Shown piece after piece: positions 1 through 64,000 of a stretch of 64,000 nucleotides of DNA; position 1 is the first letter of the stretch; the number at the start of each line of letters is the position of its first letter. The notes under the pieces were generated by a model that had not been told where the DNA came from, did not search any database, and saw nothing but the letters and a program-made list of their open reading frames with translations. Location of the stretch: positions 2,108,001-2,172,000 of the forward strand of contig JAJEKV010000011.1 in assembly GCA_021234155.1 (NCBI GenBank), given 5' to 3'. The position numbers were made by a program, and so were the translations under genes. Source of the DNA: Isoetes taiwanensis (Eukaryota; Streptophyta; Lycopodiopsida; Isoetales; Isoetaceae).

Positions 1-1286
1 AACACAGATAACGTTAGGACAAAAATGATGAATGGCAGTAGAAATGATTTTATGCCTCCTATCAAAGGCCCCATGGTAGCGAACAAGTTGCCTAGGAGGC
101 TTTACTTGCAGCTAGATAATTGCTCAGGTCAGAATAAGAATAGATATCTTTTCTCTTACTTGTCATACTTGGTTTGGTTAGGTGTCTTTGATCAAGTGCA
201 GCTGGGATTCATGATGGTTGGACACACCCACGATGACATAGATGCCCTATTTGGAAACTACTCTACTCTAATGAGAAGATCAGATGCATTGACTATTCCG
301 GAGCTTATGCAACTGTTCAGGCAGTGTAGTTCAAAGGCTCCTTCACCTTACCTTGTGACAGAGGTTCCTGATTGGAAGGAATTCGTGAAAGGTTTTATTC
401 CTGATAAGAAGGACCGTTTATGTGGTCACTTGGAACCTCTACTCTTCAAGTTTTGCATGAAGGATGGATGGCCACTAATGTTCTACAAGATGAGGCCAGG
501 GCATAGGAAGTGGCTCCCTGAAAAGGGAATCAGAATGTGGAAGGAGGATGCCCAAGGTTTACCTATGATTCTGAGAGGGTCACCTAAGGTCCTGCAGCCA
601 TATGGGAGCTTGAAAGATATAGGTGCATTAAGAGCTTCTATTGCCAAGTACATGATGCACTGGGCAGCTATTTCTAGAGCTGGCGATAAGTCATGGTCCA
701 ACACATATATGAATGAAGTTATTGACTCTTGGTCCACCTTCTGCGAGTGCTTGGAGACGTGCGGCCGGTAGAGAGTCATTCAAGATTTCGCCCAAAGACT
801 GTGCAAAGTGCGTTGGAAGAACCCGAAAGAGTGTTTGTGGATGAGCACATTGAAGCATCTCATTACGTTGGGCCTTTCTCGGGTAGACCCAAGAACCCAG
901 TTGAAGTATTCGACCCCTACCAAGATGTCAAGAAAGGAATGCTCTTGCTAATCAGACCACATGATAACTGCCCGATGTGGATGGCTTTTGCCGAAGAGGA
1001 CCCAATAGAGGACCCTAATCTCCCACATTACGAAGAGGTGTTTGTCTCTTGGTTTGAGCCTGTTGCCAGAAAGGGAACCTCATATGCAATGCAGTATAGG
1101 GATTGCTGGAGCAAGAATTGGAGACCCAATCCTAATGACCCGCCACGCTACCAACTTTTGAAAACAATAGACTATGGTTGGGCCATAGAGACCAGGCCAT
1201 TGTCAGTGGTGATCCCCAGTAGTGTTCGGGCTCAGTTGCAAGAATTAGTGGCTAAAGAAGCTAAGGACGATGATGAGAACTCTTGA
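1..1286 (+). CDS. DUF7869-type protein, 3' part, with a frame change
   Basis: The frame is open from base 1, so the 5' end lies outside the window. The first reading frame (to 771) contains LQLDNCSGQNKN and, about 45 residues on, GHTHDDIDALFG. These are the two hallmark motifs of the DUF7869 family, which is widely expanded in plants and some animals and whose acidic residues resemble a DDE/RNase H-like nuclease fold. That function is inference. A second frame (729-1286) continues with a coherent acidic C-terminus ending EAKDDDENS. The two frames overlap by about 40 nt, so either a one-base indel near 730-770 broke the gene or a short splice was missed. No intron is obvious. It may be a gene or a mobile-element-derived copy. 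Confidence 0.6.
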
Positions 1287-1423
1287 GGTATGCAATGCTC
1301 TTTTACATAATTACTATATCATTCATAACATGCAAGTTACAATAGACTAGTTATTATTCATTACGCCTCTGCGTTTTCATCTCAACACAAGAGCTCTTAC
1401 ACTATACAATGCTAAACAGTGAT

Positions 1424-1663
1424 TCATTCATCTTCGGATCCAGAGGGCGTGATCCCCGATATCTCATAGCTCATGCGCCGAAGCCAAATCAGATCGATCG
1501 TAACACCTAATTGACGCAGGGCAACGAATCTCGCCAAAAAGCTTTTCTTCACGGTGTAGGGATCAAGAAGAAGATGCCTGCCTAGGCAACCAACAAGATC
1601 GAGTGGCTCATTGAGCACTTGATCGCCTCGATGTGGTGAACTGATGAAGGCGAAAAAATCCAT
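1424..1663 (-). CDS. Unknown 79-aa small protein, tandem paralogue 1
   Basis: This short ORF begins MDFFAFIS and ends YEISGITPSGSEDE. It is not a family I recognise and no function is proposed. Support comes from its neighbour at 2082-2324, which has the same length and orientation, a shared LDPY/LDPW motif in the middle, and a matching acidic C-terminus (YELNGITSFDVDDE). The 80 bp upstream of both start codons are also clearly alignable, including a TATA box and a CCAAT-like element at identical spacing. No signal peptide or membrane segment is evident. The start chosen is the only Met of the frame and lies about 37 nt from the TATA box, which would give a very short 5' leader. The true start could therefore be different or upstream splicing could be involved. 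Confidence 0.45.
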   Translation of the reverse strand: MDFFAFISSPHRGDQVLNEPLDLVGCLGRHLLLDPYTVKKSFLARFVALRQLGVTIDLIWLRRMSYEISGITPSGSEDE

Positions 1664-1697
1664 GGGAGAAGAATGAACTTTAGCCCCGAAGTGAGAA

Positions 1698-1739
1698 GCT
1701 TTTATAGTGAAGTAGAATTATTGAGGTGAATTATTGGGC
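1698..1739 (-). promoter_or_regulatory. Core promoter of small gene 1 (TATA box plus CCAAT-like box)
   Basis: On the minus strand CCAATAATTCAC lies about 30 nt upstream of CTATAAAAG, which lies about 37 nt upstream of the ATG at 1663. The same order and spacing occurs in front of the paralogue at 2324. Conservation between the two copies is seen directly; promoter function is inference. Confidence 0.45.
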
Positions 1740-2081
1740 TTGACTTCGGCGCCATTATTGCTCGTGTATAAGACCGTTGTATAAATACAAGTATAATACA
1801 TCTTTCATATGGATATATGTATGCTTTTAAAACGTGTGCTTGAGTAATTCAGGTGTGGTTGAAATTAGGAACTGCTTGCAGATATACTGGAAGTCGAATA
1901 GCACACCCTTACACTACATTCAGGTACGATACATCAAACAATATTCATTGTGGTATTATATCCTTACATAGTTTATAGGTGCTGATCAGTTTATAGGTGA
2001 TTATTATATCGTAGTCATCATCGATAACATTGATTGTAATACATACTTCATAGGTACTCATACATCACTAATAACATTGAT

Positions 2082-2324
2082 TCACTCATCATCAACATCA
2101 AAGCTCGTGATGCCATTCAGCTCATAGATCTCTTGATCAGGAAGCCAGTAAATGTGGACTTTAACACGAGTGAGCTTCCTGCAAGCACTAGCAGGACCAC
2201 CAGCCTTAGATTGGAGCCATGGATCAAGACTAACACCATTTCTTGCGCATTCATTCAGATCGTTGTAGCTCAAGTAGCACCTGAAAGATCGGATGTGCTC
2301 TGGACGAGGCATCGTGGAAGCCAT
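2082..2324 (-). CDS. Unknown 80-aa small protein, tandem paralogue 2
   Basis: The ORF begins MASTMPRPEH and ends YELNGITSFDVDDE. It aligns with the ORF at 1424-1663 over the C-terminal half (a leucine-rich stretch, an aliphatic-Trp-Leu pattern, then the GIT motif and an acidic tail) and more weakly over the N-terminal half around LDPW. Two Met codons lie near the start (residues 1 and 5). The first is used because it sits at the same distance from the conserved TATA box as in paralogue 1. The family is unknown to me. The tandem arrangement with duplicated promoters suggests an expanding small-gene family, so more copies may lie outside the window. Confidence 0.45.
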   Translation of the reverse strand: MASTMPRPEHIRSFRCYLSYNDLNECARNGVSLDPWLQSKAGGPASACRKLTRVKVHIYWLPDQEIYELNGITSFDVDDE

Positions 2325-2358
2325 GGAAGATGAATGATCTCTACCCCCGAGTCGAGCT

Positions 2359-2400
2359 GTTTTTATAGTCGGGTGAAATTATTGTAGTGAATTATTGGTG
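2359..2400 (-). promoter_or_regulatory. Core promoter of small gene 2 (TATA box plus CCAAT-like box)
   Basis: On the minus strand CCAATAATTCAC is followed after about 20 nt by CTATAAAAA and then, after about 37 nt, by the ATG at 2324. The intervening bases (a run of C/G followed by TAGAGATCATTC) also align with the promoter of the sister gene. Confidence 0.45.
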
Positions 2401-2854
2401 TAGAATATAGGGCCATTATTGAGCTTCTACAGGTATCATGTACGCGTACAAGTATGACACATAATTTGTATGTATATGTGTATGTTAATTACCTCATGTT
2501 TGTTGGGCTCGAGAACTAGGTGAAAGTATTCGTGCTTGAGCAAATAAGGTGTGCTTAAAATTCTCAAAATTGCGTTATTTTATCCAATTAATGAAATCAT
2601 GCTTTTAACTGCTCTGTTTTCAGAACTTACAACATCAACAGGGATTCTGAGCTTTGAATTACGTTGCTGTGCTTGGCAGAGCATGGAAGCTTTGGGCTAA
2701 AATGTGTTCTGTATCATCTAAAACAGCACTATGTTGGGGATATTTCTCAAACAGCCCGTTGCCAGAATTCTTTTCGCCAGCTGGGTGTTCAGAAGAGCTG
2801 AAATCATCATATTGAGGTCAGACTTGAATTTTAGGGGTATTCGAATGGCTTACA

Positions 2855-3498
2855 ATGGAGATACTGGAGATTAGGGATGCAAATGCTGAGAATTTCAGAT
2901 GTAAGGGAAGAGAAAGAGAACCCAGTTTTTTTCAGCCACAGAGTCGAAGGTCTTTGAAGGATTCAAAGCAGGATTATGATTCTGGTGAGGGATCTCAGAA
3001 GAAAGAGGTTTATGGATTTGATGAAGATGGACTTGAAATTGATGACGAGCTGTCTTCAAATCCTTTTTGGCTTTTCTTGCAAAAGATCGGCATGAATCTG
3101 TATGTATTCTTTCTCCTTACTATATTCTTTTAGTGTTGACATTATGGGATGTCTTTCTACAAATAAGTTGCATTCATATCACATGTTAAAATAGATTAAT
3201 GCAAGGAAGTCCACGATTCTATATAAATACATTCTGATATCCCATTAAGTGCCTGGTGCCTGCATGTACTTAGCATCTTGGTTTCTGTGTATGTTTGAGC
3301 TGTTATAATTAACTGTTAGTCATACTAAGTGACTCTAAGGCAGTGCACAGTAAAGGACCAATTTGTTGATGATGCAACTGTTTATTGTGTCCCATGCTAC
3401 AGGCGATTGTGCTCATTGGTTTTGCTATACCAGTAATAGCAGTAATAGGCACTAATTGGACGTCGGAGATTAAAACAGTGCAAGGGCGATCAAGCTAG
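2855..3498 (+). CDS. Probable two-exon small membrane protein (unknown)
   Basis: Exon 1 runs 2855-3103. It encodes a charged region and then the acidic stretch FDEDGLEIDDEL and SNPFWLFLQKIGMNL. A donor GTATTC at 3104 and an acceptor CTACAG ending at 3402 join it in frame to exon 2 (3403-3498). Exon 2 encodes the hydrophobic helix AIVLIGFAIPVIAVIG and a short polar tail before TAG. The product would be about 114 aa with one transmembrane helix near the C-terminus. The layout resembles small nucleus-encoded organelle membrane proteins, but I cannot name the family. An upstream in-frame ATG at 2702 is followed by a transit-peptide-like stretch but is separated by in-frame stops near 2815, so the N-terminus is uncertain or the gene is damaged. 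Confidence 0.4.
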
Positions 3499-3721
3499 GG
3501 CAACGATCAAGCAGTGTTAAGTTAGTGTTTGAGCTTGGAGTTTGGAGCTAGGGCAGATCCGGTGAGACCACATTTGCTTCTGCTTCATCTATTTGCTCAC
3601 AGAAACGATAAGAACAGAGGCAGGTCTGGGCTAGGAGAATGAGGAGAATGATTATTTACAGGGTCAGGTTGCTAGATACACAAATCTCATAAAAACTGAC
3701 GTGGCGGTAATTTTTTTCCCT

Positions 3722-3819
3722 TAGATTCCTTTTTCCTAAGATCTATGGCTACAGAAATAAAAAAATTGGCTAGATTCCCTTTTCCTAAGATCTACGGCTA
3801 CAGAAATTAAAAATTTGGC
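3722..3819. repeat. 49-bp tandem duplication
   Basis: Two adjacent copies of a 49-bp unit (3722-3770 and 3771-3819) both carry TTTTCCTAAGATCTA and GGCTACAGAAAT, with a few substitutions. The rest of 3500-4230 shows no gene. Confidence 0.8.
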
Positions 3820-4230
3820 AAGAAAAAGCACGGAGATGAGAAAGGTCAAGAATAACTGATTGTAATTTTCTTTGCCTTTTTCCATTTCTTCGTCACTTCG
3901 TTTGTAGGAGGTTCATTCGACGTGGGTTCTTTCTAAGGTATACCTTCTTTTATGTGAGGTTTTCACGTTTTCAAATTTTCGCATTTTCGCATTTGACTTC
4001 TCGAGGTTGCTTGCTTCCTGTGCTATGGTTGCACTTGTGCCATTGTCTCACGCTCCTCCTTGTAGGTATCGATCAAACATCTACACCAAAACATTTCTCG
4101 TTTTTCTAACAAAGCGATTTTCTCTCAGACGTGGATCAATTTTCCTCTGGGGCTAGGTGTTCTAATTTTTTTTTCCAAGCTGAATCGTCATATTCTTTCC
4201 ATTGCATCAATCTTGCATTGCCGGATTAAA

Positions 4231-4650
4231 TAATTGCAAAGCTTCATCCGCTCGTTCTCTACACTTGCACTTGGGGACAATTAGTTGTGTTCATTGTTTT
4301 GCGAAGGTCCTTAGCATCATCTAAACGTTTCGATGGCGGCCCCATCTAGCAAGACAAGGTACGAAAACCCCAACATATCTTTCATGTTCTTCTTTTTTGT
4401 GCTACCTACGGGCATTATATTCTCATGACTAGGAGTAAATCCCCTTGTAACCATTTCTTGAAATAATTGCCAAGCTTCATCCGCTCGGTCTCTTTGTAGG
4501 AGGCACCGATGAGCATACACACCTGCGACCGATGAGCATGGCATACACACCGCACTTGGGGACAATTAGTTGCGTTCATTGTTTGCGAAGGCCCTTAGCA
4601 TCATCTAATCGCTTTTCGATGGCAAAGCCCATCTAGCAAGACAAGATAAG
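4231..4650. repeat. Local direct duplication in decayed PPR DNA
   Basis: The segment 4231-4362 (GCTTCATCCGCTCG ... CACTTGGGGACAATTAG ... CATCTAGCAAGACAAG) recurs at about 4465-4650 with an extra insert of roughly 50 bp. It overlaps the PPR pseudogene. Confidence 0.7.
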
Positions 4651-4960
4651 TAATCACATGAGGGATGCACTTGTTCTCGGATCATTGTCCAAAAATACTT
4701 GGTAAGCATCATCGGCTTTATCGGTCTTACGGGGAATATGGATCAAGGGTGTATATGTGAAAGCATCAGGTTTAATACCCGCATCTAGCATATCCTTCAT
4801 TAGCTCCCATTGCCTCGGGTAACCTCCCAAAACCTTGCACAATCCATCAATTATTGCATTATAGGTAACTACATTCGGTGGAATGGCAGGTCCTTGCCAC
4901 AATGCGGATAACTTCTTGCATCTTAGTTGCATTGAGTGATGGCATTCTGGATAGCATAGA
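4317..4960 (-). pseudogene. Pentatricopeptide repeat (PPR) gene fragment, degenerate
   Basis: On the minus strand a frame at 4654-4965 contains PNVVTYNAIIDGLCK, then KDMLDAGIKPDAFTYTPLI and KADDAYQVF. A second frame at 4317-4565 contains DEAWQLFQEMVTRGFTP. These are typical 35-residue PPR repeat pieces of the class seen in organelle RNA-binding proteins. The repeats are in different frames, are interrupted by a local duplication and have no start, targeting peptide or full repeat array. This is a decayed fragment, not a working gene. Confidence 0.7.
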
Positions 4961-5810
4961 AACAAATGTAATGGATATATTTGTTATCAAGTATGGGCTT
5001 TTACGAGAGAGGCAATCCCGCCTAGGGTCTTGTTTCCAAATGTTTCCTTTCTTACGCTTAGGCATACCTTCATGATTTTCTCCTCAATGAAAGCTTGTAA
5101 GGTTTAACTTCCATCTCATTTTGCATTGTCTTCCCCGGCATTTGCCCATTGTAATGGTTTTCTCTAACAAAGTTGGAGAGCTTATGCTCTTGCTGGTTTT
5201 ATAATACTCTATAGATGTTTATTATTCCTGATTCTCAGTATTTGTGCGACCACTTGCATCCGATTTTGCATTATCTTTTTGCTTTGTAGAAAAAAAAACA
5301 CCCAATAATGCCCAAAAAGTCCAAGTACAAGCTATTGAGCTTTTATCGAGATGCTAAAGTCTTCTTTTTATGCTACCGCGGAGATTTTTGAAATAGAGGC
5401 ATGTTTTGTAAATTATGTTATGCCCTTTTTCCTTAAGGTTTTAGCTTGTTTAATATCTTTGTAGCGTTTTGATTATGTACAAGATTTTTATAATGAAGTA
5501 GCAAGAGCTATATTAGTATATGTGTGCCACCGTTAGCAAATTATAGATGCCCCATGCCAGATAAATTACGTGTTTGTAGGTACATGTGCTCCATTTTTTT
5601 AATTATGATTACTTACGAGTCGTCGTTGCTAGATACACATATAGCTAGAAGGCAATCCTTTAAAGTTGACATGCAACTAAGATATCCGACCATGGTGCGG
5701 CGGAGACACTTAAGAATCTAGAAACATGCTTGGACAATGTCCGCCCATAATAAGCCAAATTTAGTTATCATTCTCGGATCATTTTATCCCATTTGAATCT
5801 GTGGGCAATT

Positions 5811-6222
5811 CTAAGACAATACAAGAAAGTTGCATCCATTTCTAGAATGCCTTAGATTAGTTGAATGAACTGAAAACATGTAGAAAGTAGCAAGCTATAA
5901 AGATGTTTCTACCAAATTGTTGTACAAGACCTAATTGATCAATCCACATTGAACAAAAGGTTCAAGTGCATGAATCCTACGGATGTCCTCGCACCGCATA
6001 CACATACCATCATGGTGCGCGAAGAAAACGGACATACATTTACATAATTAGCTTATAGCGATTTGCAAACAATCGGCGGCTCAATAAGCATCATCATATA
6101 GCGGTTGCAAACAATACGATGGCTCAATAAGCATCATCATGCTCTATGCTCGCATCTATAGAAATTATAGCAGTTCATAGAGCCACAATCCATGTATGAA
6201 TATAAGTTGAGACATATCTGAT
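5811..6222. repeat. Dispersed direct duplication, copy 1 (copy 2 at 8183-8457)
   Basis: The two segments share GACAATACAAGAAAGTTGC, TCTAGAATGCCTTAGATTAG and a later block GGCTCAATAAGCATCATCAT. The last block is itself tandemly repeated with a period of about 42 bp in both copies. Copy 1 carries an extra insert between the two blocks. Confidence 0.75.
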
Positions 6223-7778
6223 TTATTTTCATGTCTAAAGCCTCTTACAAGGCTATTCTAGGACCTGATAGACACAATAGCATCTTTGAAATTGTCTCAT
6301 TCTTCTAGAACTTGCTAAAAACCGCCTTATTCTTTTCATCCAAAACCTCTTAGGAGGCACTTCTAGATCCTAATACACACAATCGCATGTCGAAATTGCT
6401 AGATTTGAACTAGGTTTCACGATTCTCTTGCTCGTTATATGTATGCAGCATATTTTACATATTGTTGTTCACCAGCATACGCTTTCGTAATCAAGGATAA
6501 ACTGTAAGATTGTTTGTTATGGAATAAATTGCAAGTATAACATATAGCTACAAGGCAATCTTAGTATATGTCCAGACATATACTAGTTTTTTAGATATTT
6601 TATGGAAACGACCTATTGATTTCGAGCAGAATCTCACTCTCTACAAGCCACAGGATGAAGCATATGACCACAGAATCATAGCAACAAAGTCAGTTGTAAG
6701 ATCTGGCAACTTATGATGTCAGGGGAAAAAAGAGATTACTAATCACATACAAAAGCAGCCATTTTGCATCTAACCAAGGTTATTAACAGCTAATGACTCA
6801 GTCTAGTAAATTAATCTTGACTCCTATGCCTTATGAAATTGTTGGACTACTTGGGATGCAGGCTAATGAGCAGATCTAGGCTGAAAGATGGATTTAACAG
6901 AACTCTAGAATTGTTTTGCCCTGCTTCTGAGCATAGAAAAATGCAATAATCTGAAGTATGCAGTGCAGTTTAGGACATACGTTAAATAGAAGCTAAAGCT
7001 AAGACTCAGACAAACACTAAAATCCAAAATATGGCCCTATTTTATGTCCATCACCTTGTAAGCCTAGAGAAGCTATAATTGCACTATGAAGCAATCTAGT
7101 AATGGATATCCTAAGAAGCAAATAGGAGAAATCCACTCTGTAGTTACAAATTGAAGTTAAAAATGTAATTATTCCTAGCTTCCCAAATCCATACTCGACC
7201 GCCTGTTCTGTATCCTATTTTCTATCACCAAGGAATATTTTGTGGCCATGCAATTAGAAGCGTAATAAATGTACCTTTATAGCAAGCACACTAAGTGCAT
7301 GCAAACAACCATATGCAATTAGTCTCACTATTAGATCACTATCCAGAATATCATATGTGCATTTGCCACTACAAAAATTTGTTGAAGATGATATGTTACC
7401 CAAAGAGTCAGGAAATATCATGGCATTCTAGTTTACTTCTAGATTACTTCCTAACATCAAGAAAGAATGTAGATCTGCTTAGACTTTCATAGAGTTTGTC
7501 TTTAAAACTGACAAAGTTACACCGTTCCAGAATGAATCTCATGATGTACATGCATCAATATGATACATCTATCTTTTAAGGTCTGCAAATCATCATGAGG
7601 CAGTAAATATCTTATAAACATACACACGAGTGTAGATCTATACATTTGCCATATAAGTCCTTCAAATATTTAAGTATTTAGGAACAAATACATCTACTAA
7701 GGAACATGTATGCCACATTTTTATTTCTACTCAAAGAGTACTCTAAGAAATTTAGAAGTGAAATACTATAAAGCTTTC

Positions 7779-8060
7779 AAACCTGAGTAGCTTGGTGTTG
7801 TGAATTAATGCCGTCTTCCGTATATCCACACATTCTATTCTCATTTTAGGCAACAGAGTTTAGATCTGCTGCTTGCTTCTCATTTCAATGAAACCCTCCA
7901 CAGAATCCACCGCAATAAGTGCAAATCCATGATCCACGCTGTCACTAGGAGCCCAACAATTTTGTGGAATTGAAACACCTTAGTCTTCTTTGCAGATCAG
8001 GAATTTCTTTCCGATCCTTTTCCTTGCAACCACATTTAGGAAACCCTTATTTCGACCCAT
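7779..8060 (-). pseudogene. Unrecognised coding-like remnant
   Basis: On the minus strand a frame starts MGRNKGFLNVVARKR and continues, after an in-frame stop, with SVDHGFALIAVDSVEGF. The composition is more protein-like than its surroundings, but I recognise no family and the frame has two stops. It may be chance. Confidence 0.2.
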
Positions 8061-8182
8061 AGGATGATTATGGCCTAAATTTCAGATCACAAACACAGTG
8101 TCAGCAAAAGAAAATGCCTTCTCTTTGTTTCTAGGATTTTTTTTATATGCCAGTATACTGCCGTTGCTACCGGCTGTTCCAG

Positions 8183-8457
8183 CTATAGACAATACAAGAA
8201 AGTTGCGTCCATTTCTAGAATGCCTTAGATTAGTTGAATGGACTGAAAAGATGTAGAAAGTAGCAATGCACATGCTTTAAAGATGTTTGTATCAAATTTG
8301 TAAATCAATCTGACGGCTCAATAAGCATCATCATATAGCAGTTGCAAACAATACGATGGCTCAATAAGCATGATCATGCTCAATGCTCTGCATCTTTAGA
8401 AATTATAGCAGTTCATAGAGCCACAATCCATATACGAATATAAGCAGAGACATATCT
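8183..8457. repeat. Dispersed direct duplication, copy 2 (copy 1 at 5811-6222)
   Basis: This is the second copy of the block described at 5811-6222, same orientation, slightly diverged and more compact. Confidence 0.75.
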
Positions 8458-8821
8458 GTGTCTTTTGTAAGCAATCCAGTTCTTTTAGTACAGAACTAAC
8501 TTTCAGAGAGGCTGTCAATTTTTAAATGTGGAAACCACTATTCTTCTTTTGCTTATACTGTCGTAATATTATGCAAGACTTCCTTTGTACCTTTAACGTT
8601 TTCTTATTGTATTATTGGATAATGGTAATGACTTGTTCCCTTCATTCATACATACATTGTGACAAACATAACTTTTGCATAACTCATAACAATCAAAAGC
8701 AAAGCAAATCCACTTACAATAAATACCTAGCTATTTCCTAAAAAAAGATTAAAAAAAAAAAACAAATGCCTAGCTATTTCAAATGCGCTTACAATAAATG
8801 CCTAGCTTCCATATTGTACAT

Positions 8822-9345
8822 CAGTTACAACTTGACCATAGATGAATGTCTATCTCTAAACAAGCAATCGGGACAACAAATGATACAACTTGACCATAAA
8901 TGAATGTCTATCTCTAAACAAGCAGTCGGGACAACAAATGATGAGAACGCTAATGAAATTATACAACCATGATCACAAAACGAGCAATCCAATGACCATC
9001 GAAAAGGCGACATATGTTTTTGATGACAAGCTTGCCTTGGAATTGTTTGGACATATTGACTTCTTTCCAGATCCGCCATGTGATGACAGTTAATAGCCTT
9101 ACAAACTTCGCTTTAACATTTCTCATATGTTGAACTATTAAAAAATACTTAAACTGTTAGACATAACACATGTTAGACATAACACAGTACAATTTTGATC
9201 CCAATCTCGAATGCTATTTAAATCATTATAAACACATCTAAGCTAAAACCAAAGAATAGGGAAAAAACAAAAACGTCTCCATCACAAAACAACTCCAACA
9301 CAACTAACAATGCCGCAGGTAAAATAAAACCTACGATAAAGATAT
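8822..9345 (+). mobile_element. ORF-B/helicase element fragment (ORF-B 3' end plus spacer)
   Basis: The segment starts with two tandem copies of the stretch encoding LTIDECLSLNKQ. It continues through ORF-B to its stop (HIDFFPDPPCDDS, ending about 9092), then through the non-coding spacer that follows ORF-B in the other copies (CAATTTTGATCCCAATCTCG ... ACGATAAAGATATATTG). Homology stops near 9345, where the facing helicase should begin. Confidence 0.7.
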
Positions 9346-9861
9346 ATTGACAAACTTAAAAGATTATAAAATAGCAGTAAGATGGATACCTTTGAAGATC
9401 TTGACTTTGCCATCCATAGCAAAAAATTCCACAAAGAAGATGGATGTTTAAGTAATGAAAAAGGAAATTAAATTTAACAAATGGAGATGGCCTGGTCTTC
9501 GTTGACACACCTGCAATAGGGTGAAAATGATGGAAACAACATAAATTCTGATGCAAATGCATAACAGAGAGTAGTAGAAAGGATTCGAGACTAGACGTTC
9601 TCTCAAAGATTAAGAATTTCCATGGCCTTTTCTATCTCCGTTTGTGCCCTATTTTCACCAATTTTTCTAATTTTGACTCGGGTCCTCCTCTACGTGGCGC
9701 AATCATACACCTTCACCTACAACAATCTCAACCATCTACATCTTACTTAGGCAATAAACCATATATATAGGATCCAAGGATTTCTTGTAGGTTGCTAACA
9801 TTCGTGTTGAAGCATATTTCATAATAGCAAGGCAGATGTAGGTGTAGATGCGTCTTCCTTT

Positions 9862-10760
9862 TTGAATCAGAAGCATTACTACACATTCCACTTAGACTGC
9901 AATGAATCAGAAGATATTGTAAGATTCACCGACTACCATCCACTACATCATTTTGAGGAGTTCTTACTACTCGAAGAAGTACCGTTCACGCAGGAAAGCC
10001 AACTCTTATCTACCAACAACGTCACATCATCATACTTCCTTGAATGTAAAATTAGAGGATTGACAGCGAGCGAAGATGACATCATGAAGTACATTGCCGC
10101 CTATGGTGAATACCACCTCTTAGAACATGAAGACCAAGCCCAAATTCTAAATGGATTTTTGCAAAGAATGAATGCAGTGTACGAATTTCCAATAACATCT
10201 CCAAACATTGGCAATGAAAATGAAGTCGAAGAGGTAATGACACAAAATAGTAGCCTAACAACACCACAAGGAATTTGGAAAAACATACTTACTCAAGCAC
10301 CTCCTAAGCGATTACCAAAAAATAAACAAGAGAACAATTGTGACAGCAACAACAGGTATAGCAGCTTGCAAGATACGCAATGAGCTACCACACTCCATCA
10401 CCAGTTTGCCATACCAATAAAAAAGCAATGGCCACAAACAATATCAAGAACAGATGTAAGATATCAGCAAATCAAAACATTCGATGTACTGATCATCGAC
10501 GAAATGTCCATGACGACAACATTAATACTAAACATGGTTTTACGACAAATCCCAGAAGTGCACACATTACCGAAAAATACTACAAACAAAAACTATTTTG
10601 ATATTCGGTGATGATGCCCAACTTCCATCAATCTGTCACTACAAAAGACAAGAAAAATCCATCTGTAGCATATGCCCCCTCTCAAACTCCATTCACTATA
10701 AACAAGCCAAAAAGTACCACCTACATCACTCCATCAGACACTCATCGATCCAATATACAT
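9862..10760 (+). pseudogene. Pif1-like (SF1B) helicase of a mobile element, decayed
   Basis: A 173-aa frame (9862-10383) is followed in shifted frames by recognisable Pif1-family motifs. These are TIVTATTGIAAC (motif Ia type), VLIIDEMSM (Walker B / motif II) near 10490-10510, and ILIFGDDAQLPSICH (motif III) near 10600. The order and spacing match Pif1/RRM3 helicases, including those of Helitron-like transposons. No intact Walker A is seen and several frameshifts separate the motifs, so this copy is dead. The product would unwind DNA using ATP. Truncated second and third copies occur at 12003-12290 (+) and 15137-15400 (-). An antisense frame at 10726-10908 (STNRTKKNF ... NEIERHY) recurs in the other copies and may belong to a second ORF. 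Confidence 0.65.
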
Positions 10761-11200
10761 AGGATATGAGGTTGTTGTAGCCATTTTTTATTGTGTTATA
10801 AAGGTTTATGTAATGTCTTTCGATTTCGTTTGCCTTTTTCTTGCTTTTGGTTTCTTCTAAGAGGTCGATGCAGAAGTTTTTTTTCGTACGGTTTGTGCTT
10901 GTTAACATCGGCTGCCATTTTGAGATTTGGTTTTGATTTGTGCTATTTGTGCCTAGTTGATAGTTTGTTGTTTGTCCTACCTATTTCTTCTTGTTCTTAT
11001 TGCACGTTAGGCAATATATCTTTATCGTAGGTCTTATTTTACCTGCGGCATTGTTAATTGTGTTAGAGTTATTTGTTGTGATTGTGATGTAGATGTTTTT
11101 GTTTTTTCCTTATTTTTTAGTTTTAGCTTAGGTGTGTTTATAATAATTAAAATAGCATTCGGGATTGGGATCAAAATTGCCCTGTATTATGTTCAACAAT

Positions 11201-11980
11201 TTAAGTAATGAGTAGGTTAGCACATGGGGGGTCTGGAAAGAAGTCAATGTTTCCAAACAATTCCAAGGCAAGCTTGTCATCAAAAGCAAATATCGCCTTT
11301 TCAATGGTCATTGGATTGCTCGTTTTGTGATCGGGTTGTATAATTTCATTAGCGATGTCATCATTTGTTGTCCTGACTGCTTGTTTAGAGATAGACATTC
11401 ATCTATGGTCAAGTTATAACTGATGTACAATATGGAAGCTTGGTAGATGGTGATGCCCTCTGAAATGGTTGCAAGGTGTTGTATTCCTTGTTTTCTTGTC
11501 ATGCTGTCGTAGTTCGCCTCGATATTCTTTTTCCATAGGATGTGTTTGACAAATTTTGTGAAAAGTATTCTTAGTTGATATGTGTATTCAGTGTTATTTT
11601 TTTTTTTTTTAATTTTTAGTTCTTCGTTGTTTTCTTGCTTGGAGGCTTTCATTTGCTCGGTTGCTTCTTATGTGAAGCTTTGGAGTTTTGAAATTGTTTG
11701 CCAACCTTTTATGTATTTGTTAGGCTTGATTCCACAAATGTTTACATAGCGCATCGTGGAGCTGTCTAGTGTTTTAGTTGTTGCGCTAGACGATGATGGC
11801 TTCGCCTTTTTGTTTTGTTATTATTTTTTATATCTTCGTAATATGTCTTGTAGAACTACAAGTACTTACCTGGCTAGCTTGTGGACGTTTCTTTGATGTG
11901 TTCTTGTCGGTCTTGCTGGTGCTGCCTTTGTTATTGGCCATTGTAATTCTTCAATATCAAGGAGTTTAGCTTAGTTTTTT
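11201..11980 (-). pseudogene. ORF-B of the helicase element, left outer copy
   Basis: This is the minus-strand mirror of the copy at 15492-16340. It includes the N-terminal exon (MANNKGSTSKTDKN), the small intron, and the body with QASILYISYNLTIDECLSL. The C-terminus is frameshifted (PITKRAIQ instead of DHKTSNPM). Function unknown. Confidence 0.55.
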
Positions 11981-12002
11981 TTTTCCTCATAAGTGCACAC
12001 CG

Positions 12003-12290
12003 ATAGAAGAAATACTAGAAACAAAAACTATTTTGATATTCGGTGACCATGCCCAACTTCCACCAATCTGTCACCACAAAAGACAAGAAAAATCCATCTA
12101 TAGCATATGCCCCCTCTCAAACACCATTCACTATCAACAAGCCAAAAAGTACCACCTACATTACTCCCACTCATCCGATCCAATATACGCAGGATATGAG
12201 GTTGTTGTAGACGTTTTTGGTTGTGTTGTAAAGGTTTGTGTAATGTCTTTCGATTTCGTTTGCCTTTTTCTTGCTTTTGGTTTCTTCTAA
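12003..12290 (+). pseudogene. Helicase fragment with motif III, left arm
   Basis: The segment encodes MIFGDHAQLPPICHHKRQEK, which is Pif1 motif III and its flank, and continues into the antisense region shared by all copies. It lacks motifs I to II. Truncated. Confidence 0.6.
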
Positions 12291-12676
12291 GAGGTCGATG
12301 TTGAAGTTTTTTTTGTACGATTTGTGCTTATTGACATCTGCTGCCATTTTGAGATTTGGTTTTAATTTGTGCTGTTTGTACCTAATTGATAGATTTGTTG
12401 TTTATCCTACGTATTTCTTGTTGTTCTTATGCACGTTAGGCAATATATCTTTATCGTAGGTCTTATTTTACCTGTGGCATTGTAGATGATTTGTTTTTTG
12501 TGATGTAGATATTCTTGTTTTTTTCCTTATTCTTTAGTTTTAGTTTAGACGTGTTTATAATAATTAAAATAACATTCGAGATTGGGATCAAAATTGTACT
12601 GTATTATGTTGAACAGTTTAAGTATTTTTGAATAGTTTAGCACATGAGGAATATGAAAACGAAGTTTTTAAGGTTA

Positions 12677-13008
12677 TTAACTGTCATCACACGGTCGGTC
12701 TGGAAAGAAGTCAATGTTTCCAAACAATTCCAAGGCAAGCTTGTCATCAAAAGCATATGTCGCCTTTTCGGTGGTCATTGGATTGCTCGTTTTGTGATCG
12801 TGGTTGTATAATTTCATTAGCGTTGTCATCATTTGTTGTCCCAACTGCTTGTTTAGAGATAGACATTCATCTATGGTCAAGTTGTAACTAATGTACAATA
12901 TGGAAGCTTGGTAGGTGGTGATGCTCTCTGAGATGATTGCAAGGTGTTGTATTCCTTGTTTTTTTGTCATGCTGTCGTAGTTGGCCTCGATATTCTTTTT
13001 CCTTAGGA
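12677..13008 (-). pseudogene. ORF-B C-terminal part, left inner copy, cut by an LTR
   Basis: It encodes LRKKNIEANYDSMTKKQG through to NIDFFPDRPCDDS and stop. Its 5' side is cut at 13008 by the LTR that begins TGTCATCTGCC. The matching ORF-B N-terminal side appears at 32887, on the far flank of the gypsy element. Confidence 0.6.
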
Positions 13009-13788
13009 TGTCATCTGCCAATGAAGGTACAAAAGTTGCAAAATACTTCTAAAAAGGTTTGCACTGCTCGGATAGAAGGCTGTCAAGATTGAAGAATCGG
13101 AGCAGGGGAACTGGTGCATCCGAGCCATCTGTGCAGGATTTGGTTCCAGGAATAAAAACCCACTCTCTGTTATAAAACGGAATCTAGAAGGGAGGAATCA
13201 AGAAGCCGGAAACATGGCTACCCATTTGTTATACTCCACGACCATGGGAAAGTTACAGAAATCGCCCTTTGGGGAGGTAACCTATGAAGGCCAGCTTAGC
13301 ATGTGCAATCGCGCCAGTAGGAAGACGGAGCCAAGAGAGTGGGAAGAATTTAAAAGGCGTATAGCTGCTGTGCGAACCTACCCAACCACTACTTACTCAA
13401 AGCTTATAAGCTCATACCCTAATCGGAAGCGCCCTGTGGCCAAGAGATCATGGCCGGCAGGTTGTGGGCCAAGGAAACGATATGGGGAGGGTACCTCGAC
13501 TGACCCATCTCAAGAAAAATGAGACGTGGGAATATTGATGACGTGGCATGTCCATGTGGCATATTCGATGATGTGGCGTGCCACGAGGGCGATCTGCCTA
13601 GGTGGCAAATACAAAATTCAAAGGGTATACGAAATTGAAGGGGTGTGATGATGTAGCAATGACGTGGCAGGGGACTATAAATATGTAATCACGGTTGGGG
13701 TTTTTCCAACCATCAAAGTGTGCAATAAAGTTTGATTTTTCGTTCTAGTCTCCTTGGGTGTTCTCTTTCACATCACTACACTTCTCTC
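13009..13788 (+). mobile_element. Gypsy LTR, plus orientation, with internal deletion
   Basis: It starts TGTCATCTGCCAATGAAGG and ends CTACACTTCTCTC. It carries the LTR ORF (13214-13522), repeated TGACGTGGC motifs, a TATAAATA box at 13676 and AATAAA at 13724. Compared with the LTR at 31198-32886 it lacks about 900 bp between GCAGTGCAAACC and TTTAGAAGTATTTTGC. Its orientation is opposite to that of the gypsy body. Confidence 0.75.
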
Positions 13789-14417
13789 GAGAGAAGTGTA
13801 GCGCCGCGACCCAAGAGAAGTGTAGCGAATATGCCACATGGACATGCCACGTCATCAATATTCCCACGTCTCATTCTTCTTGAGATGGGCCAGTCGAGGT
13901 ACCCTCCCCATATCGTTTCCTTGGCCCACAACCTGCCGGCCATGATCTCTTGGCCACAGGGCGCTTCCGATTATGGTATGAGCTTATAAGCTCTGAGTAA
14001 GTAGTGGTTGGGTAGGTTCGCACAGCAGCTATACGCCTTTTAAATTCTTCCCACTCTCTCGGCTCCGTCTTCCTACTGGTGAGTAAAGCTTCTGCCACAA
14101 ACCATCCTTCTCCGCGATTGCACATGCTAAGCTGGCCTTCATAGGTTACCTCCGCAAAGGGCGGTTTCTGTAACTTTCCCATGGTCGTGGAGTATAACAA
14201 ATGGGTAGCCCTGTTTCCAGCTTCTGGATTCCTCCCTTCTGGATTCCGTTTTATAACAGAGGGTGGGTTTTTATTCCTGGAACCAAATCCTGCACAGATG
14301 GCTCGGATGCACCAGTTCCCCTGCTCCGATTCTTCAATCTTGACAGCCTTCTATTCGAGCAGTGCAAACCTTTTTAGAAGTATTTTGCAACTTTTGTACC
14401 TTCATTGGCAGATGACA
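13789..14417 (-). mobile_element. Gypsy LTR, minus orientation, R/U5 side deleted
   Basis: It mirrors the LTR at 13009-13788 and includes the LTR ORF (13871-14200, with the GEGWFVAEALLTS segment that the left copy lacks). The part carrying the TATA box and poly(A) signal has been replaced by a short doubled LTR end (GAGAGAAGTGTAG at 13789, AGAGAAGTGTAG near 13814). It has the same orientation as the gypsy body, so it may derive from its 3' LTR. Confidence 0.7.
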
Positions 14418-14749
14418 TCCTAAGGAAAAAGAATATCGAGGCCAACTACGACAGCATGACAAAAAAACAAGGAATACAACACCTTGCAATCATCTCAGAG
14501 AGCATCACCACCTACCAAGCTTCCATATTGTACATCAGTTACAACTTGACCATAGATGAATGTCTATCTCTAAACAAGCAGTTGGGACAACAAATGATGA
14601 CAACGCTAATGAAATTATACAACCACGATCACAAAACGAGCAATCCAATGACCACCGAAAAGCCGACATATGCTTTTGATGACAAGCTTGCCTTGGAATT
14701 GTTTGGAAACATTGACTTCTTTCCAGACCGGCCGTGTGATGACAGTTAA
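14418..14749 (+). pseudogene. ORF-B C-terminal part, right inner copy
   Basis: Mirror of 12677-13008, encoding ILRKKNIEANYDSMTKK to the stop at 14749. It is joined directly to the LTR end at 14417 and is followed by the common spacer to about 15060. Confidence 0.6.
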
Positions 14750-15136
14750 TAACCTTACAAACTTCGTTTTGATATTTCTCATGTGCTAAACTATTCAAAA
14801 ATACTTAAACTGTTCAACATAATACAATACAATTTTGATCCCAATCTCGAATGTTATTTTAATTATTATAAACACACCTAAACTAAAACTAAAGAATAAG
14901 GAAAAAAACAAGAATATCTACATCACAAAAAACAACTCATCTACAATGCCACAGGTAAAATAAGACCTACGATAAAGATATATTGCCTAACGTGCATAAG
15001 AACAACAAGAAATACGTAGGATAAACAACAAATCTATCAACTAGGTACAAACAGCACAAATCAAAACCAAATCTCAAAATGGCAGCAGATGTCAATAAGC
15101 ACAAATCGTACAAAAAAAAACTTCAACATCGACCTC

Positions 15137-15400
15137 TTAGAAGAAACCAAAAGCAAGAAAAAGGCAAACGAAATCGAAAGACATTACACAAACCTTTACA
15201 ACACAACCAAAAACGGCTACAGCAACCTCATATCCTGCGTATATTGGATCGGATGAGTGTCTGATGGAGTAATGTAGGTGGTACTTTTTGGCTTGTTGAT
15301 AGTGAATGGTGTTTGAGAGGGGGCATAGGCTATAGATGGATTTTTCTTGTCTTTTGTGGTGACAGATTGGTGGAAGTTGGGCATGGTCACCGAATATCAA
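15137..15400 (-). pseudogene. Helicase fragment with motif III, right arm
   Basis: Mirror of 12003-12290 on the minus strand, again starting MIFGDHAQLPPICHHKRQEK. A few residues differ from the left arm (IYSLCPLSN against IYSICPLSN; two extra residues before HSSDPI). The opposite strand encodes the lysine-rich frame NRTKKNFNIDLLEETKSKKK. Confidence 0.6.
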
Positions 15401-15491
15401 AATAGTTTTTGTTTCTAGTATTTCTTCTATCGGTGTGCACTTCTGAGAAAAAAAAATCTAAGCTAAACTCCTTGATATTGAAGAATTACAA

Positions 15492-16340
<849 letters not shown>

Positions 16341-16346
16341 AATTAC

Positions 16347-16612
16347 TTAAATTGTAATTGTTTGTTCGCATAAGGTCTTGTTTGTTCGCTCTGCTTGTCC
16401 ATTCGCTCGTGGATGGTAGGGACTACTCTTTCGATGTTTTATTCGATACATGGTGGTCATTGTCTCGATTAACTCATTCAAGAAATGCTTACCCCGATCG
16501 CTTACCAACTCCACTGGGCATCCAAACCTGATTATGATGTTTTCATAAAGAAACGTTGCCACTGCCGCTCCAGTGTCTTCACGGAACGCCTTAGCTTCTG
16601 CCCATTTGTTAC
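16347..16612 (-). pseudogene. Gypsy integrase, C-terminal part of the catalytic core (detached)
   Basis: The minus strand encodes KWAEAKAFRED and FLYENIIIRFG. It then has the second catalytic Asp in LVSDRGKHFLNE and the catalytic Glu in YHPRANGQAERTNK, the last two residues of the DDE triad. The first Asp (WGIDFVGP) lies 9.6 kb away at 26190-26519. The reading frame, orientation and residue order show that the two pieces were one integrase, split by the block 16609-26204. The fragment ends at 16347 next to the palindrome P1 arm. Confidence 0.85.
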
Positions 16613-17168
16613 GTAATGTCTATATCTACACCCCTACACCATCCTTAAAAAAACATTAACACAAACCATTAACATACAATAAACATTATTAACACAAACC
16701 ATTGCATTTGACACATTTAAATTAAAATCCCCCTTAAACCCCCTTTGGTTTGGGTGCACATTCACACGGGGGGTTACTTCGGGCAACGAGAGCTGTCGGA
16801 TGGGCATATTTGCCCTTTATTCCAAGATCTGGACCGTACATAGCGATTCTCGTTTGTGGCGTATGCATGTACAAGTTTTTGTATACTGTATATTAAGGTT
16901 TGCAAAATACTATAAGGTTTGAGAGAATGTACTTAATGGTGTTAATTTTGTACATGTATTATAAATTTTTTGATTTTTTTGAGGCTCTCGCTGCCCTACG
17001 TAACCCCTCGTGTGAATACGCACCAAAACCAAAGGGGGTTTAAGGGGGATTTTAATTTAAATGTGTCAAATGCAATGGTTTGTGTTAATAATGTTTATTG
17101 TATGTTAATGGTTTGTGTTAATGTTTTTTTAAGGATGGTGTAGGGGTGTAGATATAGACATTACGTAA
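16609..17168. mobile_element. Long-TIR MITE A, copy 1
   Basis: About 560 bp bounded by TTACGTAATGTC and GACATTACGTAA, with terminal inverted repeats of more than 120 bp. It includes a core CCCCCTTTGGTTTGGGTG and ATTCACACGGGGGGTTAC. No coding capacity. It sits at the junction with the gypsy integrase, sharing TTAC with it. Confidence 0.85.
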
Positions 17169-19016
17169 TACTCTGATGATGGATGGAAGGGCACTAAAAA
17201 ATCCCAGTTTCACTTCTGCATGTAATATTGTGCATGTAATATCTGTGCATGGATATTCCTTAGTGCATGTAATATTGTGCATATAATATCTGTGCATGGA
17301 GATTCCTTAGTGCATATGAATCATAATAGAAAATGGTAGTAGAGCTAAAAACAAGCCATTACATTCGAAGAGAAACGAGTTGCTACAAAAAACCCAAAAG
17401 TTATTTGTAAGTTCACAGTGACCAAGTAGAAAATAAGTTGTATTCCATAAGAATTGAGCCTGAAAATCTTCAAGTCTGAAACAAGGGAATATAGTTCATA
17501 GTTCAGTACTCATTACATTTGTATTAGCATGTATAGTGGTGAACGAAAGGAGTAAGGACAGATGTATAAATGAAAATGTTCTTACCAACAACAGATCTGA
17601 ATAGCACAAAGCAGAACATGTAGAATATGGAAAGCACTAAAAAATACCCATAAGTAATCACCCAGTATGGAGCATCTCCAAGACCATGCATTTTCATCAT
17701 GATCCGAAGGGTTATTTTACTTTTCATATACTAGAGATGTCAAAACAACCTGCGAAGGGCGAAAAAAAAATTTAATTGATTATGCTTTGTGTAACAACAC
17801 AGTTCAAAGCTGGAACTAAATCTACTAGCAGACAGAAAGCATAAAATCGTTTGTACCTCCATGTGCATGTTCAAAGCAGGTGGTATTTTTCTATTTGTTA
17901 TCGGGACATATTACTGTAAAGTCTACATGTATAGTAATAGGGAATCGTTTACAGAGTCTGGTCCAAATTTTAGCAGATACATCACTTATGTTGCAGCACA
18001 AGTCTAAAAGATATTGCTCTTGCAAGATGGAGGAGAAAATAAAGTAAAAGGATAGGCCACTTACAGGAAACAGAAGTTGAATTACCCACATGAAAAAGAG
18101 CGGGCCTAAGAGACTAGTAAAGTCTAATCGAGTTTTTGATTCTTGCTTTGGCATTTCCTTAACAAACCATAATGGCAACTGTGCATCTGGCCCTTGTAAT
18201 GACCTTAAAAATGCCTGAGCAACCTACAAAACATCCATACCAGTGTTCAGCAAAAGCAAGTAAAACTGATATGTGACCACTACAGTGGCAGAAAATATTT
18301 CTAATCATTATAATAAACAGCCAAATGGCATCCTATTTCTATACACCGCAAAATAGCGCAAGAACTACCAGATTCATGCTTCTTGAAGCCCGAACTAAAG
18401 CAGGAGCAGAACCAAAACTGTCATTTCGGAAGGTTGCATTATATGAAATAATGACATTAAGTTTGTCCACAGACGTGTCTTGAAAATCATATGCTGCATT
18501 CCATTATAAGATGGTCTATTGTGAACAGAAATATCACAATTTTACCTTCTCCTGCCATACAGACAACTCCTCTTCTGGATACCATTGCTCTTCCAGGAAT
18601 AATAAAATTAACCCTATTGGGTGCATTTCTGATAAGCCGCACAGCACTGGAGGATCCAGGAATTCTTCGGAGACCAGAGTATGGGGCTGCAACAAGTCGA
18701 TTATTTGCAAGTCGAGTATGCCCTAATCGATTTTATAGCTCTGTGCAAATATGGATCTGGCTCTGCTCTAAACACAGTTGCTACCTTCGACCAGTCGAAT
18801 CATTGGATTTGCCTCTTCCAGCTGAACGGTTCTTCTAAAATGCCGAAAGAGGGCAAAGCTTTTTTCATTTCGTAGCCTGCTTGCTTGATTCTTTGCTCTT
18901 ACCGGAATGGTATATCGAAGAAAGGCAGCGGATTTTCCATTGGCTTTTCAGTCATGATCCTTCTGCTTTTCTGCCTTATGGCAAGGATCTCTTTTGTCAT
19001 GGAGCTACCCTTACTT
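17169..19016 (-). pseudogene. Captured ABCA-transporter exons, unit 1
   Basis: This is the minus-strand copy of the segment described at 19736-21583, with the same exons, introns, nonsense codon and one-base insertion. It lies between MITE A1 and MITE B1. Confidence 0.8.
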
Positions 19017-19735
19017 GCTACAGGTGATGAAAGCCTCAAATGAATTCTAGTTTTTTTTCTGGTTTGAATTCTAAAATTTTTATCCAATTAACATCCAACC
19101 ATTAAATCCCCCAACACATAACAACCAACACATAACAACCATTGACATTAACAACCAACACATAACTACCATTGACATTAATTAACACAACCATTGGGTC
19201 CAACACATTTAAATTAAAATCCCCCTCAAACCCCCTTTGGTTTGGGTGCATATTCACACGGGGGGTGACTCCGGGCAACGAGAGCTGTTGGATAGGCATA
19301 TTCACCCCTTATTCCTTAATCTACACCGTACGTAAAGTTCCTCGTTTGTGGGGTATGCAAGTACAATATTTGCTATACTGTATAACAAGATTCGCAAAAT
19401 ACTATAAGATTTCAAGCGAAATACTATATGACGTTGATTTCGTACGTGCAAAATACAATTATGAGGGCTCTCGCTGCCCTACGTCACCCCCCGTGTGAAT
19501 ATGCACCCAAACCAAAGGGGGTTTGAGGGGGATTTTAATTTAAATGTGTTGGACCCAATGGTTGTGTTAATTAATGTCAATGGTAGTTATGTGTTGGTTG
19601 TTAATGTCAATGGTTGTTATGTGTTGGTTGTTATGTGTTGGGGGATTTAATGGTTGGATGTTAATTGGATAAAAATTTTAGAATTCAAACCAGAAAAAAA
19701 ACTAGAATTCATTTGAGGCTTTCATCACCTGTAGC
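19017..19735. mobile_element. Long-TIR MITE B, copy 1
   Basis: 719 bp bounded by GCTACAGGTGATGAAAGCC and its reverse complement, with very long terminal inverted repeats. The inner core (CCCCCTTTGGTTTGGGTGCA, ATTCACACGGGGGGTGAC) is shared with MITE A, so A and B are one family. Short tandem ACATAACAACCA-like repeats occur in the TIR. Confidence 0.85.
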
Positions 19736-21583
19736 AAGTAAGGGTAGCTCCATGACAAAAGAGATCCTTGCCATAAGGCAGAAAAGCAGAAGGATCATGA
19801 CTGAAAAGCCAATGGAAAATCCGCTGCCTTTCTTCGATATACCATTCCGGTAAGAGCAAAGAATCAAGCAAGCAGGCTACGAAATGAAAAAAGCTTTGCC
19901 CTCTTTCGGCATTTTAGAAGAACCGTTCAGCTGGAAGAGGCAAATCCAATGATTCGACTGGTCGAAGGTAGCAACTGTGTTTAGAGCAGAGCCAGATCCA
20001 TATTTGCACAGAGCTATAAAATCGATTAGGGCATACTCGACTTGCAAATAATCGACTTGTTGCAGCCCCATACTCTGGTCTCCGAAGAATTCCTGGATCC
20101 TCCAGTGCTGTGCGGCTTATCAGAAATGCACCCAATAGGGTTAATTTTATTATTCCTGGAAGAGCAATGGTATCCAGAAGAGGAGTTGTCTGTATGGCAG
20201 GAGAAGGTAAAATTGTGATATTTCTGTTCACAATAGACCATCTTATAATGGAATGCAGCATATGATTTTCAAGACACGTCTGTGGACAAACTTAATGTCA
20301 TTATTTCATATAATGCAACCTTCCGAAATGACAGTTTTGGTTCTGCTCCTGCTTTAGTTCGGGCTTCAAGAAGCATGAATCTGGTAGTTCTTGCGCTATT
20401 TTGCGGTGTATAGAAATAGGATGCCATTTGGCTGTTTATTATAATGATTAGAAATATTTTCTGCCACTGTAGTGGTCACATATCAGTTTTACTTGCTTTT
20501 GCTGAACACTGGTATGGATGTTTTGTAGGTTGCTCAGGCATTTTTAAGGTCATTACAAGGGCCAGATGCACAGTTGCCATTATGGTTTGTTAAGGAAATG
20601 CCAAAGCAAGAATCAAAAACTCGATTAGACTTTACTAGTCTCTTAGGCCCGCTCTTTTTCATGTGGGTAATTCAACTTCTGTTTCCTGTAAGTGGCCTAT
20701 CCTTTTACTTTATTTTCTCCTCCATCTTGCAAGAGCAATATCTTTTAGACTTGTGCTGCAACATAAGTGATGTATCTGCTAAAATTTGGACCAGACTCTG
20801 TAAACGATTCCCTATTACTATACATGTAGACTTTACAGTAATATGTCCCGATAACAAATAGAAAAATACCACCTGCTTTGAACATGCACATGGAGGTACA
20901 AACGATTTTATGCTTTCTGTCTGCTAGTAGATTTAGTTCCAGCTTTGAACTGTGTTGTTACACAAAGCATAATCAATTAAATTTTTTTTTCGCCCTTCGC
21001 AGGTTGTTTTGACATCTCTAGTATATGAAAAGTAAAATAACCCTTCGGATCATGATGAAAATGCATGGTCTTGGAGATGCTCCATACTGGGTGATTACTT
21101 ATGGGTATTTTTTAGTGCTTTCCATATTCTACATGTTCTGCTTTGTGCTATTCAGATCTGTTGTTGGTAAGAACATTTTCATTTATACATCTGTCCTTAC
21201 TCCTTTCGTTCACCACTATACATGCTAATACAAATGTAATGAGTACTGAACTATGAACTATATTCCCTTGTTTCAGACTTGAAGATTTTCAGGCTCAATT
21301 CTTATGGAATACAACTTATTTTCTACTTGGTCACTGTGAACTTACAAATAACTTTTGGGTTTTTTGTAGCAACTCGTTTCTCTTCGAATGTAATGGCTTG
21401 TTTTTAGCTCTACTACCATTTTCTATTATGATTCATATGCACTAAGGAATCTCCATGCACAGATATTATATGCACAATATTACATGCACTAAGGAATATC
21501 CATGCACAGATATTACATGCACAATATTACATGCAGAAGTGAAACTGGGATTTTTTAGTGCCCTTCCATCCATCATCAGAGTA
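19736..21583 (+). pseudogene. Captured ABCA-transporter exons, unit 2 (sense copy)
   Basis: Spliced exons match the plant ABCA (ATH-type) transporter family, full-size or half-size ABC proteins that move lipids across membranes. Visible exons include one with DKLNVIISYNATFRNDSF (about 20250-20390), one with LPLWFVKEMPKQ and LDFTSLLGPLFF (20529-20690), one with LRIMMKMHGLGDAPYWV (21003-21166), and one with FRLNSYGIQLIFYLVTV (21277-21410). Splice junctions are normal, so DNA rather than cDNA was captured. The third exon has an in-frame TAA after SLVYEK and one extra C a few bases later. No ATP-binding cassette is included. An upstream exon-like stretch (19740-20230) is not one I can assign. Confidence 0.8.
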
Positions 21584-22143
21584 TTACGTAATGTCTATAT
21601 CTACACCCCTACACCATCCTTAAAAAAACATTAACACAAACCATTAACATACAATAAACATTATTAACACAAACCATTGCATTTGACACATTTAAATTAA
21701 AATCCCCCTTAAACCCCCTTTGGTTTTGGTGCGTATTCACACGAGGGGTTACGTAGGGCAGCGAGAGCCTCAAAAAAATCAAAAAATTTATAATACATGT
21801 ACAAAATTAACACCATTAAGTACATTCTCTCAAACCTTATAGTATTTTGCAAACCTTAATATACAGTATACAAAAACTTGTACATGCATACGCCACAAAC
21901 GAGAATCGCTATGTACGGTCCAGATCTTGGAATAAAGGGCAAATATGCCCATCCGACAGCTCTCGTTGCCCGAAGTAACCCCCCGTGTGAATGTGCACCC
22001 AAACCAAAGGGGGTTTAAGGGGGATTTTAATTTAAATGTGTCAAATGCAATGGTTTGTGTTAATAATGTTTATTGTATGTTAATGGTTTGTGTTAATGTT
22101 TTTTTAAGGATGGTGTAGGGGTGTAGATATAGACATTACGTAA
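21584..22143. mobile_element. Long-TIR MITE A, copy 2 (inverted relative to copy 1)
   Basis: 560 bp, the exact reverse complement of copy 1 in its interior, bounded by the same TTACGTAA ends. Here both flanks are the ABCA segment (TCATCAGAGTA on each side, inverted), so it forms the turning point of palindrome P3. Confidence 0.85.
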
Positions 22144-23990
22144 TACTCTGATGATGGATGGAAGGGCACTAAAAAATCCCAGTTTCACTTCTGCATGTAA
22201 TATTGTGCATGTAATATCTGTGCATGGATATTCCTTAGTGCATGTAATATTGTGCATATAATATCTGTGCATGGAGATTCCTTAGTGCATATGAATCATA
22301 ATAGAAAATGGTAGTAGAGCTAAAAACAAGCCATTACATTCGAAGAGAAACGAGTTGCTACAAAAAACCCAAAAGTTATTTGTAAGTTCACAGTGACCAA
22401 GTAGAAAATAAGTTGTATTCCATAAGAATTGAGCCTGAAAATCTTCAAGTCTGAAACAAGGGAATATAGTTCATAGTTCAGTACTCATTACATTTGTATT
22501 AGCATGTATAGTGGTGAACGAAAGGAGTAAGGACAGATGTATAAATGAAAATGTTCTTACCAACAACAGATCTGAATAGCACAAAGCAGAACATGTAGAA
22601 TATGGAAAGCACTAAAAAATACCCATAAGTAATCACCCAGTATGGAGCATCTCCAAGACCATGCATTTTCATCATGATCCGAAGGTTATTTTACTTTTCA
22701 TATACTAGAGATGTCAAAACAACCTGCGAAGGGCGAAAAAAAAATTTAATTGATTATGCTTCGTGTAACAACACAGTTCAAAGCTGGAACTAAATCTACT
22801 AGCAGACAGAAAGCATAAAATCGTTTGTACCTCCATGTGCATGTTCAAAGCAGGTGGTATTTTTCTATTTGTTATCGGGACATATTACTGTAAAGTCTAC
22901 ATGTATAGTAATAGGGAATCGTTTACAGAGTCTGGTCCAAATTTTAGCAGATACATCACTTATGTTGCAGCACAAGTCTAAAAGATATTGCTCTTGCAAG
23001 ATGGAGGAGAAAATAAAGTAAAAGGATAGACCACTTACAGGAAACAGAAGTTGAATTACCCACATGAAAAAGAGCGGGCCTAAGAGACTAGTAAAGTCTA
23101 ATCGAGTTTTTGATTCTTGCTTTGGCATTTCCTTAACAAACCATAATGGCAACTGTGCATCTGGCCCTTGTAATGACCTTAAAAATGCCTGAGCAACCTA
23201 CAAAACATCCATACCAGTGTTCAGCAAAAGCAAGTAAAACTGATATGTGACCACTACAGTGGCAGAAAATATTTCTAATCATTATAATAAACAGCCAAAT
23301 GGCATCCTATTTCTATACACCGCAAAATAGCGCAAGAACTACCAGATTCATGCTTCTTGAAGCCCGAACTAAAGCAGGAGTAGAACCAAAACTGTCATTT
23401 CGGAAGGTTGCATTATATGAAATAATGACATTAAGTTTGTCCACAGACGTGTCTTGAAAATCATATGCTGCATTCCATTATAAGATGGTCTATTGTGAAC
23501 AGAAATATCACAATTTTACCTTCTCCTGCCATACAGACAACTCCTCTTCTGGATACCATTGCTCTTCCAGGAATAATAAAATTAACCCTATTGGGTGCAT
23601 TTCTGATAAGCCGCACAGCACTGGAGGATCCAGGAATTCTTCGGAGACCAGAGTATGGGGCTGCAACAAGTCGATTATTTGCAAGTCGAGTATGCCCTAA
23701 TCGATTTTATAGCTCTGTGCAAATATGGATCTGGCTCTGCTCTAAACACAGTTGCTACCTTCGACCAGTCGAATCATTGGATTTGCCTCTTCCAGCTGAA
23801 CGGTTCTTCTAAAATGCCGAAAGAGGGCAAAGCTTTTTTCATTTCGTAGCCTGCTTGCTTGATTCTTTGCTCTTACCGGAATGGTATATCGAAGAAAGGC
23901 AGCGGATTTTCCATTGGCTTTTCAGTCATGATCCTTCTGCTTTTCTGCCTTATGGCAAGGATCTCTTTTGTCATGGAGCTACCCTTACTT
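22144..23990 (-). pseudogene. Captured ABCA-transporter exons, unit 3
   Basis: The same segment as units 1 and 2, minus orientation. It keeps the nonsense TAA but lacks the one-base C insertion, so the frame around LRIMMKMHGLG is closer to the ancestral gene. Other differences from units 1 and 2 are at about 22761 (TTCGTG for TTTGTG), 23029 (TAGACC for TAGGCC) and 23380 (GAGTAG for GAGCAG). Confidence 0.8.
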
Positions 23991-24709
23991 GCTACAGGTG
24001 ATGAAAGCCTCAAATGAATTCTAGTTTTTTTTCTGGTTTGAATTCTAAAATTTTTATCCAATTAACATCCAACCATTAAATCCCCCAACACATAACAACC
24101 AACACATAACAACCATTGACATTAACAACCAACACATAACTACCATTGACATTAATTAACACAACCATTGGGTCCAACACATTTAAATTAAAATCCCCCT
24201 CAAACCCCCTTTGGTTTGGGTGCATATTCACACGGGGGGTGACGTAGGGCAGCGAGAGCCCTCATAATTGTATTTTGCACGTACGAAATCAACATCATAT
24301 AGTATTTCGCTTGAAATCTTATAGTATTTTGCGAATCTTGTTATACAGTATAGCAAATATTGTACTTGCATACCCCACAAACGAGGAACTTTACGTACGG
24401 TGTAGATTAAGGAATAAGGGGTGAATATGCCTATCCAACAGCTCTCGTTGCCCGGAGTCACCCCCCGTGTGAATATGCACCCAAACCAAAGGGGGTTTGA
24501 GGGGGATTTTAATTTAAATGTGTTGGACCCAATGGTTGTGTTAATTAATGTCAATGGTAGTTATGTGTTGGTTGTTAATGTCAATGGTTGTTATGTGTTG
24601 GTTGTTATGTGTTGGGGGATTTAATGGTTGGATGTTAATTGGATAAAAATTTTAGAATTCAAACCAGAAAAAAAACTAGAATTCATTTGAGGCTTTCATC
24701 ACCTGTAGC
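23991..24709. mobile_element. Long-TIR MITE B, copy 2 (inverted relative to copy 1)
   Basis: 719 bp, the reverse complement of copy 1, with the same GCTACAGGTGATG ends. Its right flank is not the ABCA mirror but different sequence (TTTTGAATTTC), so this is where the palindrome chain stops. Confidence 0.85.
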
Positions 24710-25050
24710 TTTTGAATTTCATCACAATAAAACAAATAGAACATAAGTAAAACTTACCATAAAGATAGAGCAGATTAATCCCATTATTCTGAAAGTCATA
24801 AAGTTTGCAACACCCATACACAAACATTTTTCAATTGGAATTTAACAGCAGCCTTTGGCCTCCATGGATTCTTGTGGTGAGAAACCAAAGTGGGAAACTT
24901 TTCTGCTTGTTAGCACAAGGATCTAGAAGCCTTGGAATTTGCTTAATAACTGCCTCAAAATCTAAAAATGCATAGTAATTTTTTGCAAGCTTCATTCGGA
25001 ATGAGCCATAAAACAATATCCAATAGCGCAATCCTGTATTAATCAGCTAC
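24710..25050 (-). other. Exon-like stretch of unknown origin
   Basis: A minus-strand frame (24831-25031) with KQIPRLLDPCANKQ and a GTAAGT donor near 24759 suggests an exon, possibly of the captured gene's upstream part. I cannot assign it to ABCA or any other family. Confidence 0.25.
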
Positions 25051-25054
25051 CAAA

Positions 25055-25458
25055 CCCGGCCGAAAAATTGATGTTTTAGCATAGATAACTTAACCAAACA
25101 TATCCACATCATACACTATCAAAAAGATCTCGGAGAGAGCTTTCCAAGGCAATAAAAATCATCTAAAACAGAGCTCTGGATCAAAAGTTATGATACGAAA
25201 TGTGTTGCGGGGAAATCAATCACTATATGCGCCCTTCAAGCCCTTCATGTGCCCAACCCGGCCGAAAAATTGCTGTTTTAGCATAGATAACTTAACCAAA
25301 CATATCCATATCATACACTATCAAAAAGATCTCGGAGAGAGCTTTCCAACGCAATAAAAATCATCTGAAACAGAGCTCTGGATCAAAAGTTATGATAAGA
25401 AATGTGTTGCCGGCGGGGAAACTGCACTACATGCGCCCTTCAAGCCCTTCATGCGCCC
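25055..25458. repeat. 202-bp tandem repeat, two copies
   Basis: Units begin at 25055 and 25257 with CCCGGCCGAAAAATTG and both contain AAAAGATCTCGGAGAGAGC. They are followed by a 19-bp repeat (CGCCCTTCAAGCCCTTCAT). Confidence 0.85.
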
Positions 25459-25495
25459 TTCAAGCCCTTCATGTGCCCATTATGCACCACACACA

Positions 25496-26204
25496 CAAAA
25501 AGAGGGCTTTTGTTGTGAGCCATTGGTTGTTGACCATTATGCACCACACGCACAAAAAAATGGCTTTTGTTGTGAGCCATTGGTTGTTGACCATTGAAAA
25601 AAAAATGCTAAAATCAATGGCTCAGAAATGGTGCACTCTAGATGTACGCATTAGTACATCCATTTGAATACATCACGAAATCATAGGAAAACCTTAGTGA
25701 AAAGCGTACAAAAACACAAAGAAAACCCCCTGTTATTATGCTACATATTCAAATGTGAACTTCCGAATTTACTGGCCGATTTTGCAAAGCCCCAGAAGGC
25801 GTCATAGCCAGAGTGCATCACTGAACTCCAAGGCTACATAGCTAGAATACATGGCTGATCCAAGTTCATCCTGACTTCCATGAATTTTTTGACCCTAGAT
25901 GCACAGCCCGATGCTTGGAGACTAAAGCCTGGATCTGCACTGGTGCTTTACAGCAAAGAATGCCCTAAAATGCTATCCACGAGGCTTGCATATTCAACCC
26001 CTAAAATAAAAAGAGGGCTTTTGTTGTGAGCCTTTGGATGTTGGACCATTGAAAAAAAAAAGCTAAATCAACGACTAAGAAATGGTGCACTCTAGATGTA
26101 CGCATTAGTACATCTATTCAAATACGCCATGAAATCTTAGGAAAACCTTTGTGAAAAGCATACAAAAATACAAAGAAAACCCCCTGTTATTATGCTACAT
26201 ATTC
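25496..26204. repeat. 62-bp tandem repeat and a larger direct duplication
   Basis: A 62-bp unit containing GGCTTTTGTTGTGAGCCATT is repeated at about 25500-25600. The block 25496-25754 recurs at 26007-26204, both ending TGTTATTATGCTACATATTC. The second copy abuts the gypsy integrase break, with TAC and ATATTC at the junction. Confidence 0.8.
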
Positions 26205-26519
26205 TGTGCAGATCAATATATACTTGTTCCGGCTCCACCGTGTTGGAGGATTTATGGGTCCCACAAAATCAATTCCCCACTTCTCAAAAGGTCGGATCGG
26301 CACAACGGGATACAGTGGCATCAAATCTCTTCTCGTGGGTCTTCCCACGCGTTGGCATGGATCACATTTTCTCACATACTCTGCCGCATCTTTATATAAG
26401 GTAGGCCACCAATAACCTGCCTGAAGTATTTTTCTTGCCGTTACTGCAGCTCCAAAGTGCCCTCCTTCAGGGGCTTCGTGACAATCCTCTAATATCCGTT
26501 TGACCTCGTGAGGCAACAC
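26190..26519 (-). pseudogene. Gypsy integrase, N-terminal zinc-binding part and first catalytic Asp
   Basis: The HHCC zinc motif is seen as CHEAPEGGHFG ... KCDPCQ, with ILQAGYWWPTLYKDA between. The catalytic core begins with RPFEKWGIDFVGPI (first Asp of the DDE triad) and ends at ICTEYV, where foreign DNA begins. The rest of the core is at 16347-16612. Confidence 0.85.
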
Positions 26520-26525
26520 GCATCT

Positions 26526-27161
26526 TCATAGAATATAATCCCGTCCTTGTTTGTATAACACTCCAGCCAACATGGTATAACCAGCAGCTTGCTGTATGAA
26601 TCGCTTCTTTTCCGAGGAAGTAAGCTCGCCTGGTAGCTCCCCACTTACCAAATACTGTCCAAGGCCCGTATACCATTCTGGCACCGCCTCCACATTAAAT
26701 AACTCCGCATCAGGCAACTCATCTGGAATTGCTTCTTTTGGTTCTTCTCCAGGCAATCTTGATAAATGATCTGGCCCTACATGAGAACTGCCAGGCTTCA
26801 ACACCACTTTGAACTCGAACTCTTGTAGGAGAAGTAACCATCTCGTTACTCTACCAGTTTGGCACGGTTTCAAGATCAAATATTTCAAAGCCTGGTGGTC
26901 CACATAGAACACAAATGGCTTGCCCAATAAATAGTGGCGATACTTTTGGATAGAATATATCATGCCAAGCCCTTCCCTTTCGGTGGTAGAGTAATTCTTT
27001 TTAGCTTTGGTTAATTGTCGACTTGCATAATATATTGGATGATCCCATCCATCTTCTTGCTTTTGAGATAATATACTCCCAATGGCATAACTTGAAGCAT
27101 CAACATGCACGTGGAATTCGATATCCCATCTAAGCCATTTCAAGATAGGTGATTGGACCAA
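26526..27161 (-). pseudogene. Gypsy RNase H and linker
   Basis: The RNase H acidic residues appear in FHVHVDASSYAIG, STTEREGLGM, YVDHQALKYL and VGPDHLSRLPGEE. The frame continues to QGRDYIL and a stop just before the integrase zinc motif. Confidence 0.85.
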
Positions 27162-27194
27162 AGCCTTTTTGAGTGCTTCAAATGCAGCTTGACA

Positions 27195-27398
27195 CTATTC
27201 ACTCCACTGGTACTCTACTTCTTTCTTTAGCAAATTGGTCAATGGAAGAGCTGTGTCTGCATATCTTCGGATGAATCGTCTATGATATCCCACATGTCCC
27301 AAAAATGCTTGTAATTGCTTCACATCTTCTGGTGATGGTAATTCAATGATTATCTTCACTTTTTCCGGATCCACTGCTAATCCTTGGGCTGTCACCAC
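27195..27398 (-). pseudogene. Gypsy RT connection segment between two stops
   Basis: It encodes LAVDPEKVKIIIELPSPED and FLGHVGYHRRFI, the standard thumb/connection region that follows the RT palm. It is bounded by an in-frame stop at 27399 (after VVRGVLLG) and another at 27195 (after YQWSE). Confidence 0.85.
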
Positions 27399-28445
27399 TC
27401 ATCCTAGCAACACCCCTCTCACGACTGCAAACGTGCATTTGAGTGGATTTAATGATATCCCATAGTCTCGGCACTTGCAAAAACACTTTTCTAGTTTTCT
27501 TTGATGATCTCCATAACTGCTATATACGCAAAAGTCATCCAAAAATACTTCCATAAATTCCTTCAAAAAATCCTTGAAGGCTGCCGTCACTACTCGTTGG
27601 AATGTAGCTAGGGCATTGCACAACCCAAACGACATCACCTTATACATAAAGCAACCCCACTCGGTCACAAATGCGGTCTTCTCCCGATCTTCAGGTGCAA
27701 TAGTGACTTGGTTATATCCGCTAAATCCATCCATAAAAGAATAAAGTTCATGGCCCGCCACTTCGTCTAGCACTGCATCAGTAAAAGGTACTGGAAATCT
27801 GTCCTTCACTGTGGCAGCGTTCAGCTTTCGGTAATCCATACAAACTTTTAACTTCTTATTCTTCTTGGGCACAATCACTATTGGGGATACCCAATCACTC
27901 CCTTCAACAGCAACAATAAATCCGGCTTTCAATAACCCATCAATTTCCGCTCTTACTGCTTTACTATAATTCGGATTCATTTGATAAGCTCGTTGTCGTA
28001 TAGGCTTTGCATCAGGTACCAGTTGTATTCGATGTTGACACAACGCTGGTTCTATCCCTCGTAAATCTCTGTAACTCCATGCGAAGACATCTTTATAGGC
28101 TACAAATAATTCGTAATACAACTGCCTCTCTTCTTCTGGTAACTGTGCTCCTACTCGAACCACCTTAGGTTCCTCCTCAGTTCCCATGTTCAACTCAATC
28201 ACTTCTGGCAGTTCCAAACTTTCTGGCATATTTCTTCGACCAACCACTTCACAAGCTGGTGCTTCATTTAACTTGATCTCTCCCTCCTCGTATTCAAAGA
28301 AATAAGAAGGGAACTCTTCTAACCTTTCTTCTTTTGATACTTCTTCCCTGAGAGCCTCTTCCTTTTTAGACAAATTCAAAGCTTTCCATCGAGCTTTCTT
28401 TCCCTTCTTCAGCAATTGTTGTTGAGTTGGTGGCTCCAACTCCAC
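27399..28445 (-). pseudogene. Gypsy reverse transcriptase
   Basis: The RT fingers and palm are clear: VSPIVIVPKKNKKLKVCMDY (about residue 190), SFMDGFSGYNQV with the first catalytic Asp, AFVTEWGCFMYKVMSFGLCN, and EVFLDDFCVYS, which replaces the usual YxDD with FLDD (about residue 305). The first 120 residues are an acidic linker from the protease. The frame overlaps the protease frame by 37 nt. Confidence 0.88.
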
Positions 28446-29608
28446 CTAGAAGTGTCAGCCCTATAAGTGGGACGTAATTGCAAAGCTTTATATCCCCTTT
28501 CTTCTTCAAGTTCTACTAGAGCCGCCTCTTTGTCCTCTTCATCGGATAATTCTTCTTCATCCTCTTCATCAGAGCTTGTATCGCTATCAATCTCTTGAAC
28601 TCGTCCAGCCGCCGAAATCCTTCCTGGAGAGATATGTACTTTGATAGAAACTGCATTGTTCCCATCTCCTATGGTCAATAATCCCATTGACCAGTCGTGC
28701 TTGGCTCTGGCTTGCATCAGCCAAGGTCTTCCCAGTAGTAGAGGATAGACTAGCGCTCCCTTCATCACCATCTTTAGGACCACATAGTCCACGTAAAACA
28801 TGATGCCAGCTATCAGTGTTTGTATTCCGGTGATAACACCAATTGAGTTCACACGTCGTTGGTCGGCCATCTTGACCACAAAGTGTACTGGAACCAGTTC
28901 AGGCAGCTCCAATTTCCTCCACATGTGTTCAGGCATAATATTGATGCATGACCTCCCATCAATGGTACAGTTTCGGATCAATTTGCCATTTATTTCCAAG
29001 TCCAAACATGGTGAATTCATATCCGCAATTACTGGCCATGCCGAATTCACGACCACTTCTGTTTGACCCTTCAATGCGGCCATCACGACTTTTCTACACC
29101 CTGGTGCCAAATTCAACAGTTGTCCAAAGGTAATAGATGGTCTAACTTGCTCCATATCCTTCAAGATGTCATATGGTTGTTCACTTCCAAGTTGTAAAAC
29201 CTTCTTGTATCGTCGGCGAATCTTTTTCTCTCTTGCCTTTTCCTTTTGTTGCGACTGCTCCACCACTTGTTCCTTGATTTGCCGCAAATCTTCTGGTCTT
29301 GGAATATCTTCCACGTTCTGGATCATCTGATCTCCCTCTTCTTCCTCATTCTCATCTTGGAATCGAACAATTGGTGTTCTAATGGATTCCTGGTTTTGAT
29401 TTATTAGCCTATTACATCGTTGTGCACGTGTCTCATACGCAAGAATTTCGTCTTCCATTGATTTTTTGAGAATAAATACATCATTAGAATCCACCATTGG
29501 TTTCTTTCCCTTATCTCGTTCGCCCGTTTTTCTGGGTTCTAATTTATGTGGACATTCAGCTTGAATATGTAGCCATTGACAAATGCCGCACACTGGCTGA
29601 TACTCCAC
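28409..29608 (-). pseudogene. Gypsy retropepsin and linker
   Basis: The aspartic protease motif is IRNCTIDGRSCINIM, followed by a second retropepsin signature YPLLLGRPWLMQA. The active site reads DGR rather than D[S/T]G, as in many plant gypsy elements of this type. The N-terminus carries a Cys-rich piece continuing from the zinc-knuckle region, and the C-terminus is strongly acidic. Confidence 0.8.
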
Positions 29609-30125
29609 TGGAGCTCTTGGATTGGGACATTCTGGGGCAATATGTCCGAAGTTCTTGCAACGATAGCATTGTATGGGTTTTCTTTGTCGATATGACGGCC
29701 GTGGTCCCTTGTTGCGGCGCTACGGCATACGCTGAATGATATGGCTGGGTTTGCACATAGATAGACTCTTCTTGAGGTTGAACTTGATAGGAAGTACGTT
29801 GCGGTGGTATCCATTGCGAAGATACTGCACCCCCTTGCCGATTTGGATTAAAATAACAAGCAACGGCCATATGATTCCTTCTTCCACAAATTTGGCACTT
29901 AGGTTTGTCGCTCGTAATTCCACACTCATGTGGAAGGTGTCCTGGCCTCTTGCACTTCACGCACCATACATTGGCCCTTTCTTTTTGTTCATGGACCCTT
30001 CCTGCTGCTCCGTGCATCCAGTTGAGTTGCAATTCGGAAAGTTGCTTTGTCAATGACTCCACAATGTCTTCTTTAACCTTCAATTTGGTTCTCCATATTG
30101 ATGGGACTTGCCATGGTAGGAGCAT
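29556..30125 (-). pseudogene. Gypsy gag C-terminus with CCHC zinc knuckles
   Basis: Two knuckles are in this frame, CVKCKRPGHLPHEC (residues 55-68) and CQICGRRNHMAVAC (77-90). After a frameshift near 29690 a third (CYRCKNFGHIAPEC) and a degenerate fourth (CGICQWLHIQAEC) follow toward the protease. Four knuckles in a row is more than the usual one or two. Confidence 0.8.
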
Positions 30126-31035
30126 TTGGCAAAGTTACTGTTGGATTGGCTGATAATGATAGGGGCGCAATGGGAATGGCAGCCGGTGCTACCGGATTGC
30201 TTTGCATTTGTTGTTGGAGGCGGAAATAATCCACCTTCCACGAAGGTTGGAATGTGTTGGCTGCCATAGGAATCATCCCTCCTCCACTTGAAAGAATTGG
30301 CAAGGTTCCTTGTACTCCAAAACTCGTCGTGTCATATTGTGATGCCACCCTCGTGGCGTCATCCAAAGTAGCCGGTTGGCTTGCTTTCACAAATAATTGG
30401 AGTAAAGGGGGCAATCCCTCCACAAAATATCTTACTTGTTCTTCGGCGGCAGGTAGCGGGTCTCTTTTTGACAACAAGCTTTTGTATCTCAAGATATAAC
30501 TTTGCAAAGTCTCATCTGGATAGCACTTAATGTGCGTGAGTTATTGGAAAATTCTCTCCTTGAACCCGGCTCCTCTAAATTGGGTTAGAAAAGCCTCTTT
30601 TAATGCATTCCAATTTGTAAAAGGCGTGGTCTCCTGAGATTGCCAATACCACCGTGCTGCATACTGTTGAAGTGTTCCTGGAAATAATTTTAACCGGTCA
30701 ACATCATTTTTTCCATTTGCGGTGCTAGCAGTTAGGAATGCATATAGATGCCCATCGGCATCATCTCCTCGATAGAACTTTGGATATTTCAAATCTCCCA
30801 TTCTTGCAACGGTTCTTGATTCTTGAATTTGAATTTCTTGGGCAGGTTCTACCGATGTTGTTGAAGTCGTGCCCTGCGAATCTAAAAGGGCTGGCGCACT
30901 TGACACCCTCAGAAAATATAGATCTTCGTAGCGTAACTCTCTTTCTCTTTGTTTAAATCGTAATTCTCGTTCGCGGCGTTGCCGTTCCACAATCCTATCG
31001 TGTTCTTCTTTGGATTCCGTTCCTTGCACGTACAT
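30073..31035 (-). pseudogene. Gypsy gag (retrotransposon gag domain)
   Basis: A coiled-coil-like Arg/Glu-rich start (ERQRRERELRFKQRERELR) is followed by the gag core: PKFYRGDDADGHLYAFL, LQQYAARWYW, NWNALKEAFLTQF, then SYILRYKSLLSKRDP and VRYFVEGLPP. One in-frame TAA at about 30541 splits the core after the phrase ERIFQ; both sides are in the same frame. Confidence 0.85.
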
Positions 31036-31197
31036 ACATTGACGGAGGGAGTTGGCCCGGTTTTCTTTTTACCGTGGCTTGGCTCCTCTTCTCTATCTAA
31101 TGTTGTCAGCTTCCTTGGACAGATCTCCTTCCACGAGCACCACGATTGTTTTCCCGGCCAGTGCACCACTTTTATGTCGAGCCCTAGCTCGCAACCT

Positions 31198-32886
31198 GAG
31201 AGAAGTGTAGTGCTGTGAAAGAGAACACCCAAGGAGACTAGAACGAAAAATCAAACTTTATTGCACACTTTGATGGTTGGAAAAACCCCAACCGTGATTA
31301 CATATTTATAGTCCCCTGCCACGTCATCGCCACATCATCACACCCCTTCAATTTCGTATGCCCTTTGAATTTCGTATTTGCCACCAAGGCGGATCGCCCT
31401 CGTGGCATGCCACGTCATCGAATATGCCACATGGACATGCCATGTCATCAATATTCCCACGTCTCATTCTTCTTGAGATGGCTCAGTCGAGGTACCCTCC
31501 CCATATCGTTTCCTTGGCCTACAACCTGTCGGCCATGATCTCTTGGCCACAGGGCGCTTCCGATTAGGGTATGAGCTTATAAGCTCTGAGTAAGTAGTGG
31601 TTGGGTAGGTTCGCACAACAGCTATACGCCTTTTAAATTCTTCCCACTCTCTCGGCTCCATCTTCCTACTGGTGAGTAAAGCTTCTGCCACAAACCATCC
31701 TTCTCCGCGATTGCACATACTAAGCTGGCCTTCATAGGTTACCTCCCCAAAGGGCGGTTTCTGTAACTTTCCCATGGTCGTGGAGTATAATAAATGGGTA
31801 GCCCTGTTTCCGGCTTCTAGATTCCTCCCTTTTGGATTCCATTTTATAACAGAGGGTGGGTTTTTATTCCTGGAACCAAATCCTGCACAGATGGCTCGGA
31901 TGCACCAGTTCCGGCCTGCTCCGATTCTTCAATCTTGACGGCCTTCTATCCGGGCAGTGCAAACCCTGACAATCTCCCGATTCCCTTAATCGGCCTGACA
32001 CAAGCCCATTTTCTTCAGAATCGAACCCTGACTCCAATCTTTTGCATTGCCATGGCGGATTTAGACTCAAGCCGTCCTATTGTTCTTAAAACAAGTTCTT
32101 CGATGGCTGATTTAAGCCATATCCGACCACTCCTTCTTCTTCAGTCCCGATTTGCTTCTGATTTCCTTCAAGCGATCCTTCCCTTGTCCTTTAATCAAGT
32201 CGACTCTGCTTTTGATCTGTGCCCACCGATCTTTAGAAGATCCTTGCCAATCCAGAAAGCCATGGCTTTTCGCCCAATCAGCCCGGCCTAGGAGTCCGTC
32301 CGTTCACAACCCTGGTCGAAAACATTTCCCCTTTTGTTACAATTTGCCCATGTTGACAATTTCCTGTTTTCTTCCTTTTTCCCAGTGGTTCCAAACTCGA
32401 CCTTGCCCCTCGCCATGATTCTTTCTTTGCCATTCCTTTCTCCCTAGGGTCTTTTTACTTTTCAATGGTTTTTAGTCTCCATTCTCGGCTTGCACCCTTG
32501 TATATATTCTTTGCCGACAATCTTCTCTTTTCTTCCATGGTTAATTTCACTTCCATGGTTCTTCTCAAGGGTTTCTCTCCCTTTAATTCTCACATCTTCT
32601 CGTCTCGTTACTTGACCCCTTTTCCTTTGAGGCCTTTATTTTGCCACGTTATCTCCCTTTTTCCACCATAGGTATTTTTCTTCTATGGGGTTCTTCTCCC
32701 GACAACCCTGTTGCCATAACAGTCCTTCCCATATCTTTCTCATGGGTTATTCGTAGCGCATTTCTCAGGCTACTTGCTTCCCTTTCCATAACTGTCTAGC
32801 TTTCTTTCTTAAGCTAGCAGTTTGCCATGGTAATTTGCATATTTAGAAGTATTTTGCAACTTTTGTACCTTCATTGGCAGACGACA
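31198..32886 (-). mobile_element. Gypsy 5' LTR, full length, 1,689 bp
   Basis: On the minus strand it runs from TGTCGTCTGCCAATGAAGG to CTACACTTCTCTC. U3 contains an open frame (31464-31775) that is also open in the other two LTR copies. Several CACGTCATC/TGACGTGGC repeats lie between that frame and the TATA box. About 900 bp between 31958 and 32840 is absent from the two LTRs in palindrome P1. The right flank (GATGTGTTTGACAAAT) is ORF-B sequence of the helicase element, so the gypsy landed in that element. Confidence 0.8.
31257..31310 (-). promoter_or_regulatory. LTR TATA box and poly(A) signal
   Basis: On the minus strand CTATAAATATG at about 31302-31310 is a TATA box, and AATAAA at 31257-31262 is a poly(A) signal about 45 nt downstream, marking a short R region. 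Both are conserved in the LTR at 13009-13788. Confidence 0.65.
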
Positions 32887-34420
32887 GATGTGTTTGACAA
32901 ATCCTGTGATTCTCTGTTGTTACAACAACCCAAATCTATATGAATCATATCAAATAAACAAGATGACATGAAGACCATGAATAGCGGTTCAATCTTAACT
33001 CAACTTCTCTCGGCTTTTCTATCCTTCTTTATAATAAAAGGTGTACTGGCCCCCTTTTGTCTACTTGACCATTGGAATAGGATGCCAGGTTAAGAACAAA
33101 AAGATCACAACCAAGTGTGCATCCAAGTCCTATCTTGATAGCATCCACTATTTGGTCTCAATGTCTGCTATTGAATAGTAGTCGGGTGTATTGAAGCATG
33201 ATCATATGTACAATTGCACTACAGTTGTAGAGGTTGCTACAAGAAATGTAGATGTCCAGATGCAGCAACATTCCCCATAAGGTGAGGTTTATTGCTATGT
33301 TTAGGCCACTCATTTATTCAGTTTCAAGTTGCAAGTGCTTTTAATTAAACAAGTTATTCTCTCCATTGTTGATTCTCATCTTTCAAGGCTCCTTATACGT
33401 AAGGAATGTATGTAGAATGTTACGTCTTTCAGGAAGAGCAAACCAATCATTTTGAACTGCTAGGCTTTGCATTTGCATGATGGCTTAGGTGCACTTGCTG
33501 ATTTTATCATTGTGGCAAAGGATTTTGACCTTCTGACAAATCCATTTTGAATCATGCGGCTCGTATGAGTAGTTGGATCGAAACATTCTCACTGAAGATA
33601 CGCTATTTTCTCTCCATTATGAGTAGGGAATATCAATCATTTGAAGCTCTAGATTTGCATGATGGGTTAGAGTGCACTTATTGGTATTTTTCTCTTTTTA
33701 TGTACATTGTGTATGTTGACAAAATAAAGAGTTTGCGAGCTTTGAAATTATATGAAATCTTATCGTGTGCCTTTAGAACATGTGCCAATTTGATCATGAG
33801 CCATGTGCCTATTTCATCATGATTCAAGATGACAAATCAAATGATATAGATAACTTGAGCTTGAAAATTCTATAAGATGTACTTGCAAAAGGACTTTTAG
33901 TTCACCATGATGTCATTGTCTGTCAGGATTTGCAAGCTTAATTGTTTTGTTATGAAGTTATTTATATTACATTTGCTACTCATTTTTGTTCATATGTTAT
34001 GTTCGTGCCATAATAAAAATCCAAGTTTGTGGTTTGTGTCATATATGTCTGTTGCCTCTAAAGTGGCACATTTATTGCCTCTAAATCAGTCGAATTCATG
34101 TTTATTGCCTCTAAAGTAGCCCAATTTTAAGAAGAAAAAGAATCGTATGTTTCTTTGTTGCACATGATGACAAAAGAATATTGCGCCTTAGCTACTTGAA
34201 TGCGTCAATTTTCCTTAATAATTATGTTAGTATCCCCGTTCTTCTAACATCACCAAGTACATATTTGTAGATCGTTGCCCAACATGGTAGTTGATTGCTC
34301 AACATTGTATGTTCGTTTGCCCAATACTATAAAAAAATGCACCTAAACTGCTTCAATACACCATGTTGTCCACATCCAATTTCAAGACATTTTGCTCAAT
34401 ATATATATAGAAAAACAGAC
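32887..34420. other. AT-rich stretch without a gene
   Basis: The first 20 or so bases are ORF-B sequence flanking the LTR. The remainder shows only short diverged internal duplications (AATCATTTTGAACTGCTAGG against AATCATTTGAAGCTCTAG) and a small TTATTGCCTCTAAA repeat near 34070-34115. Confidence 0.5.
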
Positions 34421-34422
34421 AG

Positions 34423-35516
34423 CGAAGGAGGAATAGAGGGCACGGGAGAAAGGAGAAGGGGGGCGTGCAGAAAGAGAAGGGAAAAAAAAAGAGAAAAGGG
34501 ATGAGGAAGGGGAAAAAAGGAAGGCATGAGAAAAGATAAAGGAAAAAGAACAAAGGAGGAGGAATGAGAAGGAAAAAGGGCACAGGGAAAATGGGAAGAG
34601 GGAAACGGTGGGAAAAGAGAAGGAAAAAAATGCACTAGAAAAAAGAAAGGGAAAGACAAAAAGAAAAAGGAGGCAGAGAGGGGAAAAAGGGAAAGGAAAA
34701 AAGAAGGCGAGACGGGGAAGGAAAAAAAAAGAAAATAGAAAAATGGCAAGAGGAAAAGCAGGAAATGAGAAATGGAAAAGTGAAACATGAAAAAAAAAGA
34801 GGGAAAAGAAAATGGAGAATAGAAAAAAAGAAAGTGTGGGGAAGGGAAAATGGAAAAAAGGGAAGAGGGAAAGGGGAAAAGAAAAAGGAAAAAGGGCATG
34901 AAAGATAGGGGAAGAGGTAAAGGGTGAAGAAAGGAAAAAATTGCGTAGGAAAAGGGAAAGAGAAATGGAAAAGAAAGGGGGGACAAAGGAAAGAGAAGGG
35001 AAAAAAAAAACAACGAGAAAAGGGGAAGACGGAAAGGGTGGGAAAAGGAGGAAAAGAAAAGGGAAAAAGAGAGAGAAAAACGATGGAAAAAAAAAGCATG
35101 GGAAAGGGAAAAGAAAAAGCAAAAAAAGGAGGAGGGTAGGGAAAGGAGGAGAAGAGGCACGTGAAAAAGGTGGGGAAAAGAGAACAAAAAAAGGGCATGA
35201 GGAAAGGGAAAGGAAAAAATTAGAGGGAAATCGAAAAATAGACGGGAAAAGGGCACCAGAAAAAAAAGGGAAGAAGGAAAGGGAAAAGGAAAGGAAAGAG
35301 AAAAAAAAAGAAAAAAAAGAAAAGAAAAAAAAAGGAAAGCAAACGGGTATGGATAAAACGGGAAGAGAGGATAGGGGAAATATGAAAAGAGGCACATGAA
35401 ATGGTGGGAAAAGGAGAATGAAAAAAGGTATGGGAAAATAGAAAGAGAAAGAGAAAAGGAAAAGGAAAGAAGAAAGGAAAGAGAAAAAAGACACGGGAAA
35501 AAGAAGAAGGGCATGA
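34423..35516 (+). repeat. Polypurine tract of about 1.1 kb
   Basis: The plus strand is almost entirely A and G, in GGAAAAGG-type words. It is interrupted at irregular intervals of about 40-60 bp by short GGGCATGAG or GGGCACGGG words, suggesting a decayed minisatellite. Long ORFs on the opposite strand (all Phe, Ser, Pro, Leu) are a by-product of the composition. Confidence 0.95.
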
Positions 35517-36772
35517 TTTTTTGTTTTAATAGTTTATTAATATTAATAATTATTTTTTATATATACTATTTCATCAATATTAAACTATTCAATAATTATT
35601 ATTAAAATATTAACTTTATATGTTAATTAATTTCAATTTAAAACTCTTCTTAAAGTATTTTTGAAAGTGCTAAGAGTTTACAAATTGTTAAATTCTTATA
35701 ATATTTTTAAGTCAATCACTTACCAAACTATCTGATTTTATTTACCAATTATCCTGATTCTCAAATTTTAAATTTGTTGAATCACTGAAAATTAAAATTA
35801 TATATTCTCGAAATGTCTCATTCTAAATAGATTCAAGTGAAAATCAGTTGGAAAAGCAATTTTAGAAGAATTAAACATTACATATAATCTTAAAATAACA
35901 TTCTTGAAATACTATCTATTAAATCTGAATAAGTCCAGGTTTTGTTAAATATGTCATAAATGGAAAGACTTGGATTTAAATAGTTTCCAACTCTCACTCT
36001 GAGATAATATCTGGACGCAAATAGCCTCTATATTAATGCGTGCTTCAATGACTTCTGGTTGTGATAAGGAAGTTATGTCTACCACATTCACTTTTTTCTT
36101 GAACAAATATGTCTACTTCTACGTTCCACAAATCATCCAAAACAATCAACTTGCTCACTTGGCTTTTATGCTTATCTTCTGTCTTCATTGATATGCTTAT
36201 GTGCTTGTGCTTGGAAATCTTGCAATCCTAAATCCTTTCCCAGTTCACTAACAGAAGAAATATGCTTCACTTTTGCTTGAAAATCTTGCATTTTGAATCC
36301 TTCCCCATACATTCTTACTTCCAAAATAGGACTGTATTTTAGGTCTATCAATTATTGCGCTAGTTATATTGTAGCTCCTCCCATGCCATGGAGTGCAATA
36401 ATTTTTGAACCACTTATTCCTCAATTATATTTTCTCTTCCAACCAAATCTTGCCACTGAATACTTGTCCATTCGTTCATTTCTGCTAAATGACTTCATGG
36501 TAGTGAGGCTAACAACAAATGGTCTCCACCTTTTCATGTGCCCCTTTTCAAGTTTTTGTGGATTCACCAATCTGGTTGATAATTTGTTTCATTTTTTTAA
36601 CATCTTTAGCTAGCTATCAACAGACCTTTCTTAATTTTATGTAAACAAGCAATTACAGACCCATCTTCAACGAATCCATATATGGAAAGGCTTAGGAGGA
36701 AAACTTACTTGAAAATTACGTTTTGAGGTAGGACGGAAAGATGAAACCAAGTATAAAGACTCATTAAAAAAC

Positions 36773-36812
36773 TATTCTATTCTATTCTATTCTATTCTAT
36801 TCTATTCTATTC
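36773..36812. repeat. (TATTC)8 microsatellite
   Basis: Eight perfect copies of the pentanucleotide TATTC (equivalent to ATTCT). Confidence 0.95.
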
Positions 36813-38877
36813 TTTCTTCAGATCTACCTACTAAGCTTCGCAAAATTGGAGTTGAGCAATTGCTCTTCAAAAATAGGCTCTATCTCATTCAAAAAATTAG
36901 ACAAAAAATCCAGCGGCTGCTTGAATCATTCGCATTCTTTTTTACATTTTACAATGTGCTGCATGTCTGTATAGAGTTTCTTTACGACCCTTGTTAAAAG
37001 CTCATAAATCAGCTTCGACCAATGTCTGCTGCGATGCTTATAGGATCCGCCATGATAATCTACCTCAAACAACTTAATAGTCCAGCCCTTCTTCAAATCA
37101 AGAAGTGCAAACCATGTTTTGGGGCCCTCCATATCTGCAAAACACATTTTGGGTGGGACCCTCTTAATATGAAAGACTTATTGAAATGCATCTTGCCCAT
37201 CAATGAACCAATTCATGATCTTATCGTTTCTGTCCTATTCTATTTTGTTCGTCTCAATTCATGGCACATGCAAAATTTTGTTGTAAACACTATGCTTCAA
37301 ACTTTACTCTGCATTGGATAATAACGTTTATAAAAACATGGCATGAGGGGGTATTTTTAGAGTCAATATTAGATCATGGTATTTTCAATTGGGATATGCA
37401 TCTTATCTTCACAAGGTACACCCCTAAACTGATGACTATATTTGAGGTTGAACTTGTCCATATTAAAATAATATTTATCTACTTACCTACCTACGTACCC
37501 ATCTAAACTATATCAATTGTAAGAAAAGTTAATGGAGACAAGACTTATAAAGCAAACATTAGCGTCTATGGGCTGCTCATAGATATGTTGTGTGGATGCT
37601 AAAAATAACTATTCTATATTATCAGGGATAATTCCATTGACAACACATTCAAAAACACCATGGTATAGATAACCACACTCATTATGAACAAATATTTCAT
37701 AAGCTATCAATAAAGTACATTAAGGTTCCTTCTACAATAAATCAAATATGAAAGAATTTACATAACATACCTATACAAGAAATTTAATGTGGCGACTTGT
37801 GATGTCAAAGAAAAAATGGTGCTTGAAATTGCAAGATTACATCAGATTCCCTAGCAATTCATTTATATTAGGGAAGGTAAAGGAGGGGCTATATTGAAAC
37901 ATGCTTATTGTCAATGAGGACAACAAAATTTATGGGGTTTAACTTGTTATTTTAATCAAGTTGATTGGTGAAACTATTTTTTTAAAAATATGAATCCCCA
38001 TGGTTTGAATGTGAATCTAGCAAGAGACTGATCTCTTGGTGGTTTCTAGCAGGCATCATTCTTTGCAACTTGCTATTCTGTACAAGTTGGATGGTCAAAT
38101 CTTTTCAAATATCAGTAATTTGCACTAACTTTACAAATGTGATGTCTAATGCTTGGTTAAATAGAGAAGGGAGATTCAATGTCGAGGTATCGCTGTCTCT
38201 TTGGGGCAGTTCTCCTTCCTCCTCACTTGCTTTGTAACATTACCATTCTTTTAATATATTGATGACACAGTTCTTCAAAAAGAAATTTTTTTTACTAGTT
38301 CTTATTTTATGGTGTGGCCAGGAGGCTTGGGGATTAATGTTGTTTTAGGTAGATATTCTAGCCAAATACAAGTGGAGCAATGCCACTGTTACGACCTTAC
38401 GATATTAAGCACTAGGAAATCACAAGATTTGTTGAATTTAGGACTAAATTAATGCTTGTTGCAGGTAGAAAAAGCTATCAATAAGGATCATTATACCCAA
38501 TAGTCGCGACAAATAAAAAACATATTGGCGGCAACTTCTTGTTGCTATTATCAAATTTATGATTATGCTGTATATATATTACCTGATAGCATGTATAAGA
38601 AAGCAAAAGGGTGCTTTGAATGTGGTTTTTCCGAAGCTGGTGATTCACCACTTCCCACCCATCTCCTTGCACGAGGATAATGTTTTGATGCTAATCTTTA
38701 CGCTTTACTCATGGACTGATCCGCTAATGTATTGAGCGATAATGTTATTTGCATGGTTAATCTAATCACGTTACTAGAAACATCACCAGAATTTGGGAGC
38801 GAGCAATAAAATCAAAGATTAGGTTTGGCAATGGATGAAGTTAATCCTTATGGAACTCAATTGATCGCATGGTCAAC

Positions 38878-39030
38878 ATGGCCATTACCCTGTGGTTACT
38901 CATGAAGACTAATTTGAATGTTGACATTGGTTCTACTAGTATCACAGGTGGAACCTTTAGCAATTGCATAATTCTTCCTGGAGATGGCAGCTTCGATTTA
39001 GGGGAGCTTGTCAAGAAGACATTGAAATGA
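38878..39030 (+). CDS. Possible terminal exon of an unknown protein
   Basis: The frame MAITLWLLMKTNLNVD ... LPGDGSFDLGELVKKTLK ends at TGA 39030. The composition and the polar, Gly-rich ending look like a genuine C-terminus, but no upstream exon can be joined with confidence and the family is not recognised. It could also be a fragment. Confidence 0.25.
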   Translation: MAITLWLLMKTNLNVDIGSTSITGGTFSNCIILPGDGSFDLGELVKKTLK

Positions 39031-39168
39031 AAATAAATGATGTTAGTCACAGAGCAGTGACTTTAGTGCTGCTGTGTTTTTATTTCTGCTTTGTTTTCAG
39101 TGTGAATTTTGAATCTATCATCATTTTGAGAACTTGGATGAACTTGCAAATCTGAACTTGGAATTGTA

Positions 39169-39283
39169 TAGGGGAAGGAAAGCAGGGGCTCCCCTTCCGC
39201 TTAATCGGCAGGGGCCCCGCGACCGGCGGTAGCCGGGAGCGGGTCTGACGATTCTTGCGGAAGGGGAGCCCCTGCTTCCCCTA
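39169..39283. mobile_element. GC-rich fold-back element (MITE-like), about 115 bp
   Basis: The ends TAGGGGAAGG and CTTCCCCTA extend inward through AGCAGGGGCTCCCCTTCCGC and its reverse complement, with one 4-nt indel between arms. The GC content contrasts with the AT-rich surroundings. No clear target duplication. Confidence 0.75.
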
Positions 39284-39675
39284 CAAAATAGAAGTAGGGG
39301 AGCTAGTTTTTGGATTTTTTCTTGCTTTTCACAGAACAGATTTGAACAGTTCTTGAATGGATTTGAAGGGATTCAGTGAAGTTCAGACATCTATTGATAG
39401 ATTCGATGCTGCCCTGCGAAGTTCCTGCCCTAGGAAGTCTGTATACTCTAAGATGCAGCGCCTTGCAAATAGCAAAGAACATCTAAGAACCAAGAACAGC
39501 TGAATAACAGGCGCAGCCGGTCAGCCGGAATGAAGCAACCCAACTTCCATTCCATAGTATTGGGCGATGACACGCGTCACCTTATAACAACGACCCTACT
39601 ATTTTGTAAATGGAAATCTGAACTTATGAATGTGTAAATTGCTCAATTATAATTACTTTTGTATTGACATTCTTA

Positions 39676-39861
39676 GGGTGCTTTCCCATGGACGGACGGA
39701 CCTGGATGAGGTCAGACCCAGGTCCAGAAGTAATCGTCGGGATTACTTTCCAACTGAGGTTCTTAACCTCAGCCAGCGACTCAGGGAGCTCATGGGAACA
39801 TCGGAATAGAAGACCGGACCTTCTGAAAACCTGGAGGTTTTCTGCCCATGGGAAAGCGCCC
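39676..39861. mobile_element. 186-bp MITE with TTA target duplication (Tourist/PIF-Harbinger-like)
   Basis: Terminal inverted repeats GGGTGCTTTCCCATGG and CCATGGGAAAGCGCCC differ at one position and are flanked by TTA on both sides. A 3-bp TTA duplication is typical of PIF/Harbinger elements; assignment to that superfamily is inference. Confidence 0.65.
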
Positions 39862-40842
39862 TTAACCATATTCTGGAGTGCATTCGGGGCCAGGAATACT
39901 AGGGTAAGGGCACAGAAAAATGTTCGCCGCCGAAAACGCGAAATGCCGGCCACAACACAACGGAGAGCGTTGATGCATCTGGGGGCGCCCGCCCGTTTCC
40001 CGACTTCCTCAAGGCCTTGAAGGTAATATCCTAATCTTCTACTCATAACTTTGCAGATTTCCAAGAGTTCTGATATTTTTGCTTTGCAACATGCTAGCCT
40101 GTTACGGAGTTGGAGTGAATGAGAGGGTCTTGGTGTTAGTATTCTTCAGTGTAAGTGAGTTAAAGAGACTCTGATAGGCCTACAGAAATTAAGCAAGAGT
40201 GGTTCTTTGATGTTTTGGAATACGAGAAAATGATGTCTTCTATATAACTGGCATATTGCTGCAGCGTTTTGCTAGTGTAAATTAGCATCTTCTACAATTG
40301 GCACTATGTATATAAGCAGCAGCAGGTTTGGTTTAAAAACAAGTTTAAATGTAGCAATACCTGGTATAAATGTAGTAAAACCTGGTCATTTGTTCCGGAT
40401 TTTATGATTATAAAAAAAAAATCTATGCTATGTTTGCAATACAGAATATCTTTTACTTTTGGAACATTTATTGGACCTCCCTTTTTCGTTTTCTTTTATT
40501 ATTTTGCTGGAATGGTTTCTGGGCACTTCGGTTGCTGACAGCTTGGCTACTGGATCTAGAGATGGAATTTTTATCGGATGGCTCTGCATATTAGGAGGAA
40601 TTGGGGGTAATTGGCTGTTTCAATGGTTGATTACTTGTCAATTTCAAAGCAAAGGCCTTTTCAGTGTTGTTGACACCTTATTCCATCATTCACATGTGGG
40701 GCTCCCCCCACTTCAGATCACATTCAGTTGCACTATATTGTTTCAATCAAACTATTCTGTTATGCACATTACCTTTTTTATTCTGGAGAACTAAAAGATA
40801 CTTCTAATTCTTAGTATGTAGGTATCATATGAATTAGGTGTA

Positions 40843-41430
40843 TCCACCAAGAGAAGTCGGGAGGGCGGCGAGTTGTGTACAATTAGATATGATGAATGTT
40901 GCATGTTTTGCCGCGCGCAGCTCACCACTCGCCCTGCTTTCTTTGGTGTGATGAGCATAATCACAGGAAGTGCAAGAACAACTAAGAGATTACTTCCGCG
41001 GACTGTAACAAGGTATGCAAAGGCATTTGTTATTCTGCAATATACCATGGAATTGAAAGACTGCTGGGACCTGGATTATGTGATACAGATTTGATGGTCC
41101 ACCAAGGGAAGTCGGGAGGTCGGCGAGCTGTGTACGACCAGATATGACAAACGTTGCATATTTTGCCGTGCCCAGCTCGTCGCCCCCCCTGCTTTCTTTG
41201 GTGTGATGAACATCATCAGGAGGAAGTGTGCAAGGATGACCAAGGGTTACTTTTATGGATTGTGAGTCATCAAAACACGGTATCTGCTAGGTTTTTTTGT
41301 GTTCTGCAATATGCTATGGAATTGGAAGACGTTTTATGATGAAATATACATGTTTTGCTGTGCGCAGCTCCCCGCACTTCTTTGGTGAATCAAGGTGGCG
41401 TAACAATGACCAAAGACTACATTATCTCTA
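40843..41430 (+). repeat. Degenerate tandem duplication with a Cys-rich coding-like frame
   Basis: Three successive units (about 40843, 41097 and a shorter one from about 41341) are related. In units 1 and 2 one frame reads ELCTIRYDECCMFCRAQL and ELCTTRYDKRCIFCRAQL, each followed by PAFFGVM. The conserved Cys pattern C-x3-YD-x2-C-x2-C suggests a former zinc-binding exon that was tandemly copied. Stops separate the units. Family unknown. Confidence 0.5.
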
Positions 41431-42986
41431 GAGGTATGAGAATGGTGATTATTCATTTTAGGGTTCTGGCATGTTTTCTTTTGTGTCATTACATTTTTGG
41501 CACGAGGACGGCGGTGCATTTTTTTCTTATCATTTCTTCACCAGCCAGTATCGTTTACGTCAAGGTAAGGTCGGATTAGTTTTTTTTTGTCGTAGTATGT
41601 AGCCAGAGGTTTACAAATCTCTTATTTGCTCTGCTAACATTAATGCAAATGCTATATGCACCTGCAGGGTAAGAGATGGAGCAACCATTTTTTGAGCCAC
41701 ATGTCAGAATGGTAGAGAGCACAAGCTATTCTTCCATCTGCTCCCATCTCTGGATCGGAATGAAAATATGAAGTACAGTACTGTTTTGATTTAGTCCATC
41801 CAACTGGTTTTTTTTTCATGTAAAGCGTCTTTTGTTCCAGTGTTTTTCAAGTGTTATCAGAGCCATTATGTTGCCTATAGCTTCTTCTATGGGAACTCAA
41901 ATCTACTTTCTTTCCCCTTTATATTTCCTTGCAACAGAGAGAAACATTCCCTAGCGTTGGCATGCATCCTTTTCTCATGGCTTGCAAAACCTAGTTTCAA
42001 ATATGATGCTGGTCCGTTTGTTGAATTTGTTGCCCTATGTATGCTCTTCAACATCTGGAGATACTTATTTTTGAGAAATAAGAGAATTCTCCGATGAAAT
42101 CTTGCCGTGATACTGGAATAAGCATGATGGTTAGGTGTGATGAGGACAGATTGATTGATGGTGGAGGTTTCAAGCATATAGAAACCATGGATTGTTCCTT
42201 AATTTGTGGTTTTTTTTATCTGGTCATATTGCATTGAGATTCTTTACTTACTCTTGAAATTCTCTACTTACTCTTTGGCGGAGCACTTCATTTTATTGCA
42301 ATGGTATTTAGCATACAAATAATAATTTTATAGGAACTTGGAAGTTTTGGTCATAGAAGAGATATGATAACCTTCGATAAAAATTCTAAAGGGTATTTTG
42401 GACATTTTAGTTGGATTTATATTAATCAACTCCAATCTTTGATGCAAGAACCTTAACCTCTGTGCAACAAAGAGCTTTAATATCTAGGAATCTGAACACC
42501 ATTCTGGCAAATGCAAGGAACCTGACATTATCCTGCGATATGCTATGAAGCTTTTGGATTTGTGTATTTGACTGAACCTGGGCTTTTCTATTCACTGTTC
42601 AATTCTTCTACAATCCATTATTACATTGCAACGACATATTTGTTAAAGGTACAAGTTTGCAAAGCAATACATGTTTTATTTGGGTGTCTCTTTCCCAAAT
42701 CGAAATGAAGTTTCTTGAGAGCGTACATGTAGTTTGCTTGGCTTGTTATGATCTATCAAACCAAATGGTTCCAGTTTGGGTAGCATCCTATCTTATAAGT
42801 GGTCATTCTCAAAGTCAACGTTGCATTGTTTGAATATACCTTTGTTATACTCTTGCGAGAGAATAAAAAAAGCCAAATGGGATGGCTAGATATATCTAGC
42901 GAATGTAAAGTGTATAAAATTAATATCATTTATGATTAATATCTAATATAGTTTGCTCAATTCGTTTTGTATTTGGGGAGGGTATT

Positions 42987-43217
42987 TTGGCAATGGTGGG
43001 GACTATGATTTCGGTATCGTATTGTATGGAAAATGGTATAATTTGCCATGTGAGAGGAGCTTGGATGGTTATTGCTATTTTGGGTGCTTGGCAACTGCCT
43101 TTTTTCATGGATGTTTTTGCAAAGGTTCAGTTGCAGCAACCAATTTTGGAAGGCACGAGCCAATTTTTATGGTGCCCTGTGATATGCGTCCAACGCAGCC
43201 CCGCGTGCCTGGGCTAG
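42987..43217 (+). other. Coding-like hydrophobic stretch, unassigned
   Basis: A frame with MVGTMISVSYCMENG, RGAWMVIAILGAWQLPFF and LQQPILEGTSQFLW has membrane-protein composition, but it lacks any family signature I know and runs into unrelated sequence. It may be an exon or an exon relic. Confidence 0.2.
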
Positions 43218-43284
43218 AGATGGCCGATCTCTTGCACTCGAACCAGTCTGCTTTGTCCTCTGATAGCAGCGCTGAGGGATTCGG

Positions 43285-43358
43285 ATGGCTGAGCCGATTG
43301 CAGGAGCTTCGTAGGATTCCGGCTGGCTGAGCCGATTGCAGGAGCTTGGAGGAATGGA
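43285..43358. repeat. Short direct repeat
   Basis: GGCTGAGCCGATTGCAGGAG occurs twice about 38 bp apart, each time after a GATTC or GATTCCG word. Confidence 0.8.
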
Positions 43359-43362
43359 TAGC

Positions 43363-43450
43363 AGCATGGAGCGAGCAGGTGGAGCAGGGGCAGTTTGACT
43401 TTGCCTTTGGTGAAGCAAGCTTTGCTTGCTTGTGGGTTCAAATCCCATAT
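43363..43450 (+). mobile_element. Possible tRNA-derived SINE head (B-box with T-arm)
   Basis: GTGGGTTCAAATCCCAT near 43431-43447 forms a five-pair stem with a seven-base loop and matches the pol III B-box (GGTTCAAATCC). A poor A-box candidate lies about 60 nt upstream (TAGCAGCATGG). No acceptor stem is present, so this is not a tRNA gene. A SINE head is only a suggestion. Confidence 0.25.
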
Positions 43451-44037
43451 TCGTTGTGGATGTTTTCTATTTGCAGAGTAGGGGCGGTGGAGCGAGCAAG
43501 GGCGGCTTCTGCTGTGTTTAGGTTTTCTGGTACCAGGGGAATCGATTTCTGCAGGTCCTCCGCTTGAGCTCCATGGGCCAGGGCTTCCGATTGAGTTGCA
43601 GCGCTTGCGATTAGCCTTTTTTAGTCTGATCTATATTGTTTGCATTTATGTTCCCTTTTTTTCGAGCTCCAAGCTATGTGAATACAAGATTGCACTCTTA
43701 CTCTTTTGGGCACCATGTAGATGTTGGTGCTTTTCAGAGACTCAATTTGAAGAAGAAAGGATCATATCGGATTCTGCTCTCTTTCATTCCACTTTGTAGT
43801 TTGTTATCTGACTTCAACTATACAGAAGGTGCTGAAGCTATGGTGGCTTTTAATAGGGGCAGGCGCTATGGCGGAAGGCCCTGCCAGTTTATACTATGGC
43901 AGGACTGGGTGCAGCAAATTTATTGGCACCATTGGGTTTTTTTTATCTTAGCTTCCTTTTTTTTTTTCCGCTGCAACCATAGGTTCGTTCTACACCATTG
44001 ACATTGGCATGCAATTTTTCTCTCAAAATTCTAATGG

Positions 44038-44081
44038 CCATTGATCTGGCACAATACCTAGAATATTCGCCAGATCAATGG
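44038..44081. repeat. 13-bp perfect inverted repeat with 18-nt loop
   Basis: CCATTGATCTGGC and GCCAGATCAATGG are exact reverse complements. There is no following T-run, and the function is unknown. Confidence 0.85.
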
Positions 44082-44422
44082 TTGGGAATAAAACTTGAAC
44101 GTGACGCCATAATACTTGGAAAAAACGAACAGGAACATGGAGCGATTACATATAATAAAGGGTAGAACCTCCATAAGATCACTTCTAGGTCCATACCCCA
44201 CTTATATTTAGCATCCTTTGGCACATGTACATCTTTAAATGAAAAATGCTTTCACTTCATGCATGGGCAAGAACATCCACAATTTTGTACTTAGTTTTGC
44301 GAACTGTATGCCCAAATTTAGACCCATTAAAATACATATAATTATTTACACATGCAAAATTAACGTGTTATGTGGATAGGTAGATAGTATTTTTACGTGT
44401 TATGTGCAACTATTACTAGAAA

Positions 44423-45102
44423 GGAAAAAACTACAAAATATCACATACCCCTGAGTTTTGATAATTTTTTGAGATGCCCTTGATCAAAATACAAAGTATT
44501 GTGTATCTTTTAAGATTTTTCAAATGCCCTTAAGATTTTACATTAATTTTCCAAATGCCTTTAAGTTTTCTTTGAATTTCCTAAACGCCCTTGAGAACTA
44601 GAACACGAGTTTCTTTCAAATTTCAAATGCTTCAAAATTCACCAAATACTCTTAGACCTTGCATGTGAATGAACTATGATCTCTGCCCTTGCATCCTTCA
44701 CTACTTCTTAACTCCTACAAATCCTCTTTCTTGATTTCATTTGGCTACAATAAGTTGTTATTGTAAATTGGATTGAATTAGTGCTTTCGACACGAGGATC
44801 ATTGCAAGTCGCTAGAGGAAATCAATGGGCTGAGAGCAAATCAATGGAGCAGAAATTAATTTGGTGTCTTGCCTTCCTTTAAGGTACTGAGAATAGAAAT
44901 AGTCATCTTTGCTAAAAGGCGCTATGAATATCTGTTACAAAAGGGTATTCCATGAAATACGAAAAACTAGAGGGCATTAGGTGAAACTTAAAATTTTGTA
45001 CAGAGGGATATACGTTGACTAAGGGCATCTCCGTAATTTATTTAAACTCAAGGGTATGTCGTGAAATTCGTCAAAATATAAGGGTATTTTGTAGTTTTTC
45101 CC
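44423..45102. mobile_element. 680-bp MULE-type MITE with 9-bp target duplication
   Basis: The left end GGAAAAAACTACAAAATA and the right end (reverse complement) GGGAAAAACTACAAAATA are matched. The 9-bp sequence TACTAGAAA directly flanks both ends (44414-44422 and 45103-45111). Nine-base duplications are characteristic of Mutator-like elements. The interior consists of diverged inverted copies of AAATGCCCTTAAG / AAGGGCAT-type words, with no coding capacity. Confidence 0.85.
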
Positions 45103-46049
45103 TACTAGAAATTCACATCCATGCTCATACACTTCAATGCCAAGTACACATTTACTATTGCATGTTGGCAATCTCAGATCCCAACATGTCATGTCTGTAT
45201 TCAAACATTTGCTATTGATTATTCCTAGTTATTCAACATACATAACTAATGATAATAGCATTCATGACGGTAATTGTACAACACCAGTGCCAATCACAGT
45301 AAGAATGTAGTTGAACAATCATATCACACATATCACATGACAATGCATTAATCTTGAGCTTTGGCTTATGTGTGCCAATGTGGGGAACACGTTTACCAGT
45401 ACTACTTTTAAGGACTGAGTCATGAACATAAAAGTCTTTGTTCTTATGAATTGTCATGGATTACAATGCATATAGTGTCTAGACATTCGATGCGCGTGCA
45501 GACATTGCTTGTGGACAACAATGAGATGGTAATATAGTCAGTTGCTAGGTACCATTCTTGTTCGTTAGGATCACAATGAGATTATAGGTGATAGGGCAGT
45601 TGGTGGGTGGGCATTGTCTGATGACTAAAGGACTCTATATTAGATTTCACTTACTATCTCCTTGGAAGTTTGAAAGGTGAAGGGGGCGAGGGAGTTGGCA
45701 CTAGGGTTAGGTGATAACTAAGGTAAGGGTAAGATATGGGATAAAGGACTAGGCACGAGCCACAGAGTCATGACCATTGTGAAAGTGAACAGTGCAAGGA
45801 TAAAGTGGAACATGGTAGTGGCAGGACAGTACGACAGGAAGCAGAGTTGGCAGCGGAATGGATGTCTTTTTTTAATAGTTTAACAGGGCCATGCAGATTG
45901 AAATGATTAGGTTGATCAGGACCATATCTTAAAGGCAAGGGTTATGAAAGGGACAACTTCAAACAGAGCTATTTCACGGTTGGAGATTAGTTGATTCCGA
46001 TGGCGAGCAATCAGAGAACGAAAACTTGACTTCCAGAAGGAATGTCTCA

Positions 46050-47250
46050 AATATAGATGCAGACCCAACTGGTGCAACCAATGTTGAATCAAATTAACCA
46101 TGATCAGAGGCAATTGTTGAAGCAAGGAGGAAACAAAATCAAACCAGAATTCAAAGGTATTCCTAGTCTTGCTCATTCTTTCATCCCCTCTAGGCTTAAA
46201 GATTTGAAAAGTAAAGCTATTATAGGATGTATAAGACACGTAGGGGTTAAACTCAGCCACCTCAAAAAATGAACTGCTGAGAATGGAAGAGGAGAATAGA
46301 TGGTTAACTTGGCAGGAGATCGAGCACAGGATCTTTGAATTTCTGAGTGGTGGCTCAAGACTAGTCAATACCTGCAGAACTCTTACTTGCTGGTTTATTT
46401 GGAAATACAGGAATCTAGTGGCTATGGAAAAGAAACATCTTAACTTGATTTGGATCCATTTCAAACTCTTGACCCCTACTGCCATTGCCCATAAAGTTCG
46501 AAAAGGGACTAAGTATAATAAGGATTTGAATCGGGTTGGGAAATTCCAAAGCCTATATAATTTTTTTTGTTTTGATTCTATCTGATGTTGATGTTGTGCT
46601 ATACAGAGCAGCAGAGGAGGCTGAATACCATGGGAACTCCTATCAGATGGCTGAATAATGTTGAAGAGGAGGTAAACATGCCCAGGACTGAACTAGAATA
46701 ACATTTTATTCTCCTCAAAATTGAAATGATTCAATCAGTGGCTATAAAGAAACTGTTGAACAGATCAGAGGTGTGGAGATTCAATGGTCTCAAACATTCT
46801 TCCAGACCCTATACCATAAATGGCAACAGAAAAGGGAAGCTCGAGTTCTCATGATGCTAGACTATACTTCCTTTAGTGTGGCAGAGCTTGATGAAATGTT
46901 AAACATATTTGGTCGGTCGACTGTTGCTGACTTAACTGTACAGGATCTCCTGGAAGCAAATTCATAGATGGAGCAGAGAATTATGCTCAGGATGGTCGGA
47001 TTATGCATGTATTGCTTGGGCCTCTTTGGGACTGCCAATTTCGTAGCTGACTCGGGGATTTCTCCCTAGCTAAACTTCACTTATCTCTAAGTTATTATGA
47101 TGATTTTCTGGCTATTATCATTTCTTACGATGCTTTCCTCCTATAAAGGAAAGTCTATTTTGTGATGAGTCTTCCCTTGAGTGGAAGTTGTCATCTTTCT
47201 GATGTATTTCACCTTGTATGAATACAAAACAAACCTTGCCTTCAAAAAAG
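46050..47250 (+). mobile_element. Old, decayed LINE 3' part
   Basis: The frame at 46283-46585 carries CRTLTCWFIWKYRNLV, matching the ALWNIWKHRNR signature of the zf-RVT region in the LINE at 49811. A downstream frame (46773-46967) lies where the younger LINE has its extra ORF. The unit ends in ACCTTGCCTTCAAAAAA near 47250, a LINE-like A tail. The 5' part is lost. Confidence 0.5.
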
Positions 47251-48271
47251 GGGGTTTGGGGAGGTTGAAAGGTTGTGTTTAAGGCTTTAGACAAAAATTC
47301 AACTCCACTTCGTACATTGGAGTTGTTCCATATGGATTTTTCATGTAACAATCCCTGGAGGTTACACACTCGATTTTAAATATCTGCAATTCTATTTCTA
47401 GTTATTGTTTTTTATGTAAATGGACATTCTTTATGCATATTTTGAGTACCATCAAGGTGCAAGTAGTTTTCAAAGGCTTAGCTACTTCCGCCACAACTCT
47501 TTATCAAGAAATCAATCTCCTTTGCATGATCAGTATCTACATGATGTTAGGATGAGGTTTGGAGTTGGGATCAAATCGGTGGCTTGACGTAACATTTCGA
47601 CCAAGCCTTAGTCATCAACCTTTTGATCATTAAATAGTAGAAAACCAAGCTCAACAATGCTTGGCATAAGTTGGGTGCGTCTCAAATGGAGATACTAAAA
47701 AAAGAGATTTAAATGAAGAATTTGAGGCGTTCTTGAAAGGCTATGGAAAAAAACAAAGCCCATAGGTCACATCCTTTAAAAAGATATTTTTGAATCTATC
47801 ATACCTTAGGATGATTTTGAATAAGGCTAAAGCTTTAATATTTTGAACTAATATGACCTCTTTAATGCAATATATTTCATTTTGCAAAGAGTGCCGACTA
47901 ATTTACAACTTGTATGATCACCTTGAGCAACTTGCTCTTATAACAAAAAGGAATTTCAAAGTTTCTTCGTTTGTAACTTTGTGGTAGTTTGTGTGCATAA
48001 AGGTGGCGTTAATTGACCCAATAAATAGATATCCAAATTGTTTTATCTACATTCTATAGGATAGTCTGAGTTTTTTTTTTTTTTAACCCTCGAAAGCTAA
48101 AGCTGTGTGATTTGCAAAGTGATTGATAGCTTTACAATGCTTCGAAAAGGTTATATTTTTTCTAGACATGCAAAAGCCTTTAGTTTAAAATATTCTCATC
48201 TATTTGTAGATATAAGAAAAGCTTAATAAGGTCACCCAATGTGAAAGATTCTTGTGAGTTTTTCACTAGAT
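47251..48271. other. Non-coding stretch between LINEs
   Basis: AT-rich, with no ORF of note and a T-run near 48072-48085. Nothing recognised. Confidence 0.5.
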
Positions 48272-49810
48272 TGCCAGATAATTCCTCTCTTACCATCTCA
48301 CAATATGCAGATGATACTTTCACTTTTCTCAAAAATGATCCTGACAATATTGAGTTCTTCTTTAAGATTATAGGGTGTCCAATTTGAATAAGGATAAATG
48401 TGTTATCATTGGGTGACATCTCAGTTGACAATATCTTGGGCATTAAATGTGTGCATTCCAATGACTCTACCAAGCTGCTAGGTATGCCTTTGTCCTCTAA
48501 TCCCTCTATTAAAGGCCTCTGGTCTCCAATTATCTCTAGGATAAAGAAGAAATTATCAAACTATGGCAATTGTTTATCTTTAGCTGGCAGAACCATTATT
48601 GCCAACTCTGTCATAGCCAGCTTTCATATTTATTTCTCTTCAGCCCTTCTTGCCCCTAAATCTATTTATCAGCAGCTAGAGAGAATCATTAGAAACTTTA
48701 TTTGGGGTAAGCAACATATGGTCAATTGGAAATCTATTGCCAGAAGTAAGTATCAAGGGGGCCTAGGATGTAAGAATCTTCTATATCAAGGCTATGCCCT
48801 AGCTGGTAAATATGTTTGGAGATCCCTCTTTCATGGTAATAATCCTGCTTCTATCTTTATCAAATATTGGCTTTCTTGTAGTCATATTAAAGGTCATCCT
48901 TCTATTTTGCATCAATTACCTTATTCTGCCTTCTTCAATCTGAAATCTGGAGCAAACATATCTCCTCTTATGAGAAATCTTATTCTTGCATGGAATTTGT
49001 CTCACAAAGCATTCAATCATGTGGAGCTTCAAAAGTGTAACCTTAGCTCATCTATTTTCTGGAACCCTCTTCTATCCAATGACAATTCTACTCCTCTAGC
49101 TGTTATTCATCCCAGGATATATAAAAAATGGAGCACTCATAACATCCTGACCTTAGGTGATCTGAGGCAGGGTAATAGGTGGATTACTTGGACTGCCTTT
49201 AGACATAAAATAAGAGGAACCTCAACAGACAGGACTCTGTTCAAGCATATTATCCAATCTTTCAACTGTCATAATATTGAAGCAAATATAAACTCCAATA
49301 TTGATTGGACTCTGAACAATAAAGGCATCTACAAAGTCTCTTTGATTTATAAATTCTTGAACAAGCCTACTACAGCATCAAAAGCTAATAATTTCTGGAA
49401 TATCTCTGAGGAATCTGAGTCTAAACTTTTCAAAAGTGTATGGAATTCTTACCTCACCCCGAAGATAAATTACTTTATTTGGCTTTTAGTTAATGGTAGT
49501 GTCCCAAATCTCATCTCATTTGCCAAACATCAAGCCAGGAATGCTGCTCCAATTGATACTCATTGTCCTTTACATTGTAATGAATTGGAAGATATGAGTC
49601 ACATTTTTATTTGCCCCAAGCTGGATTCTTTATGGAATTGGTTTGAATACCATTTTGCTATTCCCAAGCCTACCTCCCTCTTGAATTTTCTCTTCAATGA
49701 TGATGCTTTCTTAAATTCTTTATCCTTTACTGCATTATGGAACATATGGAAGCACAGAAATAGATGTTTTCATGGCAAGCATTCTGTCTCTTGCACTTGG
49801 ATTAAATTGC
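48272..49810 (+). mobile_element. LINE copy 1, truncated at both ends
   Basis: It begins inside the RT at TGCCAGATAATTCCTC just before SQYADDTF. It has a 26-nt deletion near 48366 that shifts the frame, then runs open (48400-49908) through the C-terminal RT and zf-RVT region (LTPKINYFIWLLVNG, HCPLHCNELEDMSHIFICP). It ends at ATTAAATTGC, where the 5' end of the full LINE begins. It is nearly identical to the matching part of the second copy but retains 24 nt that the second copy lacks. Confidence 0.85.
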
Positions 49811-49908
49811 CGGGCGAAAATGAGCGCCTATCTTCTTGCTTTTTTGTCTCTTTCGAATTTCAAACTTCTTGGCACAACTTTTGCCTCGTTTCTTCTCTCT
49901 CTGATTGA

Positions 49909-50283
49909 TTGATCCCTTCTTTTGCTGGTTACCATCCCGGCCTTGTAGAGGGCCGGTCTCTATTGCACTCCTCTCAACCTGATCTATCTATGGACATAAA
50001 ATTCTTCACAATTCTGAAGCAGGATCAAAGAATTTCGTGTGTTTTTTTACAAGGATCTTTCTCTGAACTTTGGGATCAACTTGTCTGCAAGCAGTTCTTC
50101 CCTGACCACCTATTTCAATCTGAATACTCATTTGTTCCTGATACTGAAGAATTTGCAAACGAAATTATTGAGGCTTGGGCTTTGGAATTCACAGGAAAAA
50201 GAAATATCTCTCATACTGCTCAATTTCAAGTTTATTGCAACTGGTCGGATCAGAAGATTTCGGTTAAAATTTTCTCAGAATGA
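49909..50283 (+). CDS. Small upstream ORF in the LINE 5' region (unknown)
   Basis: A 124-aa frame with an internal ATG at 49990 (MDIKFFTILKQDQ) precedes ORF1. It has SFSELWDQLVCKQFF and a compact, uniformly protein-like composition. It matches no LINE domain I know. It could be a separate ORF0-like product or a degraded ORF1 N-terminus. Confidence 0.35.
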   Translation: MIPSFAGYHPGLVEGRSLLHSSQPDLSMDIKFFTILKQDQRISCVFLQGSFSELWDQLVCKQFFPDHLFQSEYSFVPDTEEFANEIIEAWALEFTGKRNISHTAQFQVYCNWSDQKISVKIFSE

Positions 50284-50366
50284 TAATTCTCATTTGTGGA
50301 TTTGATCTCTTTGACTATGGATTGGTAAGTTAGCCTTAGTTTCATTTTAATCTTTTTTCCTTCTTA

Positions 50367-52895
50367 TTGCCACTTCCTTCATTTGGATCTTTTCTCTCCA
50401 CCCTCCCCTGCTTATCTTTTTACCTTTACCTTTGTATTGCATTAATGGAAAAAAATTCTTCAAAAAATCCAAAAATTCAAATTGCGCAATTGCCTTTCCT
50501 CCCGCCTAACCTAAACTCCCAATCTTTGGCTCTGCTTCATAACTTCATGCTCCTCCCTGCTGATCAGAGATCCGGCCTTCTATCACAGAAATGCATCACT
50601 TTTGCACCTCTCCTCCTCGATGGGATAATCTATCCAATGATCCACCTTTGGATGCTAATGGAGCTCCTCTGCAAGCAGTCCCGAGACCTTCCCAACCTAT
50701 CATCTCTGATCAAACTCTTGCAGAGGAATTTGCTTTTCAGCAGTCAAGATCTCCAGTCAATGTTTAACTATTCAGAGGTATTCATTTAAATTCCCCTTTG
50801 ATTTCATCCAGAATTGACTGTTTATCAAAATGTGCTGTCATTATAAAGGTTGATTCTGTTGGCCTTAAAATTGAGAAACTTTGGGATCATCTGCTTAGGA
50901 TTCACAAAGGGATTACCATTAACTCCATATATTGGCTCAATTATCCCTATCTCTTAGCAGAGTGTGGATGTGAAAGAACTTCCAATTTCTTGCTTAAACT
51001 TGGCAGATCTACTTGTGAAACTCACCAAATTTCCTTTCTCAAATGGTTTCCTAATTTACCTTTGAATGAGTTCAAAAAATATCATGTTGCCTCAGTCACA
51101 ATGAGTGATCTCACTGCTTCTCAAAAATTTTTAGCTCCATTGGATCATATCTGTCAACAGAATATTCACCTTACAGACCTCCTAAATGCTTTGCTCAAAT
51201 TGATATTTCCAAGCCAGTCCCCACCTCTATGCCTATCATTGACTACTTTGGAAATCAAATTAATTTGAAACTTAAATGGGTTGGCTTACCAAATCTATGT
51301 AAAAGATGTAATCAGAGACACAATCTTCTGGATCCTTGTGATGCTGCACAAGACAACTCAGAGAATGCAGAAGTTATCAGTCAAGAGGTCTCTCATGCTA
51401 AAGAGAATCAGGATCAAATTCAAAATACTCAAGAGAAAGGGCACACTATGACCTGGAAAAGAGTCAATGGCAGTCAAAAAAAGATTTCCAAGCAAAGAGA
51501 TTTAAAGGCACAACAATTGTCTATCAGGGAACCTGTTGTTCCTCGTGTACCAAAATTCACTTATGCTCTTGACAACCAATCTAGGGTCAAGATTCTCAAC
51601 AAAGGTATTACTATAAATGGTAATTCTTCTGCTGCAACTTTCAACTCCAACAGTTCTGGCTCCACCAAAAATTATTCTGTTAAGAATAATAACTCTGAAA
51701 CTCACAATGTAAGAATTCTCAAGGGTAAAATGCCAATTTCCTCAAATTTAGACCTTCATGCCACTTTGGAAAGCATTCTTATCAATGCTAATCCAAACAA
51801 GGGTCTAAACAATTCTATGGTATCGGGGAAACTTGGTACTCATAGCAATGATAAAGAATTAAAAGATGCTGGTGATATCTCTGATGCATCTACCAGCAAA
51901 GATAATGGAGTTCCATTAATTATGGAAAAACGTACTGATCATAGAGCAGATAAGCAGTGCAACTTTCCTAAAAGTCCTGTTCTTCAACAAATATTTGGAA
52001 AAAATGCTACAGGTGCTACAGGTGTTATTAATCATCTTGATCATGAAGATCATGATATTCCTTGCCACAACAACTTTAGTGTCCTTGCTGACCTAAAAGA
52101 TGATTGCACTGAAGGGTATATGGAGTCACATGTGGATACAATGGTTATTTCCAATAATTCTGCTCCCCCTTGCACTCGACGTTATCCCATCTCTCCTGTT
52201 AAACCATCTACTGCTCAGCCCTCTCAAACCAACCTAATAATCATCATGAGATTATTTCCCCTTATACTGAATTCCTGATAAAAGAGTTGTCAGTTATGCC
52301 ATCAGCAGGTTTGGACATTGTTCATACAAAAGGAAACTCAGAAATGCATAATCAACAACAGGTTGAGGAGAATGATGTTACAAACAATTCATGGGCTCAA
52401 GGTGTCAGAAATATTGAACAGGTCATTCAGAATTCAGAAAGGTTCAGTTCAGATGTCTTCAAGGAAATTGAGGCTCCAGATTATAATGCTCAGCAACTCA
52501 ACTCACAACTTGAAGATAAATCCAGGCAAGATCTTTCCATTATGGTCATTGATGGTAATAATTTAAATAATATGGTTAATTCAAATGACTGTATCCCTGT
52601 TTCTAATGATATTGACAAGAATACTACTTCTGACAAATCTATCTTGCATCCTTGTCAGAATCTGGCTTCTCTGGACCAAGATACTTGTTGTAAATCCAAA
52701 TTCTGGTCTTGTCCCCATGACTCAAACCATAATTCTGATGTTGATCTTGATAAAGAAAATGATATACCTTCCCAAAACTTATCTAACTCTGATGTTTGGG
52801 AGGATGATTCCTTTCTTTTCAATAATCCTTCCACAGATTATGGGAGTAAATATACCTCAAAGGGTCTATCTGGACAAAACAACAGGAAACATTAG
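50367..52895 (+). pseudogene. LINE ORF1 (nucleic-acid-binding protein), frameshifted
   Basis: The pieces lie in different frames: 50367-50789, 50798-51268, 51229-52278 and 52287-52895. The second and third resemble the DUF4283-plus-zinc-knuckle ORF1 of plant LINEs, with KIEKLWDHLLRIHKG and LPNLCKRCNQRHNLLDPC (a CCHC variant with three rather than four residues before His). The last two pieces are a long low-complexity Ser/Asn/Asp-rich tail. The product would coat LINE RNA. Confidence 0.65.
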
Positions 52896-55308
52896 AACAA
52901 ATCTAAAAAGTCCAAAAGACTTACTGCTATATCTGGCACTCCAGCTGCAAACACAAGAAATAGCTCTAAGAGAGTTACTAGGAGCCACAATCTTTGAATT
53001 TGTTTCCCCTCCCTAATCTCAGTTCCTTCCCTATGAAGATTCTCGCCTGGAACTTGAGGGGAATTAAAGGCCCTTTAAAAAGAAGGAGAGCTATCTCTCA
53101 AATAAGGGAGTACAACTCTGATATAATTCTTCTTCAAGAATTAAGGCTCCCTAACTTTGAATGTTCAAATCTAGGTGATTGGATTGGACCTGGCCATTCT
53201 TCTATCTGGATTGAAGCCTCTGGAACTTCTGGTGGCATCTGTATCATTTGAAAAAAACTTAAACATGAAAGTGTTTTTAACAGCCCGTGCAAAAGTTGGC
53301 AAGCTGTTATCCTTAAGCATGAGGATCTTACTTTTGGAGTGATTAATATCTATGCCTCTACTGATTCCAGAGTTAGAGAACACACTTGGCATAATCTCAA
53401 TGAGTGGCTTATTTTCCAATCTTGTCAAACTTGGATTATTGCTGGAGATTTTAACAATACTCCTAGCTGGGATCTTAAGTGTGGCAAAAATCTTAACATG
53501 TCTGCTTCTGAGAGGTCAAATTGGGACAACTTTCTAGGTCAGCATCTTCTCAATCATATCCCTTCCTCTACTGCAAGATACACTTGGTCTAATAAGCAAA
53601 AGGGCAATGCTCGAGTCTTCTGCACTCTAGATAGATTCTACATCAACAATATGGCCAATGCTTTCTGGGACAATTGCATGGTTTTTAGTGATGAATCAAC
53701 TTCCATTTCTGATCATCAACCTCAATTCCTTACTACTAAGCATGTTATCAATTTGAAAAGATCAGGCAATATTCCTTTTAAATTAAATTGCTCCCTGCTT
53801 GACTCAAACAGATTCAATGCTGATTTTATTGCCTACTATAATTCTCTTCCAAGGGTTACAGATGCTAATTCTATGAAATCCTTCTATTCCAACATCAAGC
53901 TTTCTAAATCTTGGATCAAAAACCGGTCCAAGAAATTTCGTGCCACTAAAAATGTGGAAAGAAATAACTTGCTACAGAAGATGAAAGAGGTCAGAATGAA
54001 CCTTCAAACTGACCCTTTAAACTCTGATTTGCATACTATTGAGGAAAGCTTGGAAATGACAATTAAATCTATGGAGGAACATGAGGCTAAAGGGGCAGCC
54101 ATCAAATGCAAATTAAAGTATCATGCTCAGATGGATAGCTCCAACTCTAAATTCTTTTACAGGGTTGCTAAAAATAGAATTTTGAGAAATCAGTTATCTA
54201 CAATTCTTACTGAGAATGGATCTTCTATTTCTGATCATGGCCAGATCTCCAGTTATTTTCATGATAAGTACAGAGACATTTTCACCAAACCTATGGATAA
54301 CTCTGCTCAAACCCTGCTGGGAAATAATTTCAGGGATTTCTTGAATAACTTGCCAAACTTAAATCCAACTTTATCCCCTCCTGAAATTGAGAATCTTCCA
54401 ACTGTAAATGAAGTCCTTTCCATAATTCAAGATCTTGGCAGAAATAAAAGCCATGGCCCAGATGGTCTCCCTGTAGAATTTTATATCAAATTCTGGGAGG
54501 TAATCAAATTGGATTTAATGCACATGATTCATGGTTTCTGGAATCTAAATCACTTACACCCCTCTATTTGCTCTGGCTTTATCACCATGATTCCTAAAAC
54601 TGATAATCCAGAAAAGTTCAATGACTGGAGACCTATCTCTTTAACAAATTCTTCCTATAAAATTTGTGCCAAAATAATTGCAAATAGGATCAAAGGTCAT
54701 CTTCAAAAGGTTATTAGATATTGCCAATCTGCATTCTTACCAAACAGATTTATTCTTGACAATTACATTGCTGCCATGGAGGGCCTTCATTGGAATTCTC
54801 TAACTAAACAGAATTGCATCCTTTTGAAGCTTGATTTCTCCAAAGCCTTTGACACAGTGAGGTGGGATTTTTTGGAGTTTGCTTTGACTAAGTTTGGTTT
54901 CTCTGATAAAATTATAAAGTTGATTCTTGGCCTCAATCAAAGATCCCAGTCTGCTATCTTAATCAATGGTTCTCCTACCAAATTCTTCCATCTTAGCCGG
55001 GGAATTAGGCAAGGTTGCCCCCTTGCCCCTTATTTATTCTTGGCTGTGGCTCAAATGCTCACATCTGCCATTCATTTCCATCAAACTGTCAATGATCTCC
55101 ATGGCCTAAATCTGCCAGATAATTCCTCTCTTACCATCTCACAATATGCAGATGATACTTTCACTTTTCTCAAAAATGATCCTGACAATATTGAGTTCTT
55201 CTTTAAGATTATAGAGTCTTTTAGTGCTGCCTCGGGTGTCCATTTGAATAAGGATAAATGTGTTATCATTGGTGACATCTCAGTTGACAATATCTTGGGC
55301 ATTAAATG

Positions 55309-55578
55309 CCCGGGGGGTGCACACAGAAAAAACCGTACAAAACATGTGCGTGTACGGTAGGGGGTTTTTTTTTGGCCAAAACCGTACCGTACCGTACCGT
55401 ATAAGTATGGGAGGGGATTTTTTTTGCTTTAATTCCGTATATATTTGTAAGGAAATATGGTAGGGGTATATGAAATATAAGGGATATTTTTGTAGGAAAA
55501 TACCGTATAAGGGATAATTTCTCTTGACCCTATGCACGCACATGCCATATAGACTTCACATTGTGTGCACCCCCCGGG
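55309..55578. mobile_element. 270-bp MITE with 17-bp TIRs and 8-bp target duplication (hAT-like)
   Basis: Both ends read CCCGGGGGGTGCACACA inward. ATTAAATG is duplicated at 55301-55308 and 55579-55586. The uninterrupted site is visible in LINE copy 1 (GGCATTAAATGTGTGC near 48440), which proves the insertion. An 8-bp duplication suggests the hAT superfamily, though the terminal bases are not the usual hAT ones. The interior has GTACC-type tandem repeats and no ORF. Confidence 0.93.
55379..55402. repeat. Short CCGTA repeat inside the MITE
   Basis: ACCGTACCGTACCGTACCGT: about four units of a 5-bp word, with related CCGTATAAG words 3' of it near 55500. Confidence 0.8.
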
Positions 55579-56983
55579 ATTAAATGTGTGCATTCCAATG
55601 ACTCTACCAAGCTGCTAGGTATGCCTTTGTCCTCTAATCCCTCTATTAAAGGCCTCTGGTCTCCAATTATCTCTAGGATAAAGAAGAAATTATCAAACTA
55701 TGGCAATTGTTTATCTTTAGCTGGCAGAACCATTATTGTCAACTCTGTCATAGCCAGCTCTCATATTTATTTCTCTTCAGCCCTTCTTGCCCCTAAATCT
55801 ATTTATCAGCAGCTAGAGAGAATCATTAGAAACTTTATTTGGGGTAAGCACCATATGGTCAATTGGAAATCTATTGCCAGAAGTAAGTATCAAGGGGGCC
55901 TAGGATGTAAGAATCTTCTATATCAAGGCTATGCCCTAGCTGGTAAATATGTTTGGAGATCCCTCTTTCATGGTAATAATCCTGCTTCTATCTTTATCAA
56001 ATATTGGCTTTCTTGTAGTCATATTAAAGGTCATCCTTCTATTTTGCATCAATTACCTTATTCTGCCTTCTTCAATCTGAAATCTGGAGCAAACATATCT
56101 CCTCTTATGAGAAATCTTATTCTTGCATGGAATTTGTCTCACAAAGCGTTCAATCATGTGGAGCTTCAAAAGTGTAACCTTAGCTCATCTATTTTCTGGA
56201 ACCCTCCTCTAGCTGTTATTCATCCCAGGATATATAAAAAATGGAGCACTCATAACATCCTGACCTTAGGTGATCTGAGGCAGGGTAATAGGTGGATTAC
56301 TTGGACTGCCTTCAGACATAAAATAAGAGGAACCTCAACAGACAGGACTCTGTTCAAGCATATTATCCAATCTTTCAACTGTCATAATATTGAAGCAAAT
56401 ATAAACTCCAATATTGATTGGACTCTGAACAATAAAGGCATCTACAAAGTCTCTTTGATTTATAAATTCTTGAACAAGCCTACTACAGCATCAAAAGCTA
56501 AGAATTTCTGGAATATCTCTGAGGAATCTGAGTCTAAACTTTTCAAAAGTGTATGGAATTCTTACCTCACCCCGAAGATAAATTACTTTATTTGGCTTTT
56601 AGTTAATGGTAGTGTCCCAAATCTCATCTCATTTGCCAAACATCAAGCCAGGAATGCTGCTCCAATTGATATTCATTGTCCTTTACATTGTAATGAATTG
56701 GAAGATATGAGTCACATTTTTATTTGCCCCAAGCTGGATTCTTTATGGAATTGGTTTGAATACCATTTTGCTATTCCCAAGCCTACCTCCCTCTTGAATT
56801 TTCTCTCAAATGATGATGCTTTCTTAAATTCTTTATCCTTTACTGCATTATGGAACATATGGAAGCACAGAAATAGATGTTTTCATGGCAAGCATTCTGT
56901 CTCTTGCACTTGGATTAAATTGCATATTATTTATGACCTTGAACTAGCAGCTTCATGCAATAAAAACAACAAAGACAATCATT

Positions 56984-57532
56984 TTGAAGACAGATGGAAC
57001 AACTTGGGAGTATTTTATGGTTCTTTTAATCTTTTTAGATTGCATTATTGTCATGAAGAATTCTCTAACTCAGATTTATTATCTATCAGACTATATCAGC
57101 AACCTGAGGGCAAATCTTAGACGAGAATTCCAGATTTTTGTGGAGCAGCTTGTGGATCATCATATTGAGTACTCTGAGGGCCTTTGGACAGGGACAGTAA
57201 GGGGCAGAACAGATGTGGACATTTTAGATATTCCAGACATAGAAATTGATTGGGCAATTGAATTTTGCAGAGGCACTTATCTTATGCATGAATTATGGTG
57301 GTTCCTGGAAAGATTTGGCACTAATATGACAGAGATTCAGTTTGATTACTACAGGGGCTGTTATTATTATCACAGGAGTATGGCTGATGCATATGGCTCC
57401 CTTATACTTCTCAGGGCCACAACATACTATGGCACTTTGATTCAGGAATTGAATTGGGGAAATAATCACATTCTAATTATTCAGCCAGATTATCCATCTC
57501 ACTTCCAATATATTGACTCATATCATTTCTAA
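56984..57532 (+). CDS. Extra 182-aa ORF overlapping the end of LINE ORF2
   Basis: In another frame, starting 137 nt before the ORF2 stop, an uninterrupted frame runs through the region normally used as 3' UTR. It has TDVDILDIPDIEIDWAIEF, MHELWWFLERFGTNM and YYYHRSMADAYGSL. The composition is acidic and aromatic and looks protein-coding. No family recognised. The older LINE at 46050-47250 also has a frame at the corresponding place (46773-46967). It may be a third LINE protein or a chance ORF. Confidence 0.4.
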   Translation: MKTDGTTWEYFMVLLIFLDCIIVMKNSLTQIYYLSDYISNLRANLRREFQIFVEQLVDHHIEYSEGLWTGTVRGRTDVDILDIPDIEIDWAIEFCRGTYLMHELWWFLERFGTNMTEIQFDYYRGCYYYHRSMADAYGSLILLRATTYYGTLIQELNWGNNHILIIQPDYPSHFQYIDSYHF

Positions 57533-57852
57533 TTTCCTTATCCTTTCTTTTTTGTCACTCCACCTTCTACCAATCTACATATTCTGACTCCAGAATTCCC
57601 TTAAGTGTTTTCACTCAAGCCAATACTTTCAGGTTTTGGCTGTTAGCTGGATGCTCCAAGACATTATGGCAAGATCACTCTGGTTGGCTTCAGTATCTAA
57701 ATTTCGGGATTTTATAACTAAGTTCATACTTAGTGTATTATTGTATTCACTGCTACTTTTATCTTCATTGTCATACCTATATAGTGACAATGAGCTCTTT
57801 TGTATCATTTTTACATAATTAATGGAAAAAACTTCATTCTCTCTCAAAAAAA

Positions 57853-59300
57853 ATCTATATAGTGTGTTCAAGTCAATTATCATTATAACTATCCAACACT
57901 TCATAGCATACTACAATGTAGTTCAACCCTACAAGGGCACCAAGAAAGAACCTACATCAAAACAGAAAGGCAATCCCACAAGCAAATTGCACTAGAGGAG
58001 CTCATATAGCGTCTGCCATACCTAGCCATAAGTGCTCTAACTCTACTCATGGCGGTTATCGTAATGATAGCCTGACTTATAAAAGGCCAATGACATCCGT
58101 GGACCGTTGATGTTAAGCTACAAGTTGAGACATTAAAGCTGATAACCATCCACACACAAAAGCCTTCAATCTTTAAAGTGTATGGAGAAGAAAACCTATC
58201 GGAAGCGAAGTCGGAGATGGAAGGAAGAAATTGGGCAAAACAGATCGCATTCTCCCTAAATTTTGAATATCAAATTTGGAGGCAGAGCAGATTCAGATCC
58301 GCCATAAATGCATCTGAGGTTCAATTTTTTCTTAACTCCACGTGTCAACTCTATATTCATCCTCGGCACAAAAAATGTATTTGCATTTTATATGTTCTGA
58401 TTATAGGTTGCATAAGTATATAATATATGAATAAATGTTTTCCCTGTAGATTTTTATATGTATCGTCACTTTTCCTACCAAATCTCAGCTATACCAGCTC
58501 ATTTCCTATTGATCTTCAAATGTATTGACTTATGATAGAATTAGTTCCTACAATTTTTTTTTGTGTATCGCAAAAACAAAGCTTTGTACCGACAAAATTG
58601 GCATGCCTAGGACCTTGCCCACCACTACACCTAACCCTTTGCCCAAGCATGACCTTTTGCTAGTTTATATATATTTATCTATCCTATGCCTTTCAAAGGA
58701 AAGTTGATTTTGTAAGAGGAATGCTAAAGTGGTTGTGGTAATGGCATGAGAATCATAATATAAGGCACGAGTTGAACATCATACGAGATATAGCAAAATG
58801 CTGGACACGTATGCTCACAGTCCTATGTGTGGTGTGGGTTTTTGCATCAAGAAACCTTTAAAAAGATCGACAACAAGTGTATGATGGGTACATCAACAAG
58901 TCTGATTGATAAGATTGAGTAGGAGGTTTCATATGTGGTTCCTTCATGTGTTTTTCTTTTTTGTAAAACAAGAAGAAACGAGAATGCTTATTATAAATTG
59001 ACGAAATGGAGACGATAAACCTCGAAACACATGGGCCAAGAGGAGCCCTTGTAGATAATGGATATTGTCCATGTGGTTACAATGATAAAAGAGACGAAAT
59101 GTAGCGTACACAAATGTGGGTTCATGCAAAATGACCATACACGCGGGTGAAGAAACTTGAAGTTGTATAAATCCTAACCAACTTTATCAAACAAGAGGAA
59201 GAGCTTCAAGGGAGGACCCACTCCATGCTTTATGGTTGAAAGTTACCTTGAACCTAATTATGTACCACTTATTATTTTATTTTAAGTAGAGTAAGAGTGG
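57853..59300. other. Intergenic DNA upstream of the carbonic anhydrase gene
   Basis: No convincing ORF or element. It would contain the promoter of the gene at 59334; TATTTAAG at 59301-59308 is the only TATA-like word close to the start codon. Confidence 0.5.
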
Positions 59301-59333
59301 TATTTAAGCATCATAGTGGCACTACAAGCTACA

Positions 59334-61380
59334 ATGGCTTCTTTACAAGGAGCTACTCAAAGCCTCCTACAATCTGCCAATAAGGGTAGTGGGCACTTGC
59401 CACAGGCAAAATTGCATCAAAGTGTTCGGTTCCACTTAGTGAATCGCAATTTGGTGTCTGTGAAGCGAGCATCGTGCTATTGTTCTAGCAGTATTTGTGG
59501 CCATCAGTTGCAATCCCATTGGGAATTATTTAATCCAGCCTCACTTGGTTAGATCCTCATGCATTGATTAAAATGTAGGGTGTTAAAACAAGGCATGTAG
59601 AGCACACTTTGGTAGCTTCACATATACATAATCTCCTTCTTCTATTAACTACTCCTAATTTTACTATTATATGCATTTAAATATACCAATTTAGTGCCAA
59701 ATGCATGAGTACAGTAAACCACCATGCATAAGTGTGAAGAAATGTTCTTCCTCCATAGAATAGAAGCTTGTTTTTGTATTTCTATATTGTTCTAATCTTT
59801 GATATTCATAAACCATCTAAGTCAATGCAAAGCGTTTATTTACATAGCATGGCAATCGATATGATATTTCACTCTGATGCAACAGTCTGCAAGTTCCGAG
59901 ACCAGTTTTCCACATCAACTTAGAATCACAGGCTTGGATTATCAGAGCAAAACAAAGAGTCCGTAGACTGTTTTTTGAGTATTTGCATTGACAGATTTAG
60001 TAGCAAAGTAAAAACAGTCTAAGAACGTAATATGTTCGAAGCATTTGGATTCAGAATTGAATTGGATTCGGAGATGGATTCATATTGCTAACGGTTTACT
60101 TTCAATGTACAGGGCTCTCGAGCACAAGGAAACGGGGCGCTGTAACAACCGAGGCAGTGATGGCTCCGGAAAAGACTTCGGTGGCTACTTCTGCAGCAGA
60201 AAGGATCAAGCAAGGATTTTTGAAGTTCAGAAGCGAGAATTACTTGTAAGATTCTTCATTCCAGATCCGAGAAAATTGGCCTTGATTTCGCCTGGGCTGA
60301 TTGCGGGTCCCAATTTCTACCTAGCTGACACTGTGCATTTGGTAACAGAAAGAATCCTGATCTTTACAACAAATTGGCAACAGGCCAGAGCCCTGAGGTG
60401 AGGTTATTTTGTGTGGGGGCTTTATCCACTTTTTATACCACTACTACTATTATATTATACCTATGTTATTATACTTTTGTATTTGTACAAGTGCCCTTTT
60501 GCCCCATTTTACAAAAGGAACATATTCTCATTTTTCGCGCATTTGAACCTAGTTTATGGTCATAGCATGCGCCGACTCCAGGGTCTGCCCAACCACCATT
60601 CTTGGTTTCCAACCTGGTGAAGCATTCATGGTCCGCAATGTGGCCAATATGGTTCCCCCATACGAAAAGGTATCTTCAAATTTTGTTCAATTTCCAAAAA
60701 AAGGGGAAAAAAAAAATCCTTTATTCTCACTTTCCTTTAATTCTTTGAATAGTCCAAAAATCCAGGAGTTGCAGCTGCTCTTGAATATGCAGTATTACAC
60801 CTTAAGGTAAACTTATTGTTTCATACATATATATGTGTTTGAGTTCAAATTACTCATTAATCAATGATTAACATCAATCAGGTTAAGAACCTCTTAGTCA
60901 TTGGGCATAGTCGATGTGGAGGTATTAAGGCTCTTATGTCTTCCAATGATGACGGAGACAAATGGAGGTAAACATGGAAAAATTAGTACTTGCCTTGGTT
61001 CCCTTTATGCTAAATGCTTAGCTTATTGCTCGTAGTGACTTCATCGAGGATTGGATTTCGATTGGTAAACCTGCAAGAAATCTTATCAACACCATATCAA
61101 GTGAATTTGACCTGGATTCCAAATGCACTCATTGTGAAAAGGTAAACATTGTTTCGGCATTTGAGTCTCTTTCGTCACATACCAATTGATGATCCGCTTT
61201 TCTTTGTTGTAGGAAGCTGTAAATTTATCTCTAACAAATTTGTTAACATACCCGTGGGTCGCCAAAGAAGTGCGAAGTGGAAAAGTTGCTCTTCATGGTG
61301 GTTATTACAACTTTGTAGATGGTTCTTTTGAGCATTGGCTCTATGATGTAAAGACTGGACCAGTGGAGAAGTTCTCCTAA
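59334..61380 (+). CDS. Beta-type carbonic anhydrase, probably chloroplast
   Basis: It catalyses CO2 + H2O to bicarbonate + H+. Eight exons join in frame: 59334-59547, 60113-60245, 60349-60397, 60553-60669, 60753-60806, 60892-60968, 61036-61141 and 61213-61380 (918 nt, 305 aa), all with GT/AG junctions. Residues 1 to about 85 are Ser/Gln/Lys-rich with few acids, like a transit peptide. The catalytic domain follows: [15 protein letters not shown], then [20 protein letters not shown] with zinc ligand Cys138 and the Asp140-Arg142 dyad, then [15 protein letters not shown] with His198 and Cys201. It ends [20 protein letters not shown], the typical plant beta-CA C-terminus. Normal plant length is about 320 aa. 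The start is the first ATG; a GTG 18 nt upstream was not used. No damage seen. Confidence 0.95.
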
Positions 61381-62200
61381 ATGATGTTAAAATGTATGGA
61401 GGATATATATCTATCGTTTATATCACAATCTTTTAATTATTTTATGGACTTTTGTATGACCCTCTTCTGTTTATATCACAATCTTTTGATTATCTTCTGG
61501 ACTTTTGTATGACCCTCTTTTTGCACAATTCATATAGGTCTACCAACAATCCAAATTACTTGCAACACCAACCACATGGAATAGAGGATATAGACACTAG
61601 AAGATAAATGAAATAAGAGATCCAATGGATAAAAAATATGCCTTCAAGGAATATAATCGCATCAAGTGATATTATAAAGAATACTTTTAGGTTGTCTTTA
61701 AGGGCAAGTTTTTGATTTTATGGGGGATGAGGGAATATCTCTAGAATATTCTAGCTTGTAACAGTGATGAACGGTGACATCGTTTTATGCTTGGAGCAAG
61801 TTGTTAGAATTTTCATAACCCGGCTCAAACAACTTAGGTAAATTGCTTAAAATTTAGTAGGATTTTATGATTGGGACAGTAAGCAAATCCCAGGAAAACA
61901 CTATTCATTATAACCACCATTCATTTGGCATTTTAACCAATATATTATAAATGTGTTGACCTCTTTGAACCTAAACGCAAAGCCCAAGCAGCATCTATAT
62001 AATAACTCATAGAATGGAAACGGACTCTATATGTTTCTTCACTATGTAGTTCTTATAATAGTGTATACACATTTCAATAGTTCAAGTAATAAAACTTAAA
62101 CCATATGCCATGACCTAATGTTTTCTATACTCCCCCCTCATGACATATCTCTGCAACTTCAATCTCATAGTATACTCTAAGATTTCTTATAAACACTGTA
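61381..62200. other. 3' flank of the carbonic anhydrase gene
   Basis: Includes the probable 3' UTR with a short local duplication (TTTATATCACAATCTTTT ... ACTTTTGTATGACCCTCTT repeated at about 61417 and 61471). Nothing else recognised. Confidence 0.5.
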
Positions 62201-62204
62201 AAAC

Positions 62205-62660
62205 TTAGCTTCAGCTACTACTTTTGTGAGAACATTTGCAACTTCGAATGAAGTCTTAATATATCGTAACCAAATTTCTAATAAAATGCATCCACATCTC
62301 AACATGTTTAGTTCTCTTTTGATGTACTGGATTATTAGTTATAGCAATGCAACTCATAGTGTCAATGAGCATTGTTGTATACTTGTCCTATATAATTCCA
62401 ATTTCATTTAACAATCTCCTCAACTATAAAATTTCTTTAGAAGCAAGAGATGATGTATCATATTCAACTTCAGCTGAAGATATAGCTTTAGTAGACCATT
62501 TCTTGCTTATCCATGAAATAACAGATTTTCCAAGCGATATTACATACCCTGAGGCTGATTTCCTTGTTTAAATATCTCCATCTGCATCTGAATAACTAAA
62601 CAGTTCAAGACTTCCAGTAGCATAAGTTAAACCATGCTTACAAGTGCCTTCCAAATATCC
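62205..62660 (-). pseudogene. Ty1/copia RNase H remnant
   Basis: The minus strand reads TRKSASGYVISLGKSVISW, KKWSTKAISSAEVEYDT and LRRLLNEIG, then NNPVHQKRTKHVEMWMHFIR, the canonical end of copia polyproteins (RNase H). It holds several stops and no other copia domain or LTR nearby. Confidence 0.85.
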
Positions 62661-63220
62661 TATGACACATTAAGTTGGATGCATCCATAAAAAATATAGT
62701 GCAACATTTTTGGCTACCTAACACTAAAGTATCTCCTAAGTACAGGGATATCAGGAAGAAGAGAACCTTCCCAATTCAATTTCTGGATATACCACAGGTC
62801 TGCATACTACTAGACAGATTTTAATTTATTTAGCACAACTTTGTTGTATCTGCTATATTGTGCACCTGTTGCTTTGTATTTGTGCTTTCTTGTGCATGTC
62901 AATGACTAGGTTTCAATGTCTAAGATAAATAAAAGCAGCCAAAAGTGCAATATGCAGCAGTCTGTTACTGTCATGGAGTATTGAGTCTTATGATGCCATT
63001 AAGTATGTTTTATTGCTATGGAGTAGTGTGTCTTCTGTATGCTATTAAGCATGTTTACAGTTTAAGTAAAAGCGAGGCAGCCAAAAGTGCAATATGAAGT
63101 AGTCTCTTATTATTATGGATAACCAAGTCTATAATCTTCAATGTATACAAGTGTTTGTACTACGAAGGATTGTATGAAGCCGACTCTGCAAAACACACCC
63201 AGGGTAAAAGATTTTCCTAG
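62661..63220. other. Non-coding stretch
   Basis: AT-rich. A word of about 20 bp (GCAGCCAAAAGTGCAATATG) occurs twice, at about 62935 and 63077. Nothing else recognised. Confidence 0.4.
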
Positions 63221-63224
63221 ACTC

Positions 63225-64000
63225 TTAAGTTTCTATAGATTTCCCTAGATTCCAAAAGATTATCCCAAGATTCTTCGAGATTTGAATCTGAGGGCGTGAA
63301 GAAGCCTGTACAGAAGCAGGAGCAGGAGCAGGAACAAGAGCAACCTCTATAGAAGCAGAAGCTAGTGTAGGAACATGACCAAGAACAGGAGCAGAAAGTG
63401 GAGCAGAAGCAGGAGCAGGAGCAAGAATTGAAGCAAGAACTGGAGCTGGAACGTTATCTAGAACATGGTCAGAAGCTGGGGCATGAACTGGAGCAGAGAT
63501 AAGAGCCGAACCAGGACATGGAGTAGAAACAGGAACAACAAGAATAGAATCAGGAGCCCACAATACTGCGCGGACTGAAGTAGATGTTGGTGCAGAGGCT
63601 TGAATTGCAGATGAACTGGAACTAGAGTTAGAACTAGCAAACCGAAAAGATCTAGTACGCCAATCAACCTGTGGGTTATGTAGCTCGAGCCAAGGCAGAC
63701 CCAAGACTACTGGCGCATTTGGGCTAGCAATGAGATTGAAGGAAATCCTACAAGAAGCTCCCTCGAACAAAACCTGAAGAGGTGCAGTATATTCTGTGAC
63801 TGCGCCCGAGGAGATCTCACGTCCATCAATCACACCGACAGAACTAGGATGCTCAATCTTGCTTCTAGGAATGGCGTGCTTAGTGGCGAGCGCATTATCT
63901 ATAAAGCAGACGTTTGCACCACAATCAATTTGCGCCAATGCTTCCAACCTCCCAACCTCTGATTCCAATGATATAGAGATAAAAAAATTCCTTGCTGACC
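63225..64000 (-). pseudogene. Gypsy-type retropepsin fragment with Ala/Pro-rich tail
   Basis: The frame is open to the window edge. It holds the aspartic protease signature AQIDCGANVCFIDNA (DCG where D[S/T]G is usual), GVIDGREISSGAVTEYTAPL and VVLGLPWLELHNPQVDW, as in Ty3/gypsy polyproteins. Instead of continuing to an RT it runs into an Ala/Pro/Ser/Val-rich stretch of about 100 residues (repeated APAP, SAPV words) and stops. A fragment of a different gypsy lineage from the one at 26-33 kb. Confidence 0.7.

Follow-up and report, generated by a model that had tools for sequence, protein, structure and literature searches.

Interstitial inverted triplications are a published architecture whose junctions fall at interrupted inverted repeats (PMC4689423, PMC10766183, PMC10766186), and the literature found on the subject places inverted triplications mainly in yeast and in human disease. 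In the yeast SUL1 triplication ascribed to ODIRA, as outlined in PMC4689423 and PMC10766183, three tandem copies with an inverted middle one are joined at pre-existing chromosomal interrupted inverted repeats. The locus analyzed here lies in a 64,000-nucleotide stretch of the Isoetes taiwanensis genome (contig JAJEKV010000011.1, positions 2,108,001 to 2,172,000, forward strand; hereafter the window) and shares these traits. Unlike in yeast, both hinges belong to a dispersed hairpin family of a large eukaryotic genome; their arms have 143-253 perfect nucleotides and their spacers 181-190 nucleotides. The small inverted triplications of yeast rad27 and of cancer have the same DUP/INV/DUP layout and a small scale, but the units described in PMC13334657 average 148/160/148 bp with 6-bp junctions, against about 2.5 kb and long arms here. 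Human DUP-TRP/INV-DUP rearrangements, as presented in PMC10766186 and PMC4352052, also carry an inverted middle copy and junctions within inverted repeats, yet the named class has flanking duplications. The foldback inversions through single-stranded DNA hairpins in PMC7467729 are likewise hairpin-directed inverted duplications and resemble the mirrored tips discussed below; those are gross rearrangements, induced breaks included, whereas the copies here are interstitial. By titles and opening lines of abstracts, the literature found to join inverted triplication, plants and transposable elements dealt with chloroplast genomes and with copy-number variants in evolving populations. In the window, a dispersed hairpin-ended repeat supplies both hinges, and the genome is large and repeat-rich.

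The assembled sequence is the only record of the locus used here, and on it we consider a real, recent, in-place inverted triplication to be the probable explanation, formed when replicating strands switched templates at two interrupted inverted repeats that were already present. Positions 16609-24709 read A-S-B-S'-A'-S-B', with A and B standing for hairpins and S for a segment of ~1.85 kb present in three copies, the middle one inverted; the repeated piece measures ~2.5 kb. The units of human inverted triplications are far larger than those of the window. An earlier sequence-only reading had proposed this order and its coordinates, with three alternating segment copies and two hinges, and both were confirmed base by base. 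The outer copy of hairpin A (16609-17168, +) has arms at 16609-16793 and 16984-17168 around a loop at 16794-16983, and is followed by the first, gene-like unit of S (17169-19016, +). The hinge copy of hairpin B (19017-19735, +; arms 19017-19285 and 19467-19735, loop 19286-19466 in (+) orientation) leads to the inverted unit S' (19736-21583, -), which is identical to the first over 1848/1848 bp. Next come the hinge copy A' (21584-22143, -; loop 21769-21958, (-)), the third unit of S (22144-23990, +) and the outer copy B' (23991-24709, -; loop 24260-24440, (-)), so that the loops run A+ B+ A- B- across the locus. Beyond B' lie the C2 body and the nearly constant end X1 of a B-type element (24710-25749, +), nested in an A-type element whose remainder, including end X2, adjoins the gypsy integrase (25750-26204, +). 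When the 8101 bases were shuffled 20 times by mononucleotide, exact inverted repeats reached at most 12-16 nt per shuffle, and no Rfam family matched anywhere in the window at gathering thresholds. The segment had been taken for "ABCA", a label that finds no support in Pfam or PDB sequences, neither of which matched the two ORFs tested. Near-perfect inverted copies of a gene-like segment might also be a source of long double-stranded RNA.

Both turning points fall inside long interrupted inverted repeats with loops of 190 (A) and 181 nt (B). The arms of A are identical at 178/185 positions, all seven differences lying within 42 nt of the loop, and the perfect stretch of the arms extends over 143 nt in A and 253 nt in B. 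A' is an inverted copy of A with its loop included (0/190 differences from the reverse complement of the outer A loop), as is B' of B (1/181 loop differences). The turning points had been placed exactly at the hinge centers; the loop centers do lie where claimed, at 19376 and 21863.5, but the switch point itself cannot be assigned to them, since the arms are mutually inverted over those perfect stretches and any switch inside gives the same arms. The mirrored tip of the window's A ends in 7 nt (ATTACGT) common to target and template in two of four empty gypsy copies, with less in the other two, and that of B has 6 nt (GCTACA) in common with relatives L011 and L028 and 5 with L009. The palindromic TTACGTAA, at first taken for a target-site duplication of A, may or may not be one, as empty gypsy copies reveal part of it to be gypsy sequence.

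Diverged relatives provide the flanking states. In L009, a relative that lacks the triplication, the left outer junction is retained beside just one A-S: it matches window positions 15136-19022 in one alignment at 92.5% and then resumes at 25747. Among 40 scored matches its place is the only one besides the window to span the gypsy|A junction. The right outer junction is present in L013 and, at 99%, at C985:9581452-9582232; hairpin B with this same right flank is whole at C985:9581452 and halved in L013, while L009, L011 and L028 show the insertion site without B. The retention of the left junction with a single A-S in L009, and of the right one in L013, argues for an inverted triplication in place. 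Three features of an ODIRA-type product were accordingly found: three copies with an inverted middle, outer junctions unchanged by comparison with L009, L013 and C985, and interrupted inverted repeats pre-existing at both junctions, for A through L009, which has it with the same flank and S, and for B through relatives elsewhere. The S|B junction, searched as a 25-base pattern with up to two mismatches, occurs three times in the assembly, always in the window; as no relative with a single S|B was found, the unexpanded A-S-B state of the locus is one that we infer.

Before the event the locus would have read gypsy-A-S-B-C2. A copying strand entering one hairpin would have changed over to the inverted arm complementary to it and retraced the segment in reverse; a second switch at the other hairpin, followed by a return to the original path, would have left the outer junctions unchanged and given A-S-B-S'-A'-S-B'. 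We infer the coupling of this step to replication, the order of the switches and the enzymes. Fold-back template switching, the mechanism first suggested from the letters alone, is the best-supported class, given the single-copy left flank in L009, the right junction in L013 and the older U-turns at other hairpin copies; an obligatory snap-back through the loop is left unsupported by the mixed B loops. As one form of template switching, ODIRA proper, that is, origin-dependent amplification through a putative extrachromosomal hairpin-capped intermediate re-integrated by homologous recombination, is conceivable though short of probable. Product architecture and hinge type agree with the accounts in PMC4689423, PMC10766183 and PMC10766186, and the outer junctions are common to relatives, but arms of 143-253 perfect nucleotides with spacers of 181-190 nt exceed the values stated for yeast junctions (5-6 bp and 40-80 bp). 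Another form, which we hold only tentatively, is self-templated: a nascent strand folds at B, recopies S, folds at A, copies its own product and rejoins the chromosome. From an ancestor A+ B+ this predicts the very order seen, A+ B+ A- B-, and of the 26 B places that are one-sided and have a readable loop, 18 carry it (+) next to C2 and eight (-). Nevertheless, in the five closest such relatives the loop is (-) in three (C985:9581452 and C1098, 99%; C1060, 98%) and (+) in two (C1084:2197989 and C457, both 98%), and a B(-) ancestor would demand two extra loop flips. Flipped loops also occur in 2/10 S-bearing copies, or 3/11 if L026, with a loop match of just 31 nt, is counted, and in 3/14 A-family copies. 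The A loop of L009 is (+). If the ancestors were A(+) B(-), the hinge B loop would have an orientation at odds with a simple snap-back, and an opposite-strand switch inside the first arm fits; if the ancestral B was (+), a self-templated chain would fit all four loops. The orientations are thus ambiguous and appear to single out no one route, and loop polarity was discarded as proof of a self-templated chain because flips are common and close relatives mixed.

The divergence between copies bears on the explanations outside template switching. Unit 1 (16609-19285) and the reverse complement of unit 2 (19467-22143) differ at four of 2677 positions; these lie no farther than 16 nt from the B loop and match the differences between B's own arms. 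Unit 3 differs from both by three substitutions and one one-base deletion in S, plus one substitution in the B loop, and at 4/4 of the sites that set its S apart it has the L009 state. Such a 4-0-0 split is unlikely from one event followed by random mutation (about 0.04, hand calculation), so a single event has to be supplemented by gene conversion, a second allele or an assembly mixture. An assembly or library artefact, in which molecules that had folded at the hairpins into palindromic chimeras entered the assembly as three units and the unit 3 differences represent a second haplotype, is to our judgment unlikely. Hairpins do favor palindromic chimeras, units 1 and 2 agree exactly in S as expected of a fold-back read, and all three S|B junctions of the assembly lie here, which leaves no unexpanded copy to compare. 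However, unit 3 differs from unit 2 at four sites in S, and two chimeric turns at two different hairpins would be required inside a 24.3-Mb contig. Furthermore, at two other U-turns involving these hairpin families the identity between arms is just 94% and 97%, unlike in a read chimera, which indicates that hairpin-hinged palindromes exist in the genome. Raw reads would be expected to confirm the three units. A further alternative is ectopic recombination on sister chromatids between hairpin arms in inverted orientation, followed by gene conversion between the arms of the palindrome. It could draw on the 143-253 perfect bases per arm, and the loop flips common in relatives make arm-arm exchange probable. 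Yet if two inverted repeats on the same chromatid cross over, the result is only an inversion, and two coordinated exchanges would be needed for a triplication, which renders this route improbable. That separate element copies inserted one after another in alternating orientation can hardly be credited, even for a repeated family that nests in itself: every unit has the same S-A and S-B junctions, the ground on which we rejected this explanation, S is 99.8-100% identical, and the next full-length or kilobase-long S matches in the assembly stand at 77-94%, only pieces of ~190-220 bp reaching 97-99%. As to age, the S copies differ at 0 and 4 positions against 3.7-5% between stretches taken as gypsy LTRs; judged by this divergence the triplication is recent, younger than the surrounding gypsy-type element. 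With unit divergence so far below that of the presumed LTRs, an origin as a by-product of gypsy reverse transcription was rejected.

Template switching at these hairpins seems to have left further traces. In some relatives the flank is mirrored beyond the hairpin over about 40 to more than 500 bp, two of them having arms 94-97% identical: in L013 S is mirrored around A (arms 567/574 bp, 94%), and in L053 C2 is mirrored around B (arms 675/682 bp, 97.1%). An arm plus C2 occurs on both sides of the B loop at 5/38 places outside the window, that of L053 included. Arms extend at least 36 bp past the shared core in 7/20 fetched A-family copies, which is no genome frequency, as the 20 loci were taken from 40 scored matches to a query with mirrored arms; the remaining fetched loci were chosen for holding S, gypsy or C2. 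Compared with the other mirrored copies, the extensions are best matched by their own partner in seven of eight (these seven plus the window's A), L042 giving a tie; against all 45 fetched loci this holds for 5/8, with L035 tying with its sibling L046 and L037 (one arm) and L042 failing. A single palindromic master with variable truncation is disfavored, since copies mirror different private flanks (L034/L050, L038, L045, L013, L053); for L035, L037 and L042 alone it is possible. The window holds the single triplication seen, the other loci being single U-turns. From their sequences these older U-turns look real, and copying seems to be reversed onto itself by hairpin DNA. Diverged relatives keep the flanking states together with a graded series of shorter U-turns. 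With so many copies, a single assembly could yield counts of fold-back frequency and age, so that template switching driven by hairpins is open to direct testing.

The hinges had been described as long-TIR MITEs, a class marked by two precise ends and a target-site duplication, and here A and B part from it. Fetched relatives show a longer element in which the hairpin forms the variable end and the opposite end (X) is nearly constant, and in 13/13 fetched loci, the window not among them, no stretch of at least 7 nt is common to the hairpin edge and the X end; duplications below 7 nt lie beneath the reach of this test. A and B are the terminal hairpins of mobile elements that seem to be one-ended and form a repeated, self-nesting family, as with the B-type element inside the A-type one; 40 copies were scored per hairpin family, beside 2846 and 1157 further candidates from a first look that went unscored. 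Helitron 3'-end variation and one-ended IS91 transposition, as treated in PMC4778049, offer a parallel in a constant end, a variable end near a hairpin and the carriage of gene fragments. In contrast to the termini given there, the X ends, judged by eye, show neither 5'-TC nor CTRR-3' and no A|T insertion was seen, and the hairpin is about 460 bp. In a search for a Helitron RepHel gene, Rep domains proved abundant in the assembly (150 scored matches, all over cut-off, of 1813 candidates), and the search revealed no link between them and A- or B-type elements. Among the literature matches listed, titles and abstract starts named no hairpin-ended elements with mirrored flanks. We put forward, as a speculative and rather doubtful extension, that copying in a one-ended family with a large terminal hairpin starts at X, turns at the hairpin, mirrors its own element variably and joins the target through a few matching bases, the triplication being the same process through nested A and B. 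The X end reads TACATATT, the bases outside it vary, and an X-type end is followed by ATATT in 19/24 ends.

Comparison of the window sequence with itself gives the order A-S-B-S'-A'-S-B' at 16609-24709, where A and B are long interrupted inverted repeats (hairpins with a loop), S is the segment of about 1.85 kb between them, and a prime marks an inverted copy. The chain of three alternately oriented copies proposed by the sequence-only reading is sound, both the order and the identity of the units having been re-read in the sequence. Units 1 and 2 are perfect inverted copies except for B's own arm differences close to the loop, and unit 3 differs by three substitutions and a 1-bp indel in S and by one base in its B loop. 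Such an arrangement is not a chance product, since the longest inverted repeats in 20 shuffles reached only 12-16 nt.

The triplication is located inside a nested set of repeats. The surrounding minus-strand element is one that we take, from its domains, to be of gypsy type; in Pfam, its integrase zinc-binding and reverse transcriptase pieces score above the curated cut-offs, and its integrase core and gag pieces below them. We presume 31198-31965 to be its LTR, because an inverted and a direct copy of this stretch, 95.0-96.3% identical to it, lie at 13056-13788 and 13826-14370, respectively. The integrase is interrupted, its halves ending at 26203 and 16615, positions only 0-2 bases apart in four insert-free copies (L029-L032; L numbers denote relative loci from the same 1.66-Gb assembly). 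The integrase halves are separated by an A-type element, composed of hairpin A, segment S and an end, X2. This element in turn received a second insertion between 19022 and 25747, of B type, with its own hairpin (B), body (C2) and end (X1), and the B-free version of this site is present in L009, L011 and L028. The X ends, one per nested element, are direct repeats (25554-25750 and 26008-26204), 89.9% alike. The ORFs in S, which we take to resemble a plant ABCA transporter, gave no match in either Pfam or PDB.

The relative L009 provides clues on the order of events. It matches 15136-19022 in a single alignment (92.5%) and then resumes at 25747, with gypsy, A and S each in single copy and neither B nor the triplication. 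Of the best 40 scored matches, only the window itself and the L009 place run across the left outer junction. The right one is preserved in L013, along with C2 and half of B. Because L009 keeps the left junction and L013 the right, both predate the triplication, which arose between them. Divergence is 3.7-5% between the presumed LTRs but amounts to either no change or four changes among the 1.85-kb S copies, so that the triplication is much younger than the gypsy-type element. The gypsy with its inserted element exists as two diverged copies, in the window and at L009 (C1034:1708000-1717900), with both flanks in common, perhaps through segmental duplication or as a mobilised chimera.

Most of the 20 fetched A-family copies have a shared flank on one side of the hairpin and locus-specific DNA on the other, and in seven of the 20 the arms overrun the core by 36 bp or more. 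The mirrored length is about 87 in L035 versus about 3 in L046, despite some 1.1 kb in common at 98.8%. L037 (mirrored for about 119) has around 0.75-1.0 kb at 93-96% in common with L040, L044 and L048, where the mirrored extension is absent or next to absent. When eight mirrored copies were compared with one another, a copy's own two extensions were closest to each other in seven; against all 45 fetched loci they remained the best match in five. Of the other three, L035 tied with L046, a sibling copy, and neither L042 nor, for one arm, L037 passed. The differing mirrored lengths at a common flank, together with this own-extension matching, point to repeated and independent U-turns at the hairpins, not every copy proving one. 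The B family agrees: arm and C2 occur on both sides of the B loop in 5 of the 38 places examined outside the window, and in one of these, L053, the arms are 97.1% identical over about 680 bp.

In S-bearing and B-type elements, it is the hairpin end that varies between copies. The hairpin breaks off within the near arm in L016, within the loop in L011 and L025, and within the far arm in L021; L012, L017 and L019 have all of it, and in L013, L053 and A of the window the mirrored sequence continues past the arms. The far end is nearly constant. GCTAC and then ATATT are found at 19 of 24 X-type ends, and the sequence beyond differs from locus to locus, except in L014, L015 and L027, where it is hairpin core. 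X ends joined straight to hairpin cores occur in L014, L015, L020, L027 and L040, as if elements had been placed head to tail. A target duplication of at least 7 nt common to hairpin edge and X end was found at none of 13 loci tested. Helitron Rep domains are plentiful in the whole assembly (at least 150 scored matches over the cut-off, among 1813 candidates).

The loops of the window read, from left to right, A(+), B(+), A(-), B(-). Among S-bearing relatives the A loop is (+) in eight (L009, L012, L014, L015, L017, L019, L020, L025) and (-) in two (L011, L021); L026 offers only a 31-nt match, in the (-) sense, and L013 was left out, having S on both sides. Over the A family, 11 of 14 copies with a clear shared-flank side are oriented as the outer A and three are flipped, six copies mirrored on both sides being left out. 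The 38 B places comprise 18 one-sided with loop (+), eight with loop (-), one of which (on contig C1040) rests on 46 nt, seven without a readable loop and the five two-sided; the five closest one-sided places with a readable loop are three (-) and two (+). The order in the window is reachable without an extra flip by either of two histories. An ancestor with A(+) and B(+) would have undergone a self-templated chain; alternatively, starting from A(+) and B(-), an opposite-strand switch would have occurred in B's first arm and a second switch in A's last arm.

The chief remaining risk is that the assembly created the triplication. At four sites in S (17709, 17788, 18056 and 18407) units 1 and 2 agree and unit 3 differs, carrying the L009 state at all four. 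Most other relatives also carry this state at 17709 and 17788, and those read at 18056 and 18407 carry that of units 1 and 2. This pattern could reflect palindrome-arm conversion, copying from another allele, or a mixture in the assembly.

As a product class, the inverted triplication is already known. Yeast origin-dependent inverted-repeat amplification (ODIRA), with its hairpin-capped intermediate, gives products of the same architecture as the window triplication, with junctions at interrupted inverted repeats (PMC4689423, PMC10766183, PMC10766186). Small inverted triplications (PMC13334657) and hairpin-mediated foldback inversions (PMC7467729) are on record, as are variable 3' ends and one-ended transposition in Helitrons (PMC4778049). 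What sets the window case apart is its pair of hinges, along with the graded series of U-turns that recurs at these hairpins; the available text of these ODIRA, triplication, foldback and Helitron papers describes no case in which both hinges are mobile-element hairpins, in a genome of this kind.

A second palindrome occupies 11196-16355, where the gypsy 3' region is mirrored about its presumed LTR (arms 11196-13567 and 13826-16355, hinge 13568-13825; main pieces 96-98% identical). Since part of it, 16004-16328, is present twice in opposite orientations, about 3 kb apart, on contig C1034 beside L009, this palindrome may be older than the split between the window and L009.
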